From contig NZ_KB731324.1 of NCBI RefSeq assembly GCF_000353285.1, forward strand, positions 5,660,577 to 5,724,576: DNA of 64,000 bases. The letters are read 5' to 3'. Positions within the stretch are counted from its first letter, which is position 1; the number at the start of each line of letters is the position of its first letter. The notes beneath the pieces were generated by a model. The model was not told the origin of the DNA, made no database searches, and saw only the letters and a list, made by a program, of their open reading frames with translations. The position numbers and the translations under genes are program-made. This DNA is from Leptolyngbya boryana PCC 6306 (GTDB lineage Bacteria; Cyanobacteriota; Cyanobacteriia; Leptolyngbyales; Leptolyngbyaceae). This document shows, one piece after another, positions 1 to 64,000 of this stretch.

Positions 1-264
1 ACTAGAATCAAAGGCTTCGCCAGTTCCATCTGCTTCAGACCAAACAAAAAGCTGCCCAAAAACTCTACCGTTGCGGTTTCCTGTATCGGAAAAAGCTGGC
101 GGCATTACAATAATCTCTCCATTCGCATTGCGCTCAATCCTTAGGTCTGGATTGGTTCGGCAAAAATTATAGAACTGCTGATCACTCAGCTTTGGCATCG
201 ATGTGAGCGAAGAAAGATCGATCGGTAATGGCATCTGTTCCGATTTGACCACTAGGCTAGGCAT
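1..264 (-). CDS. Uma2 family (DUF820) endonuclease-like protein, 3' part cut by window edge
   Basis: The first 88 codons of a Uma2/DUF820 protein read leftward off the window. After a short leader the sequence has the family's typical opening: a 'MPKLSDQQFYNFC' helix, 'NPDLRIERNANGEI' and 'VMPPAF', followed by 'NGRVFGQLFVW'. In this PD-(D/E)XK-like family these segments precede the catalytic core, which is not in view. An in-frame ATG lies at 276, but the ATG at 264 has GGAG six bases upstream and is preferred. These genes are very numerous in cyanobacteria and their biological role is unsettled. Three Uma2 genes occur in this window. Confidence 0.8.
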   Translation of the reverse strand, partial: MPSLVVKSEQMPLPIDLSSLTSMPKLSDQQFYNFCRTNPDLRIERNANGEIIVMPPAFSDTGNRNGRVFGQLFVWSEADGTGEAFDSS

Positions 265-455
265 GAGCCGCTCCATCCAGAAAAGTCTTGCCTCAATTAT
301 AGGAACCTTCCAGGCAAAGCCCAATTCAAAAACCTGCGATTTTGTCTCCGATAGCTGCTTGTGTGACGCGACTGGCTGATTTTGTAAAGATTTCCGTCTT
401 CTTACTGCTCAAGCTACTATCAATGTAGGAGCAGAGCCAACTTAGGAGCGCAAAA

Positions 456-704
456 ATGACTCTCAACCTTAACCTACCACCAGAACTAGAGCATGAACTC
501 TTTACGGAAGCTTCGCAGTTAAACTTGCCCCTAACTGAGTATGTTCTGCGTATTCTTACAGCAAGGCAAGTATCAGAAAACCTACCTAAAACAGGTGCAG
601 AGTTAGTTGCTTACTGGCAGCGTGAAGGAGTCATCAATTCGCGACCTGATATCATTGATAGCCAAACTTACGCCCGAAAGCTGCGGGTTGAAGCTGAAAC
701 GTGA
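456..704 (+). CDS. VapB-like antitoxin-type small protein, apparently orphan
   Basis: An 82-residue protein with a strong AGGAG site before its ATG. The N-terminus ('TLNLNLPPELEHELFTEASQ') looks like a ribbon-helix-helix fold, and the C-terminal part ('ELVAYWQREGVI', then 'RPDIIDSQTYARKLR') is the toxin-binding tail seen in many cyanobacterial antitoxins that sit before PIN-domain toxins. No PIN or other toxin follows: the next gene is an unrelated DUF6671 protein 89 bases away. It is probably a solitary antitoxin left after loss of its partner, or one acting in trans. The family assignment rests on sequence pattern only. Confidence 0.6.
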   Translation: MTLNLNLPPELEHELFTEASQLNLPLTEYVLRILTARQVSENLPKTGAELVAYWQREGVINSRPDIIDSQTYARKLRVEAET

Positions 705-793
705 GAGCAATAGGCAGAGAGTTAAGATTACCAAGTTGTTCCGGGGCTTGTAACCGAACAACCATATGAATGCTAAAAGCAGATGAATGAGCT

Positions 794-1609
794 ATGGATT
801 TATTCAAAGGTCGAACGGCTGTCCTTGCCACAATGCACCGCAAAGAACAAGCGATCGCACCCATCTTAGAATCCGAATTCGATCTCAAAGTCATCGTTCC
901 ATCGGACTTCAACACAGATCAGTTTGGAACATTTACAAGAGAAATTGCTCGAACTGGTGATCAGATCGAAGCTGCACACAGAAAAGCGTTGTCTGCGATC
1001 GAGCAAACCGGACTCGATTTCGCGATCGCTTCAGAAGGGAGCTTCGCACCGCATCCCGCTATGCCCATGCTGCCTAGCGATCGCGAAATTGTTCTTCTAA
1101 TTGATACCGTTCACAATTTAGAAATCATTGGTGAAGTGATCTCACTTGAAACAAATTTTGCTCATCGCAGCGTGTCTAGCTTTGAGCAGGCTCGCGAATT
1201 TGCCATCAAAGTTGGATTTCCAGAGCATAAGCTCGTTGTGATTGATCAAGATCAAATCACCAAAGGCATTTGCGATTTTCAGCAGCTTGAGGAATTGATT
1301 AATGCTGCATCGAAGCCCGTTCATCTGGAGACCGATATGAGAGCCATGCATAATCCAACGCGGATGAAGGCGATCGCACAAGCCACACAGGATCTCGTCA
1401 AAAAACTGAAATCGAGTTGTCCTAACTGCTCGAAACCGGGATTCTCAGTCTCGGACATCAAACGAGGATTACCCTGTGGCTGGTGTAATGCACCGACTGA
1501 TTTGATTTTGGCGGAAATTTATCGATGTCAGACCTGCGGATTTGAACAACTGTTGCCAACTGAGTCACAAGTTGCAGATCCAATGTATTGTGCATTTTGT
1601 AATCCATAG
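794..1609 (+). CDS. DUF6671 family protein with C-terminal zinc-ribbon cysteines
   Basis: A 271-residue protein of unknown biochemical role. The N-terminal two thirds form a soluble alpha/beta domain beginning 'GRTAVLATMHRKEQAIAP', as in DUF6671 proteins. The C-terminus has four CxxC knuckles (CPNC about 209, CGWC about 228, CQTC about 245, CAFC about 266), enough for two zinc-ribbon sites. It ends 9 bases before glpK and is probably co-transcribed with it, though nothing in the sequence links it to glycerol use. The family name comes from recognition, not a search. Confidence 0.6.
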   Translation: MDLFKGRTAVLATMHRKEQAIAPILESEFDLKVIVPSDFNTDQFGTFTREIARTGDQIEAAHRKALSAIEQTGLDFAIASEGSFAPHPAMPMLPSDREIVLLIDTVHNLEIIGEVISLETNFAHRSVSSFEQAREFAIKVGFPEHKLVVIDQDQITKGICDFQQLEELINAASKPVHLETDMRAMHNPTRMKAIAQATQDLVKKLKSSCPNCSKPGFSVSDIKRGLPCGWCNAPTDLILAEIYRCQTCGFEQLLPTESQVADPMYCAFCNP

Positions 1610-1618
1610 TACTCAGGT

Positions 1619-3052
1619 ATGTCGTACATTCTGGCACTCGATTTAGGCACAACTGGAAATCGAGCGTTTCTCTTTGATCAAGCAGTAAACATTGCAGGAC
1701 AAGCTTATCAAGAATTAACCCAGTACTATCCGCAGCCAGGATGGGTCGAACATGATGCTGAAGAGATTTGGAATGCGACACGATCGCTGATTGAATCTGT
1801 CGGCAATGATCAAGTTAAAGCGATCGGCTTAACGGTTCAGCGCGAAACCTGTTTACTCTGGGACAAAACTACAGGCAAGCCTCTTCACCGTGCCATTGTT
1901 TGGCAAGATCGACGAACCGCACCGTTTTGTAATGAATTGCGCGATCGCGGTTTAGAGGGAGAAATCTACGATCGCACTGGATTAGTGCTCGACGCATACT
2001 TCTCTGCGACAAAGCTTCGATGGTTACTCGATCAAGTTAAAGGCGTTGATCTAAACAATGTTTTAGCAGGCACGATCGATAGTTGGATTTTATGGAATCT
2101 CACAGACGGCAAAGTTCATGCAACGGATCACAGCAATGCCAGCCGCACTTTACTGATGAACTTAAAAACGGGTCAATGGGATCAGACATTACTCGATCTC
2201 TTTGGAATTCCGCTGCACATGCTGCCTTCGATTCAACCGAGTCTTAGTCATTTTGGAGACTATGCAGGAATTCCGATTACTGCAATCCTAGGCGATCAGC
2301 AAGCTGCATTGTTCGGGCAAGGCTGCGATCGACCCGGATTGATGAAATGTACCTATGGGACAGGAACCTTTCTGGTTGCTCACACAGGTTCCGAAATCGT
2401 AAGAACTGATCAACAACTCATCTCAACGATCGCTTGGACAGACTCAGATCAAGTTGGATACGCGATCGAAGGCAGCATGTTTACCAGTGGAGCCTGCGTT
2501 CAATGGCTCCGAGATGAGCTGAAAATGATTTCAACGGCACAGGAGACAGCAGCGATCGCGGCAAGTGTTCCTGACAATGGCGGTGTTTACTTTGTCCCCG
2601 CACTCAGCGGACTTGGAACACCTCATTGGGATATGAGCGCACGTGGAGCATTTCTGGGCATCACAAGAGGCGCAAACCGTGAACATTTGGTGAGATCGGT
2701 TTTAGAAGCGATCGCGTTTCAAGTCAAAGAAGTCATTGATGAAATTGAGAAATACAGCCCAACTCCGATTCAAAAACTCGCTGTTGATGGGGGCGCTTGT
2801 GAAAATGATTTCTTGATGCAATTTCAAGCCGATGTTTTAGGAATTGCGATCGAGCGACCCGCGATTCGAGATACAACCGTTCAAGGGGCGGCTTTTGCAG
2901 CAGGACTCAGTGCCGGAATTTGGGAAAGTTATGATCAACTCGTCGATAGGCGGATCATTGATAGAGTGTTCGAGCCGAGTGGATCAGACCGCATTCAAGC
3001 TGAGTTCAAAACTTGGCAGAAAGCCGTCGATCGCGTCAAACGTTGGGAGTGA
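1619..3052 (+). CDS. glpK: Glycerol kinase (FGGY family)
   Basis: ATP-dependent phosphorylation of glycerol to sn-glycerol 3-phosphate in the cytoplasm. The 477 residues cover both FGGY domains: N-terminal phosphate loop 'LDLGTTGNRAFLFD' (6-19), substrate segment 'QRETCLLWDK' and 'IVWQDRRT', the 'GDQQAALFGQG' signature (about 222), 'YGTGTFL', and C-terminal 'DGGACENDFLMQ' (about 386). Two deviations from the classical enzyme are visible: DLGTTGNR where DQGTTSSR is usual, and a slightly short length (about 500 is typical). Position 9 bases after DUF6671 and 18 bases before the PhoD-like gene suggests one transcript. Another FGGY sugar kinase is possible but less likely given the glycerol-binding segments. 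Confidence 0.85.
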   Translation: MSYILALDLGTTGNRAFLFDQAVNIAGQAYQELTQYYPQPGWVEHDAEEIWNATRSLIESVGNDQVKAIGLTVQRETCLLWDKTTGKPLHRAIVWQDRRTAPFCNELRDRGLEGEIYDRTGLVLDAYFSATKLRWLLDQVKGVDLNNVLAGTIDSWILWNLTDGKVHATDHSNASRTLLMNLKTGQWDQTLLDLFGIPLHMLPSIQPSLSHFGDYAGIPITAILGDQQAALFGQGCDRPGLMKCTYGTGTFLVAHTGSEIVRTDQQLISTIAWTDSDQVGYAIEGSMFTSGACVQWLRDELKMISTAQETAAIAASVPDNGGVYFVPALSGLGTPHWDMSARGAFLGITRGANREHLVRSVLEAIAFQVKEVIDEIEKYSPTPIQKLAVDGGACENDFLMQFQADVLGIAIERPAIRDTTVQGAAFAAGLSAGIWESYDQLVDRRIIDRVFEPSGSDRIQAEFKTWQKAVDRVKRWE

Positions 3053-3070
3053 TAACTCAAGAATTTAGAC

Positions 3071-5179
3071 ATGCTTTATCCTGAATTGCCCCTAGTTTTA
3101 GCAGGCCCAATCTTACGTCACACTGCTCCAGAAGTTGTGACGGTTTGGGTTGCGCTACAAAAAGCTTGTACAGTTGAACTCAGGATTTATCATACTCAAG
3201 CGATCGACGATTGCCTATTCACGGGTAAGCGCGCCACAGTTGCCCTCGGTGAATCTTTGCATGTTGTGGCTGTAACAGCCCAGACTACGCTTCAACCCGA
3301 TCAACTTTATGCCTATGACTTATGCTTCAAATTTGAGCAAGGCGAATGTTCACTACAAGAAGGACTCACCAGCGATCGCTTTCCTGATGTCAATCTCAGC
3401 TATTTCGATCACGGAAAACCAACGTTCTTACTTCCGCCGACTCAGATTGAAGATCTCAAGATTTTGCATGGCTCTTGCCGAAAACCACACGGACATGGAA
3501 TTGATGCGCTGCCGATTTTAGACAGCTTGTTGGAAACCACTGCGGCAGAAATTCGAGATCGTCCTCATCAGTTATTTTTAACGGGCGATCAGATCTATGG
3601 AGACGATGTTTCTGCGCGACTTTTAGAAACGGCAACGTTACTCGGTGACAGTCTATTAGGATGGCAAGAAAAATTGCCGCTCAAATCCACGTTCATGACT
3701 GCCTCAGAACTGAAGCCTCAAGAACGCGGAGAGATTGCGACTCGTCAAGCAGGATTTACAGGTGGACTCGGAGATAAACGTCAAAAAGTCGAAAATCACC
3801 TGTTCAGCTTGGGCGAATACTATGCAACATATTTACTCAGTTGGTCACAGATTGGCTGGGCAATCCTCAAGCCTACAGAACCTCATCTAGAGCGATTTGT
3901 GCATACGCTCTGGCAAGTTCGACGCGCCCTCGCAAACATTCCGACTTACATGATTTTTGACGATCATGATGTCACAGACGACTGGAATTTAAATCAAGCC
4001 TGGTGTTTGAGAGTTCTGGGTCGATCTCTGGGTCGCAGAGTGGTGCAGAATGCGCTCCTCGCCTATGCAGTCTTTCAAGGCTGGGGAAATACGCCAGAAC
4101 GGTTTGAAGTGGAGCAATCTGGTGCAAGGCTTCTCGATGCGGCGCAAACATGGTCGGCTTCTCAAGGCAGCGATCGCGCTGCGCTGCAAGAAATTGCCAA
4201 ACTCGTCGGGATGCCGCCTCAAGATCCGAAAACTGGATTGCCGAAATTCATTCAAGACGGAGATGTCAATATTCTCGATCGACATCCAGATGCGCTCACC
4301 TGGAATTTCATCATTCGCAGTCAATGTCATGAAATCCTGGTTCTCGATACTCGAACTTGGCGAGGCTATCCCTTAGATCACGAGCAAGTCTCTCAGAAAA
4401 TCGCGCCGCCCCGGTTGATTGCTCCGGCAGCCTTAGTTCAGCAACTCTCGCTGCTCCAAGACTCCAAGCATCTGACAACCTTTCTCGTTGCGCCAACTAA
4501 TCTTTTTGGCTTGCAAGTGATCGATTGGATTCATCATTGGCAACTGCGGAAAAAGAAAGTGTTTTCAACTGATGTCGGAGATGCCTGGAACGTCAATACC
4601 GATGCCCTGGCTCAATTGCTCACCCATTTGTTTAAGCTGAGAGACTCGATCGTGGTGCTCTCTGGTGATATTCATTACAGTTCAACGATCCGCCTGTCTT
4701 ATCAAAGGGCGGATTCTGCGCCGGGTGTGCTGATGCAACTGACCAGCAGTGCGATGAAAAATGAGGAACTGATTACGCGCATCATTCACACGCGGTTAAA
4801 ACACTGGCTGCTTCCAGAACCTAAGCGAAAATGGTTCGGATGGGATCATCCCCCGCATATGATCGAGCGCTCCAAACCGATCGATTCGCCCGATTGGAAG
4901 TGTGAACTGGAATGGATTCCGAGACGGGCAGCCGAACATACGGACTTGAGCCTTGATCGCTTTCCGGTCAGAGCGGGCTTGTTTCATTTCAATTTGTTCA
5001 AATTCTGGACTTGGAAATGGATTCAAGACGGACGGGAAATTGTCGGTGTGAATAATCTTGCGCTCGTCAGCTTTACCCGAGACGACTCTAGTTTAGAAGT
5101 GATTCACACCCTGTACTGGTTTTCGTCCTGGAGACCGTTGGAAATTGTGAAAAGCCGTTTTGCCCGTTCCACCCTCTAG
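3071..5179 (+). CDS. PhoD-like metallophosphatase/phosphodiesterase
   Basis: A 702-residue protein of the PhoD-like phosphatase superfamily. An N-terminal beta domain (about 1-125, 'GPILRHTAPEVVTVWVAL') precedes the calcineurin-like catalytic domain, whose metal-binding motifs are visible: 'HGSCRK' (about 133), 'TGDQIYGDD' (about 171), 'FDDHDVTDDWN' (about 296) and 'LSGDIHYS' (about 530). No signal peptide or twin-arginine motif is seen, unlike secreted Bacillus PhoD, so it may act inside the cell. PhoD enzymes hydrolyse phosphodiesters or phosphomonoesters; the substrate here is unknown. It follows glpK by 18 bases, which invites but does not prove a role in glycerophosphoester breakdown. 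Confidence 0.8.
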   Translation: MLYPELPLVLAGPILRHTAPEVVTVWVALQKACTVELRIYHTQAIDDCLFTGKRATVALGESLHVVAVTAQTTLQPDQLYAYDLCFKFEQGECSLQEGLTSDRFPDVNLSYFDHGKPTFLLPPTQIEDLKILHGSCRKPHGHGIDALPILDSLLETTAAEIRDRPHQLFLTGDQIYGDDVSARLLETATLLGDSLLGWQEKLPLKSTFMTASELKPQERGEIATRQAGFTGGLGDKRQKVENHLFSLGEYYATYLLSWSQIGWAILKPTEPHLERFVHTLWQVRRALANIPTYMIFDDHDVTDDWNLNQAWCLRVLGRSLGRRVVQNALLAYAVFQGWGNTPERFEVEQSGARLLDAAQTWSASQGSDRAALQEIAKLVGMPPQDPKTGLPKFIQDGDVNILDRHPDALTWNFIIRSQCHEILVLDTRTWRGYPLDHEQVSQKIAPPRLIAPAALVQQLSLLQDSKHLTTFLVAPTNLFGLQVIDWIHHWQLRKKKVFSTDVGDAWNVNTDALAQLLTHLFKLRDSIVVLSGDIHYSSTIRLSYQRADSAPGVLMQLTSSAMKNEELITRIIHTRLKHWLLPEPKRKWFGWDHPPHMIERSKPIDSPDWKCELEWIPRRAAEHTDLSLDRFPVRAGLFHFNLFKFWTWKWIQDGREIVGVNNLALVSFTRDDSSLEVIHTLYWFSSWRPLEIVKSRFARSTL

Positions 5180-5210
5180 AATGAAGACAACTCCCTAGAT
5201 CGCCTTGTGT

Positions 5211-5624
5211 ATGACATTTTCAACTTGTGTGCAGACGTTGGGACTCGATCGCATTGAGCGTCATGTCTTTATTTGTGCCGACCAGACAAAACCGCTGTGC
5301 TGTGACAAAGCTGCGAGCATTGAATCATGGAATTATCTCAAGAAAAGACTCCAAGAACTCAAGCTCGACAAGCCTACTCAGGATGCGGGCTGTATCTTTC
5401 GCACGAAAGCCAACTGTCTGAGAGTCTGCGATCGCGGGCCCATTCTTGTTGTGTATCCCGATGGGGTTTGGTATCATTCCGCCACTCCTGAAGTCATCGA
5501 ACGGATTATTCAAGAACATTTGATTGGTAATCAAATTGTCGAGGAGTTTGCATTTTTGACGCATCCGCTTCCGAGCGTGAAAAACGATTTAGAAAAAGAA
5601 GTCGATCGTATTGTTTCTAACTAA
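5211..5624 (+). CDS. Thioredoxin-fold (2Fe-2S) ferredoxin domain protein
   Basis: About 137 residues related to the thioredoxin-like [2Fe-2S] ferredoxins. Candidate cluster ligands are the Cys in '[14 protein letters not shown]' near the N-terminus and the pair in '[11 protein letters not shown]' about 40 residues later, followed by 'VVYPDGVWY'. The C-terminal helix '[15 protein letters not shown]' is typical of cyanobacterial members. Start: the ATG at 5211 is preferred; an in-frame TTG at 5205 is the alternative. It lies 31 bases after the PhoD-like gene and is probably the last gene of that run. Its redox partner is unknown. Confidence 0.8.
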
Positions 5625-5783
5625 AATGCAAATCATTCTCTAATCGAGTGAAATCAATGAAGCCCAGGTAAATTTACACTTTGCGATCCTCAAAACCTAT
5701 GACTCCCTCGTAACTTTTGTCTTTGTTTAAACATTACAAAAACGCGTTTGAAGCTAATAGATGAGGATAGGTAAATTCTCGGT

Positions 5784-5844
5784 GTTCGAGGATCTTGAAA
5801 CTCGAACTGAAAAAAGTTTAACTTCTTGACGAGTCGGATATAAT
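5784..5844 (+). promoter_or_regulatory. Candidate promoter and inverted repeat upstream of rre1
   Basis: The 435-base gap before rre1 (5625-6059) has no gene. It holds a perfect 7-bp inverted repeat, GTTCGAG at 5784-5790 and CTCGAAC at 5801-5807, and a consensus -10 box TATAAT at 5839-5844 with no good -35 box. If transcription begins near 5851, the repeat lies at about -67 to -44, a plausible activator site. The 5' leader would then be about 210 bases. Nothing else is recognised in the gap. Confidence 0.35.
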
Positions 5845-6059
5845 GGCACGTGACCTATAGATAAAAATCTGGATTCTTCCAGTTTGTGAGTTTAACTCAT
5901 GAATGGGTAGTCCAGGAACGTAAGTACACCACGAGTACATTACAAGTACATTTGAGCCTGATGCGTGAAGCTGAACTCTCAGATTCCGTGGAAAAGCTTA
6001 GTCATGAAGTTGATTTGTGTAAACGTTGATTTAGATTCAGGCAGAGCGAGTAGCACAGC

Positions 6060-6710
6060 ATGAAGGAAACCAGTTCAGGGAATCACAGACGATTACTGCT
6101 GATTGATGATGACCCTAACCTAATTCTGTTGGTTAAAGATTATCTGGAGTTCCGGGGATATGAAGTCGTCACCGCAGAAAATGGGCGGGAAGCGCTGGAA
6201 GTCCTGGAACAAGATGTGCCAGATATGATCATTTGCGATGTGATGATGCCGGAAATGGACGGCTATCAACTCGTGAGCAATATTCGTCAAGATCCCAAAA
6301 CAAGCTGGATTCCAGTGTTGTTCTTGTCCGCGAAGGGTCAAAGCCAGGATCGGGTGAAGGGTCTGAATATTGGCGCAGATGTGTATATGGTGAAGCCATT
6401 TGAGCCAGAAGAACTTGTGGCGCAGGTGGAGTCTTCTCTCAAGCAAGCGTCGCGGTTGATTCAACATAAGGATGCGAAGGGCGGCGAAAATGCGCCGAAG
6501 ATTCAAGTTCCGTTTGATGTGGAATTAACGCCGACTGAGTTAAGGGTGGTTCAGTTTGTGGCGCGCGGGATGGCGAACCGTGAGATTGCCGAAGAGTTGA
6601 ATGTGAGCCAGAGAACGATCGAGAGTCACGTCAGTAATATGCTCGGTAAGACCGGATTGCATAATCGTACTGAGTTAGCACGTTGGGCGATCGAAAATAG
6701 CATGGCGTAG
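6060..6710 (+). CDS. rre1: Response regulator Rre1/Ycf29 type (REC + LuxR HTH)
   Basis: A 216-residue NarL/LuxR-type response regulator. The receiver domain (about 10-128) has the acidic triplet 'IDDD', phosphoacceptor Asp60 in 'IICDVMMPEMDGY' and Lys112 in 'MVKPFEPEEL'. A LuxR-type helix-turn-helix follows (about 150-212: 'LTPTELRVVQFVARG', 'NVSQRTIESHVSNML'). The receiver closely matches the conserved cyanobacterial Rre1 protein (chloroplast Ycf29), which with Hik34 controls heat- and stress-induced genes in Synechocystis. That identification is from remembered similarity. It is monocistronic, with a long leader and a strong terminator 20 bases after the stop. Confidence 0.75.
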   Translation: MKETSSGNHRRLLLIDDDPNLILLVKDYLEFRGYEVVTAENGREALEVLEQDVPDMIICDVMMPEMDGYQLVSNIRQDPKTSWIPVLFLSAKGQSQDRVKGLNIGADVYMVKPFEPEELVAQVESSLKQASRLIQHKDAKGGENAPKIQVPFDVELTPTELRVVQFVARGMANREIAEELNVSQRTIESHVSNMLGKTGLHNRTELARWAIENSMA

Positions 6711-6729
6711 GTATGACCAATTTAGCGAA

Positions 6730-6765
6730 GGGCGATCGAAGTTTTGTCGATCGTCCTTTTTGCTG
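6730..6765 (+). terminator. Rho-independent terminator of rre1
   Basis: A 10-bp stem pairs 6730-6739 (GGGCGATCGA) with 6747-6756 (TCGATCGTCC, one G-U pair) around a 7-base loop, followed directly by a T-rich tract. The stem contains HIP1-like GCGATCG, so the terminator has absorbed the genome-wide repeat. Confidence 0.85.
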
Positions 6766-6877
6766 TTTTTTGTATTTACCGTTTGGTCTAATCGCGTGAA
6801 GTTGACCATTTTCGGGCTAACGTCCCAGGTCGGATGACTAGATGGAAAGGGTCAGTCTAACCATTGTTTAGACTGTT

Positions 6878-8086
6878 TTGATTTCAGGTCAGAATGAAAC
6901 TCCTGTTTATTTTGTAAAGCTTCAAAATTTAAGTGTGACCTGTAACGTAGAGCAACAAATTGATGCCCTTTTAAATGCCTTTGAGTCTGATGAAGGTATA
7001 GCTTTGCTAACTCAGGCTTTAAATGAATCAGCACGGGAAGTCAGAGAGGTCGCTTACTGGTTACTGACTGAGACCAATGAAGTGTCTGCCAAACAAGTAT
7101 TGAGAAATTATCTGCCTTATGCACGAATGCTGTGCCTGCACACTATTGTAGGCAGCAGTGAGAGGGAACCAAATTATTTTGCAATTAGCATGGGTAGAAA
7201 ATCACTTCTGAGTAACTGTCATAGCCGAGAGATTAAAGGGTATGCGTATCAATCCATCAATATTTGGGATTTGCAAACAGGTAAATTGACTCATACCTTG
7301 TCTTTTGCACATGAACATATGGCAACAGGGCAGGATGGGACGATCATTGTTGGGCACTTTCAGCACATCATTGAGGTTTTGAAAAGTTGGGAGACGAAGC
7401 ATCCGCTTATGTTGCATCCTGACTCAGCAGGCGAACATAGATCAAATTCAGATATTGGCTCTCTGGTTATGAGTCACAATGGAGCGATAGTAGCTTGTGG
7501 AGAACTCGGTTCCACCCCATTAGGACTCATTGCAGTATGGGATATACAAGCAGAGCGAATCATTCATAGTCTTCAATGGCAGCCCAATGCAGTCTTCTCC
7601 AATATCTCTAAGCTAATGATTAGCCCAAATGGTTCTTTACTGCTTAGTCAGAATTACACGCACTTTGCTCGTGCTGATCAAGACTTACACAGATTATGGA
7701 ATCTACAAACGGGTGAAGTACTCTGCGAATTTGAGACATCACCTCATTGGTTAGCTGATGGAATCGCGATTACGCCAGAAGGAACATGTATTGTCAGTGG
7801 TATTCGAGAAAATTTAGTAAAAGTCTGGGATGTCATGACTGATCAGATTATTTACTCTTTTTCAGGATGCTCCCCGACTGCTATGACTCCTGATGGAAAG
7901 GTGCTTGCTTATTCCAATGATGTGAATGAAATTATTCTTTGGGATCTAGATCTCAATCAGAAAATCTTCTCGTTGCCAGGAAACACATCACCCGTGAAGG
8001 CTATTTGTCTCAGTTCTGATCGAGAATGGGTCGTGAGTTATTACGCAGACGATACAATCAAAATTTATGGATTGTTTGATGAATAG
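6878..8086 (+). CDS. WD40 repeat protein
   Basis: About 400 residues. The N-terminal 65 residues are helical ('QIDALLNAFESDEGIALLTQALN', 'REVREVAYWLLTET') as in the family of cyanobacterial WD40 proteins with a short HEAT-like head. At least five WD blades follow, each ending in a WD-like dipeptide: 'NIWDLQTGKL', 'AVWDIQAERI', 'RLWNLQTGEV', 'KVWDVMTDQI', 'ILWDLDLNQK'. The start is uncertain: the frame opens after a stop at 6869-6871, with TTG at 6878 or GTG at 6935, and no nearby ATG. The gene contains no GCGATCGC site, unlike its neighbours, a mild sign of separate origin. Function unknown, presumably protein binding. Confidence 0.65.
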   Translation: MISGQNETPVYFVKLQNLSVTCNVEQQIDALLNAFESDEGIALLTQALNESAREVREVAYWLLTETNEVSAKQVLRNYLPYARMLCLHTIVGSSEREPNYFAISMGRKSLLSNCHSREIKGYAYQSINIWDLQTGKLTHTLSFAHEHMATGQDGTIIVGHFQHIIEVLKSWETKHPLMLHPDSAGEHRSNSDIGSLVMSHNGAIVACGELGSTPLGLIAVWDIQAERIIHSLQWQPNAVFSNISKLMISPNGSLLLSQNYTHFARADQDLHRLWNLQTGEVLCEFETSPHWLADGIAITPEGTCIVSGIRENLVKVWDVMTDQIIYSFSGCSPTAMTPDGKVLAYSNDVNEIILWDLDLNQKIFSLPGNTSPVKAICLSSDREWVVSYYADDTIKIYGLFDE

Positions 8087-8145
8087 AAATTTAAAGCGAT
8101 CGCAAATTGGGGGAGTTGACAATCTATAAAAAAAACTTTGCAGCC

Positions 8146-8319
8146 TCAATTTACTGAAGTTCTTACTCTGATTCAAGCTGCTCAACGGAAAGTCCGTGCG
8201 ATCGCGAACCCAGGAGTTGTTCAAGCTCTATTGAAGCATGGGAAATATATCAGCGATGCCTTCGGTACCCGCGAAGCGCGATCGCATAACCACATCCGAA
8301 TGCGGACAAAATAACGATC
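8146..8319 (+). pseudogene. Decayed DUF1016 (YhcG-type) N-terminal fragment, copy 1
   Basis: This 174-base segment is nearly identical to 9178-9352. Read in broken frames it gives 'TEVLTLIQAAQRKVRAIAN' and 'KYISDAFG', resembling the N-terminal helical domain of DUF1016 PD-(D/E)XK nuclease-like proteins, where similar text runs into '...LYW.IGKYIS'. There is no start codon and no continuation into a catalytic domain. The rest of the 357-base gap between the WD40 gene and 8444 shows nothing recognisable. Confidence 0.5.
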
Positions 8320-8443
8320 AAGAAATCATTAACAGTAGGAGAGGCGTTTAACTTTTGACTCCAAGGCGATAAAACAGTCTTGCTGCTTTGGGAGCGGGGG
8401 TTAAGTTAAAATGCAGGCATTAAGTTGAAACGAGGTCAAGACG

Positions 8444-8719
8444 ATGACAGTTCGACAACCCCGCTATCCTAAAGAAGAATATGCTCGTCTTGGCAATGAG
8501 ATTTACGAGACTCAGGTACGATCGCAAGTCGAAGAAGGCAATTACGGCAGAATCGTAGCGATCGACATTGAAACTGGAGCCTTTGAAGTTGCTGATAATA
8601 CGATCGAAGCTACCGATCGTCTTTATGAACGTGTACCCGATGCCCAACCTTGGGTGATTCGGATTGGACATCGTACCGTTTATCGGTTTGGTTCGCGGAG
8701 CCTGAAGAAGTCGGTATGA
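8444..8719 (+). CDS. Conserved cyanobacterial protein paired with a retropepsin-like protease
   Basis: A 91-residue soluble protein: 'QPRYPKEEYARLGNEIYE', 'GRIVAIDIETGAFEVADN', 'RLYERVPDAQPWVIRIGH'. This small protein recurs in cyanobacteria just upstream of clan AA aspartic proteases. Its TGA overlaps the ATG of the following gene (ATGA at 8716-8719), so the two are translationally coupled. The pair has the build of a two-gene addiction or maintenance module, but no such activity is established. The cassette sits between two copies of a decayed DUF1016 fragment. Confidence 0.65.
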   Translation: MTVRQPRYPKEEYARLGNEIYETQVRSQVEEGNYGRIVAIDIETGAFEVADNTIEATDRLYERVPDAQPWVIRIGHRTVYRFGSRSLKKSV

Positions 8720-9087
8720 TGCAAGGCTTCGTGAATCAAAGTTGTGAAGCGATCATTCCAGTAGTCGTAGGTCATACCAAAGCCCGTCAGCAAATGATTC
8801 AGGCGGTGATTGATACAGGGTTTACTGGATTCTTGTCGCTTCCATTATCTCTGATTGAATCACTGGAATTGCCCTGGATATTTCGTGATTTCGCAACGTT
8901 AGGCGATGGTAGTGAAGTGCTTTTTGATATGTATCGTGCTTCTGTCATTTGGCATGGACAGTATCAAGTTGTGGATGTGGCAGCATCAGAAGCAGAACCA
9001 CTTGTAGGCATGAGTCTACTGTATGGATCTAAGCTTCAAATTGAAGCAGTTGAGGGCGGCATCGTGAAGATTGAAGCCATGACGTAA
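8716..9087 (+). CDS. Clan AA (retropepsin-like) aspartic protease
   Basis: A 123-residue protein. The retropepsin active-site motif is 'AVIDTGFTGFLSLP' (Asp in D-T-G), followed by 'LGDGSEVLFDMY', the flap-like middle, and the 'PLVGMSLLYGSKLQIE' strand typical of short bacterial clan AA proteases that act as homodimers. The start at 8716 overlaps the upstream stop by ATGA; an earlier in-frame ATG at 8650 lies inside the upstream gene and is not favoured. Substrate unknown. Coupling to the upstream small protein suggests they act together. Confidence 0.75.
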   Translation: MMQGFVNQSCEAIIPVVVGHTKARQQMIQAVIDTGFTGFLSLPLSLIESLELPWIFRDFATLGDGSEVLFDMYRASVIWHGQYQVVDVAASEAEPLVGMSLLYGSKLQIEAVEGGIVKIEAMT

Positions 9088-9177
9088 TTGAAATTCTCTC
9101 CGCTGTGGCACAGTCTACCAGTCGTTGGAACGGCGAACAGAGTCTTCTCACTTCGTTTCTAGTCTATTTGTCGCCGT

Positions 9178-9352
9178 TCAACTTACTGAAGTTCTTACCC
9201 TGATTCAGGCTGCTCAACGGAAAGTCCGTGCGATCGCAAACCCAGAAGTTAATCAAGCTCTATGGGAGCATTGGGAAGTATATCAGCGATGCTTTCGTTA
9301 CCCGCGAAGCGCGATCGCAGAACCACATCCGAATGCGGACAAAATAACGATC
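9178..9352 (+). pseudogene. Decayed DUF1016 (YhcG-type) N-terminal fragment, copy 2
   Basis: Second copy of the segment at 8146-8319, offset by 1032 bases. One frame is open from 9125 to 9367 but shifts away from the family sequence: 'AAQRKVRAIANPEVNQAL' is in one frame and the expected 'LYGSIGKYISDAFVTREA' in another, so a frameshift lies near 9260. It ends just before the ndhD stop codon. It is best read as remains of a DUF1016 nuclease-like gene rather than a working 80-residue protein. Confidence 0.5.
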
Positions 9353-9380
9353 GCGCAGCTTGGGTAGGATGCAAAGACCC

Positions 9381-11081
9381 TTATTTGACAACACTCCAGA
9401 CATTTGCAGATTGAGCTTCTGCGATCGTAGGACTCCCTTGCCCTTGCGCCAAGGGCTGCAACGCATCTGGAAAGACCTCATGATAGGCTGCCCGCACCTG
9501 GGTATTGACCGCCACCGTTTTCACGTCATACATCTGGGTCGCCACCTTGGGATAACACCCGATCGTAATAATCAACCCCAGAAAACAAACCGCAATAAAA
9601 ATCTCCCGGAGATTCGCATCCTTAAACTCTGCCTGCTCTGGTAACACACAGTCTGTCCCAAAACAGTTCGCCTCTTGGTTGCCCTGAGCCTTCAAATCTA
9701 GATCATTCAGATCACAAGCAGGCACTAAGTCACACATTTGATCAGCACTGGCTCCATGAAACACCTGCCGCACCATCGACAGCAGATAGATCGGTGTCAG
9801 AATCAACCCCACTGCTGCCAGGAAAACGGTCACCCAGCGAAAGGTCGAACTATAGATGTCCGTTGTAGCCAAGCCGACAAAAACCTCCAGCTCTCCGGCA
9901 AATCCACTCATCCCAGGCAAAGCCAAAGATGCCATTGTTCCAATCGTGAACAGAGCAAACACCGCGGGCATCGCTTCCCCCAACCCACCCAACTGATTCA
10001 TCATCATCGTGCGAGTGCGATCGTAGGTCACGCCTGCCAAGAAAAATAACACTGACGCAATCAACCCGTGGGAGAGCATTTGCAGCATCGCCCCACTTAC
10101 ACCCAAATCACTATAGGAAGCAATCCCCAGCAGCACAAACCCCATATGAGAAATTGAAGAATAGGCTAACCGCCGTTTCATATTGGTCTGTGCAAAGGAG
10201 TTTAGCGCCCCATAGACGATATTAACCACTCCTAAAATCACCAACACTGGCGCAAAATACACATGGGCATGCGGCAACAGTTCCATGTTCAACCGGATCA
10301 GCCCATACCCCCCCATTTTCAGTAATACTCCTGCCAAAATCATCGAGACTGGAGAAGAAGCTTCGCCGTGGGTGTCCGCCAGCCAAGTATGAAAGGGGAA
10401 AATCGCCAATTTGACCCCAAACGCCACCAGCAGTCCAGCATACAAAAACAATTCCAGCCCTAAGGGAAACTCCCTTAACCCGAGTTCAGCAATATCAAAG
10501 GTGAGCGTATCCCCATAGAATCCCATCCCCAGGGCTGCCACCAAAATGAATATCGAAGCCAGCGCCGTATACATCAAGAACTTCGTCGCTGCATAGCCCC
10601 GATTTTGTCCGCCCCAAATGCACACCAGCAAATAGACCGGAACCAGTTCCACTTCCCACATGATGAAGAACAGCATCAGATCTTGGGCCACGAACACCCC
10701 CACTTGGGCAGCATATAGAACCAACATCAGGGCGTAGAACAGGCGCGATCGCCGATCCACCTGCCAGGCGGAAAACATCGACAGCGTCGTCACAAACCCC
10801 GCTAACAGCACGAGCGGAGCCGAAATACCATCCACCGACAGCGCCCAACTCAAGCCCAACTGCGGTAACCAAACCACCTTTTCTGCCAGTTGAAATGTCG
10901 CTTGGCTCGCGTCGTAATGCTGCCAAAAGGCATAGGACATCAGGACAAAATCAGCCATGCCAACCCCCAAAGCATACCAGCGGACAGTCTTGCCGCTTTT
11001 ATTAGGGATCAAAGGAATGAGCAACGCGGCTACCAACGGCAGTAGGACGATCACGGTCAGCCACGGGAATTGTTCGATCAT
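9381..11081 (-). CDS. ndhD: NAD(P)H-quinone oxidoreductase subunit 4 (NdhD)
   Basis: Membrane subunit of the proton-pumping arm of NDH-1, which carries ferredoxin-to-plastoquinone electrons in respiration and cyclic flow. The 566 residues contain about 14 membrane segments and family signatures: '[19 protein letters not shown]' with the conserved Glu, '[20 protein letters not shown]' with the functional Lys, '[19 protein letters not shown]', '[13 protein letters not shown]'. It looks like the NdhD1/D2 type rather than the CO2-uptake D3/D4 type, though the paralogue cannot be fixed here. No ndhF lies nearby. A hydrophilic loop before the last helix holds two Cys pairs, which is unusual. Confidence 0.92.
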
Positions 11082-11548
11082 AATAGGAATAAATGCTTAT
11101 CCGTTGAGTTAAGAATATCTTACGCAACTGTGAGACTCATCATCTATCACTCCTTTGCTAATTTGTCATGGACTTAGCACTATGTATTCAGATGTATCTA
11201 GTGTAGAAATGGCACAGTCTCTTCTTGGCGGTTAGATTCATCAGGTTGGCAAATGGTGTTTCATCAAGGTACACCTATAGACCCTTTTGACCAATCTGCG
11301 GTTTAGGGATAGATCGCAATGCACTGGAACTTTGAAGGAGGCTATTTTGAGCAGAAGCTAGCTACATCTGATGGTTGCGCACATTAGCCCCGAAACTTCA
11401 TTCTGGGGCAGCAATAAGACTAAAGCGATTCTGTTTCGTATCGTTTCCAAGTCATATTCTTAGCCTGCTCTCAATCAGACATTAGCTACTTTTGCTCACT
11501 AATCCAATGAGCTAGACTAATCGCATCCTCAACTTTGATTGTTGTTTC
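11082..11548. other. 467-base intergenic region between divergent ndhD and alkene reductase
   Basis: It must hold the promoters of both divergent genes. No convincing -35/-10 pair is visible. A small hairpin-like repeat (CCCC near 11387 with GGGG near 11405) and several short ATG frames of fewer than 20 codons are present, none with supporting features. No RNA gene was recognised. Confidence 0.5.
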
Positions 11549-12628
11549 ATGTCACTATCTCACCTTTTTTCCGCTCTGCAAGTCGGTGCTTTAAAGCTGC
11601 CAAACCGAATCCTCATGGCTCCTCTAACCCGCTGCCGTGCAGATCAAGATCATGTTCCCACTCCATTGATGGCAGAGTATTACAGTCAACGTGCCAGTGC
11701 TGGATTGATCATTGCAGAAGCGACCGCTGTCATGCCCGGTTGTTCTGCATTTGGCGCTGACCCAGGAATTCACAATGATGCTCAGGTTGCCGGATGGAAA
11801 CAAGTCACCGATGCCGTTCACGCCAAAGGAGGTCGGATTGTTCTTCAGCTCTGGCATGGGGGGCGAGCTTGTCACCCGTTGTTAAATAACGGTGCAATTC
11901 CAGTGGCTCCCAGTGCAATTCCGATTACAAACGACGAATTTCATGCGCCGCAGGGTAAAGTTCCTTATGCCACTCCTCGGGCGCTAGAGGATGACGAAAT
12001 TCCGACGATTATTGCAGGGTTTCGGTCTGCTGCTGAAAATGCGAAAACTGCTGGATTCGATGGAGTCGAAATTCACGGCGCAAATGGTTACTTACTGGAT
12101 GAATTCCTGCGCGATGGGAGTAATCAACGGAGTGGTGCTTATGGCGGTTCGGTCGAGAATCGTGCCCGTTTGATGCTCGAAGTGCTAGAGGCGACGATCG
12201 ACGTTTGGGGCAGCGATCGCGTTGGGTTAAGACTCTCGCCGCTCAATAGCTACAACAGCATGAAAGATAGTGACCCGATCGGCACGTTTACTTGGTTAGC
12301 GACTCGTCTCAATGATTACAACCTTGCCTATCTGCATGTGATGCGGGCTGATTTTCTGGGTGAGCAACAAGGTGACGTAATGACTCCGATTCGTGCCGCT
12401 TACAACAGCGTCTTAATTGGCAATACAGGATATACGGCAGAAGAAGCGGAATCTGCGATCGCCAATGGTCAATTAGATGCGATCGCCTTTGGAACCTCGT
12501 TTTTAGCTAATCCTGATCTGCCGAATCGCTTTGCTCAAAATGCGCCGCTGAATCCTCCAGATCCGAGCAAGTTCTATTCATCTGGAGCGCAAGGATATAC
12601 AGATTATCCGTATTTGGTTGCGGCTTGA
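11549..12628 (+). CDS. Old yellow enzyme family alkene reductase (NemA-like)
   Basis: FMN-dependent NAD(P)H oxidoreductase reducing activated C=C bonds or nitro groups. The 359 residues form one TIM barrel: 'NRILMAPLTRCRAD' (N-terminal FMN contact), 'LQLWHGGRACHP', the substrate-binding 'HGANGYLLDEFLRDGSNQRS' with His and Asn in HxxN, 'YGGSVENRARLMLEV', and 'GNTGYTAEEAESAI' near the phosphate site. The subfamily is the classical OYE group (alkene, N-ethylmaleimide or xenobiotic reductase). It stands alone, with divergent ndhD upstream. The physiological substrate is unknown; a stress or quinone-detoxifying role would fit. Confidence 0.88.
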   Translation: MSLSHLFSALQVGALKLPNRILMAPLTRCRADQDHVPTPLMAEYYSQRASAGLIIAEATAVMPGCSAFGADPGIHNDAQVAGWKQVTDAVHAKGGRIVLQLWHGGRACHPLLNNGAIPVAPSAIPITNDEFHAPQGKVPYATPRALEDDEIPTIIAGFRSAAENAKTAGFDGVEIHGANGYLLDEFLRDGSNQRSGAYGGSVENRARLMLEVLEATIDVWGSDRVGLRLSPLNSYNSMKDSDPIGTFTWLATRLNDYNLAYLHVMRADFLGEQQGDVMTPIRAAYNSVLIGNTGYTAEEAESAIANGQLDAIAFGTSFLANPDLPNRFAQNAPLNPPDPSKFYSSGAQGYTDYPYLVAA

Positions 12629-12784
12629 GTCGCGGTGTGGCGAGTTGATTCGCTAAACGCGAAGAAGCAGGCTAAAAATCGTTGGAGCGGGCAGTTGGAA
12701 GTCTTTTCGTTTATCGTTTAAGTCGATCTGCTGCCGCTCAAGCGGGGCATTAGCTAGTAAGCTCGCATCGAAAATATAGGTTCT

Positions 12785-14461
12785 TTAATATCCCTGACGA
12801 TTCCCCTTTTCCCAAAATTTCAAAATGCTGACATCGTATCGCTCATTTGCTAGTAAAACCTGTATGCCTTTTGCTTGGCAGTGTTGAGAAAAGAGCTTGA
12901 GTAGATATCGGCGATCTCCTTGATTGGGATCGATCGTGGCGAGAAATTTCTCAAATCCAAGACTGCTCAACCCATAGATAATTTGACGACAAAAATGCGC
13001 ATCAGAATTGTACAAAAAGCCACCATGTCCATCAATTCCTGAGAAAATGAGAGTCACATAATCCCAAAAGCTTAAAAACGATTTTCCTAACGCCTTGCTC
13101 ACGATTCCTTTGCCATTTTCTTTGTAGTCGGTGCAATCAAAGTATGTGAAAAGCTCAGCAATAAACCGCTCGTTTTCTACTCCAACTTCTTTTTGACGGG
13201 CTGAAAGTGGAACACCTTCGTGCAAATAAAGACAATTGAGAAACTCTTCACTCTTGAACGGAATCAGAATTCCTTGATCATCTAAATTGACAATTCCCAT
13301 TTTTTCGACGGTGGCATTTGGAGATTTGACTAAAACATTGCCCAATCGATAGCCACCATCGCGCGTATTCGCCGGAAAGCTAAAATAATTAGCTGCGGTT
13401 GAAGCAATCTTCAGAACCATATCGCCTTCATTGCTAAAGAGATAGGCTTCATCAAAGCGGCGCAGCGACGATCGTAAAGGATTGCCTCGTCCTGAGATAA
13501 TAGATTCTGATGAGATGTCAGGCGCGACCAAGACTAATCGTCCTAAGCGAAAAACATTGCCAATATTAGAAGAAGGGCACTTCTCTTTGTCTGTGACTTC
13601 TAAATTTCCGATCGATCTACGATCGAAAACATCTGACAATATTTTCACCGTATTCGTCACAACATACGCGCCCATGCTGTGACCGATAAAATGCAACCGA
13701 ATTCGGCGATCGTTATTTTCTTCCTGTTCCCAAAACTCATAGTTTTGCCTCAGATTGTCCGTCGGAGATTGAGAAACAATCTGCTTATCTAACTGACGAA
13801 TAAATTCAACTAAATCAGCAACTCCATAATTTGCTGCGCGATACGTGTCTCGAAAATAACCAGAGACGCGCAGTACAAAAACAGTCAGAATAACGACAAG
13901 GATCAACAGTGAAATTGTGAGGACAACGGAGGAAGCAATCAGAATGGTTAAATCGTTGATGACTTTAAAAATTGCGATCGCCGTGTTCAAAACTGCGCCA
14001 ATTGCCCAGATCGACATCCCAAAAATTCCAGCCAACGCTAAAGGTTTCGGCAGTGCCCTAAAAGCGATACGAAGAAATTTCGTCAATTTTTGAACATTCT
14101 TAATCCAACTGCCTGTATTTGGCAAAACCTGCTCAGAAGGCCAGCGATATCCAATCACAACAAATCCCGGAGAAACTTGCGCGTCAAAATTTCTGCCAAT
14201 GTATTTTCGCGTTTCTTCGTACCACCATCTTGAACCAGATGGGCTAGAGTTATAACCGTGAATGGCGATTAAAATCTCAGCATTGCCTTCATGCTGTTTG
14301 AGATAATCTGCAATTTCTTTTAAGACTTCGTTGGGATCTCTTGCAACTGTAATTTCTTCTTTGTCTTCGACATTAATCGGTGCAGTACTACTCACGATAT
14401 ATCCTGGAAACCGAATTCCTTCGTCTGCAAATTGCTCGATCGTGAGTAGATGATGACCCAT
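12785..14461 (-). CDS. DUF900-like alpha/beta hydrolase with central membrane segments
   Basis: A 558-residue protein with an alpha/beta hydrolase split by a membrane insert. N-terminal strand 'AEILIAIHGYNSSPSGSRWW' gives the HGYN oxyanion region, 'FVVIGYRWPSEQ' follows, then two or three hydrophobic helices at about 135-205, then 'RLHFIGHSMGAYVVTNTV' with the nucleophile Ser in GHSMG and 'GRLVLVAPDISSES'. DUF900 proteins share the GYN and GHSMG features. The C-terminal 150 residues are not recognised. It presumably faces a membrane surface as an esterase or lipase; the substrate is unknown. Neighbours are on separate transcripts. Confidence 0.65.
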   Translation of the reverse strand: MGHHLLTIEQFADEGIRFPGYIVSSTAPINVEDKEEITVARDPNEVLKEIADYLKQHEGNAEILIAIHGYNSSPSGSRWWYEETRKYIGRNFDAQVSPGFVVIGYRWPSEQVLPNTGSWIKNVQKLTKFLRIAFRALPKPLALAGIFGMSIWAIGAVLNTAIAIFKVINDLTILIASSVVLTISLLILVVILTVFVLRVSGYFRDTYRAANYGVADLVEFIRQLDKQIVSQSPTDNLRQNYEFWEQEENNDRRIRLHFIGHSMGAYVVTNTVKILSDVFDRRSIGNLEVTDKEKCPSSNIGNVFRLGRLVLVAPDISSESIISGRGNPLRSSLRRFDEAYLFSNEGDMVLKIASTAANYFSFPANTRDGGYRLGNVLVKSPNATVEKMGIVNLDDQGILIPFKSEEFLNCLYLHEGVPLSARQKEVGVENERFIAELFTYFDCTDYKENGKGIVSKALGKSFLSFWDYVTLIFSGIDGHGGFLYNSDAHFCRQIIYGLSSLGFEKFLATIDPNQGDRRYLLKLFSQHCQAKGIQVLLANERYDVSILKFWEKGNRQGY

Positions 14462-14541
14462 GAGAATGTCCTTTTGCCTGTATCAATTCGTCGAATATGA
14501 TACCGTCAGATCGCGGTTCTACTGGGAAAATTTGATTTCTC

Positions 14542-15726
14542 TTAAGCGAATCGGATATTGGCTTGTTTTAATCGGTTTAGGGCTTCCCCTAAGCGATCGC
14601 ATTCTGCAATCAAACTAATTCGCACATAGCCTTCTCCGCCTGCGCCAAATGCATTCCCCGGAGTAACAACGACTCCAGTTTTTTGCAGCACGGACAGCGC
14701 AAAATCGGTTGATCCCATACCGGGTGGGCAAGGAATCCAGAGATACATCGTTGCACTCGGTTTCGGAACAGACCAGCCTAATTCAGCTAAGCCTGCAATC
14801 AGAAAATCTCGGCGGGTGCGATAGCGTTCTTGAACTTCGACCAAATAATGATCGGGCAAATTCAACGCGGTTTCTGCCGCAGTCTGAATCGCTGAGAAAA
14901 TTCCATAGTCAAGATTCGTCTTCAAGGTTCGCAAGCCTTGAATCACCTGACGATTCCCGACGACAAACCCAACTCGCCAACCTGCCATATTGTAGGTTTT
15001 AGACAGCGTGTGGAACTCGACTCCAATCTCTTTCGCGCCTGGAATTTCGAGCAAGCTCGTGGGCTGATAGCCATCAAATGCCAATTCTGCATAAGCTTGA
15101 TCGTGGACAAGCAAAATCTCATGCTTCTTGGCAAATGCCACAATCTCTTCAAAGAATTCGCGTGGAGCTGTTGCCGTGGTTGGATTACTCGGATAGTTAA
15201 AGTACAGAATTTTCGCTCTCTGAGCGACTTCATCGGGAATTGCACCCAGATCAATCAACCAATCCTGCTCAGCTTTGAGCATGAGCGGATAGAGTGTCGC
15301 ACCCGCAATCAAGGGCCCGCGAAAATGGGGCGGATAAGAAGGACTAGGAACGAGGACAACATCTCCCGGATCAAGATAGGCGAGTGCTAAATGAGTCAAG
15401 CCTTCTTTTGAGCCTAACAGGGGCAACGCTTCTCCCTCGGAATCGAGCACGACTCCATATCGGCGCTGATACCAATTGGTAATCGCTTTGCGAAAATTCG
15501 CAGTGCCCTCAAAGGGAGGATAACCGTGATGTTTGCGGTCTTGAATGGCTGCGATCGCAGATTCGACGATCGGGGCTGGAGTCGCCCCATCTGGATTTCC
15601 CATTCCTAAATCGATTAAATCAACGCCTTGCGCTCTGGCATTGGCTTTTAGCTCATCGAGACGTGCAAACACATACTGAGGAAGCTTGGTTAAGCGATCG
15701 GCAGGAGAAATCCAGGGCAAATTCAT
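14542..15726 (-). CDS. Class I PLP aminotransferase (aspartate / LL-diaminopimelate aminotransferase-like)
   Basis: Fold-type I aminotransferase of 394 residues with the whole active site visible: 'GYPPFEGTANFRKAI' (about 68-82), 'NYPSNPTTATA' (177-187), Asp209 in 'LLVHDQAYAELAFDGY', PLP Lys243 in 'HTLSKTYNMAGWRVGF', and C-terminal Arg in 'GEGYVRISL'. Cyanobacterial members of this group are annotated either as aspartate aminotransferase or as LL-diaminopimelate aminotransferase for lysine synthesis; the sequence alone does not settle which. Single gene, start ATG at 15726. Confidence 0.8.
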   Translation of the reverse strand: MNLPWISPADRLTKLPQYVFARLDELKANARAQGVDLIDLGMGNPDGATPAPIVESAIAAIQDRKHHGYPPFEGTANFRKAITNWYQRRYGVVLDSEGEALPLLGSKEGLTHLALAYLDPGDVVLVPSPSYPPHFRGPLIAGATLYPLMLKAEQDWLIDLGAIPDEVAQRAKILYFNYPSNPTTATAPREFFEEIVAFAKKHEILLVHDQAYAELAFDGYQPTSLLEIPGAKEIGVEFHTLSKTYNMAGWRVGFVVGNRQVIQGLRTLKTNLDYGIFSAIQTAAETALNLPDHYLVEVQERYRTRRDFLIAGLAELGWSVPKPSATMYLWIPCPPGMGSTDFALSVLQKTGVVVTPGNAFGAGGEGYVRISLIAECDRLGEALNRLKQANIRFA

Positions 15727-15824
15727 GGGATTGAAACGGAGTCAGGACGACATTTTGTATGGCTGAGTTGGCTATTCTACCGCAGATTCAACCCCTCCAA
15801 CATATGCGGATTTACGAGGCTTAC

Positions 15825-16622
15825 TTAGATTTGATCTGGATCAACTCCTAGCGATCGCAATTTTTCTGCGAGTCGTTCTGCTCGCTGCCGTTCCGTCTCC
15901 GCTCGTAATCGTTCCGTCTCCGCTCGTTCTGCACCTGTGGGAATGACTTGTCCATCGCGAGAGCACCAGCGCAACCAGACTCGCGTGATGTCTTCTTCAA
16001 ATTGTCCTGACCAGAGCGTCAGTCCTAATCCCACTTCTTCTAGCCACACCATCTGCCCGACATCGCTAATTCCTTGGGCAGGAGTTAACTCTGTATAACG
16101 ACCTGCTGAATTCGACCACACCCGCAACAGGGCTGTATTCATGTCAGTTTTTGTCTGAATCTGGCGCAAGGGATCAAACACGACATAGTAAGGAATGCGA
16201 ATTTGGGCATACAAGTCTTTTTTGGCAGTCGTTTTTCCCTTCTGCTTCGACTTAGAACTCAACGTCAGTTCGTCGCCCTCTTTATTCGAGACAATTTCAA
16301 TACAAACTTCTGGGAGTTTGCCGAATTCCCAAACAAAATAAGCGCGATTTTCCCTTTGCGAAAAATCGTCCGCGCATTGCACTCCGAGACTCAGCATCAT
16401 GTCTGGCACGATCGGATCGCCTTTGAGAATGTAGAACAGTCCGACATTTGCTGCGGCGAGAAACGGTGCCGGAATTGGTCTGGAACTGTAAAGCGGTTCC
16501 ACCAATAACCGTTGTTGTTTCTCAGATTGCAGGTTGTCCACGGGCGTATCATCCTCGATCGTCAAATGGCTAATGTCTAGCTCGGTGACGATTTCATCCG
16601 TATTGATCAATTGCTGAGTCAT
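15825..16622 (-). CDS. Uma2 family (DUF820) endonuclease-like protein with coiled-coil tail
   Basis: A 265-residue Uma2 protein. The central 'DMMLSLGVQCADDF' and 'YFVWEFGKLPEVCIEIVSN' segments hold the PD-(D/E)XK-like acidic residues, and 'KKDLYAQIRIPYYVVFDP' is the conserved strand following them. The end is a charged repeat of ETERLRAE-type heptads and 'LAEKLRSLGVDPDQI', the tail of the longer Uma2 subgroup. These proteins often occur beside mobile remnants, as here with an integrase fragment 100 bases upstream. Confidence 0.85.
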   Translation of the reverse strand: MTQQLINTDEIVTELDISHLTIEDDTPVDNLQSEKQQRLLVEPLYSSRPIPAPFLAAANVGLFYILKGDPIVPDMMLSLGVQCADDFSQRENRAYFVWEFGKLPEVCIEIVSNKEGDELTLSSKSKQKGKTTAKKDLYAQIRIPYYVVFDPLRQIQTKTDMNTALLRVWSNSAGRYTELTPAQGISDVGQMVWLEEVGLGLTLWSGQFEEDITRVWLRWCSRDGQVIPTGAERAETERLRAETERQRAERLAEKLRSLGVDPDQI

Positions 16623-16688
16623 GGGCAGCGACCAAACTCGATACTCTATTATCGTCGAATCTTTGTTCTAGCGTGAGAAGTTATTCGA

Positions 16689-16721
16689 GGAGCGATCGCA
16701 AAGAGTGTACTCGATCGCTCC
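16689..16721. repeat. HIP1-containing 10-bp inverted repeat
   Basis: GGAGCGATCG at 16689-16698 pairs with CGATCGCTCC at 16712-16721 around a 13-base loop. It sits exactly at the truncated end of the integrase fragment. There is no T-run, so it is not a convincing terminator; it may mark a deletion junction. Confidence 0.55.
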
Positions 16722-16904
16722 TTACACCACATACAAAAATCCTACAAAATTTGGACTTCCCATATCTTTGGGATGGGTCTTGTTGTGGAACAGGATACAG
16801 CGACGAATCCATTGAATATAAGTTTGTTCAGTGCGATAGGAATAATGCTTCACCCGCAACAGGTCAGAGACTTGTTCGAGCAGTTTTCTGGGGCGTGGCT
16901 CCAT
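16722..16904 (-). pseudogene. Truncated integron-type tyrosine recombinase (IntI N-terminal fragment)
   Basis: About 50 residues match the N-terminal core-binding domain of integron integrases: 'MEPRPRKLLEQVSDLLRVKH' then 'YSYRTEQTYIQWIRR' and 'HNKTHPKDMG'. The sequence departs from the family immediately after this and stops 11 codons later, so the catalytic domain (Arg-His-Arg-Tyr) is gone; a complete IntI has about 320 residues. The ATG at 16904 fits the family start; the frame also opens at 16925. The break coincides with the HIP1-containing inverted repeat at 16689-16721. Confidence 0.75.
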
Positions 16905-16940
16905 TAGGGCAAATCCTAACTCCATAATTCTGTTATTCAG

Positions 16941-17115
16941 GATCTTAGGCAGACAGGAACAGGTTCTCTTTTGGAAGAAATACGGAAAGTTTCCGCCTAA
17001 GATCTCTGTCGAGGGGTATTATGCGGAAATCGTGTCGGGCTAAGTAGCTTGATTCGGACTTAGGCGGAAAGATTCTGGCTAAGTAGCCCAAATTGGGATC
17101 TTAGGCAGAAAAATT
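16941..17115. repeat. Cluster of repeated TTAGGC core sites next to the integrase fragment
   Basis: Four related sites occur upstream of the integrase 5' end: GATCTTAGGCAG at 16941-16952, the inverted TTCCGCCTAAGATC at 16991-17004, GACTTAGGCGGAAAG at 17057-17071 and GATCTTAGGCAGAAAA at 17097-17112. The last two belong to a 41-bp tandem unit that also repeats GGCTAAGTAGC (17038-17048 and 17078-17088). Within each unit GGCTAAGT and ACTTAGGC form an imperfect inverted pair. The location and architecture resemble an integron attI/attC region, but homology to known sites is not established. The rest of 16923-17260 shows nothing more. Confidence 0.55.
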
Positions 17116-17260
17116 CAGTCCAAATAATAGTTAGTTACTCTCAATATGCTCTACATTGAACTTATGCGGGGTGCGGCAGAAGTTTTCTTTTTCATACAGA
17201 GGTTGATCCGGCTGTACTTGGTAACAACTCAATCAACCTCATTTCAACGTGAGATCGTTC

Positions 17261-18424
17261 TTACTGCACAATCTCGCCTCTGTCGCACGATCGCTGAATC
17301 TCTTCAATCTCAGTTCGCATCGTCGAATCAGGAGCCGTCGTCGAAACCATTGCTGCCATTAGCTGACTCGGAGCGACACTAAACGGTAATCGATGAATGT
17401 CAGAGTTCTCTGAACAAGCTACTTCCGCTGCCTGGTGAAGTTGCGCGATCGTTACTTCAGCTAATCCCAAATCTGCCAAAGTCTTCGGCAAACCAATCTC
17501 ATCGTAAAACTTCAACAATTGCTGTCGAGAAGATGCTGCTAGTACATTTCCTTGTAGCATCTCTTCGAGTCGAAGCTGTACCAAAATGCCAAAAGCAACT
17601 TTCTCGCCATGCAGTGCATGATGGCTTTCTAGTAAATGAGTCAGCCCGTTATGAACCGCATGAGCCGCAACGGTTCGGCATTGTGCCCCACCGATTCCGC
17701 CAATCACACCTGCCATTAATACCGACGCATCTACTACTTCCTGCCAATCTGATCCCAAAGGATTCAGCAATGCAGCTTGAGACTTCTGGAACAAGATGTC
17801 TCTCAACACTCGCGCTTGTTGAACTGCGGCAATCAGCAACGTCTTGTCAGAATGACCGCTACTAACCGAAGCTTCATACCATTTCGCGATCGCATCTCCA
17901 ATACCTGCAACCAACGTTCTCTGCGGTGCAGTCGCGACCAAATCGTAATCGAGCACCAGCAGATCCGGACACCGCGCTAACGCAACATCATAGAGAAACG
18001 CATGTTGGTCGGAATAAACATTTGAGAGAGCAGTCCAAGCCGCACAAGTTGCAGCAGACGTAGGAATCGTCACGATCGGTAAATTGCACTGATACGCGAC
18101 TAATTTCGCAGTATCCAGTGCTTTTCCACCGCCCACTCCAATAATCAAATCAGCCTGATGATCCGCAACGGCTGCCTTCAAATTCGCCAAAGTCTTCTCA
18201 CTACAATCCTTGCCATAAGAAGCTTTCTCAGCACTGAGCGAGTGAGATTTGAAAACAGACTTGAACCGAGATTTGACGACATCTAGCGATCGATCTCCTC
18301 CAATCATCAAAGGACGAGAACCGAGGCGCGCAATCAGATCCCCAACTTGTTCGATCGCATTAAACCCGCGAACAACTTGAGCAGGTGCGATCGACAACGA
18401 AACAATCGGATTCAATTTAGGCAT
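17261..18424 (-). CDS. Iron-containing alcohol dehydrogenase family (glycerol-dehydrogenase-like)
   Basis: About 387 residues of the GldA/iron-containing ADH superfamily. The NAD-binding glycine motif is 'IIGVGGGKALDTAKLVAYQ', then 'VTIPTSAATCAAWTALSNVY'. Metal ligands are Asp in 'VAGIGDAIAKWYEA' and His in 'VAAHAVHNGLTHLLE' and 'ALHGEKVAFGILVQ'. In glycerol dehydrogenase the metal is zinc and the product dihydroxyacetone; the substrate here is not certain. Start: ATG at 18424, which gives the usual 'MPKLNPIVSLSIAPAQVVRG'; longer frames run into ycf51. It lies 22 bases after ycf51 on the same strand and may be co-transcribed. Confidence 0.75.
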   Translation of the reverse strand: MPKLNPIVSLSIAPAQVVRGFNAIEQVGDLIARLGSRPLMIGGDRSLDVVKSRFKSVFKSHSLSAEKASYGKDCSEKTLANLKAAVADHQADLIIGVGGGKALDTAKLVAYQCNLPIVTIPTSAATCAAWTALSNVYSDQHAFLYDVALARCPDLLVLDYDLVATAPQRTLVAGIGDAIAKWYEASVSSGHSDKTLLIAAVQQARVLRDILFQKSQAALLNPLGSDWQEVVDASVLMAGVIGGIGGAQCRTVAAHAVHNGLTHLLESHHALHGEKVAFGILVQLRLEEMLQGNVLAASSRQQLLKFYDEIGLPKTLADLGLAEVTIAQLHQAAEVACSENSDIHRLPFSVAPSQLMAAMVSTTAPDSTMRTEIEEIQRSCDRGEIVQ

Positions 18425-18446
18425 GTTCAGAGATGAGAAACAAACG

Positions 18447-18965
18447 TTAAGCGGCTGGCTTGGGCAGTTGTGCCAAGCTTTCACGATACAACTTGATCGT
18501 AGCGTTTTCATCTTCGCGGATGGCAAGGGATCGCCGAACTTCACCTAAATATAAAGGTTGCGAAACTCCCGGTTCTGGATGCAAAACTGTCCGCAAGCGA
18601 ATCGTCATTTGATCAGAACCTTGAGATAAGCGACCCGGAGAGAAAATGTCGATCGCAGCTTGTTTCAACGTCGCTTCAATTTGAGATTCGGTCACAGTTG
18701 GCGGTACAGTGATCACGACTTGCGCCGCTCCTGCATCAAATACGCGTGAATAATGGATCGAGTCTGGAATTTGCGGACGAGTATACAATCCCAAGCTGAG
18801 TGCAAAAATGCCTCCGGTGAGCACTGCCATAAATCCGGTGACTCCAACTAAGCGGAATCGAATTCCCCATTTGAAGAGAAAAGCGACGATCGCTAAAACG
18901 CCGAATGCGATCGTGGCAATTCCGAGGTACTGAGCATTTTGAATTAACTGAGCAGTGTCAAACAT
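18447..18965 (-). CDS. ycf51: Ycf51 family membrane protein
   Basis: A 172-residue protein shared by cyanobacteria and some plastids. Two N-terminal membrane helices (about 14-32 and 38-61, with 'FKWGIRFRLVGVTGF' between them) are followed by a soluble domain with 'PQIPDSIHYSRVFDAGAAQV' and 'VVITVPPTVTESQIEATLKQ' and the C-terminal 'LYLGEVRRSLAIREDENA'. The function is unknown. A downstream alcohol dehydrogenase follows closely; upstream on the other strand is guaB3. Confidence 0.8.
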   Translation of the reverse strand: MFDTAQLIQNAQYLGIATIAFGVLAIVAFLFKWGIRFRLVGVTGFMAVLTGGIFALSLGLYTRPQIPDSIHYSRVFDAGAAQVVITVPPTVTESQIEATLKQAAIDIFSPGRLSQGSDQMTIRLRTVLHPEPGVSQPLYLGEVRRSLAIREDENATIKLYRESLAQLPKPAA

Positions 18966-19223
18966 GGATCAAAAAGGCAAAAGGATATGTGGGAAGTACT
19001 AGAGCCAATCTTACCGTCTCTCACCTCAAATACGAGCGTTTCCAACCGTGTCGCTTCAGAGACTTGGAACAAGAAAATCGAATTGATCAAGAAAGCGCCA
19101 CAACATTAATGGAAAGAAGAAACAGTATTGTCAGCTACCTGATCATTTTTCCGTTGGCTTTTCTCACACAATTCGGATTGAAATTTGATACTCTTATCCA
19201 ATTAGTTCTTGGGGAACATTGGC

Positions 19224-20387
19224 GTGGATATTCAAATCGGTAGAGGTAAAACGGCTCGCAGAGCTTACGGGTTCGATGAAATTGCCCTTTCTCCGGGGAA
19301 CCGGACACTAGATCCGAAATTAGCCGATACGCGTTGGACGATCGGCGGCATTGAGCGCGAGATTCCCATCATCGCCTCTGCAATGGATGGCGTTGTCGAT
19401 GTGGGCATGGCAGTCAAACTCTCTCAGCTTGGAGCATTAGGTGTCATCAATTTAGAAGGGGTTCAAACGCGTTACGAAGACCCGAACCCAATTCTCGATC
19501 GCATTGCATCAGTAGGACCGACTGAGTTTGTGCCTTTAATGCAAGAACTCTACTCTCAACCGATCAAGCCCGAACTGATCGAAAAGCGCATTCAAGAAAT
19601 TAAGTCGCAAGGTGGCATTGCAGCAGTCAGCGCGACTCCAGCAGGCGCAAGTCAATTTGGCATGATCGCAGCGAAAGCGGGTGCGGATTTGTTCTTCATT
19701 CAGGCAACGGTGGTTTCGACTGCGCATTTGTCTCCTGAATCGATCGCACCTTTAGATCTGGCGAAATTCTGTGAAGAAATGCCGATCCCGGTGATTCTCG
19801 GAAACTGTGTGACCTATGAAGTGACCCTGAATTTGATGAAAGCTGGAGCCGCAGCCGTTCTAGTTGGAATTGGACCGGGTGCAGCCTGTACGTCGAGAGG
19901 CGTGTTGGGAGTCGGTGTACCGCAAGCAACTGCGGTTGCAGACTGTGCGGCTGCCCGCGATGATTTCCAGCGTGAAACGGGTAAGTATGTGCCTGTGATT
20001 GCGGACGGAGGTCTGATTACTGGCGGTGATATCTGTAAATGTATTGCGTGCGGTGCGGATGCAGTGATGATTGGCTCGCCGTTTGCGCGTGCTCAAGAAG
20101 CCCCAGGTCGAGGATTCCACTGGGGTATGGCAACACCGAGTCCAGTCTTGCCGAGAGGAACTCGGATTCGAGTCGGAACGACGGGAACCTTGGAACAAAT
20201 TCTGCGTGGACCTGCTCAATTAGATGATGGGACGCACAATTTACTGGGCGCACTGCAAACCAGTATGGGTACGTTAGGCGCGAAAGATATCAAGGAAATG
20301 CAGCAAGTTGAGGTGGTGATTGCGCCTTCATTGTTAACTGAAGGCAAGGTCTATCAGAAAGCTCAACAGTTAGGCATGGGCAAATAG
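19224..20387 (+). CDS. guaB3: GuaB3 family IMP dehydrogenase-related protein
   Basis: A 387-residue TIM-barrel protein of the IMPDH/GMPR superfamily lacking the CBS pair of classical GuaB. The start is the GTG at 19224, giving '[20 protein letters not shown]', with GGGGA at 19211-19215 as ribosome site; a TTG at 19209 is the alternative. The catalytic Cys loop is '[20 protein letters not shown]', the phosphate-binding strand '[20 protein letters not shown]', and '[16 protein letters not shown]' follows. It should act in guanine nucleotide synthesis or salvage. The small RNA yfr1 lies 140 bases downstream; yfr1 is commonly near guaB-type genes in cyanobacteria. Confidence 0.88.
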
Positions 20388-20470
20388 AAGCAGTCGAAAA
20401 GCGGTATGATTCCTGAGTTTTATTTAAGGATTGCGAACGCTTCGATAATCTTTTGATCAATTCTTTAAGA

Positions 20471-20505
20471 GTTTTACCAGGAGTTGCAAGATTGCCTGGT
20501 AAAAC
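20471..20505. repeat. Perfect 11-bp inverted repeat upstream of yfr1
   Basis: GTTTTACCAGG (20471-20481) and CCTGGTAAAAC (20495-20505) pair perfectly around 13 bases. There is no T-run in either direction. It lies at about -60 to -25 relative to the predicted yfr1 start, overlapping the -35 region, so it could be an operator for yfr1 or a processing hairpin at the guaB3 3' end. Confidence 0.6.
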
Positions 20506-20518
20506 AGATTCTGTCGTC

Positions 20519-20524
20519 TACAAT
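20519..20524 (+). promoter_or_regulatory. -10 box of the yfr1 promoter
   Basis: TACAAT at 20519-20524 is one change from the TATAAT consensus and lies 6 bases before the first base of the conserved Yfr1 structure (20531). No -35 box at normal spacing is convincing; TTGCCT at 20492-20497 is 21 bases away. Confidence 0.6.
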
Positions 20525-20528
20525 GAGG

Positions 20529-20606
20529 GTAGCGGAGACGCATGTTTCCGTTCACTCCTCACACCACACTCCGCCTGAACTTCGGTTTAGGCGGTTCCTT
20601 ATTTTT
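20529..20606 (+). ncRNA. yfr1: Yfr1 small regulatory RNA
   Basis: All parts of cyanobacterial Yfr1 are present. A 5' hairpin pairs 20531-20539 with 20544-20552 around a GCAT loop. The single-stranded centre holds the conserved motif ACTCCTCACACC (20554-20565). A terminator stem pairs 20571-20580 with 20585-20594 around a TTCG tetraloop and is followed by a T-rich tract to 20606. Yfr1 represses translation of outer-membrane porin mRNAs by pairing through this motif in marine cyanobacteria. The location 140 bases after guaB3 fits the known neighbourhood. No trxA follows here, unlike several other genomes. Confidence 0.92.
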
Positions 20607-21050
20607 AAACCCATTCCTGACGCTGAGACAGACGGGAGTATCGTCGATCGCTGAGCTTGTCTGATCCGAATAGCGAGATGGTGATCCGCAGGGCGTACCG
20701 AACATATTAGATATTTGCGAGAGAAATGAAGACGAGTTGTGAATATCACAGTTTGGTGGCTTCAATTTTCAATGCCTAATTATGAACACTATCTCTGATC
20801 CCAGGGGTAATTCTCACTACCTTTTACAACTCTTTAGTCTATGTAAATGTCCGAAATTGAGAAAAACGATCGTCATCCGTAGCGTACAATACAGCGGTAT
20901 ATCATCTTCAAATCTATTGAACCTCTTGACAATTTCGCCGGAACTGGAAAAATCTGATATCGTCATAGAAATGAATACCAGAATACAAACTTCTGTAAAG
21001 TTCAGGTTAAGATATTCTGGTGGTGTGAGTAAGTACAAATCACTAACGAT
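20607..21050. other. 444-base region downstream of yfr1 without recognised gene
   Basis: Between yfr1 and the small gene at 21051. Short frames on both strands have no features or ribosome sites worth calling. TTGACA occurs at 20926-20931 without a well-placed -10 box. The promoter of the 21051 gene must lie here but cannot be pointed to. Confidence 0.5.
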
Positions 21051-21269
21051 ATGAAATCTAACGCTTCAAACGGACAGTTTAGTAACACAGCAGTCTGTGA
21101 ACCTCAGACAGGTGCATCGAATCCTTCCCTAGAGAAACTAAAACTTCTCTATGGAGCCGACCAACAAGAAAAGCTGCAAGATTTGCAAGCTGAGGCTGAT
21201 TCCCTCCTCAAACAGCTTCAAGCACTCAAGCAACAACGTACCGATCAGGCTGTCGTGACCATTTCATAA
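21051..21269 (+). CDS. Small conserved cyanobacterial protein with C-terminal coiled coil
   Basis: A 72-residue protein. The first 30 residues are polar and probably disordered; residues 30-65 form an amphipathic helix ('LQDLQAEADSLLKQLQALKQ') able to form a coiled coil. No catalytic features. It is followed 24 bases later by a strong terminator, which supports it being expressed as a single gene. The function is unknown, and the gene call rests on the coding-like composition and that terminator. Confidence 0.6.
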   Translation: MKSNASNGQFSNTAVCEPQTGASNPSLEKLKLLYGADQQEKLQDLQAEADSLLKQLQALKQQRTDQAVVTIS

Positions 21270-21292
21270 GCTCGTAGTTCAGTCGAAAAATA

Positions 21293-21348
21293 AAGGATAG
21301 GAAACAAAAGCGAAGTCTAGCTTTTCGATTTCTATCCTTTGTTTTTTG
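21293..21348 (+). terminator. Rho-independent terminator after the 21051 gene
   Basis: A long imperfect stem pairs AAAGGATAG (21292-21300) with CTATCCTTT (21332-21340); inner arms AAAAGC and GCTTTT extend it. It is followed by GTTTTTTG. Confidence 0.8.
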
Positions 21349-21400
21349 CAGTTTCCTCGGAACGATATACTAATTCAGTTATTGCCTCCGACATTGGCTT

Positions 21401-22000
21401 ATGCGATCGTTCTGGTCTGATCCGTATTTGTGGATTCACCTTGCAGGAATTGCGGCACTGCCGCTGTCGTTGCTGATTTGCCTCTTGGGATTTGCCGCCG
21501 GTGATCCGATTTTGCCGCCTTGGTTAGAAATTGGACTCGTTGCGATCGCGGGAATTGCGCCGATCGCATGGATGCAGTCTCAAAAACCCTTCTGTATTTT
21601 TAGTCTGCTCTTCGTGGCATTGCGGCCGGAGCGGTTGAGTGAATTGCAACGAAAACTATTAGCGCTGTTTCTGGTGCGGCGAAGTCCGATCGGGATTGGC
21701 TTAGTCGCGTTAGTGTTGGTGCTGATTCTGAGATGGATTTATGCGATCGCGCCCGTTGCAGAAGCGATCACCCCGATTTCGTCTCATGGATTGGGCTTAA
21801 TTGTTGCCGCGATCGGCTTTCTTGCCAGCAATTTGTTTGTGCAGGTTCCCTTCAGTGTTTTTCTCGTCATGGCATCGAGTGATGCAGATGTCATGCAGCT
21901 TGAACCGATTCCAGTCGATCAAGTTGCCAAACGATTTCTCGTATTTGGAATTCCGGTGAATCAAATCGTGCCGCCGCTGGACGTTCCGAAATCGACTTGA
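21401..22000 (+). CDS. Cyanobacterial multi-pass membrane protein of unknown function
   Basis: A 199-residue protein with about five hydrophobic segments (about 12-33, 42-57, 66-74, 95-114, 127-158). The opening 'MRSFWSDPYLWIHLAGIAAL' is that of a family found throughout cyanobacteria, named for a low-complexity tail that some members carry; this one ends shortly after 'FLVFGIPVNQIVPPLDVP' with no such tail. No catalytic residues stand out. Probably in the thylakoid or plasma membrane; role unknown. Confidence 0.65.
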   Translation: MRSFWSDPYLWIHLAGIAALPLSLLICLLGFAAGDPILPPWLEIGLVAIAGIAPIAWMQSQKPFCIFSLLFVALRPERLSELQRKLLALFLVRRSPIGIGLVALVLVLILRWIYAIAPVAEAITPISSHGLGLIVAAIGFLASNLFVQVPFSVFLVMASSDADVMQLEPIPVDQVAKRFLVFGIPVNQIVPPLDVPKST

Positions 22001-22098
22001 TCCCGAAAATGTCTTCAACAGCACAGACGTTTTTGGTGAGTACGTTATTCTGGAATAGTTATGCTAATCAGTCTTGCTCTCTCACACAAAGGTATTTT

Positions 22099-22290
22099 AT
22101 GGCTAACTCCTCCTATCCCGCTGATGCAGCCGAATTGAGCGATTCCCAAATGTGGGAAAGCTTGAAGCTTGCGATCTCTGAAAGTTCAGGGTTTCAAAGC
22201 TGGCAACTGGATCGGACGTCCCAAAGTCAAGATCTAGATGCGCTAGTTCATCAGTATTTGCGTGAAACGCTTGAAACGTTAGCTTATTAA
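22099..22290 (+). CDS. Small conserved protein, 63 residues
   Basis: The start ATG at 22099 has AAAGG eight bases upstream. The acidic, helical sequence has 'SDSQMWESLKLAISESSGFQ' and 'LDALVHQYLRETLETLAY', a pattern met in small cyanobacterial proteins of unknown role. The frame is open further upstream, but those codons look non-coding. A terminator-like hairpin follows 21 bases after the stop. Confidence 0.6.
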   Translation: MANSSYPADAAELSDSQMWESLKLAISESSGFQSWQLDRTSQSQDLDALVHQYLRETLETLAY

Positions 22291-22311
22291 TTTTCAATGG
22301 TGTTCATTGAA

Positions 22312-22344
22312 AGCCGAGCTAAGGTTAGTTCGGCTATTTTATTT
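22312..22344 (+). terminator. Terminator hairpin between convergent genes
   Basis: AGCCGAGCTAA (22312-22322) pairs with TTAGTTCGGCT (22325-22335), with one G-U pair and some loss at the tip for a loop, followed by ATTTTATTT. It serves the plus-strand small gene; the T-run overlaps the 3' end of the opposing DUF1400 gene. Confidence 0.65.
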
Positions 22345-22879
22345 AGCGCAGCAATCGATCGAGCGGATTGCGTACACGATCGACAAATTGATTCAATTGA
22401 CGATACGCCTCTTCAATGCGATCGCCATCGACAACGACTTCCTGCGTCGGATAATTCTGCAAAATTTCCAAAACGGTTAATCTTCCATCACTGGCTGAAA
22501 CTGCCAGAGCACCCCGAAGTGCTTGCCGTTCTGCTCCACCTTTTGGAGTTTGAATCGCTTTACCTAATTGGTCGAGTACCGTATTGCCAACTGGGCTATT
22601 CAGAACGCGATCGAGCACAATTGGATTCACCTTAATCGGGCGAGTGAGGGTCTGACGCACCGTTTCTGGCTTTTGACCCGAGAGACGGAAATAAGTTTGT
22701 AAATCAGGTGAAGCTTGTCCCGTCTCTGCGAAGGTGGCGAGCTCTGGCACAGAAACGGATTCTTGCAAAATTTTGTATCTGAAAATAACTCGCTCTGCTG
22801 CGATCGCAGATTTGCTCAGCAGCAGCACGGCTCCAAGGGTGAGACAGGATTGTAGGATTTTCGACATTGTGGAAATCAT
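22343..22879 (-). CDS. DUF1400 domain protein with signal peptide
   Basis: About 178 residues, secreted. A signal peptide ('MSKILQSCLTLGAVLLLSKS' then 'AIAAE') precedes the DUF1400 domain: 'RVIFRYKILQESVSVPEL', 'TGQASPDLQTYFRLSGQ', 'LDRVLNSPVGNTVLDQLG', 'LRGALAVSASDGRLTVLEIL'. In many cyanobacterial proteins DUF1400 is the N-terminal part of an alpha/beta hydrolase; here it stands alone. The ATG at 22879 has GGAG nine bases upstream; ATG 22867 is also possible and would trim the signal peptide. Probably periplasmic, function unknown. Confidence 0.75.
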   Translation of the reverse strand: MISTMSKILQSCLTLGAVLLLSKSAIAAERVIFRYKILQESVSVPELATFAETGQASPDLQTYFRLSGQKPETVRQTLTRPIKVNPIVLDRVLNSPVGNTVLDQLGKAIQTPKGGAERQALRGALAVSASDGRLTVLEILQNYPTQEVVVDGDRIEEAYRQLNQFVDRVRNPLDRLLR

Positions 22880-22980
22880 TATAGATAGCTCCAATTTTTA
22901 GAATCCCAAGGATTCTGAAGTGTTCCTTAGAGTACTTTTTTCCGCTACGATCGACATCCTACGCAATCAATAGAGATCAC

Positions 22981-24060
22981 ATGGGCAGCACGTTTGGGCA
23001 TTTATTTCGGATTAGTACGTTTGGCGAATCGCATGGTGGGGGAGTCGGGGTTGTGATTGATGGCTGTCCGCCCCTGATTGAGATTTCTGCGGAGGAGATC
23101 CAAGTCGAGCTTGATCGCCGTCGTCCCGGTCAGAGCAAGATTACAACGCCTCGAAATGAAGCGGATCACTGTGAGATTCTATCCGGCATCGTCGATGGCA
23201 AAACGTTGGGAACGCCGATCGCGATTATGGTGCGGAATAAAGATCAGCGATCGCAAGACTATACCGAAATGGCAGTCAAGTATCGCCCGTCACATGCCGA
23301 TGCAACTTACGATGCAAAATATGGGATTCGAGCCGTCGCGGGCGGGGGAAGATCTTCTGCGAGAGAAACGATTGGACGAGTCGCAGCGGGTGCGATCGCG
23401 AAAAAAATCTTGCAGCAATCCGGCGTTGAAATCGTAGCTTATGTCAAACAAATTAAAGACCTTGAAGCAGCTATTGATCCGAATACCGTCACCTTAGACC
23501 AAGTTGAAAGCAATATTGTTCGCTGTCCTGATCCCGATTGTGCAGAAGCAATGATCGATTTGATTCAGAAAACGGGCGGGCAAGGAGACTCGATCGGTGG
23601 AGTTGTCGAATGTGTGGCGCGGCAAGTTCCGATGGGATTAGGGGAGCCTGTGTTTGACAAGCTAGAGGCGGATTTGGCAAAAGCCGTGATGTCACTTCCA
23701 GCGACGAAAGGCTTTGAGATCGGTTCAGGCTTTGCGGGAACGAGAATGACCGGAAGCGAACATAATGACGAATTTTATACCGATGAGTCGGGACGACTGC
23801 GGACAGTGACCAATCGATCGGGCGGTGTGCAAGGTGGCATCTCCAATGGTGAAAATATCGTTATTCGAGTTGCATTTAAGCCGACGGCAACGATTCGCAA
23901 AGAACAGAAAACCGTGACGAATACGGGTGAAGCTGTGACGTTAGCAGCGAAGGGAAGACATGATCCTTGTGTGTTGCCGCGTGCGGTTCCGATGGTGGAG
24001 GCGATGGTTGCATTGGTGCTGTGTGATCACTTGCTGAGACAGCGCGGGCAATGTGGCTAG
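22981..24060 (+). CDS. aroC: Chorismate synthase
   Basis: Last step of the shikimate pathway: 5-enolpyruvylshikimate 3-phosphate to chorismate, using reduced FMN. The 359 residues are the normal length and begin '[20 protein letters not shown]' with the conserved first-signature His. Further signatures are '[17 protein letters not shown]', '[17 protein letters not shown]', '[20 protein letters not shown]', '[18 protein letters not shown]' and '[17 protein letters not shown]'. Single gene; the upstream DUF1400 gene is divergent. Confidence 0.95.
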
Positions 24061-24096
24061 GGTGATGGAGTCGTTAACTGCATGAATTTTGCAGAG

Positions 24097-24164
24097 TGGG
24101 GAGTGGGGAGTAGGGAGAACCCAGATTCAGATCCCTCCATTTCCCTATCTCCCTGCTAGATTGA
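24097..24164. repeat. GGGGAGT-type purine-rich intergenic repeat
   Basis: A run of GTGGGGAGTGGGGAGTAGG (24098-24116) is followed about 25 bases later by the pyrimidine-rich near complement CTCCATTTCCCTATCTCCC (24136-24154), so the segment can fold back. A similar element occurs at 55914-55966 between rpsB and tsf. Such elements are scattered between genes in filamentous cyanobacteria. Confidence 0.5.
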
Positions 24165-24226
24165 TTGTGATGAGCCAATAAGTAGATGAGCGGAATTCAA
24201 CATCAGTATCAGTTTAGCGAGTTTTC

Positions 24227-24387
24227 TCGCTTCGTTGCTCACCCGTCCCGGAATGAATTCGGGACTAACTGTGCGAAGTCCACTAAAGGGACTGAAAGCT
24301 AATGACAATCTCTTCTTCAGTGGGTTTCAACCCACTTCGCACCGTTAGCCCGAACTTCCAGTTCAGGGCGGGTGAGCAACGAAGCGA
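24227..24387. repeat. 161-bp foldback element with perfect 19-bp inverted ends
   Basis: The ends, TCGCTTCGTTGCTCACCCG at 24227-24245 and its exact complement at 24369-24387, enclose a second inverted pair, GTGCGAAGT (24271-24279) and ACTTCGCAC (24334-24342). The whole element can fold into one long branched hairpin. It contains no reading frame and lies between convergent aroC and ccaS. It looks like a MITE or palindromic intergenic repeat; no target-site duplication was found by eye. Confidence 0.65.
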
Positions 24388-24439
24388 CTATGTTGCAATT
24401 CATTGCACCTTCCTACTTAGACTAATTGAGTATTCCTAG

Positions 24440-26644
24440 TCAGCGCTGTAATGGTAGCTTCACTACGCAAGTCGTGCCTTTTCCAGGGGTACTCGTAATC
24501 TGCATTGTTCCTTGATGTAAGTCCACACATTTTTGAACAACGACTAAACCTAAACCCGTGCCTGGAATCGAGCCTACATTCTTACCGCGATAAAAGGGTT
24601 CAACGAGTCGTCGCTGATCTTCTGGAGCAATGCCAATGCCTTCATCTTCAACGCTGAGAAGTACTGCATCCGATTGAAATTCTAATGCTAGCCTGACAGT
24701 TCCGCCTTTTGGAGAGTACTTGATCGCATTCGATAGCAGATTGGACAAGACAGAATGCATTAACTTCTCATCTAGCTCGATCGAGCAAGGTGTTCCCTGA
24801 CAAGTAAACGTCAGACGATGCTGATTTCCTGCACTGAGCTGCATCTCCTCAACAAACTGATGACAATACTGGTCTAAACAGAGTGCTTTGGGATGAAACA
24901 CTAAGTTTCCGGCTTCAGCGCGGTTAATGGTGAGAATGTCATCTAGCAATTGCACCATATTCTTGACGGAATCTTGAATTCGATGCAGATTGCGTAATCG
25001 TTTTTCAGTCTGATTCCATTCAACCTGAGAGGTTTCTAACACTTGAGCAGCGGCTAAAGCAGTACTCAATGGAGTGCGAAACTCATGAGATGCCATTGAG
25101 AAAAAGCGAGTTTTTAGGAGATTTAGTTCTTTCTCACGCTCTAGTGCTAATCGAATCTCATCGGCTCGTTTTCGAGCAGTCGTATCGCGCTGAACTGCAA
25201 TCCAATGGGTATACCAACCCTGAGCATCGGCAACAGGGACTAAGCTAAATTCATTCCAAAATTCTGAGCCATCTTTCCGATAGTTAATCACTTCTACGGT
25301 GACAGATTCCCATCGATCGAGTGCATTGCGGATTTTTTGCAGTTCAGCGCGATCGGTCTTTGCTCCTTGCAGAATTCGAGGCGTTTTTCCTAAAACTTCT
25401 GCTGCCTCGTAGCCTGTAATGCGCGTAAAAGCTTCGTTCACATAGAGAATGCGAGGGCCTGGGTCATCAATCGGTTGAGCTTCAGTAATGATCACTGCAT
25501 CATTCGTATTCACAACGACTGACTGTAAGAGTCGTAATTGTTCTGCTCGTTGCTTTTGCTCAGTAATATCAGCAATCACAGCAACCATCCCGCTGATCTG
25601 TCCATGACTATCTTGCAGCGGTGCAGCCGAGAAAATAATGTCGAGCGCGGTTCCATCTTTGCGATGCCGACAGAGTTCGACTCTTGGGTGTGTTTGACCT
25701 TCTAGTACGCTCTTTTGTAAGCTCGTCTCTCCTTCTAACGGATCATCGAGACGAATGGGACTCGGATGACCGAGTACTTCTGCTTCAGTCCAACCAAACA
25801 TCTGCTCGGCGGCTGGATTCCAAATCTGCACATGCCCGACTCGATCGAGCATCAAAATGGCACGGGGCGAAGCAGTAACTAAAGCTTGTAAGGTATCGTT
25901 CGTATGACGTAAAGCGAGTTCGGTGCGTTGTCGCTCGATGATTTCTGCTCTTAAAGAAACATTCGCTGCTGCTAGTTCTGCGGTGCGTTGCTGAACTCGT
26001 TGTTCTAGATCAGAATTTAGCTGCTGAAGTTGGTTATAGAGTTCGGATTGTTGAATCGCGATCGCAACTTGAGTCGCAAGTTGCTTCATCAATTCCACTT
26101 CCCAATGTTTCCATTGGCGAGGACTCCGACAGTGATGAGCAATCAACAGTCCCCAAAGATAGGGTCGTTCGAGAGGCTCACGATGCTTTTGCAGAATGGG
26201 GACAACTAACTTTGCTTGCACCCCAAACTGCCGAACAAATTCTGCTAAACAAGGTTCTACATCTGCTTGCTCAACATCCGTAATCGCCCGAATTTTCCCC
26301 CAAGAGTAAGCCTGATGGTACTCTTGGGGAAACACTTCTTCTGGAAACCCTTGTCCTAGAATCTTGGGATAAGGCGGTAAGACGGTTTCGTGAATCGTAC
26401 AACCTGTCCCATCATCCCAAAGCCGATAGATGAGGACTCGATCGGCGTTCAAAAAGCGTTGAACTTCCTCAACTGTTCGACTTAGCACCTCATCGAGATT
26501 CAGAGATTCACGGATATGCTGAGCAATCTGATTGACTAATCGCTCTCGATCGGTCTGCTGCCGCAGGATTCTTGCCTGCGTAACATACCGAGAAAGAGCG
26601 ATGAGAAAGAAGAGTGCTAAACTACCGAGGACAAAGTGATTCAC
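24440..26644 (-). CDS. ccaS: CcaS-type cyanobacteriochrome sensor histidine kinase
   Basis: A 734-residue membrane kinase with the CcaS domain order: N-terminal membrane helix (about 4-20), bilin GAF (about 40-200), two PAS domains (about 250-370 and 375-495), HisKA with His in 'SMASHEFRTPLS' and HATPase with 'NLLSNAIKYSP', 'VEDEGIGIAPED' and 'GTGLGLVVVQK'. The GAF has Cys132-Leu133 in 'PCLAEFVRQFGVQAKLVVPI' where most relatives have Cys-His, and Lys145; with Glu102/103 these fit the protochromic Glu-Leu-Lys set known from RcaE/CcaS green/red sensors. The second PAS is LOV-like but has 'GKTPRILQG' instead of the flavin Cys. It begins 6 bases after cpcL and probably shares its transcript. Confidence 0.85.
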   Translation of the reverse strand: MNHFVLGSLALFFLIALSRYVTQARILRQQTDRERLVNQIAQHIRESLNLDEVLSRTVEEVQRFLNADRVLIYRLWDDGTGCTIHETVLPPYPKILGQGFPEEVFPQEYHQAYSWGKIRAITDVEQADVEPCLAEFVRQFGVQAKLVVPILQKHREPLERPYLWGLLIAHHCRSPRQWKHWEVELMKQLATQVAIAIQQSELYNQLQQLNSDLEQRVQQRTAELAAANVSLRAEIIERQRTELALRHTNDTLQALVTASPRAILMLDRVGHVQIWNPAAEQMFGWTEAEVLGHPSPIRLDDPLEGETSLQKSVLEGQTHPRVELCRHRKDGTALDIIFSAAPLQDSHGQISGMVAVIADITEQKQRAEQLRLLQSVVVNTNDAVIITEAQPIDDPGPRILYVNEAFTRITGYEAAEVLGKTPRILQGAKTDRAELQKIRNALDRWESVTVEVINYRKDGSEFWNEFSLVPVADAQGWYTHWIAVQRDTTARKRADEIRLALEREKELNLLKTRFFSMASHEFRTPLSTALAAAQVLETSQVEWNQTEKRLRNLHRIQDSVKNMVQLLDDILTINRAEAGNLVFHPKALCLDQYCHQFVEEMQLSAGNQHRLTFTCQGTPCSIELDEKLMHSVLSNLLSNAIKYSPKGGTVRLALEFQSDAVLLSVEDEGIGIAPEDQRRLVEPFYRGKNVGSIPGTGLGLVVVQKCVDLHQGTMQITSTPGKGTTCVVKLPLQR

Positions 26645-26650
26645 CGTGTT

Positions 26651-27391
26651 TTAGAAACCAAACAACGTTACCAAAAACAGCAACACAATAAACGCCGCGC
26701 CTCCATAGAATAAACCGATCCAGGCTTTTTCTAAGCTTGCGGGTGGATTCTTTTGCCAAGCCCAACGCAGGTAATCCAGGCGAGCAGAATCTCTGCGGTT
26801 GCCTCTCAGGGTCGGTTGAGGCAGTTTATCTCGGTAATCCTCGCCATAGCGTGCGGTGTGAGCAAACGTCACTTCGCCTTGCGATCGTTGAGGCAAAATG
26901 CGGCGACGTTGATACGGCACAGTATTTTCGCCAAAAGTGGTCAAGTATTCTTCACTGTTGAGCAACTGCTCGACAAATCCCTGCAATCCTTTGGTTGCAA
27001 GCACGATCGACCAAGCAATTTTTTCGCGATCGCCATATACATTTCGTCCCAAAACGCGCTGAATGCAAAGCTCAACAAATCGATAATTGTTGTTGCTTTC
27101 ATAGTTGAGTCGCCGGAAGGAATCAGACAGCAGCAAGCCAGCGATGAATCCTTTGACGGTGATTTGTCCCGATCTCAACTGTGATTCTAAAAACTGTTGG
27201 CGATAGTAACTGAGCATTTGTTGCTCATTAAAAATCTGACGATAAGCTGCTGTGATCAATGTATCAAAGTCAGTTCTAGACAGGAGATTATCGGTTGTGT
27301 AGATCCGAGGCTGTTCATCACCTGGAATCTCAAATCCTTCGACTCGATGATTTTGAGAAACGGGGGGATAGGTTAAGAGAGACATGGACAT
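26651..27391 (-). CDS. cpcL: CpcL (CpcG2) membrane-anchored phycobilisome rod linker
   Basis: A 246-residue linker. The PBS linker domain (about 30-185) contains 'RIYTTDNLLSRTDFDTLITA', 'QIFNEQQMLSYYRQQFLESQ', 'GFIAGLLLSDSFRRLNYESN' and 'LGRNVYGDREKIAWSIVLAT'. The C-terminus has a single hydrophobic helix ('AWIGLFYGGAAFIVLLFLVT' to the end), which separates CpcL from the core-attaching CpcG. CpcL holds rod-only phycobilisomes at the thylakoid membrane that feed photosystem I. The ATG at 27391 or 27385 may be used. Upstream lies a CcaR-type direct repeat, and ccaS follows 6 bases downstream. Confidence 0.9.
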   Translation of the reverse strand: MSMSLLTYPPVSQNHRVEGFEIPGDEQPRIYTTDNLLSRTDFDTLITAAYRQIFNEQQMLSYYRQQFLESQLRSGQITVKGFIAGLLLSDSFRRLNYESNNNYRFVELCIQRVLGRNVYGDREKIAWSIVLATKGLQGFVEQLLNSEEYLTTFGENTVPYQRRRILPQRSQGEVTFAHTARYGEDYRDKLPQPTLRGNRRDSARLDYLRWAWQKNPPASLEKAWIGLFYGGAAFIVLLFLVTLFGF

Positions 27392-27456
27392 AAGCGTTTT
27401 CCAAACGGGTTTTTTCTAGCGATCGCACTCTAGCGCGACCCTTCAAGCTGAAGGAT

Positions 27457-27508
27457 CTCATACGAGCCGTAAGGAAATGGGTGATGAAACGGTAAAGAAA
27501 ACGGAAAG
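27457..27508 (-). promoter_or_regulatory. cpcL promoter with CcaR G-box direct repeat
   Basis: Read on the minus strand, two 11-bp units stand directly in tandem: CTTTCCGTTTT (27508-27498) and CTTTACCGTTT (27497-27487). Each matches the Synechocystis G-box CTTTNCNATTT at all but one position. A -10-like TATGAG lies at 27462-27457, which puts the repeat at about -58 to -37 from a start near 27450, very close to its reported place in the Synechocystis cpcG2 promoter. The start site itself is inferred. Confidence 0.7.
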
Positions 27509-27615
27509 AATCAGCGTGGGTAACAAATCTTGAGATTTCCTGATCTTTTTTGAAGTTCACTTCTCGTAAAATTGGTATGAATGAGTATAAATCTCTATGA
27601 AGTCACCCTCACGGT

Positions 27616-28317
27616 ATGAGGATTCTCCTGGTTGAAGATGATGTGCGGCTTGCAGAAACGTTGGCGGAAGCGCTCAGCGATCAGCTTTACGTGGTGGATA
27701 TTGCAACCGATGGAGAGTCGGGTTGGCATCAAGCCAGAGTGGTCGAGTACGACTTGATCGTGCTAGATGTGATGCTGCCAGAGTTAGATGGATTTAGCCT
27801 TTGTCAAAGATTACGATCGCATCGCTATGATTTACCGATTCTCATGCTGACTGCCTGCGACACACTCAACGATGAGATCAATGGGCTGGATGTCGGCGCG
27901 GATGACTATTTAGTGAAGCCTGTCGATTTACAAAAACTCTTTGCGCGAATTCGGGCTTTGCTGCGTCGAGGTAGCGTGAGTACGACTCCGGTTCTGACTT
28001 GGGGCGATCTCAGTCTGAATCCGAGTACCTGTGAGGTCAGTTATCGAGATACTCCGATTCATTTGACTCCGAAAGAATATGCGATTTTAGAATTGCTGTT
28101 ACGCAATGGTCGTCGAGTTTTAAGTCGCAGTGTGATGATTGACCATGCTTGGTCTTCTGAGTCGTCGCCCGAAGAACCGACGGTTAAGGTTCACATTCGC
28201 GGACTCCGCCAAAAACTCAAAGCGGCGGGAGCATCCGAAGAACTGATCGAAACGGTTCACAGCAGAGGCTATCGTTTGAACCAACCAGAGCGCGAACCGA
28301 ATCCGGCGGGTTGTTGA
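27616..28317 (+). CDS. ccaR: CcaR-type OmpR-family response regulator
   Basis: A 233-residue regulator with a receiver domain (1-120; 'LLVEDDVRLAETLAEALSDQ', Asp51 in 'LIVLDVMLPELDGF', Lys in 'DDYLVKPVDLQKL') and a winged-helix DNA-binding domain (about 128-225; 'LTPKEYAILELLLRNGRRVL', 'VKVHIRGLRQKLKAAG', 'IETVHSRGYRLN'). Length and neighbourhood (divergent from cpcL-ccaS) support CcaR, the activator phosphorylated by CcaS under green light. The sequence alone would only say OmpR family. The 224-base gap to cpcL holds both promoters. Confidence 0.82.
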   Translation: MRILLVEDDVRLAETLAEALSDQLYVVDIATDGESGWHQARVVEYDLIVLDVMLPELDGFSLCQRLRSHRYDLPILMLTACDTLNDEINGLDVGADDYLVKPVDLQKLFARIRALLRRGSVSTTPVLTWGDLSLNPSTCEVSYRDTPIHLTPKEYAILELLLRNGRRVLSRSVMIDHAWSSESSPEEPTVKVHIRGLRQKLKAAGASEELIETVHSRGYRLNQPEREPNPAGC

Positions 28318-28382
28318 TTGCCATATATAGAGTGGCTCTAGCAATTTATTGCGGTGAGCTTACTGGTCTGCTGTGGCTCCAC

Positions 28383-28811
28383 CTAGTCTATTTTGGGTGG
28401 ATGTTCTCCGAGTTTGATCCAGAGTCGTCTTGTGCGGACGAGCTGTGGACGATTCATCTGTAAGGCTGCGATCGTAGTTCGACCAACAGGAGTTAATCCA
28501 ATCAGTTCTACTCCTTTTTCCTGCCATGCAAAGTGTTCTGCCCAAATTTGCTGATGGGGATGGAAGAGGGGCACAGTTTCATGAGTGACTGGGTCGATCG
28601 CGTTTTGGTGATTTGATTTATGACGGTTGCAAAATGGGCAGGCAAAGCAGAGGTTTTCATATGTTGTTTCGCCGCCTGCTGCACGTGGCACAATGTGCTC
28701 GAATTCAAAGGTCATAGCGGTCAGTGCTTCTGCGGTGTGGCAATAAGCGCAGCAGTTAGCGAAGCGATCGCGTACTCTTCTTTGTAGATCAACAGGAATG
28801 TAGCCGCTCAT
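28383..28811 (-). CDS. HNH endonuclease
   Basis: A 142-residue HNH nuclease: first zinc knuckle 'NCCAYCHTAEALTAMTFEFE', the catalytic 'HIVPRAAGGETTYENLCFAC' and the second knuckle in 'CPFCNRHKSNH', followed by the 'DPVTHETVPLFHPHQQIWAE' tail typical of cyanobacterial HNH proteins. Its ATG overlaps the stop of the upstream gene by ATGA (28808-28811), so the pair is translationally coupled, like a toxin-antitoxin module. The in vivo target is unknown. Confidence 0.85.
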   Translation of the reverse strand: MSGYIPVDLQRRVRDRFANCCAYCHTAEALTAMTFEFEHIVPRAAGGETTYENLCFACPFCNRHKSNHQNAIDPVTHETVPLFHPHQQIWAEHFAWQEKGVELIGLTPVGRTTIAALQMNRPQLVRTRRLWIKLGEHPPKID

Positions 28812-29152
28812 GATGCCTGTGCGAGGTCTTTGTTTTGCTGTAATGTATACCGCGCACGGGTTTTTAGAAGCGTGAGAGCGTCGGCTTCAGCTAAAAGTTG
28901 ATCGAGTTGAGTGATTTCTGTCTCGGAGAGTTGATCGTTTGTTTGTTTTTCGAGTAAATCGTCTAGTCGAGTTTGATCGGTTGGGGCGAGTTTGCAATTG
29001 GCAAGGGCATGAAGTTCTGTGGGACTGATGCCGATCAGATAGTCTGGGTCGGCTGTGGGGGAATTAACCAAGCGTTGATAGTGGTCGAGGTCGAGGATGA
29101 CACCAACGCGATCGCCTTGTTCATTGACGAGGTAACGGGCTGAGTCAGACAT
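28808..29152 (-). CDS. Small protein coupled to the HNH nuclease (antitoxin-like N-terminus)
   Basis: The ATG at 29152 gives 114 residues; an upstream in-frame ATG at 29200 adds a basic, unlikely leader. The N-terminus 'MSDSARYLVNEQGDRVGVIL' then 'DLDHYQRLV' resembles Phd/YefM-type antitoxins; the rest is a helical, acidic domain ('ETEITQLDQLLAEADALTLL'). The same helical region recurs in the protein at 59313-59708. ATGA overlap with the HNH gene argues that the two work as a unit, possibly inhibitor and nuclease, but this is inference. Confidence 0.6.
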   Translation of the reverse strand: MSDSARYLVNEQGDRVGVILDLDHYQRLVNSPTADPDYLIGISPTELHALANCKLAPTDQTRLDDLLEKQTNDQLSETEITQLDQLLAEADALTLLKTRARYTLQQNKDLAQAS

Positions 29153-29271
29153 AAAAAAATGGCTTAATTTTTTTCTATTGCTATCGTATCGTCTGGGCAA
29201 AAGGTTGGCTCAGGCATGATTGACTTCTTCTATGATTTCGATGAAGGGGCGATCGATAAAAAGCAGAGACG

Positions 29272-29478
29272 CTATTCTTCTAAAACTTCGACGAGTTCTT
29301 CGATCGAGACATCAAATACTCGTGCGATTTTCCGAACAGAAAGCAGATTCACCATGACCATGCCGGGAGAATTTGCATAGGTTGCAACTGTGCTATACGG
29401 AAGTTCCGAACGTTCTGCAACTTCTTTCAATGTCCATCCTCGCTCGGTAGCTAGCTCCTTAATTCGCAACCTAAACAC
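29272..29478 (-). CDS. XRE family helix-turn-helix regulator
   Basis: A 68-residue single-domain Cro/C1-type protein: 'LRIKELATERGWTLKEVAER', 'SELPYSTVATYANSPGMVMV', 'LLSVRKIARVFDVSIEELVE'. This is a complete five-helix DNA-binding domain with no sensor part. A 16-bp inverted repeat starts 20 bases upstream of its start codon, the expected location of an autoregulatory operator. It sits between the HNH pair and a small conserved protein. Confidence 0.85.
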   Translation of the reverse strand: MFRLRIKELATERGWTLKEVAERSELPYSTVATYANSPGMVMVNLLSVRKIARVFDVSIEELVEVLEE

Positions 29479-29491
29479 GTTTTACCCTAGC

Positions 29492-29549
29492 TTGACAGTA
29501 TCGAGATTTCGATTTTTAATGGTCATAACCCAGAATCGAAATCTCGATA
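29492..29549. promoter_or_regulatory. Paired 16-bp operator-like inverted repeat and overlapping promoter
   Basis: TATCGAGATTTCGATT (29499-29514) and its exact complement AATCGAAATCTCGATA (29534-29549) flank 19 bases. Each arm is itself a dyad (ATCGA...TCGAT). A plus-strand promoter, TTGACA at 29492-29497 and TTTAAT at 29515-29520 with 17-base spacing, has one arm between its boxes. The XRE gene starts at 29478 on the other strand, so binding would control both directions. Confidence 0.65.
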
Positions 29550-29691
29550 CACCTGGGAAACAACATAATTCAAAGCGATCGCTCTTAGCCTGGAAAACTT
29601 GAAGCGATCGCACCTACGAATGAGGTACAGACATGATACCAATAGTTTTGTCATGCGTTGACACTTCTGCATTTTGGCGTGGAGGTGGACG

Positions 29692-29865
29692 ATGACGTAT
29701 CGCGATTCTCTTTTTCCCTGGTGCATCATTCGCTTATTGCCGAAAATGCAGCGCATTGTTGTTTGTCGCTGCCGAAATCGCAATCATGCTCAAGCGCAGA
29801 TGCAGGCATTGAAACGATTGAATCGACAAGCCGTGTATGAAGTGATTTTCGATCCACCGGATTGA
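29692..29865 (+). CDS. Small conserved cyanobacterial protein (57 residues)
   Basis: The ATG at 29692 has a near-perfect GGAGG six bases upstream, which decides the start. The sequence 'MTYRDSLFPWCIIRLLPKMQ' then 'RIVVCRCRNRNHAQAQMQAL' and 'VYEVIFDPPD' is basic in the middle and acidic at the end, a pattern seen in a small family present across filamentous cyanobacteria. No membrane segment or catalytic motif. It may be transcribed from the promoter at 29492-29520. Function unknown. Confidence 0.65.
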   Translation: MTYRDSLFPWCIIRLLPKMQRIVVCRCRNRNHAQAQMQALKRLNRQAVYEVIFDPPD

Positions 29866-29912
29866 ATCCAGCTTGCTTTTCCGATTTCAAGTTGAATCCA
29901 GCGTTAATTCCT

Positions 29913-29930
29913 GCTCTCAGATCTGAGAGC
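29913..29930. repeat. Perfect 18-bp palindrome
   Basis: GCTCTCAGATCTGAGAGC has no loop, which suits a homodimeric DNA-binding protein better than an RNA hairpin. It lies 140 bases before the DUF2887 gene. TTGAATCCAGC occurs twice just before it (about 29863 and 29893). Confidence 0.6.
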
Positions 29931-30069
29931 GGAATCCTTTATCCTGAAACAGTTTTAGGCTTTTATCTTTTGTTCTATTGCTTCATGGCAAGAAAATATC
30001 CAGAATAGATTTGCCTGACCTCAGATAAAAATCGCTCTCACTGCTCAATTCCTCAAAAGTGTGTAATCC

Positions 30070-30894
30070 TTGAAAACCGATTCCATCTTTTACAAAATTT
30101 TCCAACTCTTTCCCAGTGCCTTTTTCGAGTTAATTGGCGAGGATGATCCACGGACTGTGACTTATGTCTTCACATCTCAAGAAGTGAAGCAAACAGCATT
30201 CCGGCTCGATGGCATCTTTATGCCTCCGACTCGATTGCGCCAATTTCCCATCTATTTCGTAGAAGCGCAGGCATACAAAGAGAAACGGAACTTCTACTAT
30301 CGCTTCTTCAGTCAAATTCATCTCTATCTCAACGATTACGAGCCTGTAAATGCTTGGCAGGCAGTGGTGATTTTCACAGAGCGACGTTTTGATCAAGCTT
30401 TGCCGCATCACTATTCGGAGTATGACAATAATCCAAGGTTGCAGCGCATTTACTTGGATGAATTGCCGTCGGATGTAAGCGATCGTAGTCTCGGGTTGTC
30501 CTTGTTAAAGCTGTTGGGAACGAAACCGAAAGAGGCTCCAGCAAAAGGTCGATCGCTCATTGACCGAACTCGGCAAGAACTCACAGATTTGACCGTCCAG
30601 CGAGATTTTATAGAATTAGTGGAGACGGTCTTCGTTTACAAATTTCCAAAACTATCTTTTAGCGAGGTCGGTGAAATGTTAGGGCTTGGCGATTTAAAGC
30701 AAACACGGGCATATCAAGAAGCGCTTCAAGAGGGACGCGAAGAAGGACGTGAAGAGGGACGCGAAGAAGCGCGGAAGGAGTATCTAACCCGTATGGTTCC
30801 AAAGCTCCTTCAGAAAGGCTGGACTGTTGAGGAGATCGCTGAAGATACGGGAGTTTCAGTAGAGACTGTGCAGGAATTTATCACTCAGGAATAG
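30070..30894 (+). CDS. Rpn-like PD-(D/E)XK nuclease family protein (DUF2887)
   Basis: A 274-residue protein of the Rpn/DUF2887 group found in many copies in cyanobacteria. Opening 'MKTDSIFYKIFQLFPSAFFE' (TTG start at 30070), then 'FRLDGIFMPPTRLRQFPIYF' and 'VEAQAYKEKRNFYYRFFSQI', which carry the Asp and the E-x-Q of the PD-(D/E)XK nuclease core. The C-terminal third is a helical region with a REEG repeat ('EGREEGREEGREEARKEY') and a short HTH-like end ('WTVEEIAEDTGVSVETV'). Recombination-promoting nuclease activity is known for Rpn relatives; here it is inferred. Confidence 0.75.
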   Translation: MKTDSIFYKIFQLFPSAFFELIGEDDPRTVTYVFTSQEVKQTAFRLDGIFMPPTRLRQFPIYFVEAQAYKEKRNFYYRFFSQIHLYLNDYEPVNAWQAVVIFTERRFDQALPHHYSEYDNNPRLQRIYLDELPSDVSDRSLGLSLLKLLGTKPKEAPAKGRSLIDRTRQELTDLTVQRDFIELVETVFVYKFPKLSFSEVGEMLGLGDLKQTRAYQEALQEGREEGREEGREEARKEYLTRMVPKLLQKGWTVEEIAEDTGVSVETVQEFITQE

Positions 30895-31258
30895 GTACAA
30901 CACAATCTGGATTGCGAACCAAGCATCGATCGAGCAAGCTGATCTCTTGATTTGTTCTCGTAGGCACGATCTCGTCCGAAACATTGTGCAACCGAAGTGG
31001 AGAATTTTTCCTGTGTCTCAAAATGGGATAAATGGGACGAGTCAAATGAAGAGAGTCGGGAAGTTGCAAAAAAGTTTGTGCTGGCAAACTGCTATGACCC
31101 CAAGGTTGTCTGCCTGAGATTTGAGTGGGGGAAATCTTTCAAAAACGTTCGTTAGGGGGAAAATGTGCAGTGCCAGGTATCGAATTTCTGAAAGGTCGGT
31201 AAATTATGGAATAGCTAAGCATTTATAAACCTTTAAAAATCTCTAGAACTGGCTAGTG
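30895..31258. other. 364-base intergenic region without recognised gene
   Basis: Lies between the 3' ends of the convergent DUF2887 and NACHT-GUN4 genes. A 68-codon minus-strand frame (30881-31087) is basic, lacks a ribosome site and resembles nothing known. No terminator with a T-run was found. Confidence 0.5.
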
Positions 31259-33523
31259 TTAAAGTTCACAAGTCGCTGCGCGAGAGAAGAGATGCCATTC
31301 TAGACCGCCAAAAGCATCCACAAAACGCCAACCAAAAGGAAATTTCCCGCTAAGAGATTTATCTAGGTCGTATGTGAGGTCGTCGATCCAGCTCCCATCC
31401 TTGAGCCAACTGACGCGATCTCCAAATTTTTCCCAATCGTCATTGTATTCCATCGGGCTACCGCATTCCTGCCAGATTCGCTTCTGTACACTGAAGCCCC
31501 ATTTGCCATTGCTGTACTTCACCCACAGTTGATCTAGTATCCGCAAATCTTCACAAGGAAAGTTTTCGAGATCTTCACGATTGAACCATTGCCCTTCTTC
31601 CTTACCCACTGTTGTAATCATCAGCCGATAGGTTTCTTTATCTGCCGCTTTCCATTGCTGAGTGCTTAATAGTTCCTCAAGCATTTGATAGCGCAAGGTC
31701 TTTACCTCAGCTTCAGCTTCCCGCAGTGCATTCAGTTCCGCCAAATCCTGCTGAAGGTCAGCATCAATTCGTTTGCTCGTTTCCTGACAGCAAGCATCGG
31801 CAAGATCCTTAAAACCTTGAGACAACGCTGTGCGAATCAGAGTACTAGGTTTTTTCACCTGTGCCGCATACAGCAAAATCACAGGCTTCCACCAGTCTTC
31901 GCCAAACCGTTCATACAGCAAACTCTCCTCACCTCGCCGCACCACTTCCTTTGCTGCCAAAAACTCTTGAAAACTGAGATGCGAAAACTCAAACTCCTCC
32001 GATTCTCTCTGCACCAAAAGTTCACTAATCTGCTCAATCTGCCTCAAAAAGTCCGCAGGCGCGATCGATTCCTCTTGAGCTTTTAGATATCCCTCCAGTC
32101 GCTTCAGCAAAACCGCTTGCTCGACTCGTTCTTCTTTTTGCTGCATCATTTCCAGCGCCAACATTTGCAAGATGACTTGCGCTGTTGCATATTCATCATT
32201 GTCCCCTGTAAGCCAAGTTTCAAGATCCCTTGCGCCAGGACGATCGCGCAATTGCAGCACACAGATTTCTTGATACAGTTCTACTCGACGTTTTGGCAGC
32301 TTGCTACTGGGATAGCGTCGATGAAACATTGCAATCATATTCAGCAGCAGTGGATTTTGTGACAGATCTGCCAACTCCTGCCGCTGGTTGATTTGTTTGA
32401 GTAAATCATCCGCCGCATCTTGAGCCGCTTTCCGCACGGCTGGAATATCTTCTTTACCGTGGTGATAATATTCCTGACACCAGTACCATTTCTCCACAAA
32501 AGCTTTGCGCTGCGGTTCATTAAAGTTTCTGACGTACAGCAGCGAATTAAAATCGATGCGATCGCTACTGGTTTGCTCGTTGTAAGCCTTCGGTCGCGCT
32601 GTGAGAATAAACAGCGATTTACGATATTTTTTGCGCTGAGCATTCAACCAACGTGCCACGAGCGGACGTTTTGCCTTCGGAACTTCATCAAAGCCATCCA
32701 ACATCACCAGCATTTTGCCCTGCTCTAGCATCGCCTTTGCCCAATCGGTCGGCATTTTCAGATCCGCGATCGGCAAGCTAGGAATGTGATGCTGCATGAT
32801 CAACTCTGGCAAACTCGGCGGAGTCTCCTGGCTCAAAATCTCTCGGTACTTCCGCAGCAGTAACAAAACTGGAATATATCGCGTAACCTCTTTAGGCTGC
32901 TTATTTCTGCCTAAGCTATAAGCGATGTGTCGTAGTAACGTCGTTTTGCCATAGCCACCCCAAGCCAAGATTGCAATTTCACTATAAATCGCATCCCGCT
33001 TTGCCCGTGCCAGCAAATCCCAAATACTCACACCCGAAGCCTGCAACCGTTCCAAATCTTCAAGCGATCGAGAAAATCCTGGAGATGCCATACGTCCATC
33101 AAATTCTAGCGGCACAAAGACTTGCTCTAGCATTGGTGTAAAAATGCCGCTAATCTTCGCCATTCCTTCGGTGCTACAAGTTTCACACTCTGCCGCCTGC
33201 GCCTCAAAATATCGATCCTCGGCTGAAGTCAGTTTTGCGATCGCTTGTTCTCCGAATTGATCCAGCTTTTTGTTAACGACTTCTCCAGCTTTTTCTAACC
33301 GCTGTTGATTGCCTTTATGAATCGGCTCTAGCAACTTCCCAGCATAAGAGAAACAAAATCCAATCAAAGTTGAGGCGATCGCTTCACTCACTTTGTGTTC
33401 GATCAGCAAGAGCCACAGCCCATATCCTCCGCCTAGACCAATCCCACCCGGCTTCAGCACTTTGACGAGAATTTCTGCAAGCTGTTCTGGAATAGAAGCT
33501 TGTTTCGAGGGTTCTTCAGGCAT
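31259..33523 (-). CDS. NACHT ATPase with C-terminal GUN4 domain
   Basis: A 754-residue STAND-type protein. The N-terminus (about 1-130) has two glycine-rich hydrophobic stretches and a helical linker. The NACHT ATPase has Walker A 'GGYGKTTLLRHI' (189-200), Walker B 'LVMLDGFDEVPKAK' (272-285), sensor 'FILTARPKAY' and the C-terminal 'SHLSFQEFLAAKEVV' helix. The last 143 residues (from about 612) are a GUN4 domain: 'LEELLSTQQWKAADKETYRL', 'LRILDQLWVKYSNGKWGFSV', 'KFGDRVSWLK', 'FPFGWRFVDAFGGLEWHLFS'. GUN4 binds porphyrins in chlorophyll synthesis; here it takes the usual sensor position. Likely a tetrapyrrole- or stress-triggered switch; output unknown. Confidence 0.85.
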   Translation of the reverse strand: MPEEPSKQASIPEQLAEILVKVLKPGGIGLGGGYGLWLLLIEHKVSEAIASTLIGFCFSYAGKLLEPIHKGNQQRLEKAGEVVNKKLDQFGEQAIAKLTSAEDRYFEAQAAECETCSTEGMAKISGIFTPMLEQVFVPLEFDGRMASPGFSRSLEDLERLQASGVSIWDLLARAKRDAIYSEIAILAWGGYGKTTLLRHIAYSLGRNKQPKEVTRYIPVLLLLRKYREILSQETPPSLPELIMQHHIPSLPIADLKMPTDWAKAMLEQGKMLVMLDGFDEVPKAKRPLVARWLNAQRKKYRKSLFILTARPKAYNEQTSSDRIDFNSLLYVRNFNEPQRKAFVEKWYWCQEYYHHGKEDIPAVRKAAQDAADDLLKQINQRQELADLSQNPLLLNMIAMFHRRYPSSKLPKRRVELYQEICVLQLRDRPGARDLETWLTGDNDEYATAQVILQMLALEMMQQKEERVEQAVLLKRLEGYLKAQEESIAPADFLRQIEQISELLVQRESEEFEFSHLSFQEFLAAKEVVRRGEESLLYERFGEDWWKPVILLYAAQVKKPSTLIRTALSQGFKDLADACCQETSKRIDADLQQDLAELNALREAEAEVKTLRYQMLEELLSTQQWKAADKETYRLMITTVGKEEGQWFNREDLENFPCEDLRILDQLWVKYSNGKWGFSVQKRIWQECGSPMEYNDDWEKFGDRVSWLKDGSWIDDLTYDLDKSLSGKFPFGWRFVDAFGGLEWHLFSRAATCEL

Positions 33524-33663
33524 AAAACTTTCGATGAGAGGCTCTATTTCTTTCTAGCGCAGAAATCCAAAACAAGCGCATTCAGAAAACCTCTTTCCTG
33601 AAAAACCAGTCAAAAACTAGAATGAAGTCGCGCTTCTCGTTTGAATTCAAGTGCGATCCACAG

Positions 33664-34041
33664 CTATTCTTCACTGTTATTGGTTTGATTATTGGGTTGC
33701 TCGCGCTGAAAAAATGTTCTAGTCAGCGTCTTTAACGTGACTGGTTCCTGCTCTTTGCGGCGTTTGCGATGTTGTAGCGCAGTTGTGCCTCGGCGACGTT
33801 GCCGCGATCGCGCAACACTTTCCACGCCCTCGTCATGCACCCGTCTTCGAGTCGGTTCGATGTTCTCTTCTTTCGACAGCCACCAATCGACGATAAATCC
33901 GCTTGCCGTTCCCCCGATCGCGCCGAGTGCAATACTAAACAGCGCTGGATAGCCCAGAGCATAGAGGCTAATTAGAAATAACAGCCAAATCTGAAGCCCA
34001 ACGGCAAAGCCTTTAGATACTGGTTCTCCTTTCTCAGCCAC
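33664..34041 (-). CDS. Small membrane protein with basic C-terminal tail
   Basis: A 125-residue protein with two adjacent membrane helices ('GFAVGLQIWLLFLISLYALG' and 'LFSIALGAIGGTASGFIVDW') joined by a short turn, then a strongly basic, probably disordered tail ('RSRQRRRGTTALQHRKRRKE'). It resembles small cyanobacterial membrane proteins of unknown role. It ends about 140 bases upstream of the NACHT-GUN4 gene on the same strand; whether they are linked is unknown. Confidence 0.55.
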   Translation of the reverse strand: MAEKGEPVSKGFAVGLQIWLLFLISLYALGYPALFSIALGAIGGTASGFIVDWWLSKEENIEPTRRRVHDEGVESVARSRQRRRGTTALQHRKRRKEQEPVTLKTLTRTFFQREQPNNQTNNSEE

Positions 34042-34096
34042 GATCGTTCATTCCTAAGTTTCTCTATGAGGATACAGGCGAATGCACAATGTCGGT

Positions 34097-34759
34097 CTAA
34101 TTATTATGAGGATTTTTCAAGACTTCTGAGAAAAAAGTCTCAACCAATTTTGGTTTTTCTGTTTCTAGAATCGGGCTTGCTGAAATGAGTTGACACATTT
34201 GGGACGATAAGAATGCGATGTAGAGCGTATCTTCGTCTAATTCTTTCACAACATAAACTTGCTCATCAGACGTCGCTTGCGCCAGAAGATGGTTGATTAG
34301 GATTAAAGCTTGTGCAGTCGAATAGTTCCATTTAGTCAAACTATGTGATTGATCAAGCACTCCCGGACAGAGTAAGAACATATTATGATTCAGGATAATT
34401 CCTTTATCTCCCTTCCCTGTCCAATATTCATCGATTGCAGCTATCAAAACGCCTCGACTTTCCAAAACAGGTTGCATAGCTTCAAACCAGTCAGGAAAGC
34501 ACTCATAAAAATCTTCTCGGCTGATAGCAAAAAGACGATTGTAAGGACGTGGATGGTGTAGCCACAATACTCCTTCAATGATTTCTGTTTGGTCATCTTC
34601 TACTGCCGAAGCTAAATCAATATGCTGTTGCTGACCCTCTGTTAACCAAGGTGAACTGTTTTTTTCAGAAAGGCTTTTCAATACTGACATCATGCCAGGT
34701 TCTTCATGTTGGTAAAATCCCAGTCTTTCAAGCTGGCTCAACAATTCTTCCACGGTCAA
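34097..34759 (-). CDS. Hypothetical protein, 220 residues
   Basis: I do not recognise a family. It is soluble and acidic, with helical ends and a central mixed region ('YNRLFAISREDFYECFPDWF', 'GILNHNMFLLCPG'-like strand, 'STAQALILINHLLAQA'). There is no signal peptide, membrane segment or nucleotide motif. HIP1 sites are absent from the coding region. The spacing to the upstream kinase gene (about 60 bases, with a hairpin) suggests a separate transcript. Confidence 0.5.
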   Translation of the reverse strand: MTVEELLSQLERLGFYQHEEPGMMSVLKSLSEKNSSPWLTEGQQQHIDLASAVEDDQTEIIEGVLWLHHPRPYNRLFAISREDFYECFPDWFEAMQPVLESRGVLIAAIDEYWTGKGDKGIILNHNMFLLCPGVLDQSHSLTKWNYSTAQALILINHLLAQATSDEQVYVVKELDEDTLYIAFLSSQMCQLISASPILETEKPKLVETFFSEVLKNPHNN

Positions 34760-34783
34760 AATCGCCAGATTACAAGGGGTATA

Positions 34784-34812
34784 GGGGCAGAAAATCTCTG
34801 CCCCACTTTTTA
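34784..34812. terminator. Hairpin between the kinase and hypothetical genes
   Basis: GGGGCAGA (34784-34791) pairs with TCTGCCCC (34797-34804) around 5 bases; the T-run (CTTTTTA) lies on the plus-strand side, although both flanking genes run on the minus strand. It may still end the kinase transcript or stop antisense transcription. Confidence 0.4.
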
Positions 34813-34820
34813 CGCTTACT

Positions 34821-36314
34821 TTAGCTCAGCGTTTTAACCAGTGGCTTTTCCGTCTCGCTAAACGCTTCAAACGTTTGGTTTGCTAGGACATCGAGATCAG
34901 CATCGGAAATGTCCCCCTGTCGCTGCGCAACGCGATCGCGTAAAACTTCCGCCGGAACATCACAGTAGAGAATCTCAATCTCAATGCTCTGTGCTTGTGC
35001 TTTCTCAATCACGGGAGCGCGTAAAGCTTGACGATCGTACTTCGCATCCAAGATCACGGTATAGCCTTGAGATGCTAAAGTTGTGCCGAGTTCTAGTAAG
35101 CGATCGTAAGTCTTCTGAGTCATCTCAGGACTGTAAAGTGAAGCATCGCCTTTCTCATCCAACGCCACGCCACCTAAATGCTTACGAACTGCATCAGAGC
35201 GAATTTGAATGGCTCCAGTTTCACGGGCTAGTTTAGATGCGATCGTACTTTTCCCAGATCCAGAGAGTCCCGACATCAGAACAATCTTGCCTTGTCTCGG
35301 TTGCGTATACTCCCACGACAATCGATAGTAACGGCTAGCAGTTTCTTTCGATTCTGCCTTCACGGATTCTGGAACACTCGGATCACTCAGTAAGAATGAA
35401 GTAACTTTCGCTCGAACATAAGACTGACGGCTATTGTAAAGTGGCAAAACTTGTAAGCCTTCCCAGTCGCCCGATTGTTCGAGATACGCATTCAAAAACA
35501 GATTGCTTAGATCCCGACGATTCCGAGCATCAAAATCCATGATGATGTAAGCAACGTCGAACATCGTATCGACGAATCGGAACGGCTCATTAAACTCAAT
35601 GCAATCGAACAAAAGAATCTTATTGTTCCAGAAGCAGATGTTTCTCAAATGAACATCGCCATGACATTCTCGGATAAATTTATGTTCGACTCGGCTTTTG
35701 AAAAGGGCTGCACTCTCAGCAAATAGCTTGTCGGTGTAAGCTTTCGTCTGATCAAATTGTTCTTGAGTCTGAGCCACTCCAATATAGCCAACCGTTTGAT
35801 CGTAGTTTTCGTCGATCGCTTGGCGAATCTGAGACACTTCCCCAAAGCTGAGAATGTAATCATTCGTCGGTGCAGATTTGTGGAATGCTGCTAAAACCTT
35901 TGCTAAATCGAGTAAATGCTGCTCGGTGAGTTCTCCACGATCGTACATGGCACTCAGCAATGTCTCTTGAGGAAATTGCTGCATTTTCACCACATAATCC
36001 ACGACTTCGCCTGAACCATCCAGCACAAACTTGTCAGCATCTTGCGTAATCGGCACAATGCCCAAATATAATTCTGCTGCACCGCGTTTGTTCAGCCGCA
36101 ACTCTTCCTCACAGAAATGTTTGCGTTTTTCCAAAGTGGAATAGTCCAAAAAACCGAAATTCACAGGTTTTTTCAGCTTATAAACATAGTCTCCGGTGAG
36201 AAAAACATAGGAAACGTGAGTCTGAATTAACTCGATCTCGCCTTGAACCGGATGATCATAAATTTCGGGATTGAGCAGCGCTTCAACGATCGGGGGAAGA
36301 GTTGTCGTCGTCAT
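34821..36314 (-). CDS. Fused phosphotransferase-like and P-loop kinase protein
   Basis: A 497-residue two-domain protein. The N-terminal half resembles aminoglycoside phosphotransferase/choline kinases: 'YVFLTGDYVYKLKKPVNFGF', 'RECHGDVHLRNICFWNNKIL' with the catalytic HGDxHxxN, and 'LFDCIEFNEPFRFVDTMFDV'. The C-terminal half is a zeta-toxin/gluconate-kinase-like P-loop: 'VLMSGLSGSGKSTIASKLAR' (about 338-357), then 'GYTVILDAKYDRQALRAPVI'. Such fusions are common in bacteria, with unknown substrates. The start ATG at 36314 lies next to several ACGAC repeats coding a Thr run. Confidence 0.75.
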   Translation of the reverse strand: MTTTTLPPIVEALLNPEIYDHPVQGEIELIQTHVSYVFLTGDYVYKLKKPVNFGFLDYSTLEKRKHFCEEELRLNKRGAAELYLGIVPITQDADKFVLDGSGEVVDYVVKMQQFPQETLLSAMYDRGELTEQHLLDLAKVLAAFHKSAPTNDYILSFGEVSQIRQAIDENYDQTVGYIGVAQTQEQFDQTKAYTDKLFAESAALFKSRVEHKFIRECHGDVHLRNICFWNNKILLFDCIEFNEPFRFVDTMFDVAYIIMDFDARNRRDLSNLFLNAYLEQSGDWEGLQVLPLYNSRQSYVRAKVTSFLLSDPSVPESVKAESKETASRYYRLSWEYTQPRQGKIVLMSGLSGSGKSTIASKLARETGAIQIRSDAVRKHLGGVALDEKGDASLYSPEMTQKTYDRLLELGTTLASQGYTVILDAKYDRQALRAPVIEKAQAQSIEIEILYCDVPAEVLRDRVAQRQGDISDADLDVLANQTFEAFSETEKPLVKTLS

Positions 36315-36355
36315 ACAATTACATCTACACAGAAGGACAAGAATTCGAGAGACAT

Positions 36356-36386
36356 GAAAAAAGCCAGGGATCTCTCCCTAGCTTTA
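36356..36386 (-). terminator. Rho-independent terminator after rplY
   Basis: Read on the minus strand, AAAGCTAGGGA pairs with TCCCTGGCTTT (one G-U pair) around a GAGA loop, then a run of T (TTTTTT) at 36360-36355. It closes the purA-rplY transcript. Confidence 0.85.
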
Positions 36387-36418
36387 TATACATCACATTT
36401 ATCAGCAAGCCGCAAAGC

Positions 36419-36715
36419 CTAGCCTTTTTGAGCAAAAAAGCTGATGTGATACAACGAACCCTTCCAAGGATGGGTCTGAACTTCACGCATCACGGTCTTG
36501 CCATTCCAGGACAATTCTGGAATATTCACTTCTACAACAGATTTATTCGGCGCAGCATCCCGAACTAGGAAGCCCGCAGCCTTAGCATCGACGACTAAGT
36601 GAATCGACTCAGCACCATTGTGGCCATACAAAGTAGCAGGAATTTTGCCATCGCGGCGCAGCGCATTCGGCTTAGTTCCTTCAGGACGTTTTTGAGCTTC
36701 GATCGAGAACGGCAT
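36419..36715 (-). CDS. rplY: 50S ribosomal protein L25 (short form)
   Basis: A 98-residue L25 that binds 5S rRNA. Diagnostic text: '[20 protein letters not shown]', '[15 protein letters not shown]', '[20 protein letters not shown]', 'HISFFAQ'. It has only the L25 core, without the C-terminal CTC/TL5 extension. It follows purA by 19 bases, an order common in cyanobacteria, and is followed by a terminator. Confidence 0.9.
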
Positions 36716-36734
36716 AATTCAAACCTAAAATCTA

Positions 36735-38081
<1,347 letters not shown>

Positions 38082-38118
38082 TCAGGAGTCTAAAGTTTTC
38101 AACAAACTCCCATTATCC

Positions 38119-39324
38119 TCACGAGGTGCGTTCTGTGTCAAATGGATCTTCAACAAGGATTTGCCCATCTTCTTGAACCCAGGCAATTCGGGCAATTCGT
38201 CGCTGTCGGGCATAGGTTTGAATCTGCTCACGGGTTCCAGCGGTCAAATTCACCTCGACCACGGCTCCCGATTCTCGCAATTTTTGCGCCTGTGCAAATG
38301 CCAGTTGAGGCGAGTCTGACACGACTAGCCAATCGCTCGATCGCGTTTGTTTAGGAAGTTGCCCGGTTGCCAATAGGATTTGATGCAGATTCTCCAAGTG
38401 CAGTGAAAATCCGATCCCTGGGATTGATTGTCCTTGCGAGTGAAATTGCCCCAAAAGTTGGTCGTATCTTCCGCCTTGTCCTAAAACGACTTGCCCGGAT
38501 TGGGTTACGACTTCAAACACGATTCCGGTGTAATAGTCGAAGGTCTGGATCAAGCTGAGATCTAACACGATCGGCACGGTCAAACTCGCTTGCAGGAGTT
38601 CAACTAACGATTTGAGATTATTGACGATCGCTCGTTCTGAGTCGTCTAAATCCAAGGCGCTGACGCGCTGTAATACATCACTCGGCTTGCCGCGCAAATC
38701 TAGAAGCAGTAAGGCACGCGCTTTTAATTCGTCTGAGAGGGGTAAAGCTTCTAAACTTAAGCGATCGAGCGTGGCAATTGCGTGTCGAACTTTCGAGCGG
38801 ATCGCTTCTGGAAATCCCGATAAGAGCGATCGCGTTAATCCCGCTTCCCCTAAAATCAACTGTCCGGGCAATTCCACTGCGTGCAGACAATCCATGACGA
38901 GCAACAGAATTTCTGCATCTGAGCAAACCCCATCCCCGCCAAGCAATTCGACTCCCGCCTGATAAAACTCTTGTTGGCGAGTATGGCTGCCTTCTTGGGC
39001 GCGCCGAAAGACATTCGCGTTGTAGTACAGTCGCTGCGGAAATGTACTATTCGCTAATCGAGTCGCCACGGTTCGTGCGATCGAAGCCGTCAGTTCTGGA
39101 CGTAATCCGAGCGGATCTTCTTCGAGTTGATGCAGTTGAATGACCGTAGAACGCTCGATCGCGCCCCCTGCCATCAGCGTGTCTAAGCGTTCGAGCGTCG
39201 AGGTAATAATCCGGTGATAGCCCCAAGCATGAAACACTTGCTGAAGGCGATCTTCAATCCAACGTTTTTGGGCGACATCGAGAGGCAGGAGGTCGCGTGC
39301 CCCTGCAGGAGGCTGGTAAACCAT
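38119..39324 (-). CDS. hisZ: ATP phosphoribosyltransferase regulatory subunit
   Basis: A 401-residue HisZ, the catalytically inactive HisRS-like partner of the short HisG in the first step of histidine synthesis. It has class II synthetase motifs 2 and 3 ('FPQRLYYNANVFRRAQEGSH', 'GQGGRYDQLLGQFHSQGQSI', 'PGIGFSLHLENLHQIL') and begins 'MVYQPPAGARDLLPLDVAQK'. It is shorter than HisRS and keeps only part of the histidine-binding signature, which favours HisZ over HisS. It lies 43 bases before purA and 18 bases after the J-domain gene. Confidence 0.85.
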   Translation of the reverse strand: MVYQPPAGARDLLPLDVAQKRWIEDRLQQVFHAWGYHRIITSTLERLDTLMAGGAIERSTVIQLHQLEEDPLGLRPELTASIARTVATRLANSTFPQRLYYNANVFRRAQEGSHTRQQEFYQAGVELLGGDGVCSDAEILLLVMDCLHAVELPGQLILGEAGLTRSLLSGFPEAIRSKVRHAIATLDRLSLEALPLSDELKARALLLLDLRGKPSDVLQRVSALDLDDSERAIVNNLKSLVELLQASLTVPIVLDLSLIQTFDYYTGIVFEVVTQSGQVVLGQGGRYDQLLGQFHSQGQSIPGIGFSLHLENLHQILLATGQLPKQTRSSDWLVVSDSPQLAFAQAQKLRESGAVVEVNLTAGTREQIQTYARQRRIARIAWVQEDGQILVEDPFDTERTS

Positions 39325-39342
39325 TTTGAGAGAAATTTAGCG

Positions 39343-40275
39343 TTACTTTTTCTTACCGAAAAGACCGCCAAACAGACCGCTGCCAGATTTAGATGAGGGT
39401 TGCTTCGTCGCATTCGATTTTGCACTCGGCTTTTCTGAAGACGAAGGGATCGCAGGGGGATCGATTCTCTGCTTGCCAATCAAGGCGCGCTCGTCTTGCG
39501 GATCGATCGACAGCGCTTTCGTAAAATGAATCTTCGCCATCGTCGGTTGGTTTTGCCGCAAATAAACCATGCCCATTAAACTGTGACAGCGGCTACTGTT
39601 TGGGTCAATTTTTAAGGCATCTCGCAATTCTATCGTTGCTTGGGCAAAATTTCCCTTTGCCGCAAATCCTTCGGCGCGACGATAATACTGATCACTCAAC
39701 GATTCAGCTTTGGCTTGAACCTCTTGAGGCTTGGCTTGAGCGTTGTTAGTTGCGGGGATGAAAGTCTTGTTTTTCGGAACTCCAACAGAATCGCTGGCGG
39801 CTTCTCGACGAATCAGATAGGCAAGATTCAGTTCGCTGATTTGGGCAATCAGTTCGCAAGCCTGATCGAGCTGCTCATACTGCCGATTGGATAAATCTTG
39901 CAGTGCTGTGCGGTAAAAGTGATCGGGATTGCTTGCGCTCAAAAGCTGCTGAGCTAGACTGCTGAGCACCCCAATGGTGTGAAAATTGCGGGCGGCTCCC
40001 TGCCCTTTCATTTTCAAAACAATCAAATGATCAGTCCGGGCTTTTTCTTGGGAGAGTTTTTCCCAGGCTGGATTCACCAGCTTGGATAAGAGTTGTTCAG
40101 CAAGTTGTCTATCTCCCTCACTTTCAGAAATGCAGCTATCGGGGTGTAAGCGACGGGCGATTTTTAGATAGTTTTTTCGGATCTCTTTGACATCGGCTTC
40201 GATCGAGACACCTAAAATGGCGTGAGAGTCGGAAAAGTCTGAGAGAAATAGCCCGCGATCGATCTGGAAGCTCAT
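39343..40275 (-). CDS. J-domain protein with TPR repeats
   Basis: A 310-residue protein. The N-terminal J domain (about 16-82) has the HPD motif in 'YLKIARRLHPDSCISESEGD', so it should stimulate an Hsp70 (DnaK). TPR repeats follow at about 190-275 ('YYRRAEGFAAKGNFAQATIE', 'SSRCHSLMGMVYLRQNQP', 'KIHFTKALSIDPQDERALIG'). The end is low-complexity Ser/Lys, closing with 'GSGLFGGLFGKKK'. It has no DnaJ zinc-finger region. Probably a specialised co-chaperone; client unknown. It is in the same run as hisZ. Confidence 0.85.
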   Translation of the reverse strand: MSFQIDRGLFLSDFSDSHAILGVSIEADVKEIRKNYLKIARRLHPDSCISESEGDRQLAEQLLSKLVNPAWEKLSQEKARTDHLIVLKMKGQGAARNFHTIGVLSSLAQQLLSASNPDHFYRTALQDLSNRQYEQLDQACELIAQISELNLAYLIRREAASDSVGVPKNKTFIPATNNAQAKPQEVQAKAESLSDQYYRRAEGFAAKGNFAQATIELRDALKIDPNSSRCHSLMGMVYLRQNQPTMAKIHFTKALSIDPQDERALIGKQRIDPPAIPSSSEKPSAKSNATKQPSSKSGSGLFGGLFGKKK

Positions 40276-40385
40276 GGGTTACCTGTGATTTCAAGGAACG
40301 AGTTTGAGGGGTGCTGAGCCTGAGAGGTGCGGCTTCAGTCCTGTTTTATAGTTCCTTGAAATCCACAAAGCTCGACATCTGAGGT

Positions 40386-41612
40386 CTATTTTCGTCGCAC
40401 GTCAGTGACCCGCCAGCTTAATTTCAGATTGATCCAGAAATTCCAGAAAGTAACCAGCACGATCGCGATCGGTTTGGCGATGAATTCGCTGACGTGAAAC
40501 ACATCATGAAAGAGACTGACGATTAAGGCTTGGAGAATGATCCCCATCAAGCAGATTGTATTGAACTTGAGAAAACGCTTAAATCGTTGCCGCTTGCCGG
40601 GTTGACCGCGCGCGATATCGCCAAACGTCCAAAGGTCATTCCAGAGAAAATTATTGATCACCGCCAATTCTGCGGAGAGCATCGTACTGCGCGCCAAATT
40701 CAAGCCGAGCGAGGTGCGCAGGAAATAAAAGGCTGCCATATCAACAAAGACGCCACTGAAGCCGACGAGTCCAAAGCGTAAAAAGCGTCCCAACTGGAAT
40801 TTTTCCCGCAATCGGCTAATTCTGCCGCGCGATCGCAGTTTGCCTAAGTGCATGAGATATTCAACATACTGCCGCCAAGTGACTTTACTCTCGCCTTCTT
40901 GTCGTTCTTGGAAGACATAGCCGACCTCGGTAACTCGGTCAACCTGACCCCGACCAATTACTTCTAAGAGAATTTTGTAGCCGAGTGGACTCAGCAGACA
41001 GTCCGCGATCGCACTACGTCGCACCATAAAATAGCCGCTCATCGGATCAGACACGCGTCCAACCACGCTTGGCAAGATCACCAATCCGAGCAGTTGTGCG
41101 CCTCGCGATAGTACACGTCGAATCAAGCCCCAATCGCTGGTTCCGCCCCCTTCAATATGCCGACTCGCAACTGCCAGATCCGCGCCATTCTTAATCGCTT
41201 GCAGAAGTTTCAACAATACTTCAGGCGGGTGCTGCAAATCACCATCGATTACGCCTAAAACTTCGCCTCGTGCGGCTTGCCAACCGCGAATCACGGCAGT
41301 CGATAAGCCGCGCTCCGCCTGCCGCCGCATCACTCGCAGATTTGGGAAATCCACCGTCATCTGCTGAGCAATTTCCCACGTGCGATCGGGACTGTCATCA
41401 TCGACGATAATCAGCTCGTAATCATTTGGCAATGCATGATCCAACAATCCCGTCAGGACGCGAACGATTTGTTCTACATTTCGCGCTTCGTTGTAGGTGG
41501 GAACGATCAGCGAAAAGTAGATCGACTGAGATTGTCGCTCGATCGCCGGGTTTGCGTGTGGGATTTTTAATTCACCCGCAGGTGGCGGGACGAGAGAGGG
41601 AGGCACAATCAT
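40386..41612 (-). CDS. Polyprenyl-phosphate glycosyltransferase (GT2) fused to GtrA
   Basis: A 408-residue fusion. The GT2 domain (about 30-255) resembles dolichol/polyprenol-phosphate mannosyltransferases: 'SLIVPTYNEARNVEQIVRVL', 'YELIIVDDDSPDRTWEIAQQ', the DxD-like 'VLGVIDGDLQHPPEVLLKLL' and 'DPMSGYFMVRRSAI'. The GtrA domain (about 275-400) has four membrane helices ('FLRFGLVGFSGVFVDMAAFY', 'NNFLWNDLWTF'). It should make and flip a lipid-linked sugar for the neighbouring GT39 enzyme, which precedes it by 34 bases. The sugar is unknown. Confidence 0.85.
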   Translation of the reverse strand: MIVPPSLVPPPAGELKIPHANPAIERQSQSIYFSLIVPTYNEARNVEQIVRVLTGLLDHALPNDYELIIVDDDSPDRTWEIAQQMTVDFPNLRVMRRQAERGLSTAVIRGWQAARGEVLGVIDGDLQHPPEVLLKLLQAIKNGADLAVASRHIEGGGTSDWGLIRRVLSRGAQLLGLVILPSVVGRVSDPMSGYFMVRRSAIADCLLSPLGYKILLEVIGRGQVDRVTEVGYVFQERQEGESKVTWRQYVEYLMHLGKLRSRGRISRLREKFQLGRFLRFGLVGFSGVFVDMAAFYFLRTSLGLNLARSTMLSAELAVINNFLWNDLWTFGDIARGQPGKRQRFKRFLKFNTICLMGIILQALIVSLFHDVFHVSEFIAKPIAIVLVTFWNFWINLKLSWRVTDVRRK

Positions 41613-41646
41613 GAATTTGCGGTTAGGTAGGACAACAAGGACGAAA

Positions 41647-43266
41647 CTACGGACTCACTTGATACAGCTTGATTTGAAATTCGTCTAAGCTCATAGTTCC
41701 CGATAGAGATTGAGTCTTGGCGATCGTAAAACGTTCCGCTAATGTTTGCTGAATTTTTTGGCGGTCTTGCTCGGTAGCAGCGGGCGACCAAATGGGTGCA
41801 GCGCTTTCTAGCCAGAGCACCCGTCGATATGGAGCATTGGTTAAAACCGTCTTCAAAGCTGTACCTAATTTCGCCGCAGGTTGAGCCAGTAGATCGACTC
41901 GACTCTGGGGCGGGATGTAATACGCTAAGCGATTCACATGTCCCCACGCTTGTGTGTCCATTGCGATCAGCGTTGGAGCCGCATCGAGTTGGATCAGCTC
42001 TGATACTTGATGAAACACCGAACGGGTTCTTAAAGTCAAATCACCCACATCGATCGTGAGATAGAACAGCAACAGAGTCAGAGCGATGATGCTTTGGTAC
42101 GCTTTAACTTGGCGAATTGCGATCGTCATAAGCAACAAACACCCAGGCAAAACAAAGATCAGCGCGCGCCCTTCTCCAAATCCCAATGTATACTTTCGCG
42201 TCACAATATCGACGCAGAGTGCAAGTAACAAAGGTAGGATCGCCATTCCTAACCCTACTGTCAAACTTATTTTTTGACCAGATCTCTTAAGGCAGATGAT
42301 CGATAGAACCAATCCGCAGGTTGCCAACAATCCAGCAATGATGGTGATTCCAGGTGGTAAACTCGTTGTCCAGTCTCCCACAATCAGATGAATCCCGATC
42401 GTTTGAAAGAGATCCTGAAGGTGTAAAAGGGCAGGGTTGCCCTCTGGGTTGCCAAACCGCCCAAGGTCGGCATTTCGCAATTGCTTCAACGTGCCCCAAA
42501 TTGCCCAAGGCAAGGTCAGCAGCCCTGCAATGATCAGCCGAATGCCATGCTGGAACCAATGCCGCCGATCGAGCACCAAAATCAGCACCGAAACGACAAC
42601 AATCCAATATGCAAATAAATAGAACGTGAGCAGACCACTGACGATCGACATCACGAATATAATTTGCCATGTCCAGCGAGGCTGAGACATGATTTCGAGC
42701 AATGCCCAAACGCTCAAAATTGCCCAAAATACAAGCGGTGTGTACATTCGGACATTGAGCGAGTGAAAGAGATAAAAGGGATTCGTTGCAATCAATGCGG
42801 CAAATAAAAGTCCGCTGCGATGATCTAGCAGTTTGCGCCCCAAACCATAAGCAGCAGCGATCGCGCCGAAACTCCACAGCATCGGCAAGCTGCGCATCGC
42901 AATTTCGCGATTGCCAAACAGGCGCAGCCAGAAATGGTGTGCAAAGAAGAACAGGGGCGGATGGGGTTCGCCTGCATAGAGTCCGCGCAGTAAGCCCTGT
43001 ATCGTTTTAGCAAAAGATTCTTGGGGCAGATCAAGCAGGGAGGTGAGTTGAGCAAGTGCGATCGTGCCATCAGCGGGAAGAGAATATGCAGATCGTTGTC
43101 CGGTCGAAAGCAGCAGCGAGAGAACTTCGTCGTACCAGAATTCGCGCGTACCGAGATTGAGAATGCGGAGGAAAATTCCGAATGCGATCGTGCAACCGAG
43201 CAAAATTTCTAACGTTAAGCTTTTTCGGCAATAGAGGAGAAAATTGCGATTGAGCATAATTCTCAT
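41647..43266 (-). CDS. Membrane glycosyltransferase family 39 protein
   Basis: A 539-residue protein with about 10-12 membrane helices and the GT39/PMT-like first loop 'LNLGTREFWYDEVLSLLLST' holding the catalytic Asp-Glu pair, plus 'GEPHPPLFFFAHHFWLRLFG'. The C-terminal 100 residues are soluble ('VNRLAYYIPPQSRVDLLAQP'). Such enzymes move a sugar from a polyprenyl phosphate to a lipid or protein outside the membrane. Coupled with the GT2-GtrA gene downstream and divergent from the HpsL-like gene, it fits cell-surface polysaccharide or glycolipid synthesis. Confidence 0.8.
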   Translation of the reverse strand: MRIMLNRNFLLYCRKSLTLEILLGCTIAFGIFLRILNLGTREFWYDEVLSLLLSTGQRSAYSLPADGTIALAQLTSLLDLPQESFAKTIQGLLRGLYAGEPHPPLFFFAHHFWLRLFGNREIAMRSLPMLWSFGAIAAAYGLGRKLLDHRSGLLFAALIATNPFYLFHSLNVRMYTPLVFWAILSVWALLEIMSQPRWTWQIIFVMSIVSGLLTFYLFAYWIVVVSVLILVLDRRHWFQHGIRLIIAGLLTLPWAIWGTLKQLRNADLGRFGNPEGNPALLHLQDLFQTIGIHLIVGDWTTSLPPGITIIAGLLATCGLVLSIICLKRSGQKISLTVGLGMAILPLLLALCVDIVTRKYTLGFGEGRALIFVLPGCLLLMTIAIRQVKAYQSIIALTLLLFYLTIDVGDLTLRTRSVFHQVSELIQLDAAPTLIAMDTQAWGHVNRLAYYIPPQSRVDLLAQPAAKLGTALKTVLTNAPYRRVLWLESAAPIWSPAATEQDRQKIQQTLAERFTIAKTQSLSGTMSLDEFQIKLYQVSP

Positions 43267-43340
43267 GGGTTAGGGGCTACAAGTAGTCTTCCCGTTCTGA
43301 CTTTCTCGGCTATGATCCAGGTGCTTATTTTGACACGGAT

Positions 43341-44960
43341 ATGGCTAAGAAGCGCAAAAGCAAGGTCTCAGAAGCAGAGCCAGGATTGTCCCTGAAAGAG
43401 CGTTTGGCAGAAAAACGTCGGGTGATGTTAGCCCGTAAAGCGGCTGTTAATTTTATTTCTATGTCCACGATGATCTCGATCGTGGTGGGATTAGCATTAT
43501 TTGCGGTTGGAGGAATTAAAGGCGCAGGCGGTGGTTTTGCAGGCGTGCTGACGCTGATGCTATCGTTCAAATTTCCCTGGCAAGCGCTTCATGCCTTTAT
43601 GATTTACATGCCGTTTGGCGGAACGATTACGTATGCCACGGTGGGGAATAATCCGCTGATGCAGTTGGCGAAAGATGGGATGTATATTCCTGCTTTGATC
43701 AGTATTTATCAGTACTGTAAGCAGCGGGATTTGTCGATGATGATCCCGAAGTTGATGAAAACGCCTCTGATGCTGCTGCTCGTTTATTGTATGTTGGTGC
43801 TGCTGTTCGTAAATGGTTCGCAGCAGTTGTCTGCGGCTGAGGTGGCAATGACGACTCAGAAGCCGCTTGAACGACCTTTTTTCATGGGCATCTTGGGCTT
43901 AAAAGTTTTACTAGGCTATGTGCCGCTGATTCCCTGCGCTTATTACTTGATGAAGAAGAAGCAGGATGTCTATAACTTTATGCGAATCACAGTGGTGGTC
44001 GTGATCATTTGCTGTGGATTGGCATTTGTGCAGTACATGATGCTGAAGACAGGACGGTGCAAGGGGACTGAAGGGACAGGGGCGGAATTGTTTAAGGCGT
44101 CGCTGGATGCACGGTGTTTTGTGGGAGGGGCGCTACTGTATACGCCAGAGCAAGGGGTGATTCGATTGCCGGGGACGTTTGTAGCTCCGTGGCAGTGGGG
44201 ATGGTATTTGATTTCGAGTGCATTTACAACGTTTGCAGTGACATTCTTCGATCGCAATTTGGTCTGGAAGATCATCGGTGGGATTGGAATGCTGATGACG
44301 ATCATTATGGCGGTGATTTGTGGGCAGCGAATTGCGCTGATGCTTGTGCCTGTGATGATTGTGATTCAGTTGTTTACGACGGGGCAGATTGCAAATTTGA
44401 AGCGATTTGTGCCGATCGGAATTGGACTGGCGGGAGCGATTATGGTGGCGATGGCATCGAATCCAGCGGTGGTACAGGAGCGGCTGGATAGTGCAGTGGG
44501 TCGCTGGAATGCATCACCGCCTGATGCGTTTATTCGAGAGCAATTTGAAACGGTAGTGCGGGGGGCGAGTCTCCTTGGGAAGGGGTTGGGACGCGCAACG
44601 AATTCGGCGCGGGCAATGGGGGATACGCAGTTGATTGAGACGTACTATCCCAAGGTGATGTATGAGATTGGGCCGATTGGAACCGTGTTGTTTGTGGTGT
44701 TGGTGACGAGTTTGACGATCGCTTGTTTTCGAGCGTTTCGATCAGTCAAAGATAAGAATATTCGGGGATATGGAGCGGTTCTTTGGACGTTTGTGTTGGT
44801 GATTAGTTACAACACATATTACTATCCGTTAGATGTTGATCCAGTGGCGGTGTATTACTGGTTTTTTGCGGGGATTGCGCTGAAGTTGCCGGAGTTAGAT
44901 CGTTTAGAACCTGTTCCAGTTGAAGATCCGAAGGCGAAAAAGAAGAAGCGAAGGCGATGA
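43341..44960 (+). CDS. hpsL: HpsL-like polysaccharide biosynthesis membrane protein (O-antigen ligase/polymerase type)
   Basis: A 539-residue membrane protein with about 10-12 helices and basic ends ('MAKKRKSKVSEAEPGLSLKE' and C-terminal 'KAKKKKRRR'). The pattern 'LAEKRRVMLARKAAVNFISM', 'KFPWQALHAFMIYMPFGGTI' and 'LMQLAKDGMYIPALISIYQY' matches hormogonium polysaccharide protein HpsL, from memory. A large loop with 'LPGTFVAPWQWGWYLISSAF' resembles the Wzy/WaaL ligase region. It probably polymerises or transfers an exopolysaccharide used in gliding. Divergent from the GT39/GT2 pair, with 74 bases between. Confidence 0.65.
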   Translation: MAKKRKSKVSEAEPGLSLKERLAEKRRVMLARKAAVNFISMSTMISIVVGLALFAVGGIKGAGGGFAGVLTLMLSFKFPWQALHAFMIYMPFGGTITYATVGNNPLMQLAKDGMYIPALISIYQYCKQRDLSMMIPKLMKTPLMLLLVYCMLVLLFVNGSQQLSAAEVAMTTQKPLERPFFMGILGLKVLLGYVPLIPCAYYLMKKKQDVYNFMRITVVVVIICCGLAFVQYMMLKTGRCKGTEGTGAELFKASLDARCFVGGALLYTPEQGVIRLPGTFVAPWQWGWYLISSAFTTFAVTFFDRNLVWKIIGGIGMLMTIIMAVICGQRIALMLVPVMIVIQLFTTGQIANLKRFVPIGIGLAGAIMVAMASNPAVVQERLDSAVGRWNASPPDAFIREQFETVVRGASLLGKGLGRATNSARAMGDTQLIETYYPKVMYEIGPIGTVLFVVLVTSLTIACFRAFRSVKDKNIRGYGAVLWTFVLVISYNTYYYPLDVDPVAVYYWFFAGIALKLPELDRLEPVPVEDPKAKKKKRRR

Positions 44961-45098
44961 AAGTTCGACGTTTGAGGTCACTGGATCTCGAATCTTTTTC
45001 AGTACTTGCAAGCTAGTATCTAGATCATTGCCAGATCGTTGTCGTTCAAATGTTTAAGAGATTGGGCGATCGCTTTTTTTCGCGCTACCTTAAGTTCG

Positions 45099-48000
45099 AT
45101 GACGATCGAGCAAATGGCAATGGCAACCAAGATTGGATCATTTCTGGCAAAACTTGGAAGTAAGCAAGCGGTTGAACTGACGAAGCAGGTGACAGATTCA
45201 ACTAAAGCAGTGTTTGATCTGGCAAAGACGATTAAGGAAAAGCCATTGGATGGGGAGTTGTTGAAGACGGTTCAGCCTTATGTCGGTCAGATGGCTTCGT
45301 TGCTGGATGTGCTGAATTCGCCGTTGGGATTGATGGTGAAAGAAGTGGTTCCATTTGCATCGATCGCGGTGACGTTGCTGAATTTGGTCTGTGAGGCGAC
45401 GAAGAAAGATCCAACACTGGAAGAGTGCATTATCGCGTTGGTTCAGGCGGCTTACTTGGAAAGTGTGAGGGGACAGCTTGCAGAGGATCAGAAGCTATTA
45501 GCTCGAATTGGTGAAAAGCAGTGTTCTAAGCCGGAGCGGATTTTGAAATTTGCTGAGGTTGAGATTAGCGATCGAGAAGCTAAAAAAGCAATTACTAGCT
45601 TTCCAGATTCGGAGTTGGCGCATCAGTTGAGCCAGATATTGCAGGCGCGGCTCGAAGATGCGGGGATGGCGACGAATAAAGCGGAATTGTTCTGCGATCG
45701 TGTGAGTTGGGCGGTTCCTCGGATTTTGATTCAGGAGCTTGCGAAGGCGGCGGATCAGCTTAAACCTCTGGCTGATTTTTATCGAATGAATGGGCAGGCG
45801 GTTTGGGAGCGATTGCAGAGTTTGGACGATTATTTGGCGAGGGAGATTGCGCCGAAGCCGAGTGAGACGGTTTTTGATGAGGAGAGGCTGACCTATCAGG
45901 ATTTGTATGTTCGGCTGAAGGTGCAACTGCTGGATCAGGATGGGAAGCCGCTTGAGGAAGAGCTGATCGATTTAGAAACTTGGGCGGAGCAACAGTTATT
46001 GAATTCGACGGGGCAGGTCATTTTTATTCAAGGGGAAGCGGGACGGGGGAAGAGTGTTTTTTGTCGGATGTTTAGCGATCGAGTGCGGCGGACTTTGCCG
46101 TTTAGTCCGATCGTGATTCGGCTGAGATATTTGAGAAGTTTGGCGAATAATCTGACGCAGACGTTGGAGAGCTATTTGCAGAATTTGGATTTTGTTACGA
46201 GCGATTCGAGTTGGCTGACTGATCGAAATACGCGTTTTTTGTTTTTGCTAGATGGGTTTGATGAGTTGCTTTTGGAGGGGCGCTCAAGTGGTGGGCTGAA
46301 GGAGTTTTTGACGCAGGTTGAGGATTTTCAGCGCAGTTCGCATCACCGATTTGTGATTACGGGGCGACCGCTTTCTTTGCAGGGAATCGATCGCGTGATT
46401 ACTCAGTCTAAGAAGCTAGTAAGAGTTGCTATTCTACCAATGGAGGATGCAATTCGAGAGCGCTGGCTGAGCCAGTGGGCGCAGCATTTTGGGACGGATG
46501 AAGCTCATGCTTTTAGTAAGTTTTTAGCAGACTGTCCGACAGAAGTAAACGATGAGCTAGCACGAGAGCCTTTACTGCTGTATTTACTAGCTAGGTTGCA
46601 TCGAGAAAAGCGATTAGATGCAGAGATGCTAAGAACAGAGGAGAAGATTGAGGCGAAGGTGCGGATTTATGATACGGCAGTGAATTGGGTGATCGATAAG
46701 CAGCGTGAGAATGAGAATTTTAGGCTGACGGGGTTGGAGTCTGATGAGTTGCGGCGGTTTTTGACGGAGGCAGCGCTGTGTGTGGTGCAAGCGGGGAATG
46801 AGTTTGCGCCGATTCGGATGTTGGAAATGCGTTGTGTGAAGGATACGAATAACCCGATTGCTAAATTAATTCAGAAAGCAAGGCAGGAGACACAGACAGA
46901 TGAGGCAAAAGCACTCAATAGTCTTTTAACAGCATTTTACATTCAGCCTGCATCAGGAGATAAGGGTGGCTCGGTTGAGTTTACACATAAGAGCTTTGGT
47001 GAGTTTTTGTGTGCGGAGCGGCTGAAGGATGCCATTGAAAGTTGGACGGAATCGCGTCGGAACAAGGATTTTTATCTTCGGACTGAACAATTGAATCAAG
47101 AGATTTATGATTTGCTAGGCTCAAAGGTTCTCACGGTTGAAATTGTGGAATGTCTGATGGAGCAGCTTAGACAAAGTGGCAGATTTAAGCCGATTGAGCT
47201 ATTTGAGCGATTGCATGATTTTTATGATGCTTGGTGTGAAGGGACGTTTATTGATGCGCTGCCGGATGAGAATTTGCCCCAAAGAAAAATGCGACTGTTG
47301 AGAGAACAGTTACCAGAACAAGAAAAATCTCTTGGAATTCGGCAGGTTGATATCTATGCAGGCTTGAATGTGATGATTCTGCTGTTGAAATTACATCGCA
47401 CTGCTCAGGAAAAGGAGGAACTCAAAGAGAAGATTGTGTTTTATCCAAGTGGGCAGGTTGTAGAAGGAGAACGCTACACATCTCGTCTTCTAAAGATTAT
47501 TAGTTACAGTAGTTGTGTAGAGCTAGCAGGATTTAGTTCTATCGTTGGTGCTTTTCTAAGCTATGCCAACCTCACCAGCGCTAACCTCACCAGCGCTAAC
47601 CTCACCAGCGCTAACCTCACCAGCGCTAACCTCACCAGTGCCTACCTCACCAGTGCCTACCTCCATGGAGCCGACCTCTCCAGTGCCGACCTCTCCAGTG
47701 CCTACCTCTCCAGCGCCGACCTCTACGGAGCCGACCTCTCCAGTGCCAACCTCTCCAGCGCCGACCTCTACGGAGCCGACCTCTCCAGCGCCAACCTCTA
47801 CGGAGCTAACCTCACCCGTGCCAACCTCGACAGCGCCGACCTCTACGGAGCCAGCCTCTACGGAGCCAACCTCTACGGAGCCGACCTCTCCAGCGCCAAC
47901 CTCTACGGAGCTAACCTCACCCGTGCCAACCTCGACAGCGCCTACCTCCATGGAGCCGACCTCACCAGCGCCGACCTCATCAGCGCCGACCTCACCAGCG

Positions 48001-48113
48001 CCATCCTCGATAACATTAGTTGGAATGAAGAAACAAATTGGGAAGGAGTAAGAGGGTTAGAAACAGCAATCAATGTCCCGATCGCTCTAAAACAGCAGCT
48101 AGGTCTAGAGTAA
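45099..48113 (+). CDS. NACHT ATPase with C-terminal pentapeptide repeats
   Basis: About 1004 residues from the ATG at 45099 (45114 also possible; 45039 less likely). The N-terminal 270 residues are helical and unrecognised. The NACHT domain has Walker A 'FIQGEAGRGKSVFCRMF' (G-K-S about 317-319), Walker B 'FLFLLDGFDELLLEG' (about 380-394), 'RFVITGRPLSLQ' and the C-terminal 'VEFTHKSFGEFLCAERLKDA'. About 29 pentapeptide repeats of the A-(N/D)-L-x-x type cover residues about 822-967, forming a right-handed beta helix as probable sensor or partner surface. It is a STAND switch of unknown trigger and output, and opens a toxin-antitoxin island. Confidence 0.85.
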   Translation: MTIEQMAMATKIGSFLAKLGSKQAVELTKQVTDSTKAVFDLAKTIKEKPLDGELLKTVQPYVGQMASLLDVLNSPLGLMVKEVVPFASIAVTLLNLVCEATKKDPTLEECIIALVQAAYLESVRGQLAEDQKLLARIGEKQCSKPERILKFAEVEISDREAKKAITSFPDSELAHQLSQILQARLEDAGMATNKAELFCDRVSWAVPRILIQELAKAADQLKPLADFYRMNGQAVWERLQSLDDYLAREIAPKPSETVFDEERLTYQDLYVRLKVQLLDQDGKPLEEELIDLETWAEQQLLNSTGQVIFIQGEAGRGKSVFCRMFSDRVRRTLPFSPIVIRLRYLRSLANNLTQTLESYLQNLDFVTSDSSWLTDRNTRFLFLLDGFDELLLEGRSSGGLKEFLTQVEDFQRSSHHRFVITGRPLSLQGIDRVITQSKKLVRVAILPMEDAIRERWLSQWAQHFGTDEAHAFSKFLADCPTEVNDELAREPLLLYLLARLHREKRLDAEMLRTEEKIEAKVRIYDTAVNWVIDKQRENENFRLTGLESDELRRFLTEAALCVVQAGNEFAPIRMLEMRCVKDTNNPIAKLIQKARQETQTDEAKALNSLLTAFYIQPASGDKGGSVEFTHKSFGEFLCAERLKDAIESWTESRRNKDFYLRTEQLNQEIYDLLGSKVLTVEIVECLMEQLRQSGRFKPIELFERLHDFYDAWCEGTFIDALPDENLPQRKMRLLREQLPEQEKSLGIRQVDIYAGLNVMILLLKLHRTAQEKEELKEKIVFYPSGQVVEGERYTSRLLKIISYSSCVELAGFSSIVGAFLSYANLTSANLTSANLTSANLTSANLTSAYLTSAYLHGADLSSADLSSAYLSSADLYGADLSSANLSSADLYGADLSSANLYGANLTRANLDSADLYGASLYGANLYGADLSSANLYGANLTRANLDSAYLHGADLTSADLISADLTSAILDNISWNEETNWEGVRGLETAINVPIALKQQLGLE
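47565..47999. repeat. 15-bp tandem array encoding pentapeptide repeats, with recent 105-bp duplication
   Basis: The array is built of GCC-(A/G)AC-CTC-type 15-bp units in about 29 copies. A stretch of about 63 bases beginning GCCGACCTCTCCAGCGCC is identical at 47775 and at 47880, a shift of 105 bases (seven units, 35 residues), showing recent unequal duplication. Long open frames in other phases of the array are artefacts of its periodicity. Confidence 0.8.
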
Positions 48114-48174
48114 AATCCTGCGATCTCGAATCTGCGGAAAATGTGCGATCGCGGATAATAGGAGAAAGCGATCG
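48083..48174. repeat. Island repeat, copy A (92 bp, begins inside the NACHT 3' end)
   Basis: 92 bases that recur at 49290-49381 with three differences. It begins inside the last codons of the NACHT gene and runs to just before hicB. Its second half (from about 48118) recurs a third time at 48635-48690. Every copy includes GATAAT (-10-like) and AGGAGAAA just upstream of a gene start. Confidence 0.85.
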
Positions 48175-48186
48175 AGGGCAGATATC

Positions 48187-48411
48187 ATGTCGTACAAAAT
48201 TGATGTAGTAATTGAAAAAGACGAAGACGGTTATTATGCTTACTGTCCAGCGCTCAAAGGCTGTCAAACTCAGGGAGACACCTTAGAAGAAGTTCAAGCC
48301 AATATTAAAGAAGCGATCGAGCTATATCTTGAAACTCTTTCAGACGAGGAGAAAAGCATTCTTCAAAGGCAGGAAATCTTGACAATGACATTAGAGGTGC
48401 AAGTTGCCTAA
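48187..48411 (+). CDS. hicB: HicB family antitoxin
   Basis: A 74-residue antitoxin with the RNase-H-like HicB fold: 'MSYKIDVVIEKDEDGYYAYC', 'PALKGCQTQGDTLEEVQANI', 'KEAIELYLETLSDEEK'. The residual 'LTMTLEVQVA' is the short C-terminus; no separate DNA-binding domain is present. It overlaps the hicA start by 8 bases, here in the antitoxin-first order common in cyanobacteria. The upstream repeat copy A probably supplies its promoter. Confidence 0.85.
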   Translation: MSYKIDVVIEKDEDGYYAYCPALKGCQTQGDTLEEVQANIKEAIELYLETLSDEEKSILQRQEILTMTLEVQVA

Positions 48412-48628
48412 AGCGCCACGTCTAACTGCTCAAGAAGCAGAAAAACTTTTATTAGATGCTGACTTTACACTCATCAGAACAAACGGTAGTCATCGAATCT
48501 ATTTCAAGAATGGCATTCGAGTAGTTGTACCTTTCCATTCAGGTAAAATTCTGCATCCTAAAATCGTTAGACAAGTTCTTGATGCCATTAACCCCGCAGA
48601 AGAAGATTCAGACAACGACATCATCTAA
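48404..48628 (+). CDS. hicA: HicA family mRNA-interferase toxin
   Basis: A 74-residue toxin with the dsRNA-binding-like HicA fold: 'RLTAQEAEKLLLDADFTLIR', 'TNGSHRIYFKNGIRVVVPFH', 'GKILHPKIVRQVLDAI'. The catalytic His of 'GSH' is present, so the toxin appears intact. TTG start at 48404 inside hicB, consistent with translational coupling and low expression. HicA cleaves mRNA when free of HicB. Confidence 0.85.
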   Translation: MPKAPRLTAQEAEKLLLDADFTLIRTNGSHRIYFKNGIRVVVPFHSGKILHPKIVRQVLDAINPAEEDSDNDII

Positions 48629-48634
48629 GTTACA

Positions 48635-48690
48635 TGCGATCGCGAATCTGCGGAAAATGTGCGATCGCGGATAATAGGAGAAAGCGATCG
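48635..48690. repeat. Island repeat, copy B (56 bp)
   Basis: Matches the second halves of copies A and C (GCGGAAAATGTGCGATCGCG then GATAATAGGAGAAAGCGATCG). It lies between hicA and the DUF433 gene, whose ATG comes 11 bases later. Confidence 0.85.
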
Positions 48691-48700
48691 CACATTTATT

Positions 48701-48937
48701 ATGGAAACGAATCTACTTCAACGAATCACCCACGATATCAACATTTGTCACGGTAAACCTTGCATTCGTGGCTTACGTTACCCGGTGGATTTCCTTTTAG
48801 AACTTCTGAGTGCAGGCATGACGATCGAAGAAATCTTGGCAGACTATGAAGATTTAGAACGCGAAGATATCCTCGCAGCGCTTTTATTTGCCGCTCGTCT
48901 CAGCCAAATTAAAAGTATTCACAAAATTGCTTCATGA
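48701..48937 (+). CDS. DUF433 family antitoxin-like protein
   Basis: A 78-residue protein: 'LLQRITHDINICHGKPCIRG' then 'LRYPVDFLLELLSAGMTIEE' and 'LADYEDLEREDILAALLFAA'. DUF433 proteins have a winged-helix fold and commonly precede a DUF5615 PIN-like partner, as here; the pair is regarded as a toxin-antitoxin type module. The ATG at 48701 fits the family start. The stop overlaps the next ATG (ATGA at 48934-48937). Confidence 0.8.
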   Translation: METNLLQRITHDINICHGKPCIRGLRYPVDFLLELLSAGMTIEEILADYEDLEREDILAALLFAARLSQIKSIHKIAS

Positions 48938-49273
48938 AATTTCTAGTCGATGCTCAATTGCCCACTCGTCTTGCACGACTATTATCAGAAGCAGGATACG
49001 ACACGCTACATACGCGCGATCTTCCATTCCGATGCTGACATCAATACGCTCTCGATCGCAGAACAAAGAATTGTCATTACAAAAGACGCAGACTTTCTCA
49101 ATTCTTTTCTAACCATTCAACAACCATACAAATTGCTGTTAGTCACAACTGGCAATATCAAAAACTCAGATCTTGAGACAGTATTTACGCAAAATCTATC
49201 ACGAATTGTTGAGTTGTTTGAACAACACTCTTATCTGGAACTGAGTCGTAATGAGATCACAGTTCACCAGTAA
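48934..49273 (+). pseudogene. DUF5615 PIN-like toxin gene, frameshifted
   Basis: The first 33 codons read 'MKFLVDAQLPTRLARLLSEA' then 'GYDTLHTRDLP', the proper N-terminus with its first acidic residue. The frame then stops at 49036-49038. The remainder continues in the +1 frame from about 49025: 'DADINTLSIAEQRIVITKDA' then 'DFLNSFL', with the second acidic cluster, to a stop at 49273. A small deletion near 49022-49030 has therefore split the gene. The DUF433 partner is intact. A sequencing error cannot be excluded without reads. Confidence 0.8.
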
Positions 49274-49289
49274 ATAGTTCATCGCAGCT

Positions 49290-49381
49290 CGCTCTAAAAC
49301 AGCAGCTAGGTCTAGAGTAAAATCCTACGATCGCGAATCTGCGGAAAATGTGCGATCGCGGATAATAGGAGAAAGCAATCG
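49290..49381. repeat. Island repeat, copy C (92 bp)
   Basis: Near-identical to 48083-48174, including the piece that in copy A is the 3' end of the NACHT gene ('CGCTCTAAAACAGCAGCTAG' onward). Here that piece has no coding context, so copy C was derived from the NACHT end. It precedes the DUF6883 gene by 47 bases. Confidence 0.85.
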
Positions 49382-49428
49382 CACCTAGAAAATTTGAGAT
49401 GATATGACAGGATTCGCGATCGCACCGT

Positions 49429-49734
49429 ATGAACTTACCGAACCGAGAAACCGCATTTATTCAACCCCAAAAGTTGCTTGGATACTTGCTCTCAGAAACT
49501 CACTCCGTTGGAGGCTCAAAAGCAAAATTACTTCGTGGTGCTGGCTTTAATGAAGAAAATGTAGATATCCTAGAGCAAAGACTTCTGGAGATTGCGCGAT
49601 TGCAATCTGTCAAGGAAGTTGTTACTTCTCCACACGGCACAAAATACATCATCGAAGGAGAAATAGAAGCCCCCAATGGATACTTGATTTCGCTAAGAAC
49701 CGTTTGGATCATTGATATGGGATTGGATCATTGA
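49429..49734 (+). CDS. DUF6883 domain protein with C-terminus altered by a 19-bp duplication
   Basis: A 101-residue product: 'MNLPNRETAFIQPQKLLGYL', 'HSVGGSKAKLLRGAGFNEEN', 'GTKYIIEGEIEAPNGYLISL', 'RTVWIIDMG'. These are the hallmarks of DUF6883 proteins, which occur beside toxin-antitoxin or polymorphic-toxin genes. The normal end would read on as 'QETPRFVTAHPL' to a stop at 49778-49780, but a 19-bp tandem duplication shifts the frame so that the present end is 'LDH'. The residues lost are few, so activity may be reduced rather than abolished. Confidence 0.7.
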   Translation: MNLPNRETAFIQPQKLLGYLLSETHSVGGSKAKLLRGAGFNEENVDILEQRLLEIARLQSVKEVVTSPHGTKYIIEGEIEAPNGYLISLRTVWIIDMGLDH

Positions 49735-49741
49735 TATGGGA
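49704..49741. repeat. 19-bp perfect tandem duplication in the DUF6883 gene
   Basis: TTGGATCATTGATATGGGA occurs twice in direct succession (49704-49722 and 49723-49741). Removing one copy restores a frame ending at 49780, directly upstream of the DUF4926 start. Confidence 0.9.
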
Positions 49742-49797
49742 CAAGAAACCCCACGCTTTGTAACTGCACATCCACTTTGAACATACAAGAGGCTGAA

Positions 49798-50016
49798 ATG
49801 ATTCAAGAATTAGACACAGTGATTCTGACTAGCGATATTCAAGAAAATGGTCTAAGAGCTGGCGATCGTGGAGCTGTTGTGCATTGTTATAGCGACGGGC
49901 AAGCTTTTGAAATTGAATTCATCAATGCAAAAGGGCATACAATCGCGCTTCTAACCTTAGCTCCTGCAGATATTCAGTTAGAAACAACCCAATCCAGGAA
50001 CAAAGTTGCATCTTAA
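49798..50016 (+). CDS. DUF4926 family protein
   Basis: A 72-residue protein from the ATG at 49798 with AGAGG upstream: 'MIQELDTVILTSDIQENGLR', 'AGDRGAVVHCYSDGQAFEIE', 'FINAKGHTIALLTLAPADIQ'. This is a small SH3-like beta barrel of the DUF4926 family, a regular neighbour of DUF6883 genes. The two probably form one module of toxin-antitoxin or toxin-immunity type; which partner is which is unknown. Confidence 0.75.
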   Translation: MIQELDTVILTSDIQENGLRAGDRGAVVHCYSDGQAFEIEFINAKGHTIALLTLAPADIQLETTQSRNKVAS

Positions 50017-50068
50017 AGCTCAGCAACTATAAATCCATTGTCGAACAAATCTCATAGACGACTAGAAT

Positions 50069-50704
50069 TTAACCTCTAAGCGATCGTAACCAGCGATAAG
50101 TCTTCCGAAGCGCATTGAGCAGCGCATAAGGAATCCGAATCCGTAACGGACAAAGAATCGGACGATACACCCAATAGTAAGCCTTCTTCAAATCTGTCCA
50201 AGCGGAACAAGCTTCTTCATGCAGAAAGTCCGACACATCCACCACATAGCCGCGTCCCTGATACATATTGACATTGCGACCATGAACATCATGCGGATGC
50301 AACCCGCGATCGCGAGCATAGTCCAAAGCGCGATCGATATCTTGAATCACTTGCACCGGAATCCGAATCCCTCGGTGCATACAGTCATAAAGCGTGACTC
50401 CATGCAGTCGCTTCAAAACCAGCATTCCATCTCGCGCATAGATACACTGCGAAAAAGCTGGATGAGCACCCAAGCGATCGTACACTTCAACTTCTTCTTC
50501 AAAACCTGGTCGTCCTGGTGCGTAAACTTTCACCACTTCATCCGGAAAATCTGGATGCGTAAACACGGCTGCATAATTTCCGGTTCCTAGCACTTGCCAA
50601 GGTGCAGGTACATGATGAATGACGATCGGATCATGCGGGTCACAACTCTCGATATTTAAATCAGGCAACAGCGTTTGATCAATCGTTTCAATCAGCGATC
50701 GCAT
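50069..50704 (-). CDS. Serine/threonine protein kinase-like protein
   Basis: A 211-residue kinase-fold protein (start ATG 50704 with GGAG six bases upstream; a frame from 50755 is less likely). Glycine loop 'VLGTGNYAAVFTHP', ATP-anchoring Lys in 'EVVKVYA', hinge 'MLVLKRLHG', catalytic-loop-like 'RDRGLHPHDVHGRNVNMY' and 'YVVDVSDFLHEE' where DFG would be. The catalytic loop is HxHDxHxxN rather than HRDxKxxN, closer to the lipopolysaccharide/RIO-like small kinases. The substrate is unknown. Confidence 0.65.
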   Translation of the reverse strand: MRSLIETIDQTLLPDLNIESCDPHDPIVIHHVPAPWQVLGTGNYAAVFTHPDFPDEVVKVYAPGRPGFEEEVEVYDRLGAHPAFSQCIYARDGMLVLKRLHGVTLYDCMHRGIRIPVQVIQDIDRALDYARDRGLHPHDVHGRNVNMYQGRGYVVDVSDFLHEEACSAWTDLKKAYYWVYRPILCPLRIRIPYALLNALRKTYRWLRSLRG

Positions 50705-50846
50705 AAGCAACTCCGAAAAGCGCGATATCCAGCACCATTCTGCCATCAGATTCAAATTACACCTGAGACTTTCCGCAAACGTGATCCAATGTCGATCGCG
50801 AAGAATCTAAGGTAGAATTCGCACCGAAAGCGTTTTCTGGTGCGTT

Positions 50847-52478
50847 GTGAATCTCAAACGACTCCTCCCTTATCTCACTCTTTTTCTTTGGGCACTCCCG
50901 ATCGTTTTACTGCGAAGCTCTCAACAAAGCCTCATGGCTCACGATGAAGGGATTTACGCCACTCAAGCTCGCGCAATTCTGCAAACTGGAGATTGGATCA
51001 CACCGCAATGGGGAGGAGGCTATAGTTTCGATCGTACCATTGGGATTCAATGGTTGATTGCTAGCTCATACCTGGGATTTGGAATCAGTGAAGGCACTGC
51101 CCGACTGCCTAGCGCGATCGCATTTATTTTGAGTGTGTTGCTTACTTATGCGATCGGCAAACGTCTGACGACTCCTCGAATGGCTTGGCTCGGAGCCGCA
51201 ATTTTTAGCATCATTCCCTTAGTCGCACAATATGCGCGGCTCGGAACTCAAGACATGGTTTTAGTCTGCATCGAACTGATTGCAATTTGGACTTTACTGC
51301 TTGCCGAGACTTCGGGTCGTCCTTGGCGATTTGTGGCTGGAGCAATGTTCGGATGGGGCTTCATGATCAAAGGCTTCATGATCATTCCAGCGGCGATCGC
51401 GCTCTTTCCTTATTTGATTGCTCAGCATCGTCGGCATCGGCATTTACTCGATCCTTGGTTGTATCTAGGATTCGGAATTGGGCTTATGCCTGTGATTTTT
51501 TGGTTAGGAGCGGCGATTCAGAAATATGGAACCGCACCAATTCAAGAATTATTTGGCAAACTATTTCATTTAGGTGGACAAACGTATCAAGGAGCAAATC
51601 AGTTTTACTATTTCTGGAATATTCCTGCAAATGGATTTCCCTGGGTATTTTTTGCATTAGGCGGATTGTGGTTAGCATTTCGACATCCAGATATCAGAGC
51701 ATTAATAAAATCACATCAAACTCGATTTTTACTCATTGGCTATCCTGTTACTCTGTTTATTGAATTAACATTGTTTGGAACGAAAACACATTACTATCCG
51801 TTGCAATTAATGCCGTTCGTTGGGCTATTTGCCGCGATCGCGCTTTCTCATCTCGTTCATCTCTATACCGAGAAGAAATACACGGGAGCGTTTATCGGTC
51901 TGAATTTACTTATGGGTGCGATCGCGATTTTCTTGTTAGTTGTTGTGAATAAACGCACGACAATTGCCCAATTGCTGCAATCTAGCAGTTTGCGAAGCAG
52001 TGAATTAGATAAGATTGCACTGGTCGTTTTAGCAGTTGGGTTAGGTTGGTTGAGTTTGCCGCTCATTTGGATTTTGCGCGATCGCATGGCTCACTCTGCA
52101 AAATACTGGGCAGCTAGTTGGCTCGTCACGTCTTGGTTCGCGATCGCAGCTTTACATTTAACTGGATTGTGGGGAGATTACGATCCGCAACTGAAGCAAT
52201 TTCTACTTCAAGCCAATGTGCAGGAAGTTTTGCGATCGCAGCCTGTGAGCTTTATCGTCGATGAAAAAGCACTGAGTCGTGACGATCGCAAAACGCAACT
52301 CTTACTCAATTTCTACACTCCCAAAATTGGACAAGAAATCGAAAATCCTAAGATTCTACCCAACACCGATTACGCCTGGATTGATCCCAATCTTGCTAAG
52401 ACACCTGGCTTAAAATATGAAATAGTTGATGTGTTTGAAGGCTGGAACTTGGCGAAACGCTGGCAACAAACAAAATAG
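50847..52478 (+). CDS. Glycosyltransferase family 39 (ArnT-like) membrane protein
   Basis: A 543-residue protein with about 11-12 membrane helices. The first periplasmic loop has 'QQSLMAHDEGIYATQARAIL' with the catalytic Asp-Glu, and 'QWGGGYSFDRTIGIQWLIAS', as in ArnT-type transferases. 'YARLGTQDMVLVCIELIAIW' is the second conserved loop. The start is GTG at 50847. It should move a sugar from undecaprenyl phosphate to an envelope acceptor. It has no glycan genes next to it. Confidence 0.8.
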   Translation: MNLKRLLPYLTLFLWALPIVLLRSSQQSLMAHDEGIYATQARAILQTGDWITPQWGGGYSFDRTIGIQWLIASSYLGFGISEGTARLPSAIAFILSVLLTYAIGKRLTTPRMAWLGAAIFSIIPLVAQYARLGTQDMVLVCIELIAIWTLLLAETSGRPWRFVAGAMFGWGFMIKGFMIIPAAIALFPYLIAQHRRHRHLLDPWLYLGFGIGLMPVIFWLGAAIQKYGTAPIQELFGKLFHLGGQTYQGANQFYYFWNIPANGFPWVFFALGGLWLAFRHPDIRALIKSHQTRFLLIGYPVTLFIELTLFGTKTHYYPLQLMPFVGLFAAIALSHLVHLYTEKKYTGAFIGLNLLMGAIAIFLLVVVNKRTTIAQLLQSSSLRSSELDKIALVVLAVGLGWLSLPLIWILRDRMAHSAKYWAASWLVTSWFAIAALHLTGLWGDYDPQLKQFLLQANVQEVLRSQPVSFIVDEKALSRDDRKTQLLLNFYTPKIGQEIENPKILPNTDYAWIDPNLAKTPGLKYEIVDVFEGWNLAKRWQQTK

Positions 52479-52488
52479 GAGAAGTGGT

Positions 52489-53115
52489 TTACGGTCTAAT
52501 TCTTAAAACTTGGTCAGCCGTCAGATTCAGACCCGGAAATGTGGGTGAACTGATCAACTGCTCTCCCCGAAATTGCTGAATCTGATATTGACCTTCTATT
52601 AATCTGCAAATGGAAAGTGTGGGACGCTTTGGGCTACCGATATGACGAGTGCCACCTAAGCCTGCATAGTCTACAATCCAATACTCTGGAATTCCCAAAG
52701 TTTCATAGTCTTCCAACTTGCGAGAATAGTCATTTTGCCAATTACTACTGACCACTTCAGCCACAAGTTTTATCGAAGTGCCCTGTGTCAAAATTGACTG
52801 TTCTCGCCAGAGCAATTCATTCTCTAACGCCATTTCATCGATCACAGCTACATCCGGTCGAAATGCTGTCATCTCAATGTTGGGCGGACGGAAAAGGGGA
52901 CGTTGCAGAACCAGCCAAGGCAAATTTGCTAAGTCGATTTGCACACAAGCTTTTTGAGTGATGAATCCTGCGACCTGTTCATGCAAACCAGTCGGTTCCA
53001 AATCAAATACCTCTCCATCAATTAGCTCATAGCGATTGTCACTACCGTATTGAGCTAAAAACTCATCAAAGCTCAGGGGGCGATGTTGTACAGTTCGATT
53101 GCTTGCGATGCTCAT
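52489..53115 (-). CDS. Uma2 family (DUF820) endonuclease-like protein
   Basis: A 208-residue Uma2 protein with the complete core: 'LSFDEFLAQYGSDNRYELID', 'GEVFDLEPTGLHEQVAGFIT', 'RPDVAVIDEMALENE', 'KLVAEVVSSNWQNDYSRKLE', 'DYETLGIPEYWIVDYAGLGG'. The acidic residues and Lys of the PD-(D/E)XK-like site are in place. It has no long C-terminal coiled coil, unlike the one at 15825-16622. Convergent with the GT39 gene, whose stop is 10 bases away. Confidence 0.9.
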   Translation of the reverse strand: MSIASNRTVQHRPLSFDEFLAQYGSDNRYELIDGEVFDLEPTGLHEQVAGFITQKACVQIDLANLPWLVLQRPLFRPPNIEMTAFRPDVAVIDEMALENELLWREQSILTQGTSIKLVAEVVSSNWQNDYSRKLEDYETLGIPEYWIVDYAGLGGTRHIGSPKRPTLSICRLIEGQYQIQQFRGEQLISSPTFPGLNLTADQVLRIRP

Positions 53116-53181
53116 GCGCCGATCGCTCCTTTGCTAAATGGATGCTGCCAGAAAATAGACAGTCTAAGCTGCAAACCGTGC

Positions 53182-54414
53182 CTATCTTAATTCCGATGCC
53201 GCTTGCGCGATCGCTCCTAACTGCAATCCTGGCGGATAAACTCCCTCTTCTTTAATCTGCTTAATTGCCGCATCAGAAATTCTCAAATTCATCTTCAGTG
53301 CGATCGCTTTGACAATATCTCCGCGATCAATGATCCCAGAAACTGCCTCAGCCGGAGACAAGACCGTAATTCGCGGCAAACTTTGATTTTCCAAAAGCTG
53401 AATCACTTCCACAATCGGAGTGGATTCTTGCACGGTCGGTACTTCATTCAACGGATGCACAATGTCTAAAAGTGTCTTGCTCTCCCACTCGCTGCGCTCA
53501 ATCCGTTGCAAATCTTCCGTATTAATCACGCCGCGATAGCGCCCATTCGAGGCAGCATAATACACAGCCGCACGCGATTCCGTAATTAAATAATCGTCTG
53601 CAAATTTCCGCACCGACATCGATGCATCGACAACCCGAAAATCTCGGGTCATTGCATCTTCGGCTTTCACCTTCAGCATCGCTTCTTGCAATTCAGTAAT
53701 GCGATCGTATGCACTCGCATTCTGCACCACAAACCATCCAATCAACGCTGCCCATAATCCACCCGCAGTGGGTAATCCTAGATTGCGAGTGACACCCAGA
53801 ACATCGGCTAAGCCCCAAGCGATCGCAAACAGCCCCAGGAATCGCCCAACTTTCGCTGCCGTCCGAATTCCTTTAATCTGACTTCCAGTCAATTTCCAGA
53901 CGATCGCTTTGAGCACCTGCCCCCCATCTAAAGGCAAGCCCGGAATCATGTTAAATAAGGTCAAGACAAGATTAATCGCTGCCAAATCTCGAAACAGAAT
54001 GCTCAAAGGCATTTCATTATTCGGCAAAACCAGCGTCAGCAGCGTCAGAATCACAAACAGCATAAAGCTGACGGCTGGCCCTGCGATCGCGACTTGAAAC
54101 GCTTTTCCAGGAGTTTTCGGTTCTTGTGCGATCGCGGCAATCCCTCCAAAGAAGAACAGCGTAATCGACTGCACTTGAATCCCTTGGACTTTCGCGACGA
54201 GGCTATGACCCAATTCATGCAGCAGCACCGAGGCAAACAGCAACATTGCCATCGCGAAGCCTGTGCCCCACGCCACAGGTGTACCCCAATCCGGATAGCG
54301 ATATTGCCACCGCAGCGCATTACTCAGGGTGACGATCACGAGGATAAAAAACCAAGACGGGTCAATCAGCAAAGGAATGCCAAACAATGACCCAATTCGC
54401 CAACCAGATTGCAT
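53182..54414 (-). CDS. Site-2 protease family (M50) with CBS domains
   Basis: A 410-residue intramembrane metalloprotease. The zinc-binding HExxH is in 'FASVLLHELGHSLVAKVQGI', the second motif in 'IPGLPLDGGQVLKAIVWKL', with about six membrane helices through residue 230. A C-terminal CBS pair (about 245-375) contains 'AEDAMTRDFRVVDASMSVRK' and 'PRITVLSPAEAVSGIIDRGD'. It resembles the cyanobacterial S2P homologues that cut membrane-bound regulators; the CBS pair suggests nucleotide control. Substrate unknown. Confidence 0.88.
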   Translation of the reverse strand: MQSGWRIGSLFGIPLLIDPSWFFILVIVTLSNALRWQYRYPDWGTPVAWGTGFAMAMLLFASVLLHELGHSLVAKVQGIQVQSITLFFFGGIAAIAQEPKTPGKAFQVAIAGPAVSFMLFVILTLLTLVLPNNEMPLSILFRDLAAINLVLTLFNMIPGLPLDGGQVLKAIVWKLTGSQIKGIRTAAKVGRFLGLFAIAWGLADVLGVTRNLGLPTAGGLWAALIGWFVVQNASAYDRITELQEAMLKVKAEDAMTRDFRVVDASMSVRKFADDYLITESRAAVYYAASNGRYRGVINTEDLQRIERSEWESKTLLDIVHPLNEVPTVQESTPIVEVIQLLENQSLPRITVLSPAEAVSGIIDRGDIVKAIALKMNLRISDAAIKQIKEEGVYPPGLQLGAIAQAASELR

Positions 54415-54467
54415 GAATCAATTCCTAAAGCAGCTATTTCTAGCATAAGAGATGGAACGAAGAAACG

Positions 54468-54983
54468 CTAACGTAGCCAAATTCCGACCTGCGGTGCCAC
54501 AAATGTATCAATCAGCCAGCCAATCCATAATCCCTCCCAACCGACGATCGCTAAAACCCATCGAATCGATTTTCCAAATCCCGCACTTTCCATCCGATAT
54601 CGCGCACCCCCAACCGCCCACAGCCAAATGCCGAGGAATAAAAATGCAAGAGCACTGATTTGTGCATTTGCATCTTGACGTACAGCCCAGACGATCGCAC
54701 CGATCGCTGCCCCGCCTAACGCAATTGCACCCGCCTGCCCTAATTGCAAAGACCGAATCATTGCCACAATCAACACTGCGCCAGCAGCGACCAGCCATAA
54801 TCCGATTTGAACGTCTGAGATCGCCAAAACCCAACCCACGATCGCATGAATGATCAACAGCAAGAACAATCCAGACATCGGGACTCGATCGAGATTTTGT
54901 CTAGGAATACAAAAAATAGCAATTGCCGTCAGGATTCCGCCGACTACGGCGATCGCTGCATCTAATTCTGTCGGTACGCTCAT
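54468..54983 (-). CDS. Hypothetical multi-pass membrane protein
   Basis: A 171-residue, Ala/Ile/Trp-rich protein with about six membrane helices and very short loops ('GLFLLLIIHAIVGWVLAISD', 'GAIALGGAAIGAIVWAVR', 'ISALAFLFLGIWLWAVGG'). No family recognised. It starts 148 bases before rpsB on the other strand. Confidence 0.55.
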   Translation of the reverse strand: MSVPTELDAAIAVVGGILTAIAIFCIPRQNLDRVPMSGLFLLLIIHAIVGWVLAISDVQIGLWLVAAGAVLIVAMIRSLQLGQAGAIALGGAAIGAIVWAVRQDANAQISALAFLFLGIWLWAVGGARYRMESAGFGKSIRWVLAIVGWEGLWIGWLIDTFVAPQVGIWLR

Positions 54984-55130
54984 TTCTCAGAAGCCTCAAC
55001 TCTATATCAGCGTAGCAAGGGCAAGGTCTTGTGTTACCCTAGATAAGCTGTTTAAACTCACACATTCAGGATTTCGGGTGGCGAAAGCTACTCCTGAATG
55101 GACGATGAACCCGAATTAGGAGATCAATTC

Positions 55131-55910
55131 ATGCCAGTTGTTTCATTGGCTCAATTACTTGAGTCGGGCGTTCACTTTGGGCATCAGACCCGCAGATGGA
55201 ACCCCAAAATGAGTCCCTACATTTACACCGCTCGTAATGGTGTACATATCATCGACTTGGTGCAAACCGCTCAGTTGATGGATAACGCGTACAACTATGT
55301 GCGGACTGCTTCTGAACAGGGTAAAAAATTCTTGTTCATCGGCACCAAACGTCAAGCTGCTGGCATTATTGCTCAAGAAGCTTCGCGTTGTGGCGCTTAC
55401 TATGTGAACCAACGTTGGTTGGGTGGAATGCTCACCAACTGGTCAACCATCAAAACTCGTGTCGAGCGCTTAAAAGAACTCGAACGTCGCGAAGAAACAG
55501 GCGGATTGGATCTATTGCCGAAGAAAGAAGCTTCTGTGCTGCGTCGTGAACTCGAACGGCTTCAGAAATACCTCGGCGGTATCAAACTGATGCGCAAACT
55601 GCCAGATGTGATCATCATGGTGGATCAGCGTCGGGAATACAACGCGATTCAAGAATGCGTCAAGTTGAATATTCCGATCGTAGCGCTGCTTGATACCAAC
55701 TGCGATCCTGACACCGTTGACGTGCCCATTCCTGCTAACGATGACGCAATTCGATCGATCAAGTTGATCGTAGGACGTTTGGCTGATGCCATTTACGAAG
55801 GTCGTCATGGTCAACTCGAAGCCGAAGAAGAGTACGACTACGAAGGCGCAGAAGAAGAGTACGACTACGATGAAACGGAAGCTTCTGAAGAGGAAGCTGC
55901 CGCAGAATAG
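55131..55910 (+). CDS. rpsB: 30S ribosomal protein S2
   Basis: A 259-residue S2: '[20 protein letters not shown]', '[20 protein letters not shown]', '[20 protein letters not shown]', '[20 protein letters not shown]', '[20 protein letters not shown]'. The start is the ATG at 55131; an upstream in-frame ATG at 55098 adds a leader not found in S2. The C-terminal 30 residues are acidic with a duplicated E-E-E-Y-D-Y segment. It is followed by tsf, the usual order. Confidence 0.96.
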
Positions 55911-55913
55911 TAG

Positions 55914-55966
55914 GGGAATCGGGGAATGGGGGAAGGATTTTCTCCCTACTCCCCACTCCCCCAATT
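55914..55966. repeat. GGGGAAT/CTCCCC foldback between rpsB and tsf
   Basis: GGGGAATCGGGGAATGGGGG (55914-55933) is followed after about 15 bases by CTCCCTACTCCCCACTCCCC (55942-55961), its near complement. The rpsB-tsf transcript would fold here. It belongs to the same kind of element as 24097-24164. Confidence 0.6.
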
Positions 55967-56006
55967 CGTCGGACAATATCAGAGAAGAAATTGGGAACTC
56001 AGGCAA

Positions 56007-56669
56007 ATGGCAGACATTTCAGCAAAAGCGGTGAAAGAACTGCGCGAAAAGACTGGCGCAGGGATGATGGATTGTAAAAAAGCGCTGACCGAAAATGGCG
56101 GCGATATGGAAAAGTCGATCGAATGGCTGCGGAAGAAAGGGATTGCTTCGGCAGATAAGAAGGCTGGCAAAACTGCGGCTGAAGGCTTGGTCGGAAGCTA
56201 TATCCATATCGGCGGTCGGATCGGGGTGTTGGTAGAAGTGAACTGCCAAACCGACTTCGTTGCAAGAAACGAAGCATTCCAAGACTTAGTTCGCAGCATT
56301 GCGATGCAGATCGCTGCAAGTACGAACGTTGAGTATGTTCGTGTCGAGGACATTCCAGCGGATATCGTGGCGCGTGAAAAGTCGATCGAAATGGGCAAAG
56401 ACGACCTCGCGGGTAAGCCTGACAATATTAAAGAGAAGATCGTTCAAGGTCGGATTGATAAGCGCTTGAATGAAATGTGCTTATTGCCGACTCCTTACAT
56501 CAAAGATCCGAACATCACCGTTGAGGAATTGGTGAAGCAGAACGTTGCTCAGTTGGGTGAGAACATCCAGATTCGTCGCTTTGTGCGCTTTGTCCTCGGC
56601 GAAGGCATTGAGAAGGAAGAGTCTGACTTTGCAGCAGAAGTCGCTGCACAGATCTCCGGCGGTAAGTAA
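56007..56669 (+). CDS. tsf: Elongation factor Ts
   Basis: A 220-residue EF-Ts, the short cyanobacterial/plastid type, which exchanges GDP for GTP on EF-Tu. Signatures: '[20 protein letters not shown]', '[20 protein letters not shown]', '[20 protein letters not shown]', '[16 protein letters not shown]'. The start is the ATG at 56007; earlier frames are not coding. Co-transcribed with rpsB and followed by a strong terminator. Confidence 0.96.
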
Positions 56670-56682
56670 ATTCTGACGTTGA

Positions 56683-56723
56683 AAAAAGACCTCCGAGGTT
56701 GTAAAAATCTCGGAGGTTTTGCT
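56683..56723. terminator. Bidirectional terminator between tsf and the PsiE-like gene
   Basis: ACCTCCGAG (56689-56697) and CTCGGAGGT (56709-56717) form a perfect 9-bp stem. TTTTGCTTT follows on the plus strand, and TCTTTTTT on the minus strand, so it can end both convergent genes. Confidence 0.9.
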
Positions 56724-56764
56724 TTGGGTTTACTTTGGGCGACAAAGATGAAATGCGGAAATAT

Positions 56765-57274
56765 TTAGTGGGATTCTTTCCGTTTGCGCATCGAAAACTG
56801 TTTTTCAGGATCAATTCCTTCAAAGGTGGGAGGTAGCCAAACCCGAACGACTAATAACAGCGCCATGACGACTAGAAACGCGCAGCCTGCTAGGATTTGC
56901 GTCCACTGAACCTCTAATACACCTCGAACAATAAATTCTCTGAGAACTGAAACGATCGCAACTTCAACCGCAACGCCGATCGAAACGCGCTGCTCCTGCA
57001 AGTAAATGATCAACAATCGGAACAACTCAACCAAAATCAGCAAAAACAAGATGTCTGCGGTGACACCATGAAAATTTAAAGGCGGCAAGAGCGAGAAGAA
57101 CATTGCCCGCAATTGGATCACCATCACACAGAACAATCCAATACAGAGCGAAACAACAATCAAATCTTGAACCGTTTCTAACGTTTTAACCAAGTAAGCG
57201 CGGCTTGAATTGATTGACCACCGTTCTTCGGTCTCAGTCAACGATGAGTACGATGGCTTGATCGAATCCTGCAT
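56765..57274 (-). CDS. PsiE-like phosphate-starvation-inducible membrane protein
   Basis: A 169-residue protein with four membrane helices: 'LIVVSLCIGLFCVMVIQLRA', 'ADILFLLILVELFRLLIIYL', 'VAVEVAIVSVLREFIVRGVL', 'ILAGCAFLVVMALLLVVRVW'. The motif E-x-x-x-x-x-L-R-E-F in helix three is typical of the PsiE family, whose molecular role is unknown. No Pho box was recognised upstream. The conserved charged residues inside the membrane are kept. Confidence 0.75.
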   Translation of the reverse strand: MQDSIKPSYSSLTETEERWSINSSRAYLVKTLETVQDLIVVSLCIGLFCVMVIQLRAMFFSLLPPLNFHGVTADILFLLILVELFRLLIIYLQEQRVSIGVAVEVAIVSVLREFIVRGVLEVQWTQILAGCAFLVVMALLLVVRVWLPPTFEGIDPEKQFSMRKRKESH

Positions 57275-57446
57275 AGCGGTGGCTCCTTAAGAATGAGTCA
57301 TGAACTTGATTAAACTTGAGATAAGCTTATATTTCAAGCTAACTTGCATTGGTTTAATTTATAGAATCAATCAAATGCGCGATCGCGGATCCGTTTGGAA
57401 GAAACCTGCTAAAGTAAATCTGCATTTAGAAGCGGCGATTTAAGAT

Positions 57447-58577
57447 ATGACTAGAGCGGGTGTTGGAATTCGCACAGCCCAAACACGATCGGAACGCATG
57501 ACTGGACAAATTCATGTGTACGATGGCGCAGGAAAAGGCAAGTCTCAAGCAGCCTTGGGTGTGGTTTTGCGATCGATTGGACTCGGAATTCAAAATCTCT
57601 CACCGACGCGAGTCTTATTGCTGCGATTTCTCAAGGGGCCGGGACGGACTTATGACGAAGATGCCTCGATCGCAGCGCTGCAACGTGCTTTTCCGCATTT
57701 GATTGACCAAGTTCGGACGGGGCGGGGCGAATTTTTCGGGGCGGATGAGATTACGAAGTTCGATCGCCAAGAAGCTCAGCGAGGATGGGATGTGGCGAAA
57801 GGTGCGATCGCATCTGGGCTTTATTCTGTCGTGGTGATGGACGAACTCAATCCGGTTCTCGATCTGGGGCTTTTACCCGTGGATGAAGTGGTGAGAACGC
57901 TGACGTTAAAACCGGATCACATGGAAGTGATTGTCACGGGACGTGCGGCTCCACAAGCATTAGTTGATATTGCGAACTTACATTCTGAAATGAAGCCGCA
58001 TTATCACTCTGCAAAAGAAGAGGGAATTGCAGGCATTGAGATTTACACCGGGGCAGGGAAAGGGAAATCGACGAGCGCATTAGGTAAGGCTTTGCAAGCG
58101 ATCGGAAAAGGGATCAGTCAGGATAAATCCCATCGGGTTTTGATCATGCAATGGCTGAAGGGTGGCACTGGCTACACCGAAGATGCAGCGATTAACGCAT
58201 TGCGTCAGAGCTATCCGAACTTGGTCGATCATCAGCGATCGGGAAGAGATGCGATCGTTTGGCGGGGTCAGCAGCAAGAGCTAGATTATGTTGAAGCGGA
58301 GCGGGCTTGGGAAATTGCGAGAGCTGCAATTGCTTCGGGCTTGTACAAAACGATTATTTTGGATGAATTGAATCCGACGGTCGATTTAGAGCTTTTGCCG
58401 GAAGAACCGATCGTGCAGGCATTGCTGCGGAAACCTCGCGATACGGAAATCGTGATCACCGGACGGTGTAAGAATCCACCTGCTTATTTCGATTTAGCAA
58501 CGGTTCACTCTGAGATGGTCTGTCACAAGCATTATGCAGAGAAAGGCGTTGACTTGAAGCGTGGCGTTGATTTTTAG
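57447..58577 (+). CDS. Tandem-domain CobA/CobO-type cob(I)yrinic acid a,c-diamide adenosyltransferase
   Basis: A 376-residue protein made of two fused CobA-like P-loop domains. Domain 1 (about 20-185) has 'VYDGAGKGKSQAALGVVLRS' and 'VVMDELNPVLDLGLLPVDEV'; domain 2 (about 195-375) has 'IYTGAGKGKSTSALGKALQA' and 'IILDELNPTVDLELLPEEPI'. Both keep the inverted P-loop GxGKGK(S/T) and the DELNP motif, so both could bind ATP. CobA enzymes add adenosyl to corrinoids, usually as homodimers of single domains. An internal ATG at 57498 is a possible shorter start. Confidence 0.8.
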   Translation: MTRAGVGIRTAQTRSERMTGQIHVYDGAGKGKSQAALGVVLRSIGLGIQNLSPTRVLLLRFLKGPGRTYDEDASIAALQRAFPHLIDQVRTGRGEFFGADEITKFDRQEAQRGWDVAKGAIASGLYSVVVMDELNPVLDLGLLPVDEVVRTLTLKPDHMEVIVTGRAAPQALVDIANLHSEMKPHYHSAKEEGIAGIEIYTGAGKGKSTSALGKALQAIGKGISQDKSHRVLIMQWLKGGTGYTEDAAINALRQSYPNLVDHQRSGRDAIVWRGQQQELDYVEAERAWEIARAAIASGLYKTIILDELNPTVDLELLPEEPIVQALLRKPRDTEIVITGRCKNPPAYFDLATVHSEMVCHKHYAEKGVDLKRGVDF

Positions 58578-58583
58578 CCGCGG

Positions 58584-58630
58584 TTGAGGAGATGCGATCG
58601 TGTTTTATAGATTCACGATTGCTTCCTCAA
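58584..58630. terminator. Imperfect hairpin after the adenosyltransferase gene
   Basis: TTGAGGA...GATCGTG (58584-58602) pairs with CACGATTGCTTCCTCAA (58614-58630). There is no clear T-run in either direction, so terminator activity is uncertain. It lies between convergent genes. Confidence 0.4.
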
Positions 58631-58676
58631 TTGAGATTCAGTGATCGAATCGACATTATTCTCAAAGCTGAAGCGT

Positions 58677-58970
58677 TCAGAATAAAGCTTCTAGATCTCG
58701 TCGCCCGCTGATGACTCTTAGAATTTCGAGCTGATCTTCTATTTCGTTGACTCGATAAAGGATCACAAAACCCCGTAATGCTAGTCCACGGAGGTCAGGG
58801 CGAATATGTCCATAACTGCGACCCATTTTTGGGAAGCTGGCTAGCTGCTGACATTTTGCGTTGAATGCTCTGAGAAACTGCTCACCTGCTTCTAGATTGG
58901 TTTGTAAGAAATAGTCAGAGATATCATCAAGATCCTGAATGGCTTCGTCAGAAATAATGTATCGACTCAT
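58677..58970 (-). CDS. parE: RelE/ParE family toxin
   Basis: A 97-residue toxin: 'SRYIISDEAIQDLDDISDYF', 'RAFNAKCQQLASFPKMGRSY', 'DLRGLALRGFVILYRVNEIE', 'ILRVISGRRDLEALF'. The C-terminal H/R-G-R-R-D end is the ParE type, which poisons gyrase rather than cutting mRNA. ATG overlaps the antitoxin stop (58967-58970). Intact and probably functional. Confidence 0.88.
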   Translation of the reverse strand: MSRYIISDEAIQDLDDISDYFLQTNLEAGEQFLRAFNAKCQQLASFPKMGRSYGHIRPDLRGLALRGFVILYRVNEIEDQLEILRVISGRRDLEALF

Positions 58971-59245
58971 TGTTGGTTCTGTCGCGCCTGCTGGAATTTC
59001 TCAAGGAGTCGGTTCACGACGGTTTCTCCATCTGTACCGCCGTTTTGCTCTAATGATTGAATGGCGGCATCTACTTTCTGACGGGCGGAGTCAATCCAAG
59101 CAGGGTCTTCTATAAGGCTATGTTCTTCCCAGTCATCTAGGAGTTGAAAGGCTTGAGCAAGCAGATCATCAAGCGTTTTGTAACGTCCGCTTTGAAGCTT
59201 TTGCTGAATGATTTGGGCTTGTTCTGGCGTAAGGGTGATATTCAT
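58967..59245 (-). CDS. parD: ParD-like antitoxin
   Basis: A 92-residue antitoxin from the ATG at 59245: 'MNITLTPEQAQIIQQKLQSG', 'RYKTLDDLLAQAFQLLDDW', a ribbon-helix-helix DNA-binding start, then an acidic, flexible tail ('IEDPAWIDSARQKVDAAIQS') that wraps the toxin. The reading frame continues upstream to 59338 but that part is not antitoxin-like. Stop overlaps parE by ATGA. Confidence 0.85.
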   Translation of the reverse strand: MNITLTPEQAQIIQQKLQSGRYKTLDDLLAQAFQLLDDWEEHSLIEDPAWIDSARQKVDAAIQSLEQNGGTDGETVVNRLLEKFQQARQNQQ

Positions 59246-59312
59246 TGCGCGATCGATGTTTGCTTTTAGTTTAACATCGCCAATTTTTTGAGATCGCGAT
59301 CGATGGCTGAGA

Positions 59313-59708
59313 CTATGAAGGGCACGCCAGACAGGCAAGCGGATGGATTCCTAAATTTCGCATGACTTGAGTGAGCGATTGATTTCTTACAGTTGCTAAT
59401 TCTGCGAGTGCTGCCATGCGTTCAGCGTTCAAAAGCTCGGCTTGCTCTGTGATCTCGATGAGTTCAGCAAGTTCTGATTCGGTGATCGTCAGGTCTTGCC
59501 GTTTGGCAACAAGCTGATCAAATCGAGTTTGTTGATCGCTGGAAAGGCTATGGTTGATTTTTGAAAGTAACTCGGATTCTGAAGAAGATAGATGAGGGGC
59601 TTGCCGTTGGGCACGAAGCTTCAAGACCTGGACAACAAATGCCTCTAGTTCTTGTGCGGGCAGTTGCGCGATCGCGTCTAAAAGTTGCTCAGTAGAAGCT
59701 TGCATCAT
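59313..59708 (-). CDS. Helical protein related to the HNH-coupled protein, probably truncated at its C-terminus
   Basis: A 131-residue helical protein from the ATG at 59708: 'ASTEQLLDAIAQLPAQELEA', 'FVVQVLKLRAQRQAP', 'SSDQQTRFDQLVAKRQDLTI', 'TESELAELIEITEQAELLNA'. The second half has the same pattern as the protein at 28808-29152, which is coupled to an HNH nuclease. Here no HNH gene follows: the end 'LGIHPLACLACPS' breaks off from the expected pattern and ParDE comes next. Probably the surviving partner of a lost nuclease. Confidence 0.55.
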   Translation of the reverse strand: MMQASTEQLLDAIAQLPAQELEAFVVQVLKLRAQRQAPHLSSSESELLSKINHSLSSDQQTRFDQLVAKRQDLTITESELAELIEITEQAELLNAERMAALAELATVRNQSLTQVMRNLGIHPLACLACPS

Positions 59709-59891
59709 CGTTCCTTCCACAATGGCGATATGTGAATTATGGCGAGAACAACGATCAATATTCTTGTACGATCGCGCTTCTCAATGCTCTGATGATTGGC
59801 GAGTTTGATTATAGGGCAAAGGTAATGTAGCTTCGATTGCCTCAAAAAACAAAAGCAGTGCTTGACCCAGGAGCAAGAAGCAGGAGATTGC

Positions 59892-60289
59892 TGGATTGGG
59901 CTGAGCTTAGCCAACAGCAGCGGTCTGATTCTCACAGCACGAGTGGGCAAACGCACCGATGCAATGATTGAGCAGTGAGTGTTCCACACTGAAGGGAAAA
60001 CAGAGTGCAAACAATTTCATAGCAATGACGGGGCGGATATGAGCGGGTCTTGCCACCTGAAGTTCCGCATCACGTCGGCAAAGACAAAACACAACTAGTA
60101 GAGCGCACGAATGGGATTGTTCGACAACAGACCGGACGCTGGCATCGACGGCAGAATAAGTTTGGCAAGGTTTGGGAACAGACAAAGGTGACAACTCGGT
60201 TAGTCGTGAGCTACTTCAATTGGATTTAGCAGCATCGTCGATTAAAATTGCGCCAAAAAGCAGCCAATACTTTATATCAAATGTATTAG
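59892..60289 (+). pseudogene. Relic IS1-family transposase
   Basis: Translations in broken frames give 'WIGLSLANSSGLILTARVGK' then 'RTDAMIEQ' and stop, and further on 'HHVGKDKTQLVERTNGIVRQ', 'QTGRWHRRQNKFGKVWEQTK' and 'VTTRLVVSYFNWI' followed by a TAG at 60227. This is the C-terminal two thirds of an IS1-type transposase, with internal stops and a frame change. No terminal inverted repeats were recognised. The N-terminal part (59721-59890) is not recognisable. Confidence 0.75.
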
Positions 60290-60308
60290 GGTACGTAATT
60301 TTAGAATG

Positions 60309-60412
60309 TTGTCGAAATTGTGGTCGAAATTGTAATCGTTGTAACCATTAATCTTCTTGTTTAACATTCCGTTAATAGTAAATTTGACAATCACTTAAGC
60401 ATTTCCTATATT
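60309..60412 (+). promoter_or_regulatory. Promoter and direct repeat upstream of the hybrid kinase
   Basis: TTGACA at 60384-60389 and TATATT at 60407-60412 with exactly 17 bases between them make an excellent sigma70-type promoter, starting near 60419 and leaving a leader of about 128 bases. Upstream, TTGTCGAAATTG (60309-60320) and TGGTCGAAATTG (60321-60332) stand as a tandem repeat at about -110 to -87, a possible activator site. Confidence 0.65.
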
Positions 60413-60546
60413 CGTAGGGATCTTGATACATCTTTCTACCTTCATCTGAAACCCATTTTCCGCAGCAAGTTAGCCCGTTACTGTCCATAGAACGAAATAG
60501 TTTACGCTTAGTCGCAATGGTGCTCTAGCAAGATCTGACTCAAGGA

Positions 60547-63054
60547 GTGGAAATGCTTAGAAAGCTTCGGTTGGGGACTCAGTTTACGCTGCTGCTTACG
60601 CTCATTTTTCTAGGTGGAATCATTCTGAGTGGAGTTACATTGTCACAGGCAATGCAACGCAAAGCTGAGGATGAAGTCTCTACCAAAGCTGAACTACTGA
60701 CGCAAACGATGAATGCTGTCAGAACTTATACTAGCGAGAACGTTGCACCCCTGCTGCAAAAACAGTTAGAGATCTCGCCGAAGTTTATCAGCGAAACGGT
60801 ACCTGCTTACTCCGCGCTGACAGTATTTGAGAATTTCCGCAGTCAGCCGGAGCATCGAGATTACATCTACCGAGAAGCAACACTCAATCCCACCAATCCC
60901 AGAGACAAAGCTGATGAGTTTGAAGCCAAGCTCGTAGAGCAGTTCCGCCAGCAGCCGGATATGAAAAAACTGTCTGGCTATCGCACTATGGATGGCGTTA
61001 ACCTATTCTTCACGGCACGTCCCCTATCGGTCAAAAAGGAAAGTTGTTTGCAGTGCCATTCGACGCCGGACAAAGCACCTAAGAGTCAGCTTGCTAGCTT
61101 TGGGGATCAAGGAGGTTTTGGCTGGCAACTCAATGAGATTGTTGCGGCTCAGACGATTTATGTCCCCTCAGATCAGGTGTTTCAGCGAGGGCAACAGTAT
61201 CTAGGGTTGACCATGGGCATTTTTGCCTCGATTTTTGCGGTTGTTGTGCTGGTCATTAATCGACTGCTGAAGCGCAGAGTAATCCATCCCCTTGATCAAC
61301 TCACGACGATCGCTCACAGTCTTACGACAGACACCATGACCGCTGAGCAGGTCAGCGAATTTAACTCTCCTAGGATTGTCAAGGTGGCGCGTCGAGCCGA
61401 TGAACCGGGACAACTAGCACGGGCGTTTCAGCACATGGCACGGGAAGTCGCAACCCGTGAGCAAACCTTGAGCCAGGCGGTGGAGCAACGAACCGCACAA
61501 CTAGCAGAGAGCATGAAAATGGCTCAACAGGCGAAAGCGCAGGCAGAGGAAGCCAATGCTACGAAGAGCAAGTTTCTGGCGAATATGAGCCATGAACTGC
61601 GAACACCATTGAACGCCATCATTGGCTACAGCGAGATTTTGGTGGAAGAAATCACCGATCTCAAGGTGCCAAGTCTGATCCCTGATGTGCAGAAGATTCA
61701 TGGCGCAGGGAAGCATCTTTTGGGATTGATTAACAACATTCTCGATCTCTCAAAAGTAGAAGCGGGTAAAGTCGAGCTTTTCTTGGAAACGTTTGCGATC
61801 GCGCCTCTGATGCAAGAGATCACCGATACCTTACATCCACTACTGACTAAGAATCACAATACGCTGGTGGTGAATTGTCCAGACGACATTGGTTCGATGC
61901 GATCGGATGTCACCAAACTACGGCAGAGTTTATTTAACCTGCTTAGTAATGCGAGCAAGTTTACTGAAAATGGCACAGTGACACTTACGGTAGAACGTAG
62001 AGAACCAGACTGGATCACCTTCTCGGTAAGTGATACAGGCATTGGCATGACCCCAGAACAGCAGGCAAACCTATTTCAGGCATTTACTCAAGCGGACGCA
62101 TCCACTACACGCAAGTATGGGGGCACAGGATTGGGACTTGTGATTACTCAGCAATTCTGCAAACTGCTAGGAGGAGAGATTCAGGTTGAGAGTGAAACGG
62201 GTAGAGGCACCACCTTTACAATGCGATTGCCAGAACAATTACAAAGTCCTGAATCAGACCGACCCACGCTACAGACCTCCTCTACTATGAATGTCAAGCG
62301 TGAGGTCAACGGTACTGGAAGCACGATTCTCGTGATTGATGATGATCCCGCCGTTCACGATCTGATGCAACGCTTTCTCGGTCGAGAAGGCTATCACGTC
62401 ATGGCAGCTCTGGGAGGACAAGAAGGTGTGCGTCTTGCCAAGCAACAAATGCCCGATGTGATTCTGCTGGATATTCGGATGCCACACATGAATGGCTGGG
62501 AAGTTCTGAGCCTGCTCAAGTCTGATCCCGAATTGTCAAGAATTCCTGTGATGATCGTGACGATAGAGGATGATCAAGCCTTGGGATCAGCATTGGGTGC
62601 AGTCGATTATTTGTTGAAACCTGTAGATTACGATCACTTACTCACGCTCTTGCAGCCCTACCGCACGCAGTCCTCTTCTTGTTCGGTTTTAGTGGTGGAA
62701 GACAACACCGAGAATCGGGAGATGATTACCCGTCAAGTCACCAAAGCAGGCTGGCGCGTTTTGGAAGCTGAGAATGGGCGGAAGGCGCTAGAAGTGATGC
62801 AGACCGAGCAACCGGGCGTGATCCTACTTGATTTAATGATGCCGGAAATGGATGGGTTTACGTTTATTCGGGAACTTCGACAGCATCCTCAATGGCGATC
62901 GCTACCCGTAATTGTGCTCACGGCTAAGGACTTGACCCTAGAGGAGCGGCAATGGTTGGGCGAACAGACGCAGCAGATTTATTCAAAAGGCGAGAATAAC
63001 CGACAAGTTCTGCTCGACGAGATTCGCAGTTTACTTCAAGCTAAAAACATCTAA
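60547..63054 (+). CDS. Hybrid sensor histidine kinase with Tll0287-like CxxCH sensor and two receivers
   Basis: An 835-residue membrane kinase. A membrane helix (about 12-35) and a periplasmic Tll0287-like/DUF3365 sensor (about 40-215) hold 'CLQCH' (167-171), a c-type haem attachment motif. A second helix (about 218-240), HAMP and coiled coil lead to HisKA (His349 in '[13 protein letters not shown]'), HATPase ('NLLSNASKF', '[13 protein letters not shown]', '[11 protein letters not shown]'), then two receivers with phosphoacceptor Asp in '[13 protein letters not shown]' and '[13 protein letters not shown]'. Likely a redox or gas sensor feeding a phosphorelay. The next gene, 16 bases on, is a response regulator. 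Confidence 0.88.
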
Positions 63055-63070
63055 ATTCCGGGCATTCGTC

Positions 63071-64000
63071 ATGGGCAATCGCCAAATTCAGCATCGGCTT
63101 CTCGTTTACCTCCGTCACGAACTCTGTACACCGATCAACGCCATGATTGGGTACAGTGAACTCCTGCTAGAAGAAATCCAAATTCAGCAGCAGACTAATT
63201 TAATAAGCGATTTACAAAAGATTCATGCCTGTAGTCAGCAGTTGTTGACCTTAGTCAGTACGATTCTAGATCCCGCCAAGTTGGAAATGAGCCAGATTGA
63301 GGGTGGGTTAGATAGCTTTGGAGCAACGCTTCGGGTAGAACTGCTCACCCCGTTGAGTGCTATTGTCGGCTACTGCGAGATGTTGCTAGAGGATGCCCCA
63401 GCCTCATTAATTCCGGATTTAGATAGTCTCAACACCTCTGCCCAACAGTTACTCACGCTAGTCAATGACATTGTGAGCTTGGCACAGCAGCAGTTGCAAA
63501 TTCTCAACACGCAGGAGGCACAACCTCTGTTACTGGAAAGTCCAGCAGCAGTTACTTTCATACGGAGTGCCACAACAACTCTTGAAACACTGAGTCAGGA
63601 GTCGCCTGAGAAGCAGGTGCAAAGCGGAACAATTTTAGCGATCGATGACTCCAATCCTGAACTACTCGCGCGACAACTGAAGCGGCATGGCTATACCGTC
63701 ACGACTGCAACCTCTGCTCAACAAGCACTCCGGCTACTGAAAGCAATGCCTTGCGATCTGATTTTGCTGGATGTGATCATGCCTGGAATGAACGGGCTGG
63801 AACTGCTAGAGAAACTGAAGCAACATGAAAGCTGGCGACATATTCCTGTGATTATGATCTCTGCGTTAGATGAGATCGATGGCGCTGTGAAGTGTATTGA
63901 GCTAGGTGCAGAGGACTACTTGCAGAAGCCATTTGACCCTACCTTGCTGAAGGCGAGGATTGGCGCATGTTTAGAGAAGAAGCGCCTGCGGGATCAAGAA
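63071..64000 (+). CDS. Response regulator with two degenerate HisKA-like segments, cut by window edge
   Basis: 310 codons visible, running off the window. Residues 12-35 ('YLRHELCTPINAMIGYSELL') look like a HisKA helix with its His; residues 85-108 ('LRVELLTPLSAIVGYCEMLL') look like a second with Val at the His position. No ATPase domain follows. A receiver domain spans about 185-300 with Asp in 'LILLDVIMPGMNGLELL' and Lys in 'DYLQKPFDPTLL'. Comparable cyanobacterial proteins continue into a guanylate/adenylate cyclase domain, which cannot be seen here. It is 16 bases downstream of the hybrid kinase and is its likely partner. Confidence 0.75.
   Translation, partial: MGNRQIQHRLLVYLRHELCTPINAMIGYSELLLEEIQIQQQTNLISDLQKIHACSQQLLTLVSTILDPAKLEMSQIEGGLDSFGATLRVELLTPLSAIVGYCEMLLEDAPASLIPDLDSLNTSAQQLLTLVNDIVSLAQQQLQILNTQEAQPLLLESPAAVTFIRSATTTLETLSQESPEKQVQSGTILAIDDSNPELLARQLKRHGYTVTTATSAQQALRLLKAMPCDLILLDVIMPGMNGLELLEKLKQHESWRHIPVIMISALDEIDGAVKCIELGAEDYLQKPFDPTLLKARIGACLEKKRLRDQE

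Follow-up and report, generated by a model that had tools for sequence, protein, structure and literature searches.

A hypervariable coding segment next to a conserved DNA element in GUN4 fusion proteins, and its possible diversification at the DNA level

The NACHT-GUN4 protein encoded in the window, i.e., the whole 64-kb stretch of DNA analysed here, carries near its C-terminus a segment that is hypervariable among related proteins, and this variable region (VR) has an abrupt end at a conserved DNA box (TCTCTTCTCTCGC...GACTTGT). The comparison of many such tails can be read as the mark of a DNA-level diversification system that targets the ligand loop in immune-like sensors; the mechanism, which we infer, might be nicking followed by extension without a template. 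Neither the hypervariable tail nor the DNA element had been noticed in the initial annotation of the gene.

The NACHT-GUN4 protein and its pocket loop

The gene is a single ORF of 754 aa with an ATG start on the minus strand (31259..33523). Pfam detects a NACHT domain at residues 190-346 (32486..32956 (-), PF05729, 53.8 bits, cut-off 26.7) and a GUN4 domain at residues 608-730 (31334..31702 (-), PF05419, 114.6 bits, cut-off 29.2), and the GUN4 match stops where the VR starts. A P-loop, AWGGYGKTT, and a Walker B-like acid box, DGFDE, can be read by eye in the sequence and, with the NACHT profile, place the protein among the NACHT STAND ATPases. The AlphaFold2 model of residues 590-754 has a pLDDT of 88.7, falling to 57 within the VR, and superimposes on Synechocystis GUN4 with deuteroporphyrin (4xkb/4xkc) with a Z-score of 19.8 over 138 residues at 1.9 Å. 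Both profile and fold are thus those of the GUN4 family. The fusion proposed earlier is real, and the reading as a STAND-type ATPase with GUN4 at the usual sensor position is supported, the caspase, TIR and kinase fusions being its architectural kin. At the N-terminus, the proposed hydrophobic, glycine-rich segment exists (approximately residues 27-66); the idea that it is a membrane-acting effector is, however, weak, as the best 19-residue Kyte-Doolittle mean is a low 1.21 and the full-length model has low confidence in this part, with blocks of pLDDT 32-50 up to residue 80.

The architecture recurs, as the initial annotation had asked: relatives at E ≤ 1e-40 are found in 33 of the 386 genomes of a phylum-level sample, several matched over most of their length. 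In an order-level sample, 41 of 42 genomes give at least one match at E ≤ 0.001, and in many of these only the NACHT part is matched. The expected defence genes did not appear among the neighbours of the window gene (ten scanned, seven Pfam-annotated); these form no defence island and include no gene for tetrapyrrole synthesis. A phycobilisome linker is encoded at 26651-27391.

In canonical GUN4, the bilin/porphyrin motif LxNxLR directly follows GHLP, according to the accessible text of PMC10156173, and it is intact in the canonical GUN4 of the same genome. It follows GHLP in 0 of 118 parsed tails, the window's included, and the hypervariable segment is found there instead; by this tetrapyrrole motif, the window protein falls outside the family. 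The trigger suggested at first, tetrapyrrole build-up, is therefore not supported as stated, and we regard a tetrapyrrole-triggered switch with a conserved porphyrin pocket as distinctly improbable, since the pocket loop is the hypervariable segment. The similarity to porphyrin-bound 4xkb speaks for it, and the loss of the bilin motif is compatible with porphyrin binding. The initial annotation named loss of the porphyrin pocket residues as evidence against its reading, and this applies in part: LxNxLR is lost, while porphyrin binding may survive, because an algal GUN4 with the N219G substitution lost bilin binding and still bound porphyrin (available sections of PMC10156173). The ligand of the sensor is probably not a fixed tetrapyrrole, and not every GUN4 domain should be taken for a pigment sensor. 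That GUN4 can serve as a fused sensor has been put forward in general terms before, as far as the text available from Kaur et al. 2020 (PMC7159879) goes. We suggest that the window protein could well be a STAND-type (NLR-like) switch, with the C-terminal GUN4 as the predicted sensor carrying a DNA-diversified binding loop, a reading held with a little less than even confidence.

Replacement and composition of the variable region

In the window, the VR comprises 44 nt after the GKFP codons (31293..31336 (-)). In the statistics, VR lengths and identities run to TTCTCTCGC and so include about 4 bases of the box, which gives 48 instead of 44 nt for the window. Measured in this way, the VR ranges from 17 to 118 nt (median 56.5) in the 118 tails parsed out of 150; the other 32 (3 with a stop, 29 for other causes) are left out, and tails with identical sequence from duplicate retrieval are counted once. 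The evidence on the VR is wholly comparative. Twelve gene pairs, not all independent, have a coding flank of at least 0.85 and a mid-element of at least 0.80 identity. In 10 of them, the VR after GHLP is wholly different in sequence and length, at chance identity (at most 0.61; random mean 0.466, 95th percentile 0.615), with flanking DNA on both sides 80-100 percent identical. These replaced pairs include one within the genome of Xenococcus PCC 7305 (L147/L185) and one within a single contig (L193). The VR is kept in some related tails (L097/L137/L179 and L051/L055), and therefore the rewriting is not constant.

The VR is rich in G and T at all codon positions (G+T 0.67/0.70/0.73 at positions 1/2/3, against 0.55/0.50/0.51 before the VR). 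In the 110 VRs of at least 34 nt, runs of at least 5 nt are mostly of G (59 of 77; T 16, A 1, C 1), and neighbour frequencies are near random (GG 1.11 and TT 1.13 of expected). The VR is open in 118 tails, against 3 found with a stop within it, where chance would leave 39 percent open. Stretches of 12-24 nt copied from at most 66 nt upstream occur in 5 of 118 VRs (control mean 0.3). The VR as a copy of its local flanks was considered and rejected, as beyond the swapped control only these few upstream direct copies were seen.

These properties bear on several other explanations. The hypervariation could be real and arise from an intrinsically unstable G/T-rich tract, prone to G4 formation or slippage and under relaxed constraint, with the transposase described below as a passenger favouring the site. 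The G/T richness with its G runs, the duplication of flank in some VRs and the 82 of 112 element loci without a detectable transposase gene are all in line with this. However, there are no repeat units, neighbouring bases are close to random, and the VR is replaced wholesale rather than by gain or loss of units. An unstable tract also leaves unexplained both the fixed-spacing element, conserved as DNA across three frames, and the convergence of transposase genes on it (34/34 hits), and we consider this explanation unlikely, though with a real chance of being correct. Still less likely is cassette exchange or gene conversion between paralogous tails, although some genomes do have several GUN4 tails. 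Any 14-mer is shared by only 9 VR pairs, 3 of them between closely related loci, the box motif is single-copy in its own genome at up to 2 mismatches, and the G/T bias would be unexplained.

To our knowledge, bacteria diversify coding DNA in a targeted way by means of diversity-generating retroelements (DGRs), besides cassette switching or slippage. Reverse transcriptases (RTs) with an IGNLTSQ-type motif, which we take to be DGR-type, exist in some element genomes, and it could be that a DGR rewrites the tail by adenine-directed errors. The window VR has a best adenine-rule match of 0.82 within the 64 kb, a little higher than in 20 shuffles (mean 0.78, highest 0.795), whereas a true template should match almost completely. 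For 99 VRs searched against their own loci, the best match is at most 0.84, equal to the highest of the control, and on average below the control mean; the test is rough, as control tails were trimmed to no more than the length of the query. No retroelement template for the VRs was found by this search of the 99 own loci and the window. VR length and frame also vary, whereas a DGR would keep the length constant. RT matches in the window's own genome lie only on contigs C2 and C3; the two examined (L070, L072) are of the long QG type, and together with one each from G052, G106, G060 and G032 they carry the QGxxxSP motif. The 25 largest clusters of neighbouring genes at 80 loci (L077-L156) include no RT. 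Rewriting by a DGR thus seems hardly credible, even though DGRs are the source of diversity in the C-terminal sensors of NACHT and ternary conflict systems, according to the text available from PMC10907252 and PMC7517822.

These DGR antigen sensors, again from the available portions of both papers, can be compared with the tails described here. In both cases the diversity falls close to the 3' end of the gene and affects the ligand domain at the C-terminus of NACHT, TIR, kinase or caspase fusions, and both occur in multicellular cyanobacteria. However, the domain is GUN4 here and a C-type lectin there, the proposed rewriting here is G/T-rich and would alter length and frame, and the associated enzyme is an HUH transposase and not an RT, with no template repeat in the DNA searched.

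The conserved element at the 3' end of GUN4 genes

Directly after the VR, box1 (TCTCTTCTCTCGCGCAGCGACTTGTGAACTT, 31262..31292 (-)) is read in the window as LFSRAATCEL, and the frame yielding SSLAQRLVNFNTSQF is still present. Among the 118 parsed tails, box1 is read in all three frames (56/28/34) with equal conservation (identity to the consensus 0.861, 0.850 and 0.857). The information at the VR/box1 edge rises from 0.07 bit at position -5 to 1.2-2.0 bits at positions -2 to +8. A cis element of 119 nt overlaps box1, running in the window from TTCTCTCGC to TACCTGGCAC (31170..31288 (-)) and ending with box2 (TCGATACCTGGCAC, 31170..31183 (-)). The length is exactly 119 nt in 55 and 120 nt in 15 of the 84 tails with box2. 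A further box2-like site at window position 9828 is taken as chance.

A scan of species genomes with the box pattern gives at least 119 stretches, and among the 80 matched loci listed, 79 are cyanobacterial; L095 (Anaerolinea), counted among the matches, is taken as chance. In these 80 loci, 72 of 82 matches have GUN4 in frame, in one orientation and with frames 34/19/19. Viral contigs gave 0 matches, and in 88 genomes the pattern has 30 matches, in 16 of the genomes, and the reversed pattern 0. Boxes also occur as orphans (L091, L092, L132).

The carriers of the element tails are mainly immune-type or signalling fusions: a Pfam census of 86 proteins (103 GUN4 ORFs, without 14 of less than 250 aa and then without the 3 longest of the remaining 89) counts kinase 24, NACHT 23, caspase 12, TIR_2 10 and CHAT 2. 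The GUN4 alignment leaves out 18 of the 103 GUN4 segments.

There is little sign of structure in the element. A hairpin of 4-5 bp at box1 forms in 3 of 4 folded elements, and the overall fold is not significant in any of the four (z -0.97 to 0.41). RNAalifold and averaged pairing recover only the box1 hairpin on the coding strand (mean pair probability up to 0.24), and on the other strand columns 25-31 pair weakly with 40-46 (up to 0.22). An Rfam search of window positions 30500-34900 gave no match up to E 1, and a terminator scan of 31100-33700 found none. Concerted evolution of the elements between paralogues was also considered and is not seen in the listed pairs, where element identity is as low as 0.65 at a coding identity of 0.93.

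The transposase and a possible mechanism

Downstream of the element, on the opposite strand and convergent, protein alignment reveals the C-terminal end of a RAYT/IS200-type transposase (tnpA) as a relic, in a frame to a stop ending at 31155 (31015..31155 (+)). The alignment covers 37 aa at 59 percent identity (31015-31125) and is the sole match in the same genome. Among the loci L077-L195, a tnpA gene or relic adjoins 30 of 112 element loci, with all 34 of 34 hits convergent; no tnpA is detectable in the other 82, and 104 of the 112 have room for one. In 88 genomes, only 13 of the 28 hits of this tnpA subfamily (at least 46 percent identity) adjoin the element or a GUN4 tail. Both figures speak against the diversification reading. 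An apparently full-length tnpA accompanies the element in, for example, Trichormus NMC-1 (L088), Stenomitos frigidus ULC18 (L107) and Nostoc CMAA1605 (L114). Three full-length copies match the Y1 HUH transposase domain (PF01797, Y1_Tnp) with 67.9, 67.3 and 73.7 bits, and the motifs NHVH/NHIH and YIHANP can be read by eye. The scores against the NCBIfam RAYT family NF047646 (72 and 67.9 bits) are under its 80-bit cut-off, and no solved structure matches tnpA by sequence up to E 10.

Another idea is that the 119-nt element and tnpA together behave as a selfish IS200/RAYT-like unit with GUN4 3' ends as its target; the VR would then be only the footprint of repeated insertion and excision. A Y1 transposase, orphan boxes, a box2 on either side of tnpA at one locus (L107) and the many partial tnpA copies at element loci would all fit. 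However, 72 of 82 listed matches end GUN4 genes in one orientation, the excess of open over stopped tails speaks for a selected function, and the carriers are mainly signalling and immune fusions. We judge this explanation to be improbable, to about the same degree as the unstable tract.

We suggest instead, tentatively and with considerable doubt, a system independent of RT, in which a domesticated RAYT/IS200 HUH transposase cuts the conserved box in GUN4 3' ends and untemplated, G/T-biased DNA of random length enters the ligand loop in sensors of the NLR, TIR, caspase and kinase types, comparable to junctional diversity in antigen receptors. The VR would be rewritten by a local, strand-specific process: (i) the transposase would nick the top strand at the VR/box1 border, its tyrosine holding box1; (ii) the free 3' end could be trimmed and extended, mostly without a template and sometimes slipping back on the flank; and (iii) the ends would be rejoined. 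Selection would then retain open frames and useful specificities. We know of no RAYT that adds nucleotides. As only a relic of the enzyme is found in the window's genome, the window VR looks frozen and is probably a fixed outcome of past diversification.

If true, variable-length writing into the binding loop of NLR-like receptors beside an HUH transposase would add a second way of diversifying immune sensors and might yield new tools. Whether VR turnover depends on tnpA can be addressed directly in cultured cyanobacteria.

In a literature search with subscription papers and preprints outside its scope, no account of a hypervariable GUN4 tail was found. The cyanobacterial multidomain signalling proteins with GUN4 fused to kinase, caspase, trypsin or TIR (Davison 2005, via the available text of Kaur et al. 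2020, PMC7159879) have the same type of architecture and were proposed to contain an allosteric sensor. That text, however, assumes tetrapyrrole binding and mentions no hypervariable tail, cis element or transposase. Compared with canonical GUN4, the magnesium chelatase cofactor, the fold and the residues up to GHLP are shared, while the LxNxLR pocket motif is lost and NACHT is fused. RAYT/TnpA-REP transposases with their REP elements (PMC6006769, as far as its available text goes) likewise link a Y1 HUH transposase gene to a short conserved extragenic element. Here, in contrast, a single gene family carries the element at its 3' end, next to a hypervariable coding segment; the four elements folded show no strong palindrome, and the RAYT score is under the cut-off. 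Finally, the window protein has no kinase match in Pfam, and its residues 592-732 match only the GUN4 end of PDLC04062, the PADLOC profile of the PD-T4-6 anti-phage kinases, which spans kinase and GUN4 and matches the three element-bearing kinases tested with 240-594 bits.

The NACHT-GUN4 protein and its genomic setting

The 754-residue protein encoded at 31259-33523 on the minus strand contains a NACHT domain (residues 190-346) and a GUN4 domain (residues 608-730), both above the Pfam cut-offs, i.e., the fusion seen in the initial annotation holds. The same architecture also exists elsewhere: searches with the whole protein gave long relatives at 41-63 percent identity among 42 genomes of the order, and matches at E<=1e-40 in 33 of 386 genomes of a phylum sample, where the distribution is patchy and some genomes have several copies.

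Residues 590-754 were modelled from 86 sequences with a pLDDT of 88.7, falling to 57 in model block 141-150, the hypervariable segment (VR) that follows a GHLP-type turn. The modelled fold agrees with that of porphyrin-bound Synechocystis GUN4 (4xkb and 4xkc; Z 19.8, 138 residues, 1.9 Å) and of the phycocyanobilin-bound 7e2t (Z 19.7).

The genome of the window (7.26 Mb, 5 contigs) contains four GUN4 domains: the canonical protein of 239 residues, the NACHT-GUN4 protein, a TIR-like protein of 339 residues (L002, at C1:509932; TIR part assigned by eye) and a protein of 205 residues on contig C2. The L002 domain is 48 percent identical to the window GUN4 and keeps a tail helix, YSLAQRLASC, while the DNA box described below is absent; this tail is perhaps the ancestral state.

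The scanned neighbours (among them HNH, weakly antitoxin-like, DUF2887, rplY, purA, histidyl-tRNA synthetase-type, chorismate synthase, phycobilisome linker and glycosyltransferases) form no defence island, and none of them is a tetrapyrrole biosynthesis gene. At 28383-29200, the HNH endonuclease gene, with PtuB-like PADLOC scores, has as its neighbour a small gene that resembles the Phd/YefM antitoxin weakly; the DUF2887 protein (30070-30894) has a C-terminal HTH and lies near a transposase relic.

One DNA element, three reading frames

Past the conserved turn, the C-termini of the relatives diverge from one another, and the final residues are mostly of three types, SSLAQRLVNC..., LFSRAETCEL and LLSRRDL. 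All three are translations of a single DNA sequence, each in a frame of its own: in the window tail the frame in use gives LFSRAATCEL, the second SSLAQRLVNFNTSQF and the third LLSRSDL. This sequence, box1, opens an element of about 119 nt that is closed by a second box.

The box pattern occurs in at least 119 stretches of the species genomes (L077-L195); one of the 80 tabled stretches, among the matches listed, is non-cyanobacterial. In 88 genomes of the phylum there are 30 matches in 16 genomes, versus none for a reversed control pattern, and IMG/VR searched with the box pattern gave no match. Among the matches listed for the 80 tabled loci, 72 of 82 have the GUN4 motif in an open frame (frames 34/19/19), and the remaining ten include some GUN4 genes stopped or cut by the locus end, three apparent orphan boxes and the Anaerolinea match. 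Boxes without a GUN4 gene are seen at L091, L092 and L132; at L092, box2 and a transposase relic persist as well.

All loci pooled give 150 distinct tails. The second box, TACCTGGCAC, is present in 84; of these, 55 have a spacing of exactly 119 nt and another 15 one of 120 nt. The 118 parsed tails (90 with names, 27 without, plus that of the window) use the frames FSR.ETC (56), LSRRDL (28) and SLASRLVNC (34), and their VRs are 17-118 nt long, median 56.5. In each of the three frames box1 is conserved to the same degree (0.861/0.850/0.857), and what is conserved is therefore the DNA. The VR ends sharply, with 0.07 bit at position -5 and then 1.2-2.0 bits at -2 to +8. Downstream of L050, L051 and L055, tandem hairpin repeats, AAAAAGCCCCCCTTATCAAGGGGGG, directly follow the box region.

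Carriers were scanned for 86 of the 103 element-bearing GUN4 proteins. GUN4 is found in all 86, protein kinase in 24, NACHT in 23, caspase in 12, TIR_2 in 10 and CHAT in 2. In PADLOC, the profile for PD-T4-6, PDLC04062, combines a kinase with GUN4 and matches element-bearing kinases at 240-594 bits (three tested), whereas the window protein matches only its GUN4 end. As the profile includes GUN4, PADLOC calls may be false where a GUN4 protein has no kinase.

Rewriting of the variable region

Pairs of tails were chosen in which the 240 coding bases leading up to the VR are at least 0.85 identical and the middle of the element, which is weakly conserved and non-coding, at least 0.80. In 10 of 12 pairs, not all independent as some loci occur in more than one, the VRs are no more alike than chance would make them (identity <=0.61, against a random mean of 0.466 and a 95th percentile of 0.615), and their lengths differ in all ten. 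For example, identities before the VR, within it and in mid-element are 0.95, 0.44 and 1.00 for L050/L051 of the same genus, 0.93, 0.51 and 1.00 for L147/L185, both from Xenococcus PCC 7305, and 0.89, 0.32 and 1.00 for the two copies in L193. The VR is kept in L097/L137 and L051/L055; L179, with a poorer element match, likewise shares the VR of L097. These comparisons, at the level of sequence, show the VR differences to be rewriting and not drift, wholesale and bounded by the DNA box.

The VRs are rich in G+T at all codon positions (0.67/0.70/0.73 versus 0.55/0.50/0.51 upstream), and 34 of 110 have at least 80 percent G+T, versus 0 of 110 equal-length upstream windows. Among homopolymers of at least five bases, G (59) and T (16) predominate (A 1, C 1), while neighbour frequencies are otherwise near random. 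Direct-orientation copies of 12-24 nt from at most 66 nt upstream occur in 5 of 118 VRs, compared with a mean of 0.3 and a maximum of 2 in the swapped control; for no other local origin does the count in these 118 exceed the control. Three tails are stopped and 118 open, where composition alone predicts 39 percent open, and the proteins therefore seem to be under selection, although the parser set aside 29 further tails on other grounds, and these may conceal more stops.

A diversity-generating retroelement (DGR) might also rewrite the tail; DGR hypermutation targeted to NACHT- and TIR-linked sensors is already published (PMC10907252, PMC7517822), with no mention of GUN4 in the main text of PMC10907252. 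The best adenine-rule match of the window VR, 0.82, is slightly above 20 shuffles, and DGR-like enzymes do coexist with the element in some genomes, with shorter IGNLTSQ-type reverse transcriptases in G043, G063 and G127. However, VR length and frame vary and no near-complete adenine-rule template was found in the DNA searched, so a DGR is disfavoured. The reverse transcriptases examined in the window's genome, two in number, and the single ones examined in each of G052, G106, G060 and G032 are of the long QG type. Reverse transcriptase genes at L070-L076 (C3, one on C2), intact and broken, lie mostly at C3 182-193 kb, and the two examined look like group II intron enzymes.

The rewritten segment comes directly after GHLP, where canonical GUN4 has LxNxLR, a motif whose Arg we take to be R211 of Arabidopsis GUN4. 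This places the VR at the ligand-loop position; the register rests on the shared turn and on a structural match reaching the last residue, as in a local pairwise comparison the canonical and window domains can be aligned only up to a point before GHLP. In canonical GUN4 the motif follows GHLP immediately and its Asn is close to the bound bilin; in Chlamydomonas this Asn is required for bilin but not porphyrin binding (PMC10156173). In Arabidopsis, R211 changes lower porphyrin binding, that of Mg-porphyrin most (PMC8967248). The canonical protein of the window's genome carries GHLPLSNQLRGVRV at this site, while LxNxLR is absent from 118 of 118 parsed tails (N at +3 in 2, R at +6 in 14). GUN4 paralogues without the motif were already noted by Rockwell and Lagarias (PMC10156173), and the fusion of GUN4 to signalling domains, with a proposed sensor role, is also published (PMC7159879, PMC8195603). 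In the form proposed at first, the tetrapyrrole-triggered switch is not supported: the fold matches porphyrin-bound GUN4, but the ligand motif is missing.

The partner transposase and a proposed mechanism

In the 80 loci L077-L156, the largest ORF cluster after GUN4 (16 loci) is a convergent gene just past the element. It encodes a Y1 (HUH) transposase (PF01797, 67-74 bits in three copies) near the REP-associated group, at 72 and 67.9 bits, below the NCBIfam cut-off of 80. Including partial copies, it is present at 30 of 112 element loci. Every one of the 34 hits is convergent; 28 reach the C-terminal end, and in 27 of those the distance to the box is 95-183 nt. Counted at 46 percent identity or more, 13 of 28 subfamily hits in the 88 genomes are next to a GUN4 tail or a strict element and the others elsewhere. 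The association is strong in geometry, not universal. At L107 (4302 and 5247), two copies of box2 in direct orientation flank the transposase gene, past the end of a gene resembling, by eye, an FGE-sulfatase domain; this is possibly a trace of element movement.

The element and the HUH enzyme are likely partners. When an enzyme of this class cuts DNA, one of its tyrosines keeps hold of the 5' end, and the 3' end is left free. We suggest that (i) the enzyme would cut at the border of VR and box1 and (ii) the free 3' end would be trimmed, extended untemplated or by slippage, and rejoined. VRs made in this way would be sharp at the 3' edge and soft at the 5' edge; their length and frame would be random, their composition biased between the strands, and some would carry direct copies of the upstream flank. 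The VRs as seen agree with this pattern. The new loop could then alter what the switch senses.

In the available parts of the open-licence literature, no account was found of a box read in three frames, of a G/T-rich loop of variable length or of a link to the transposase. The mechanism is a proposal, and the window copy is probably a frozen example. In the window's genome, the sole match to the partner gene is a 37-residue relic at 31015-31125.
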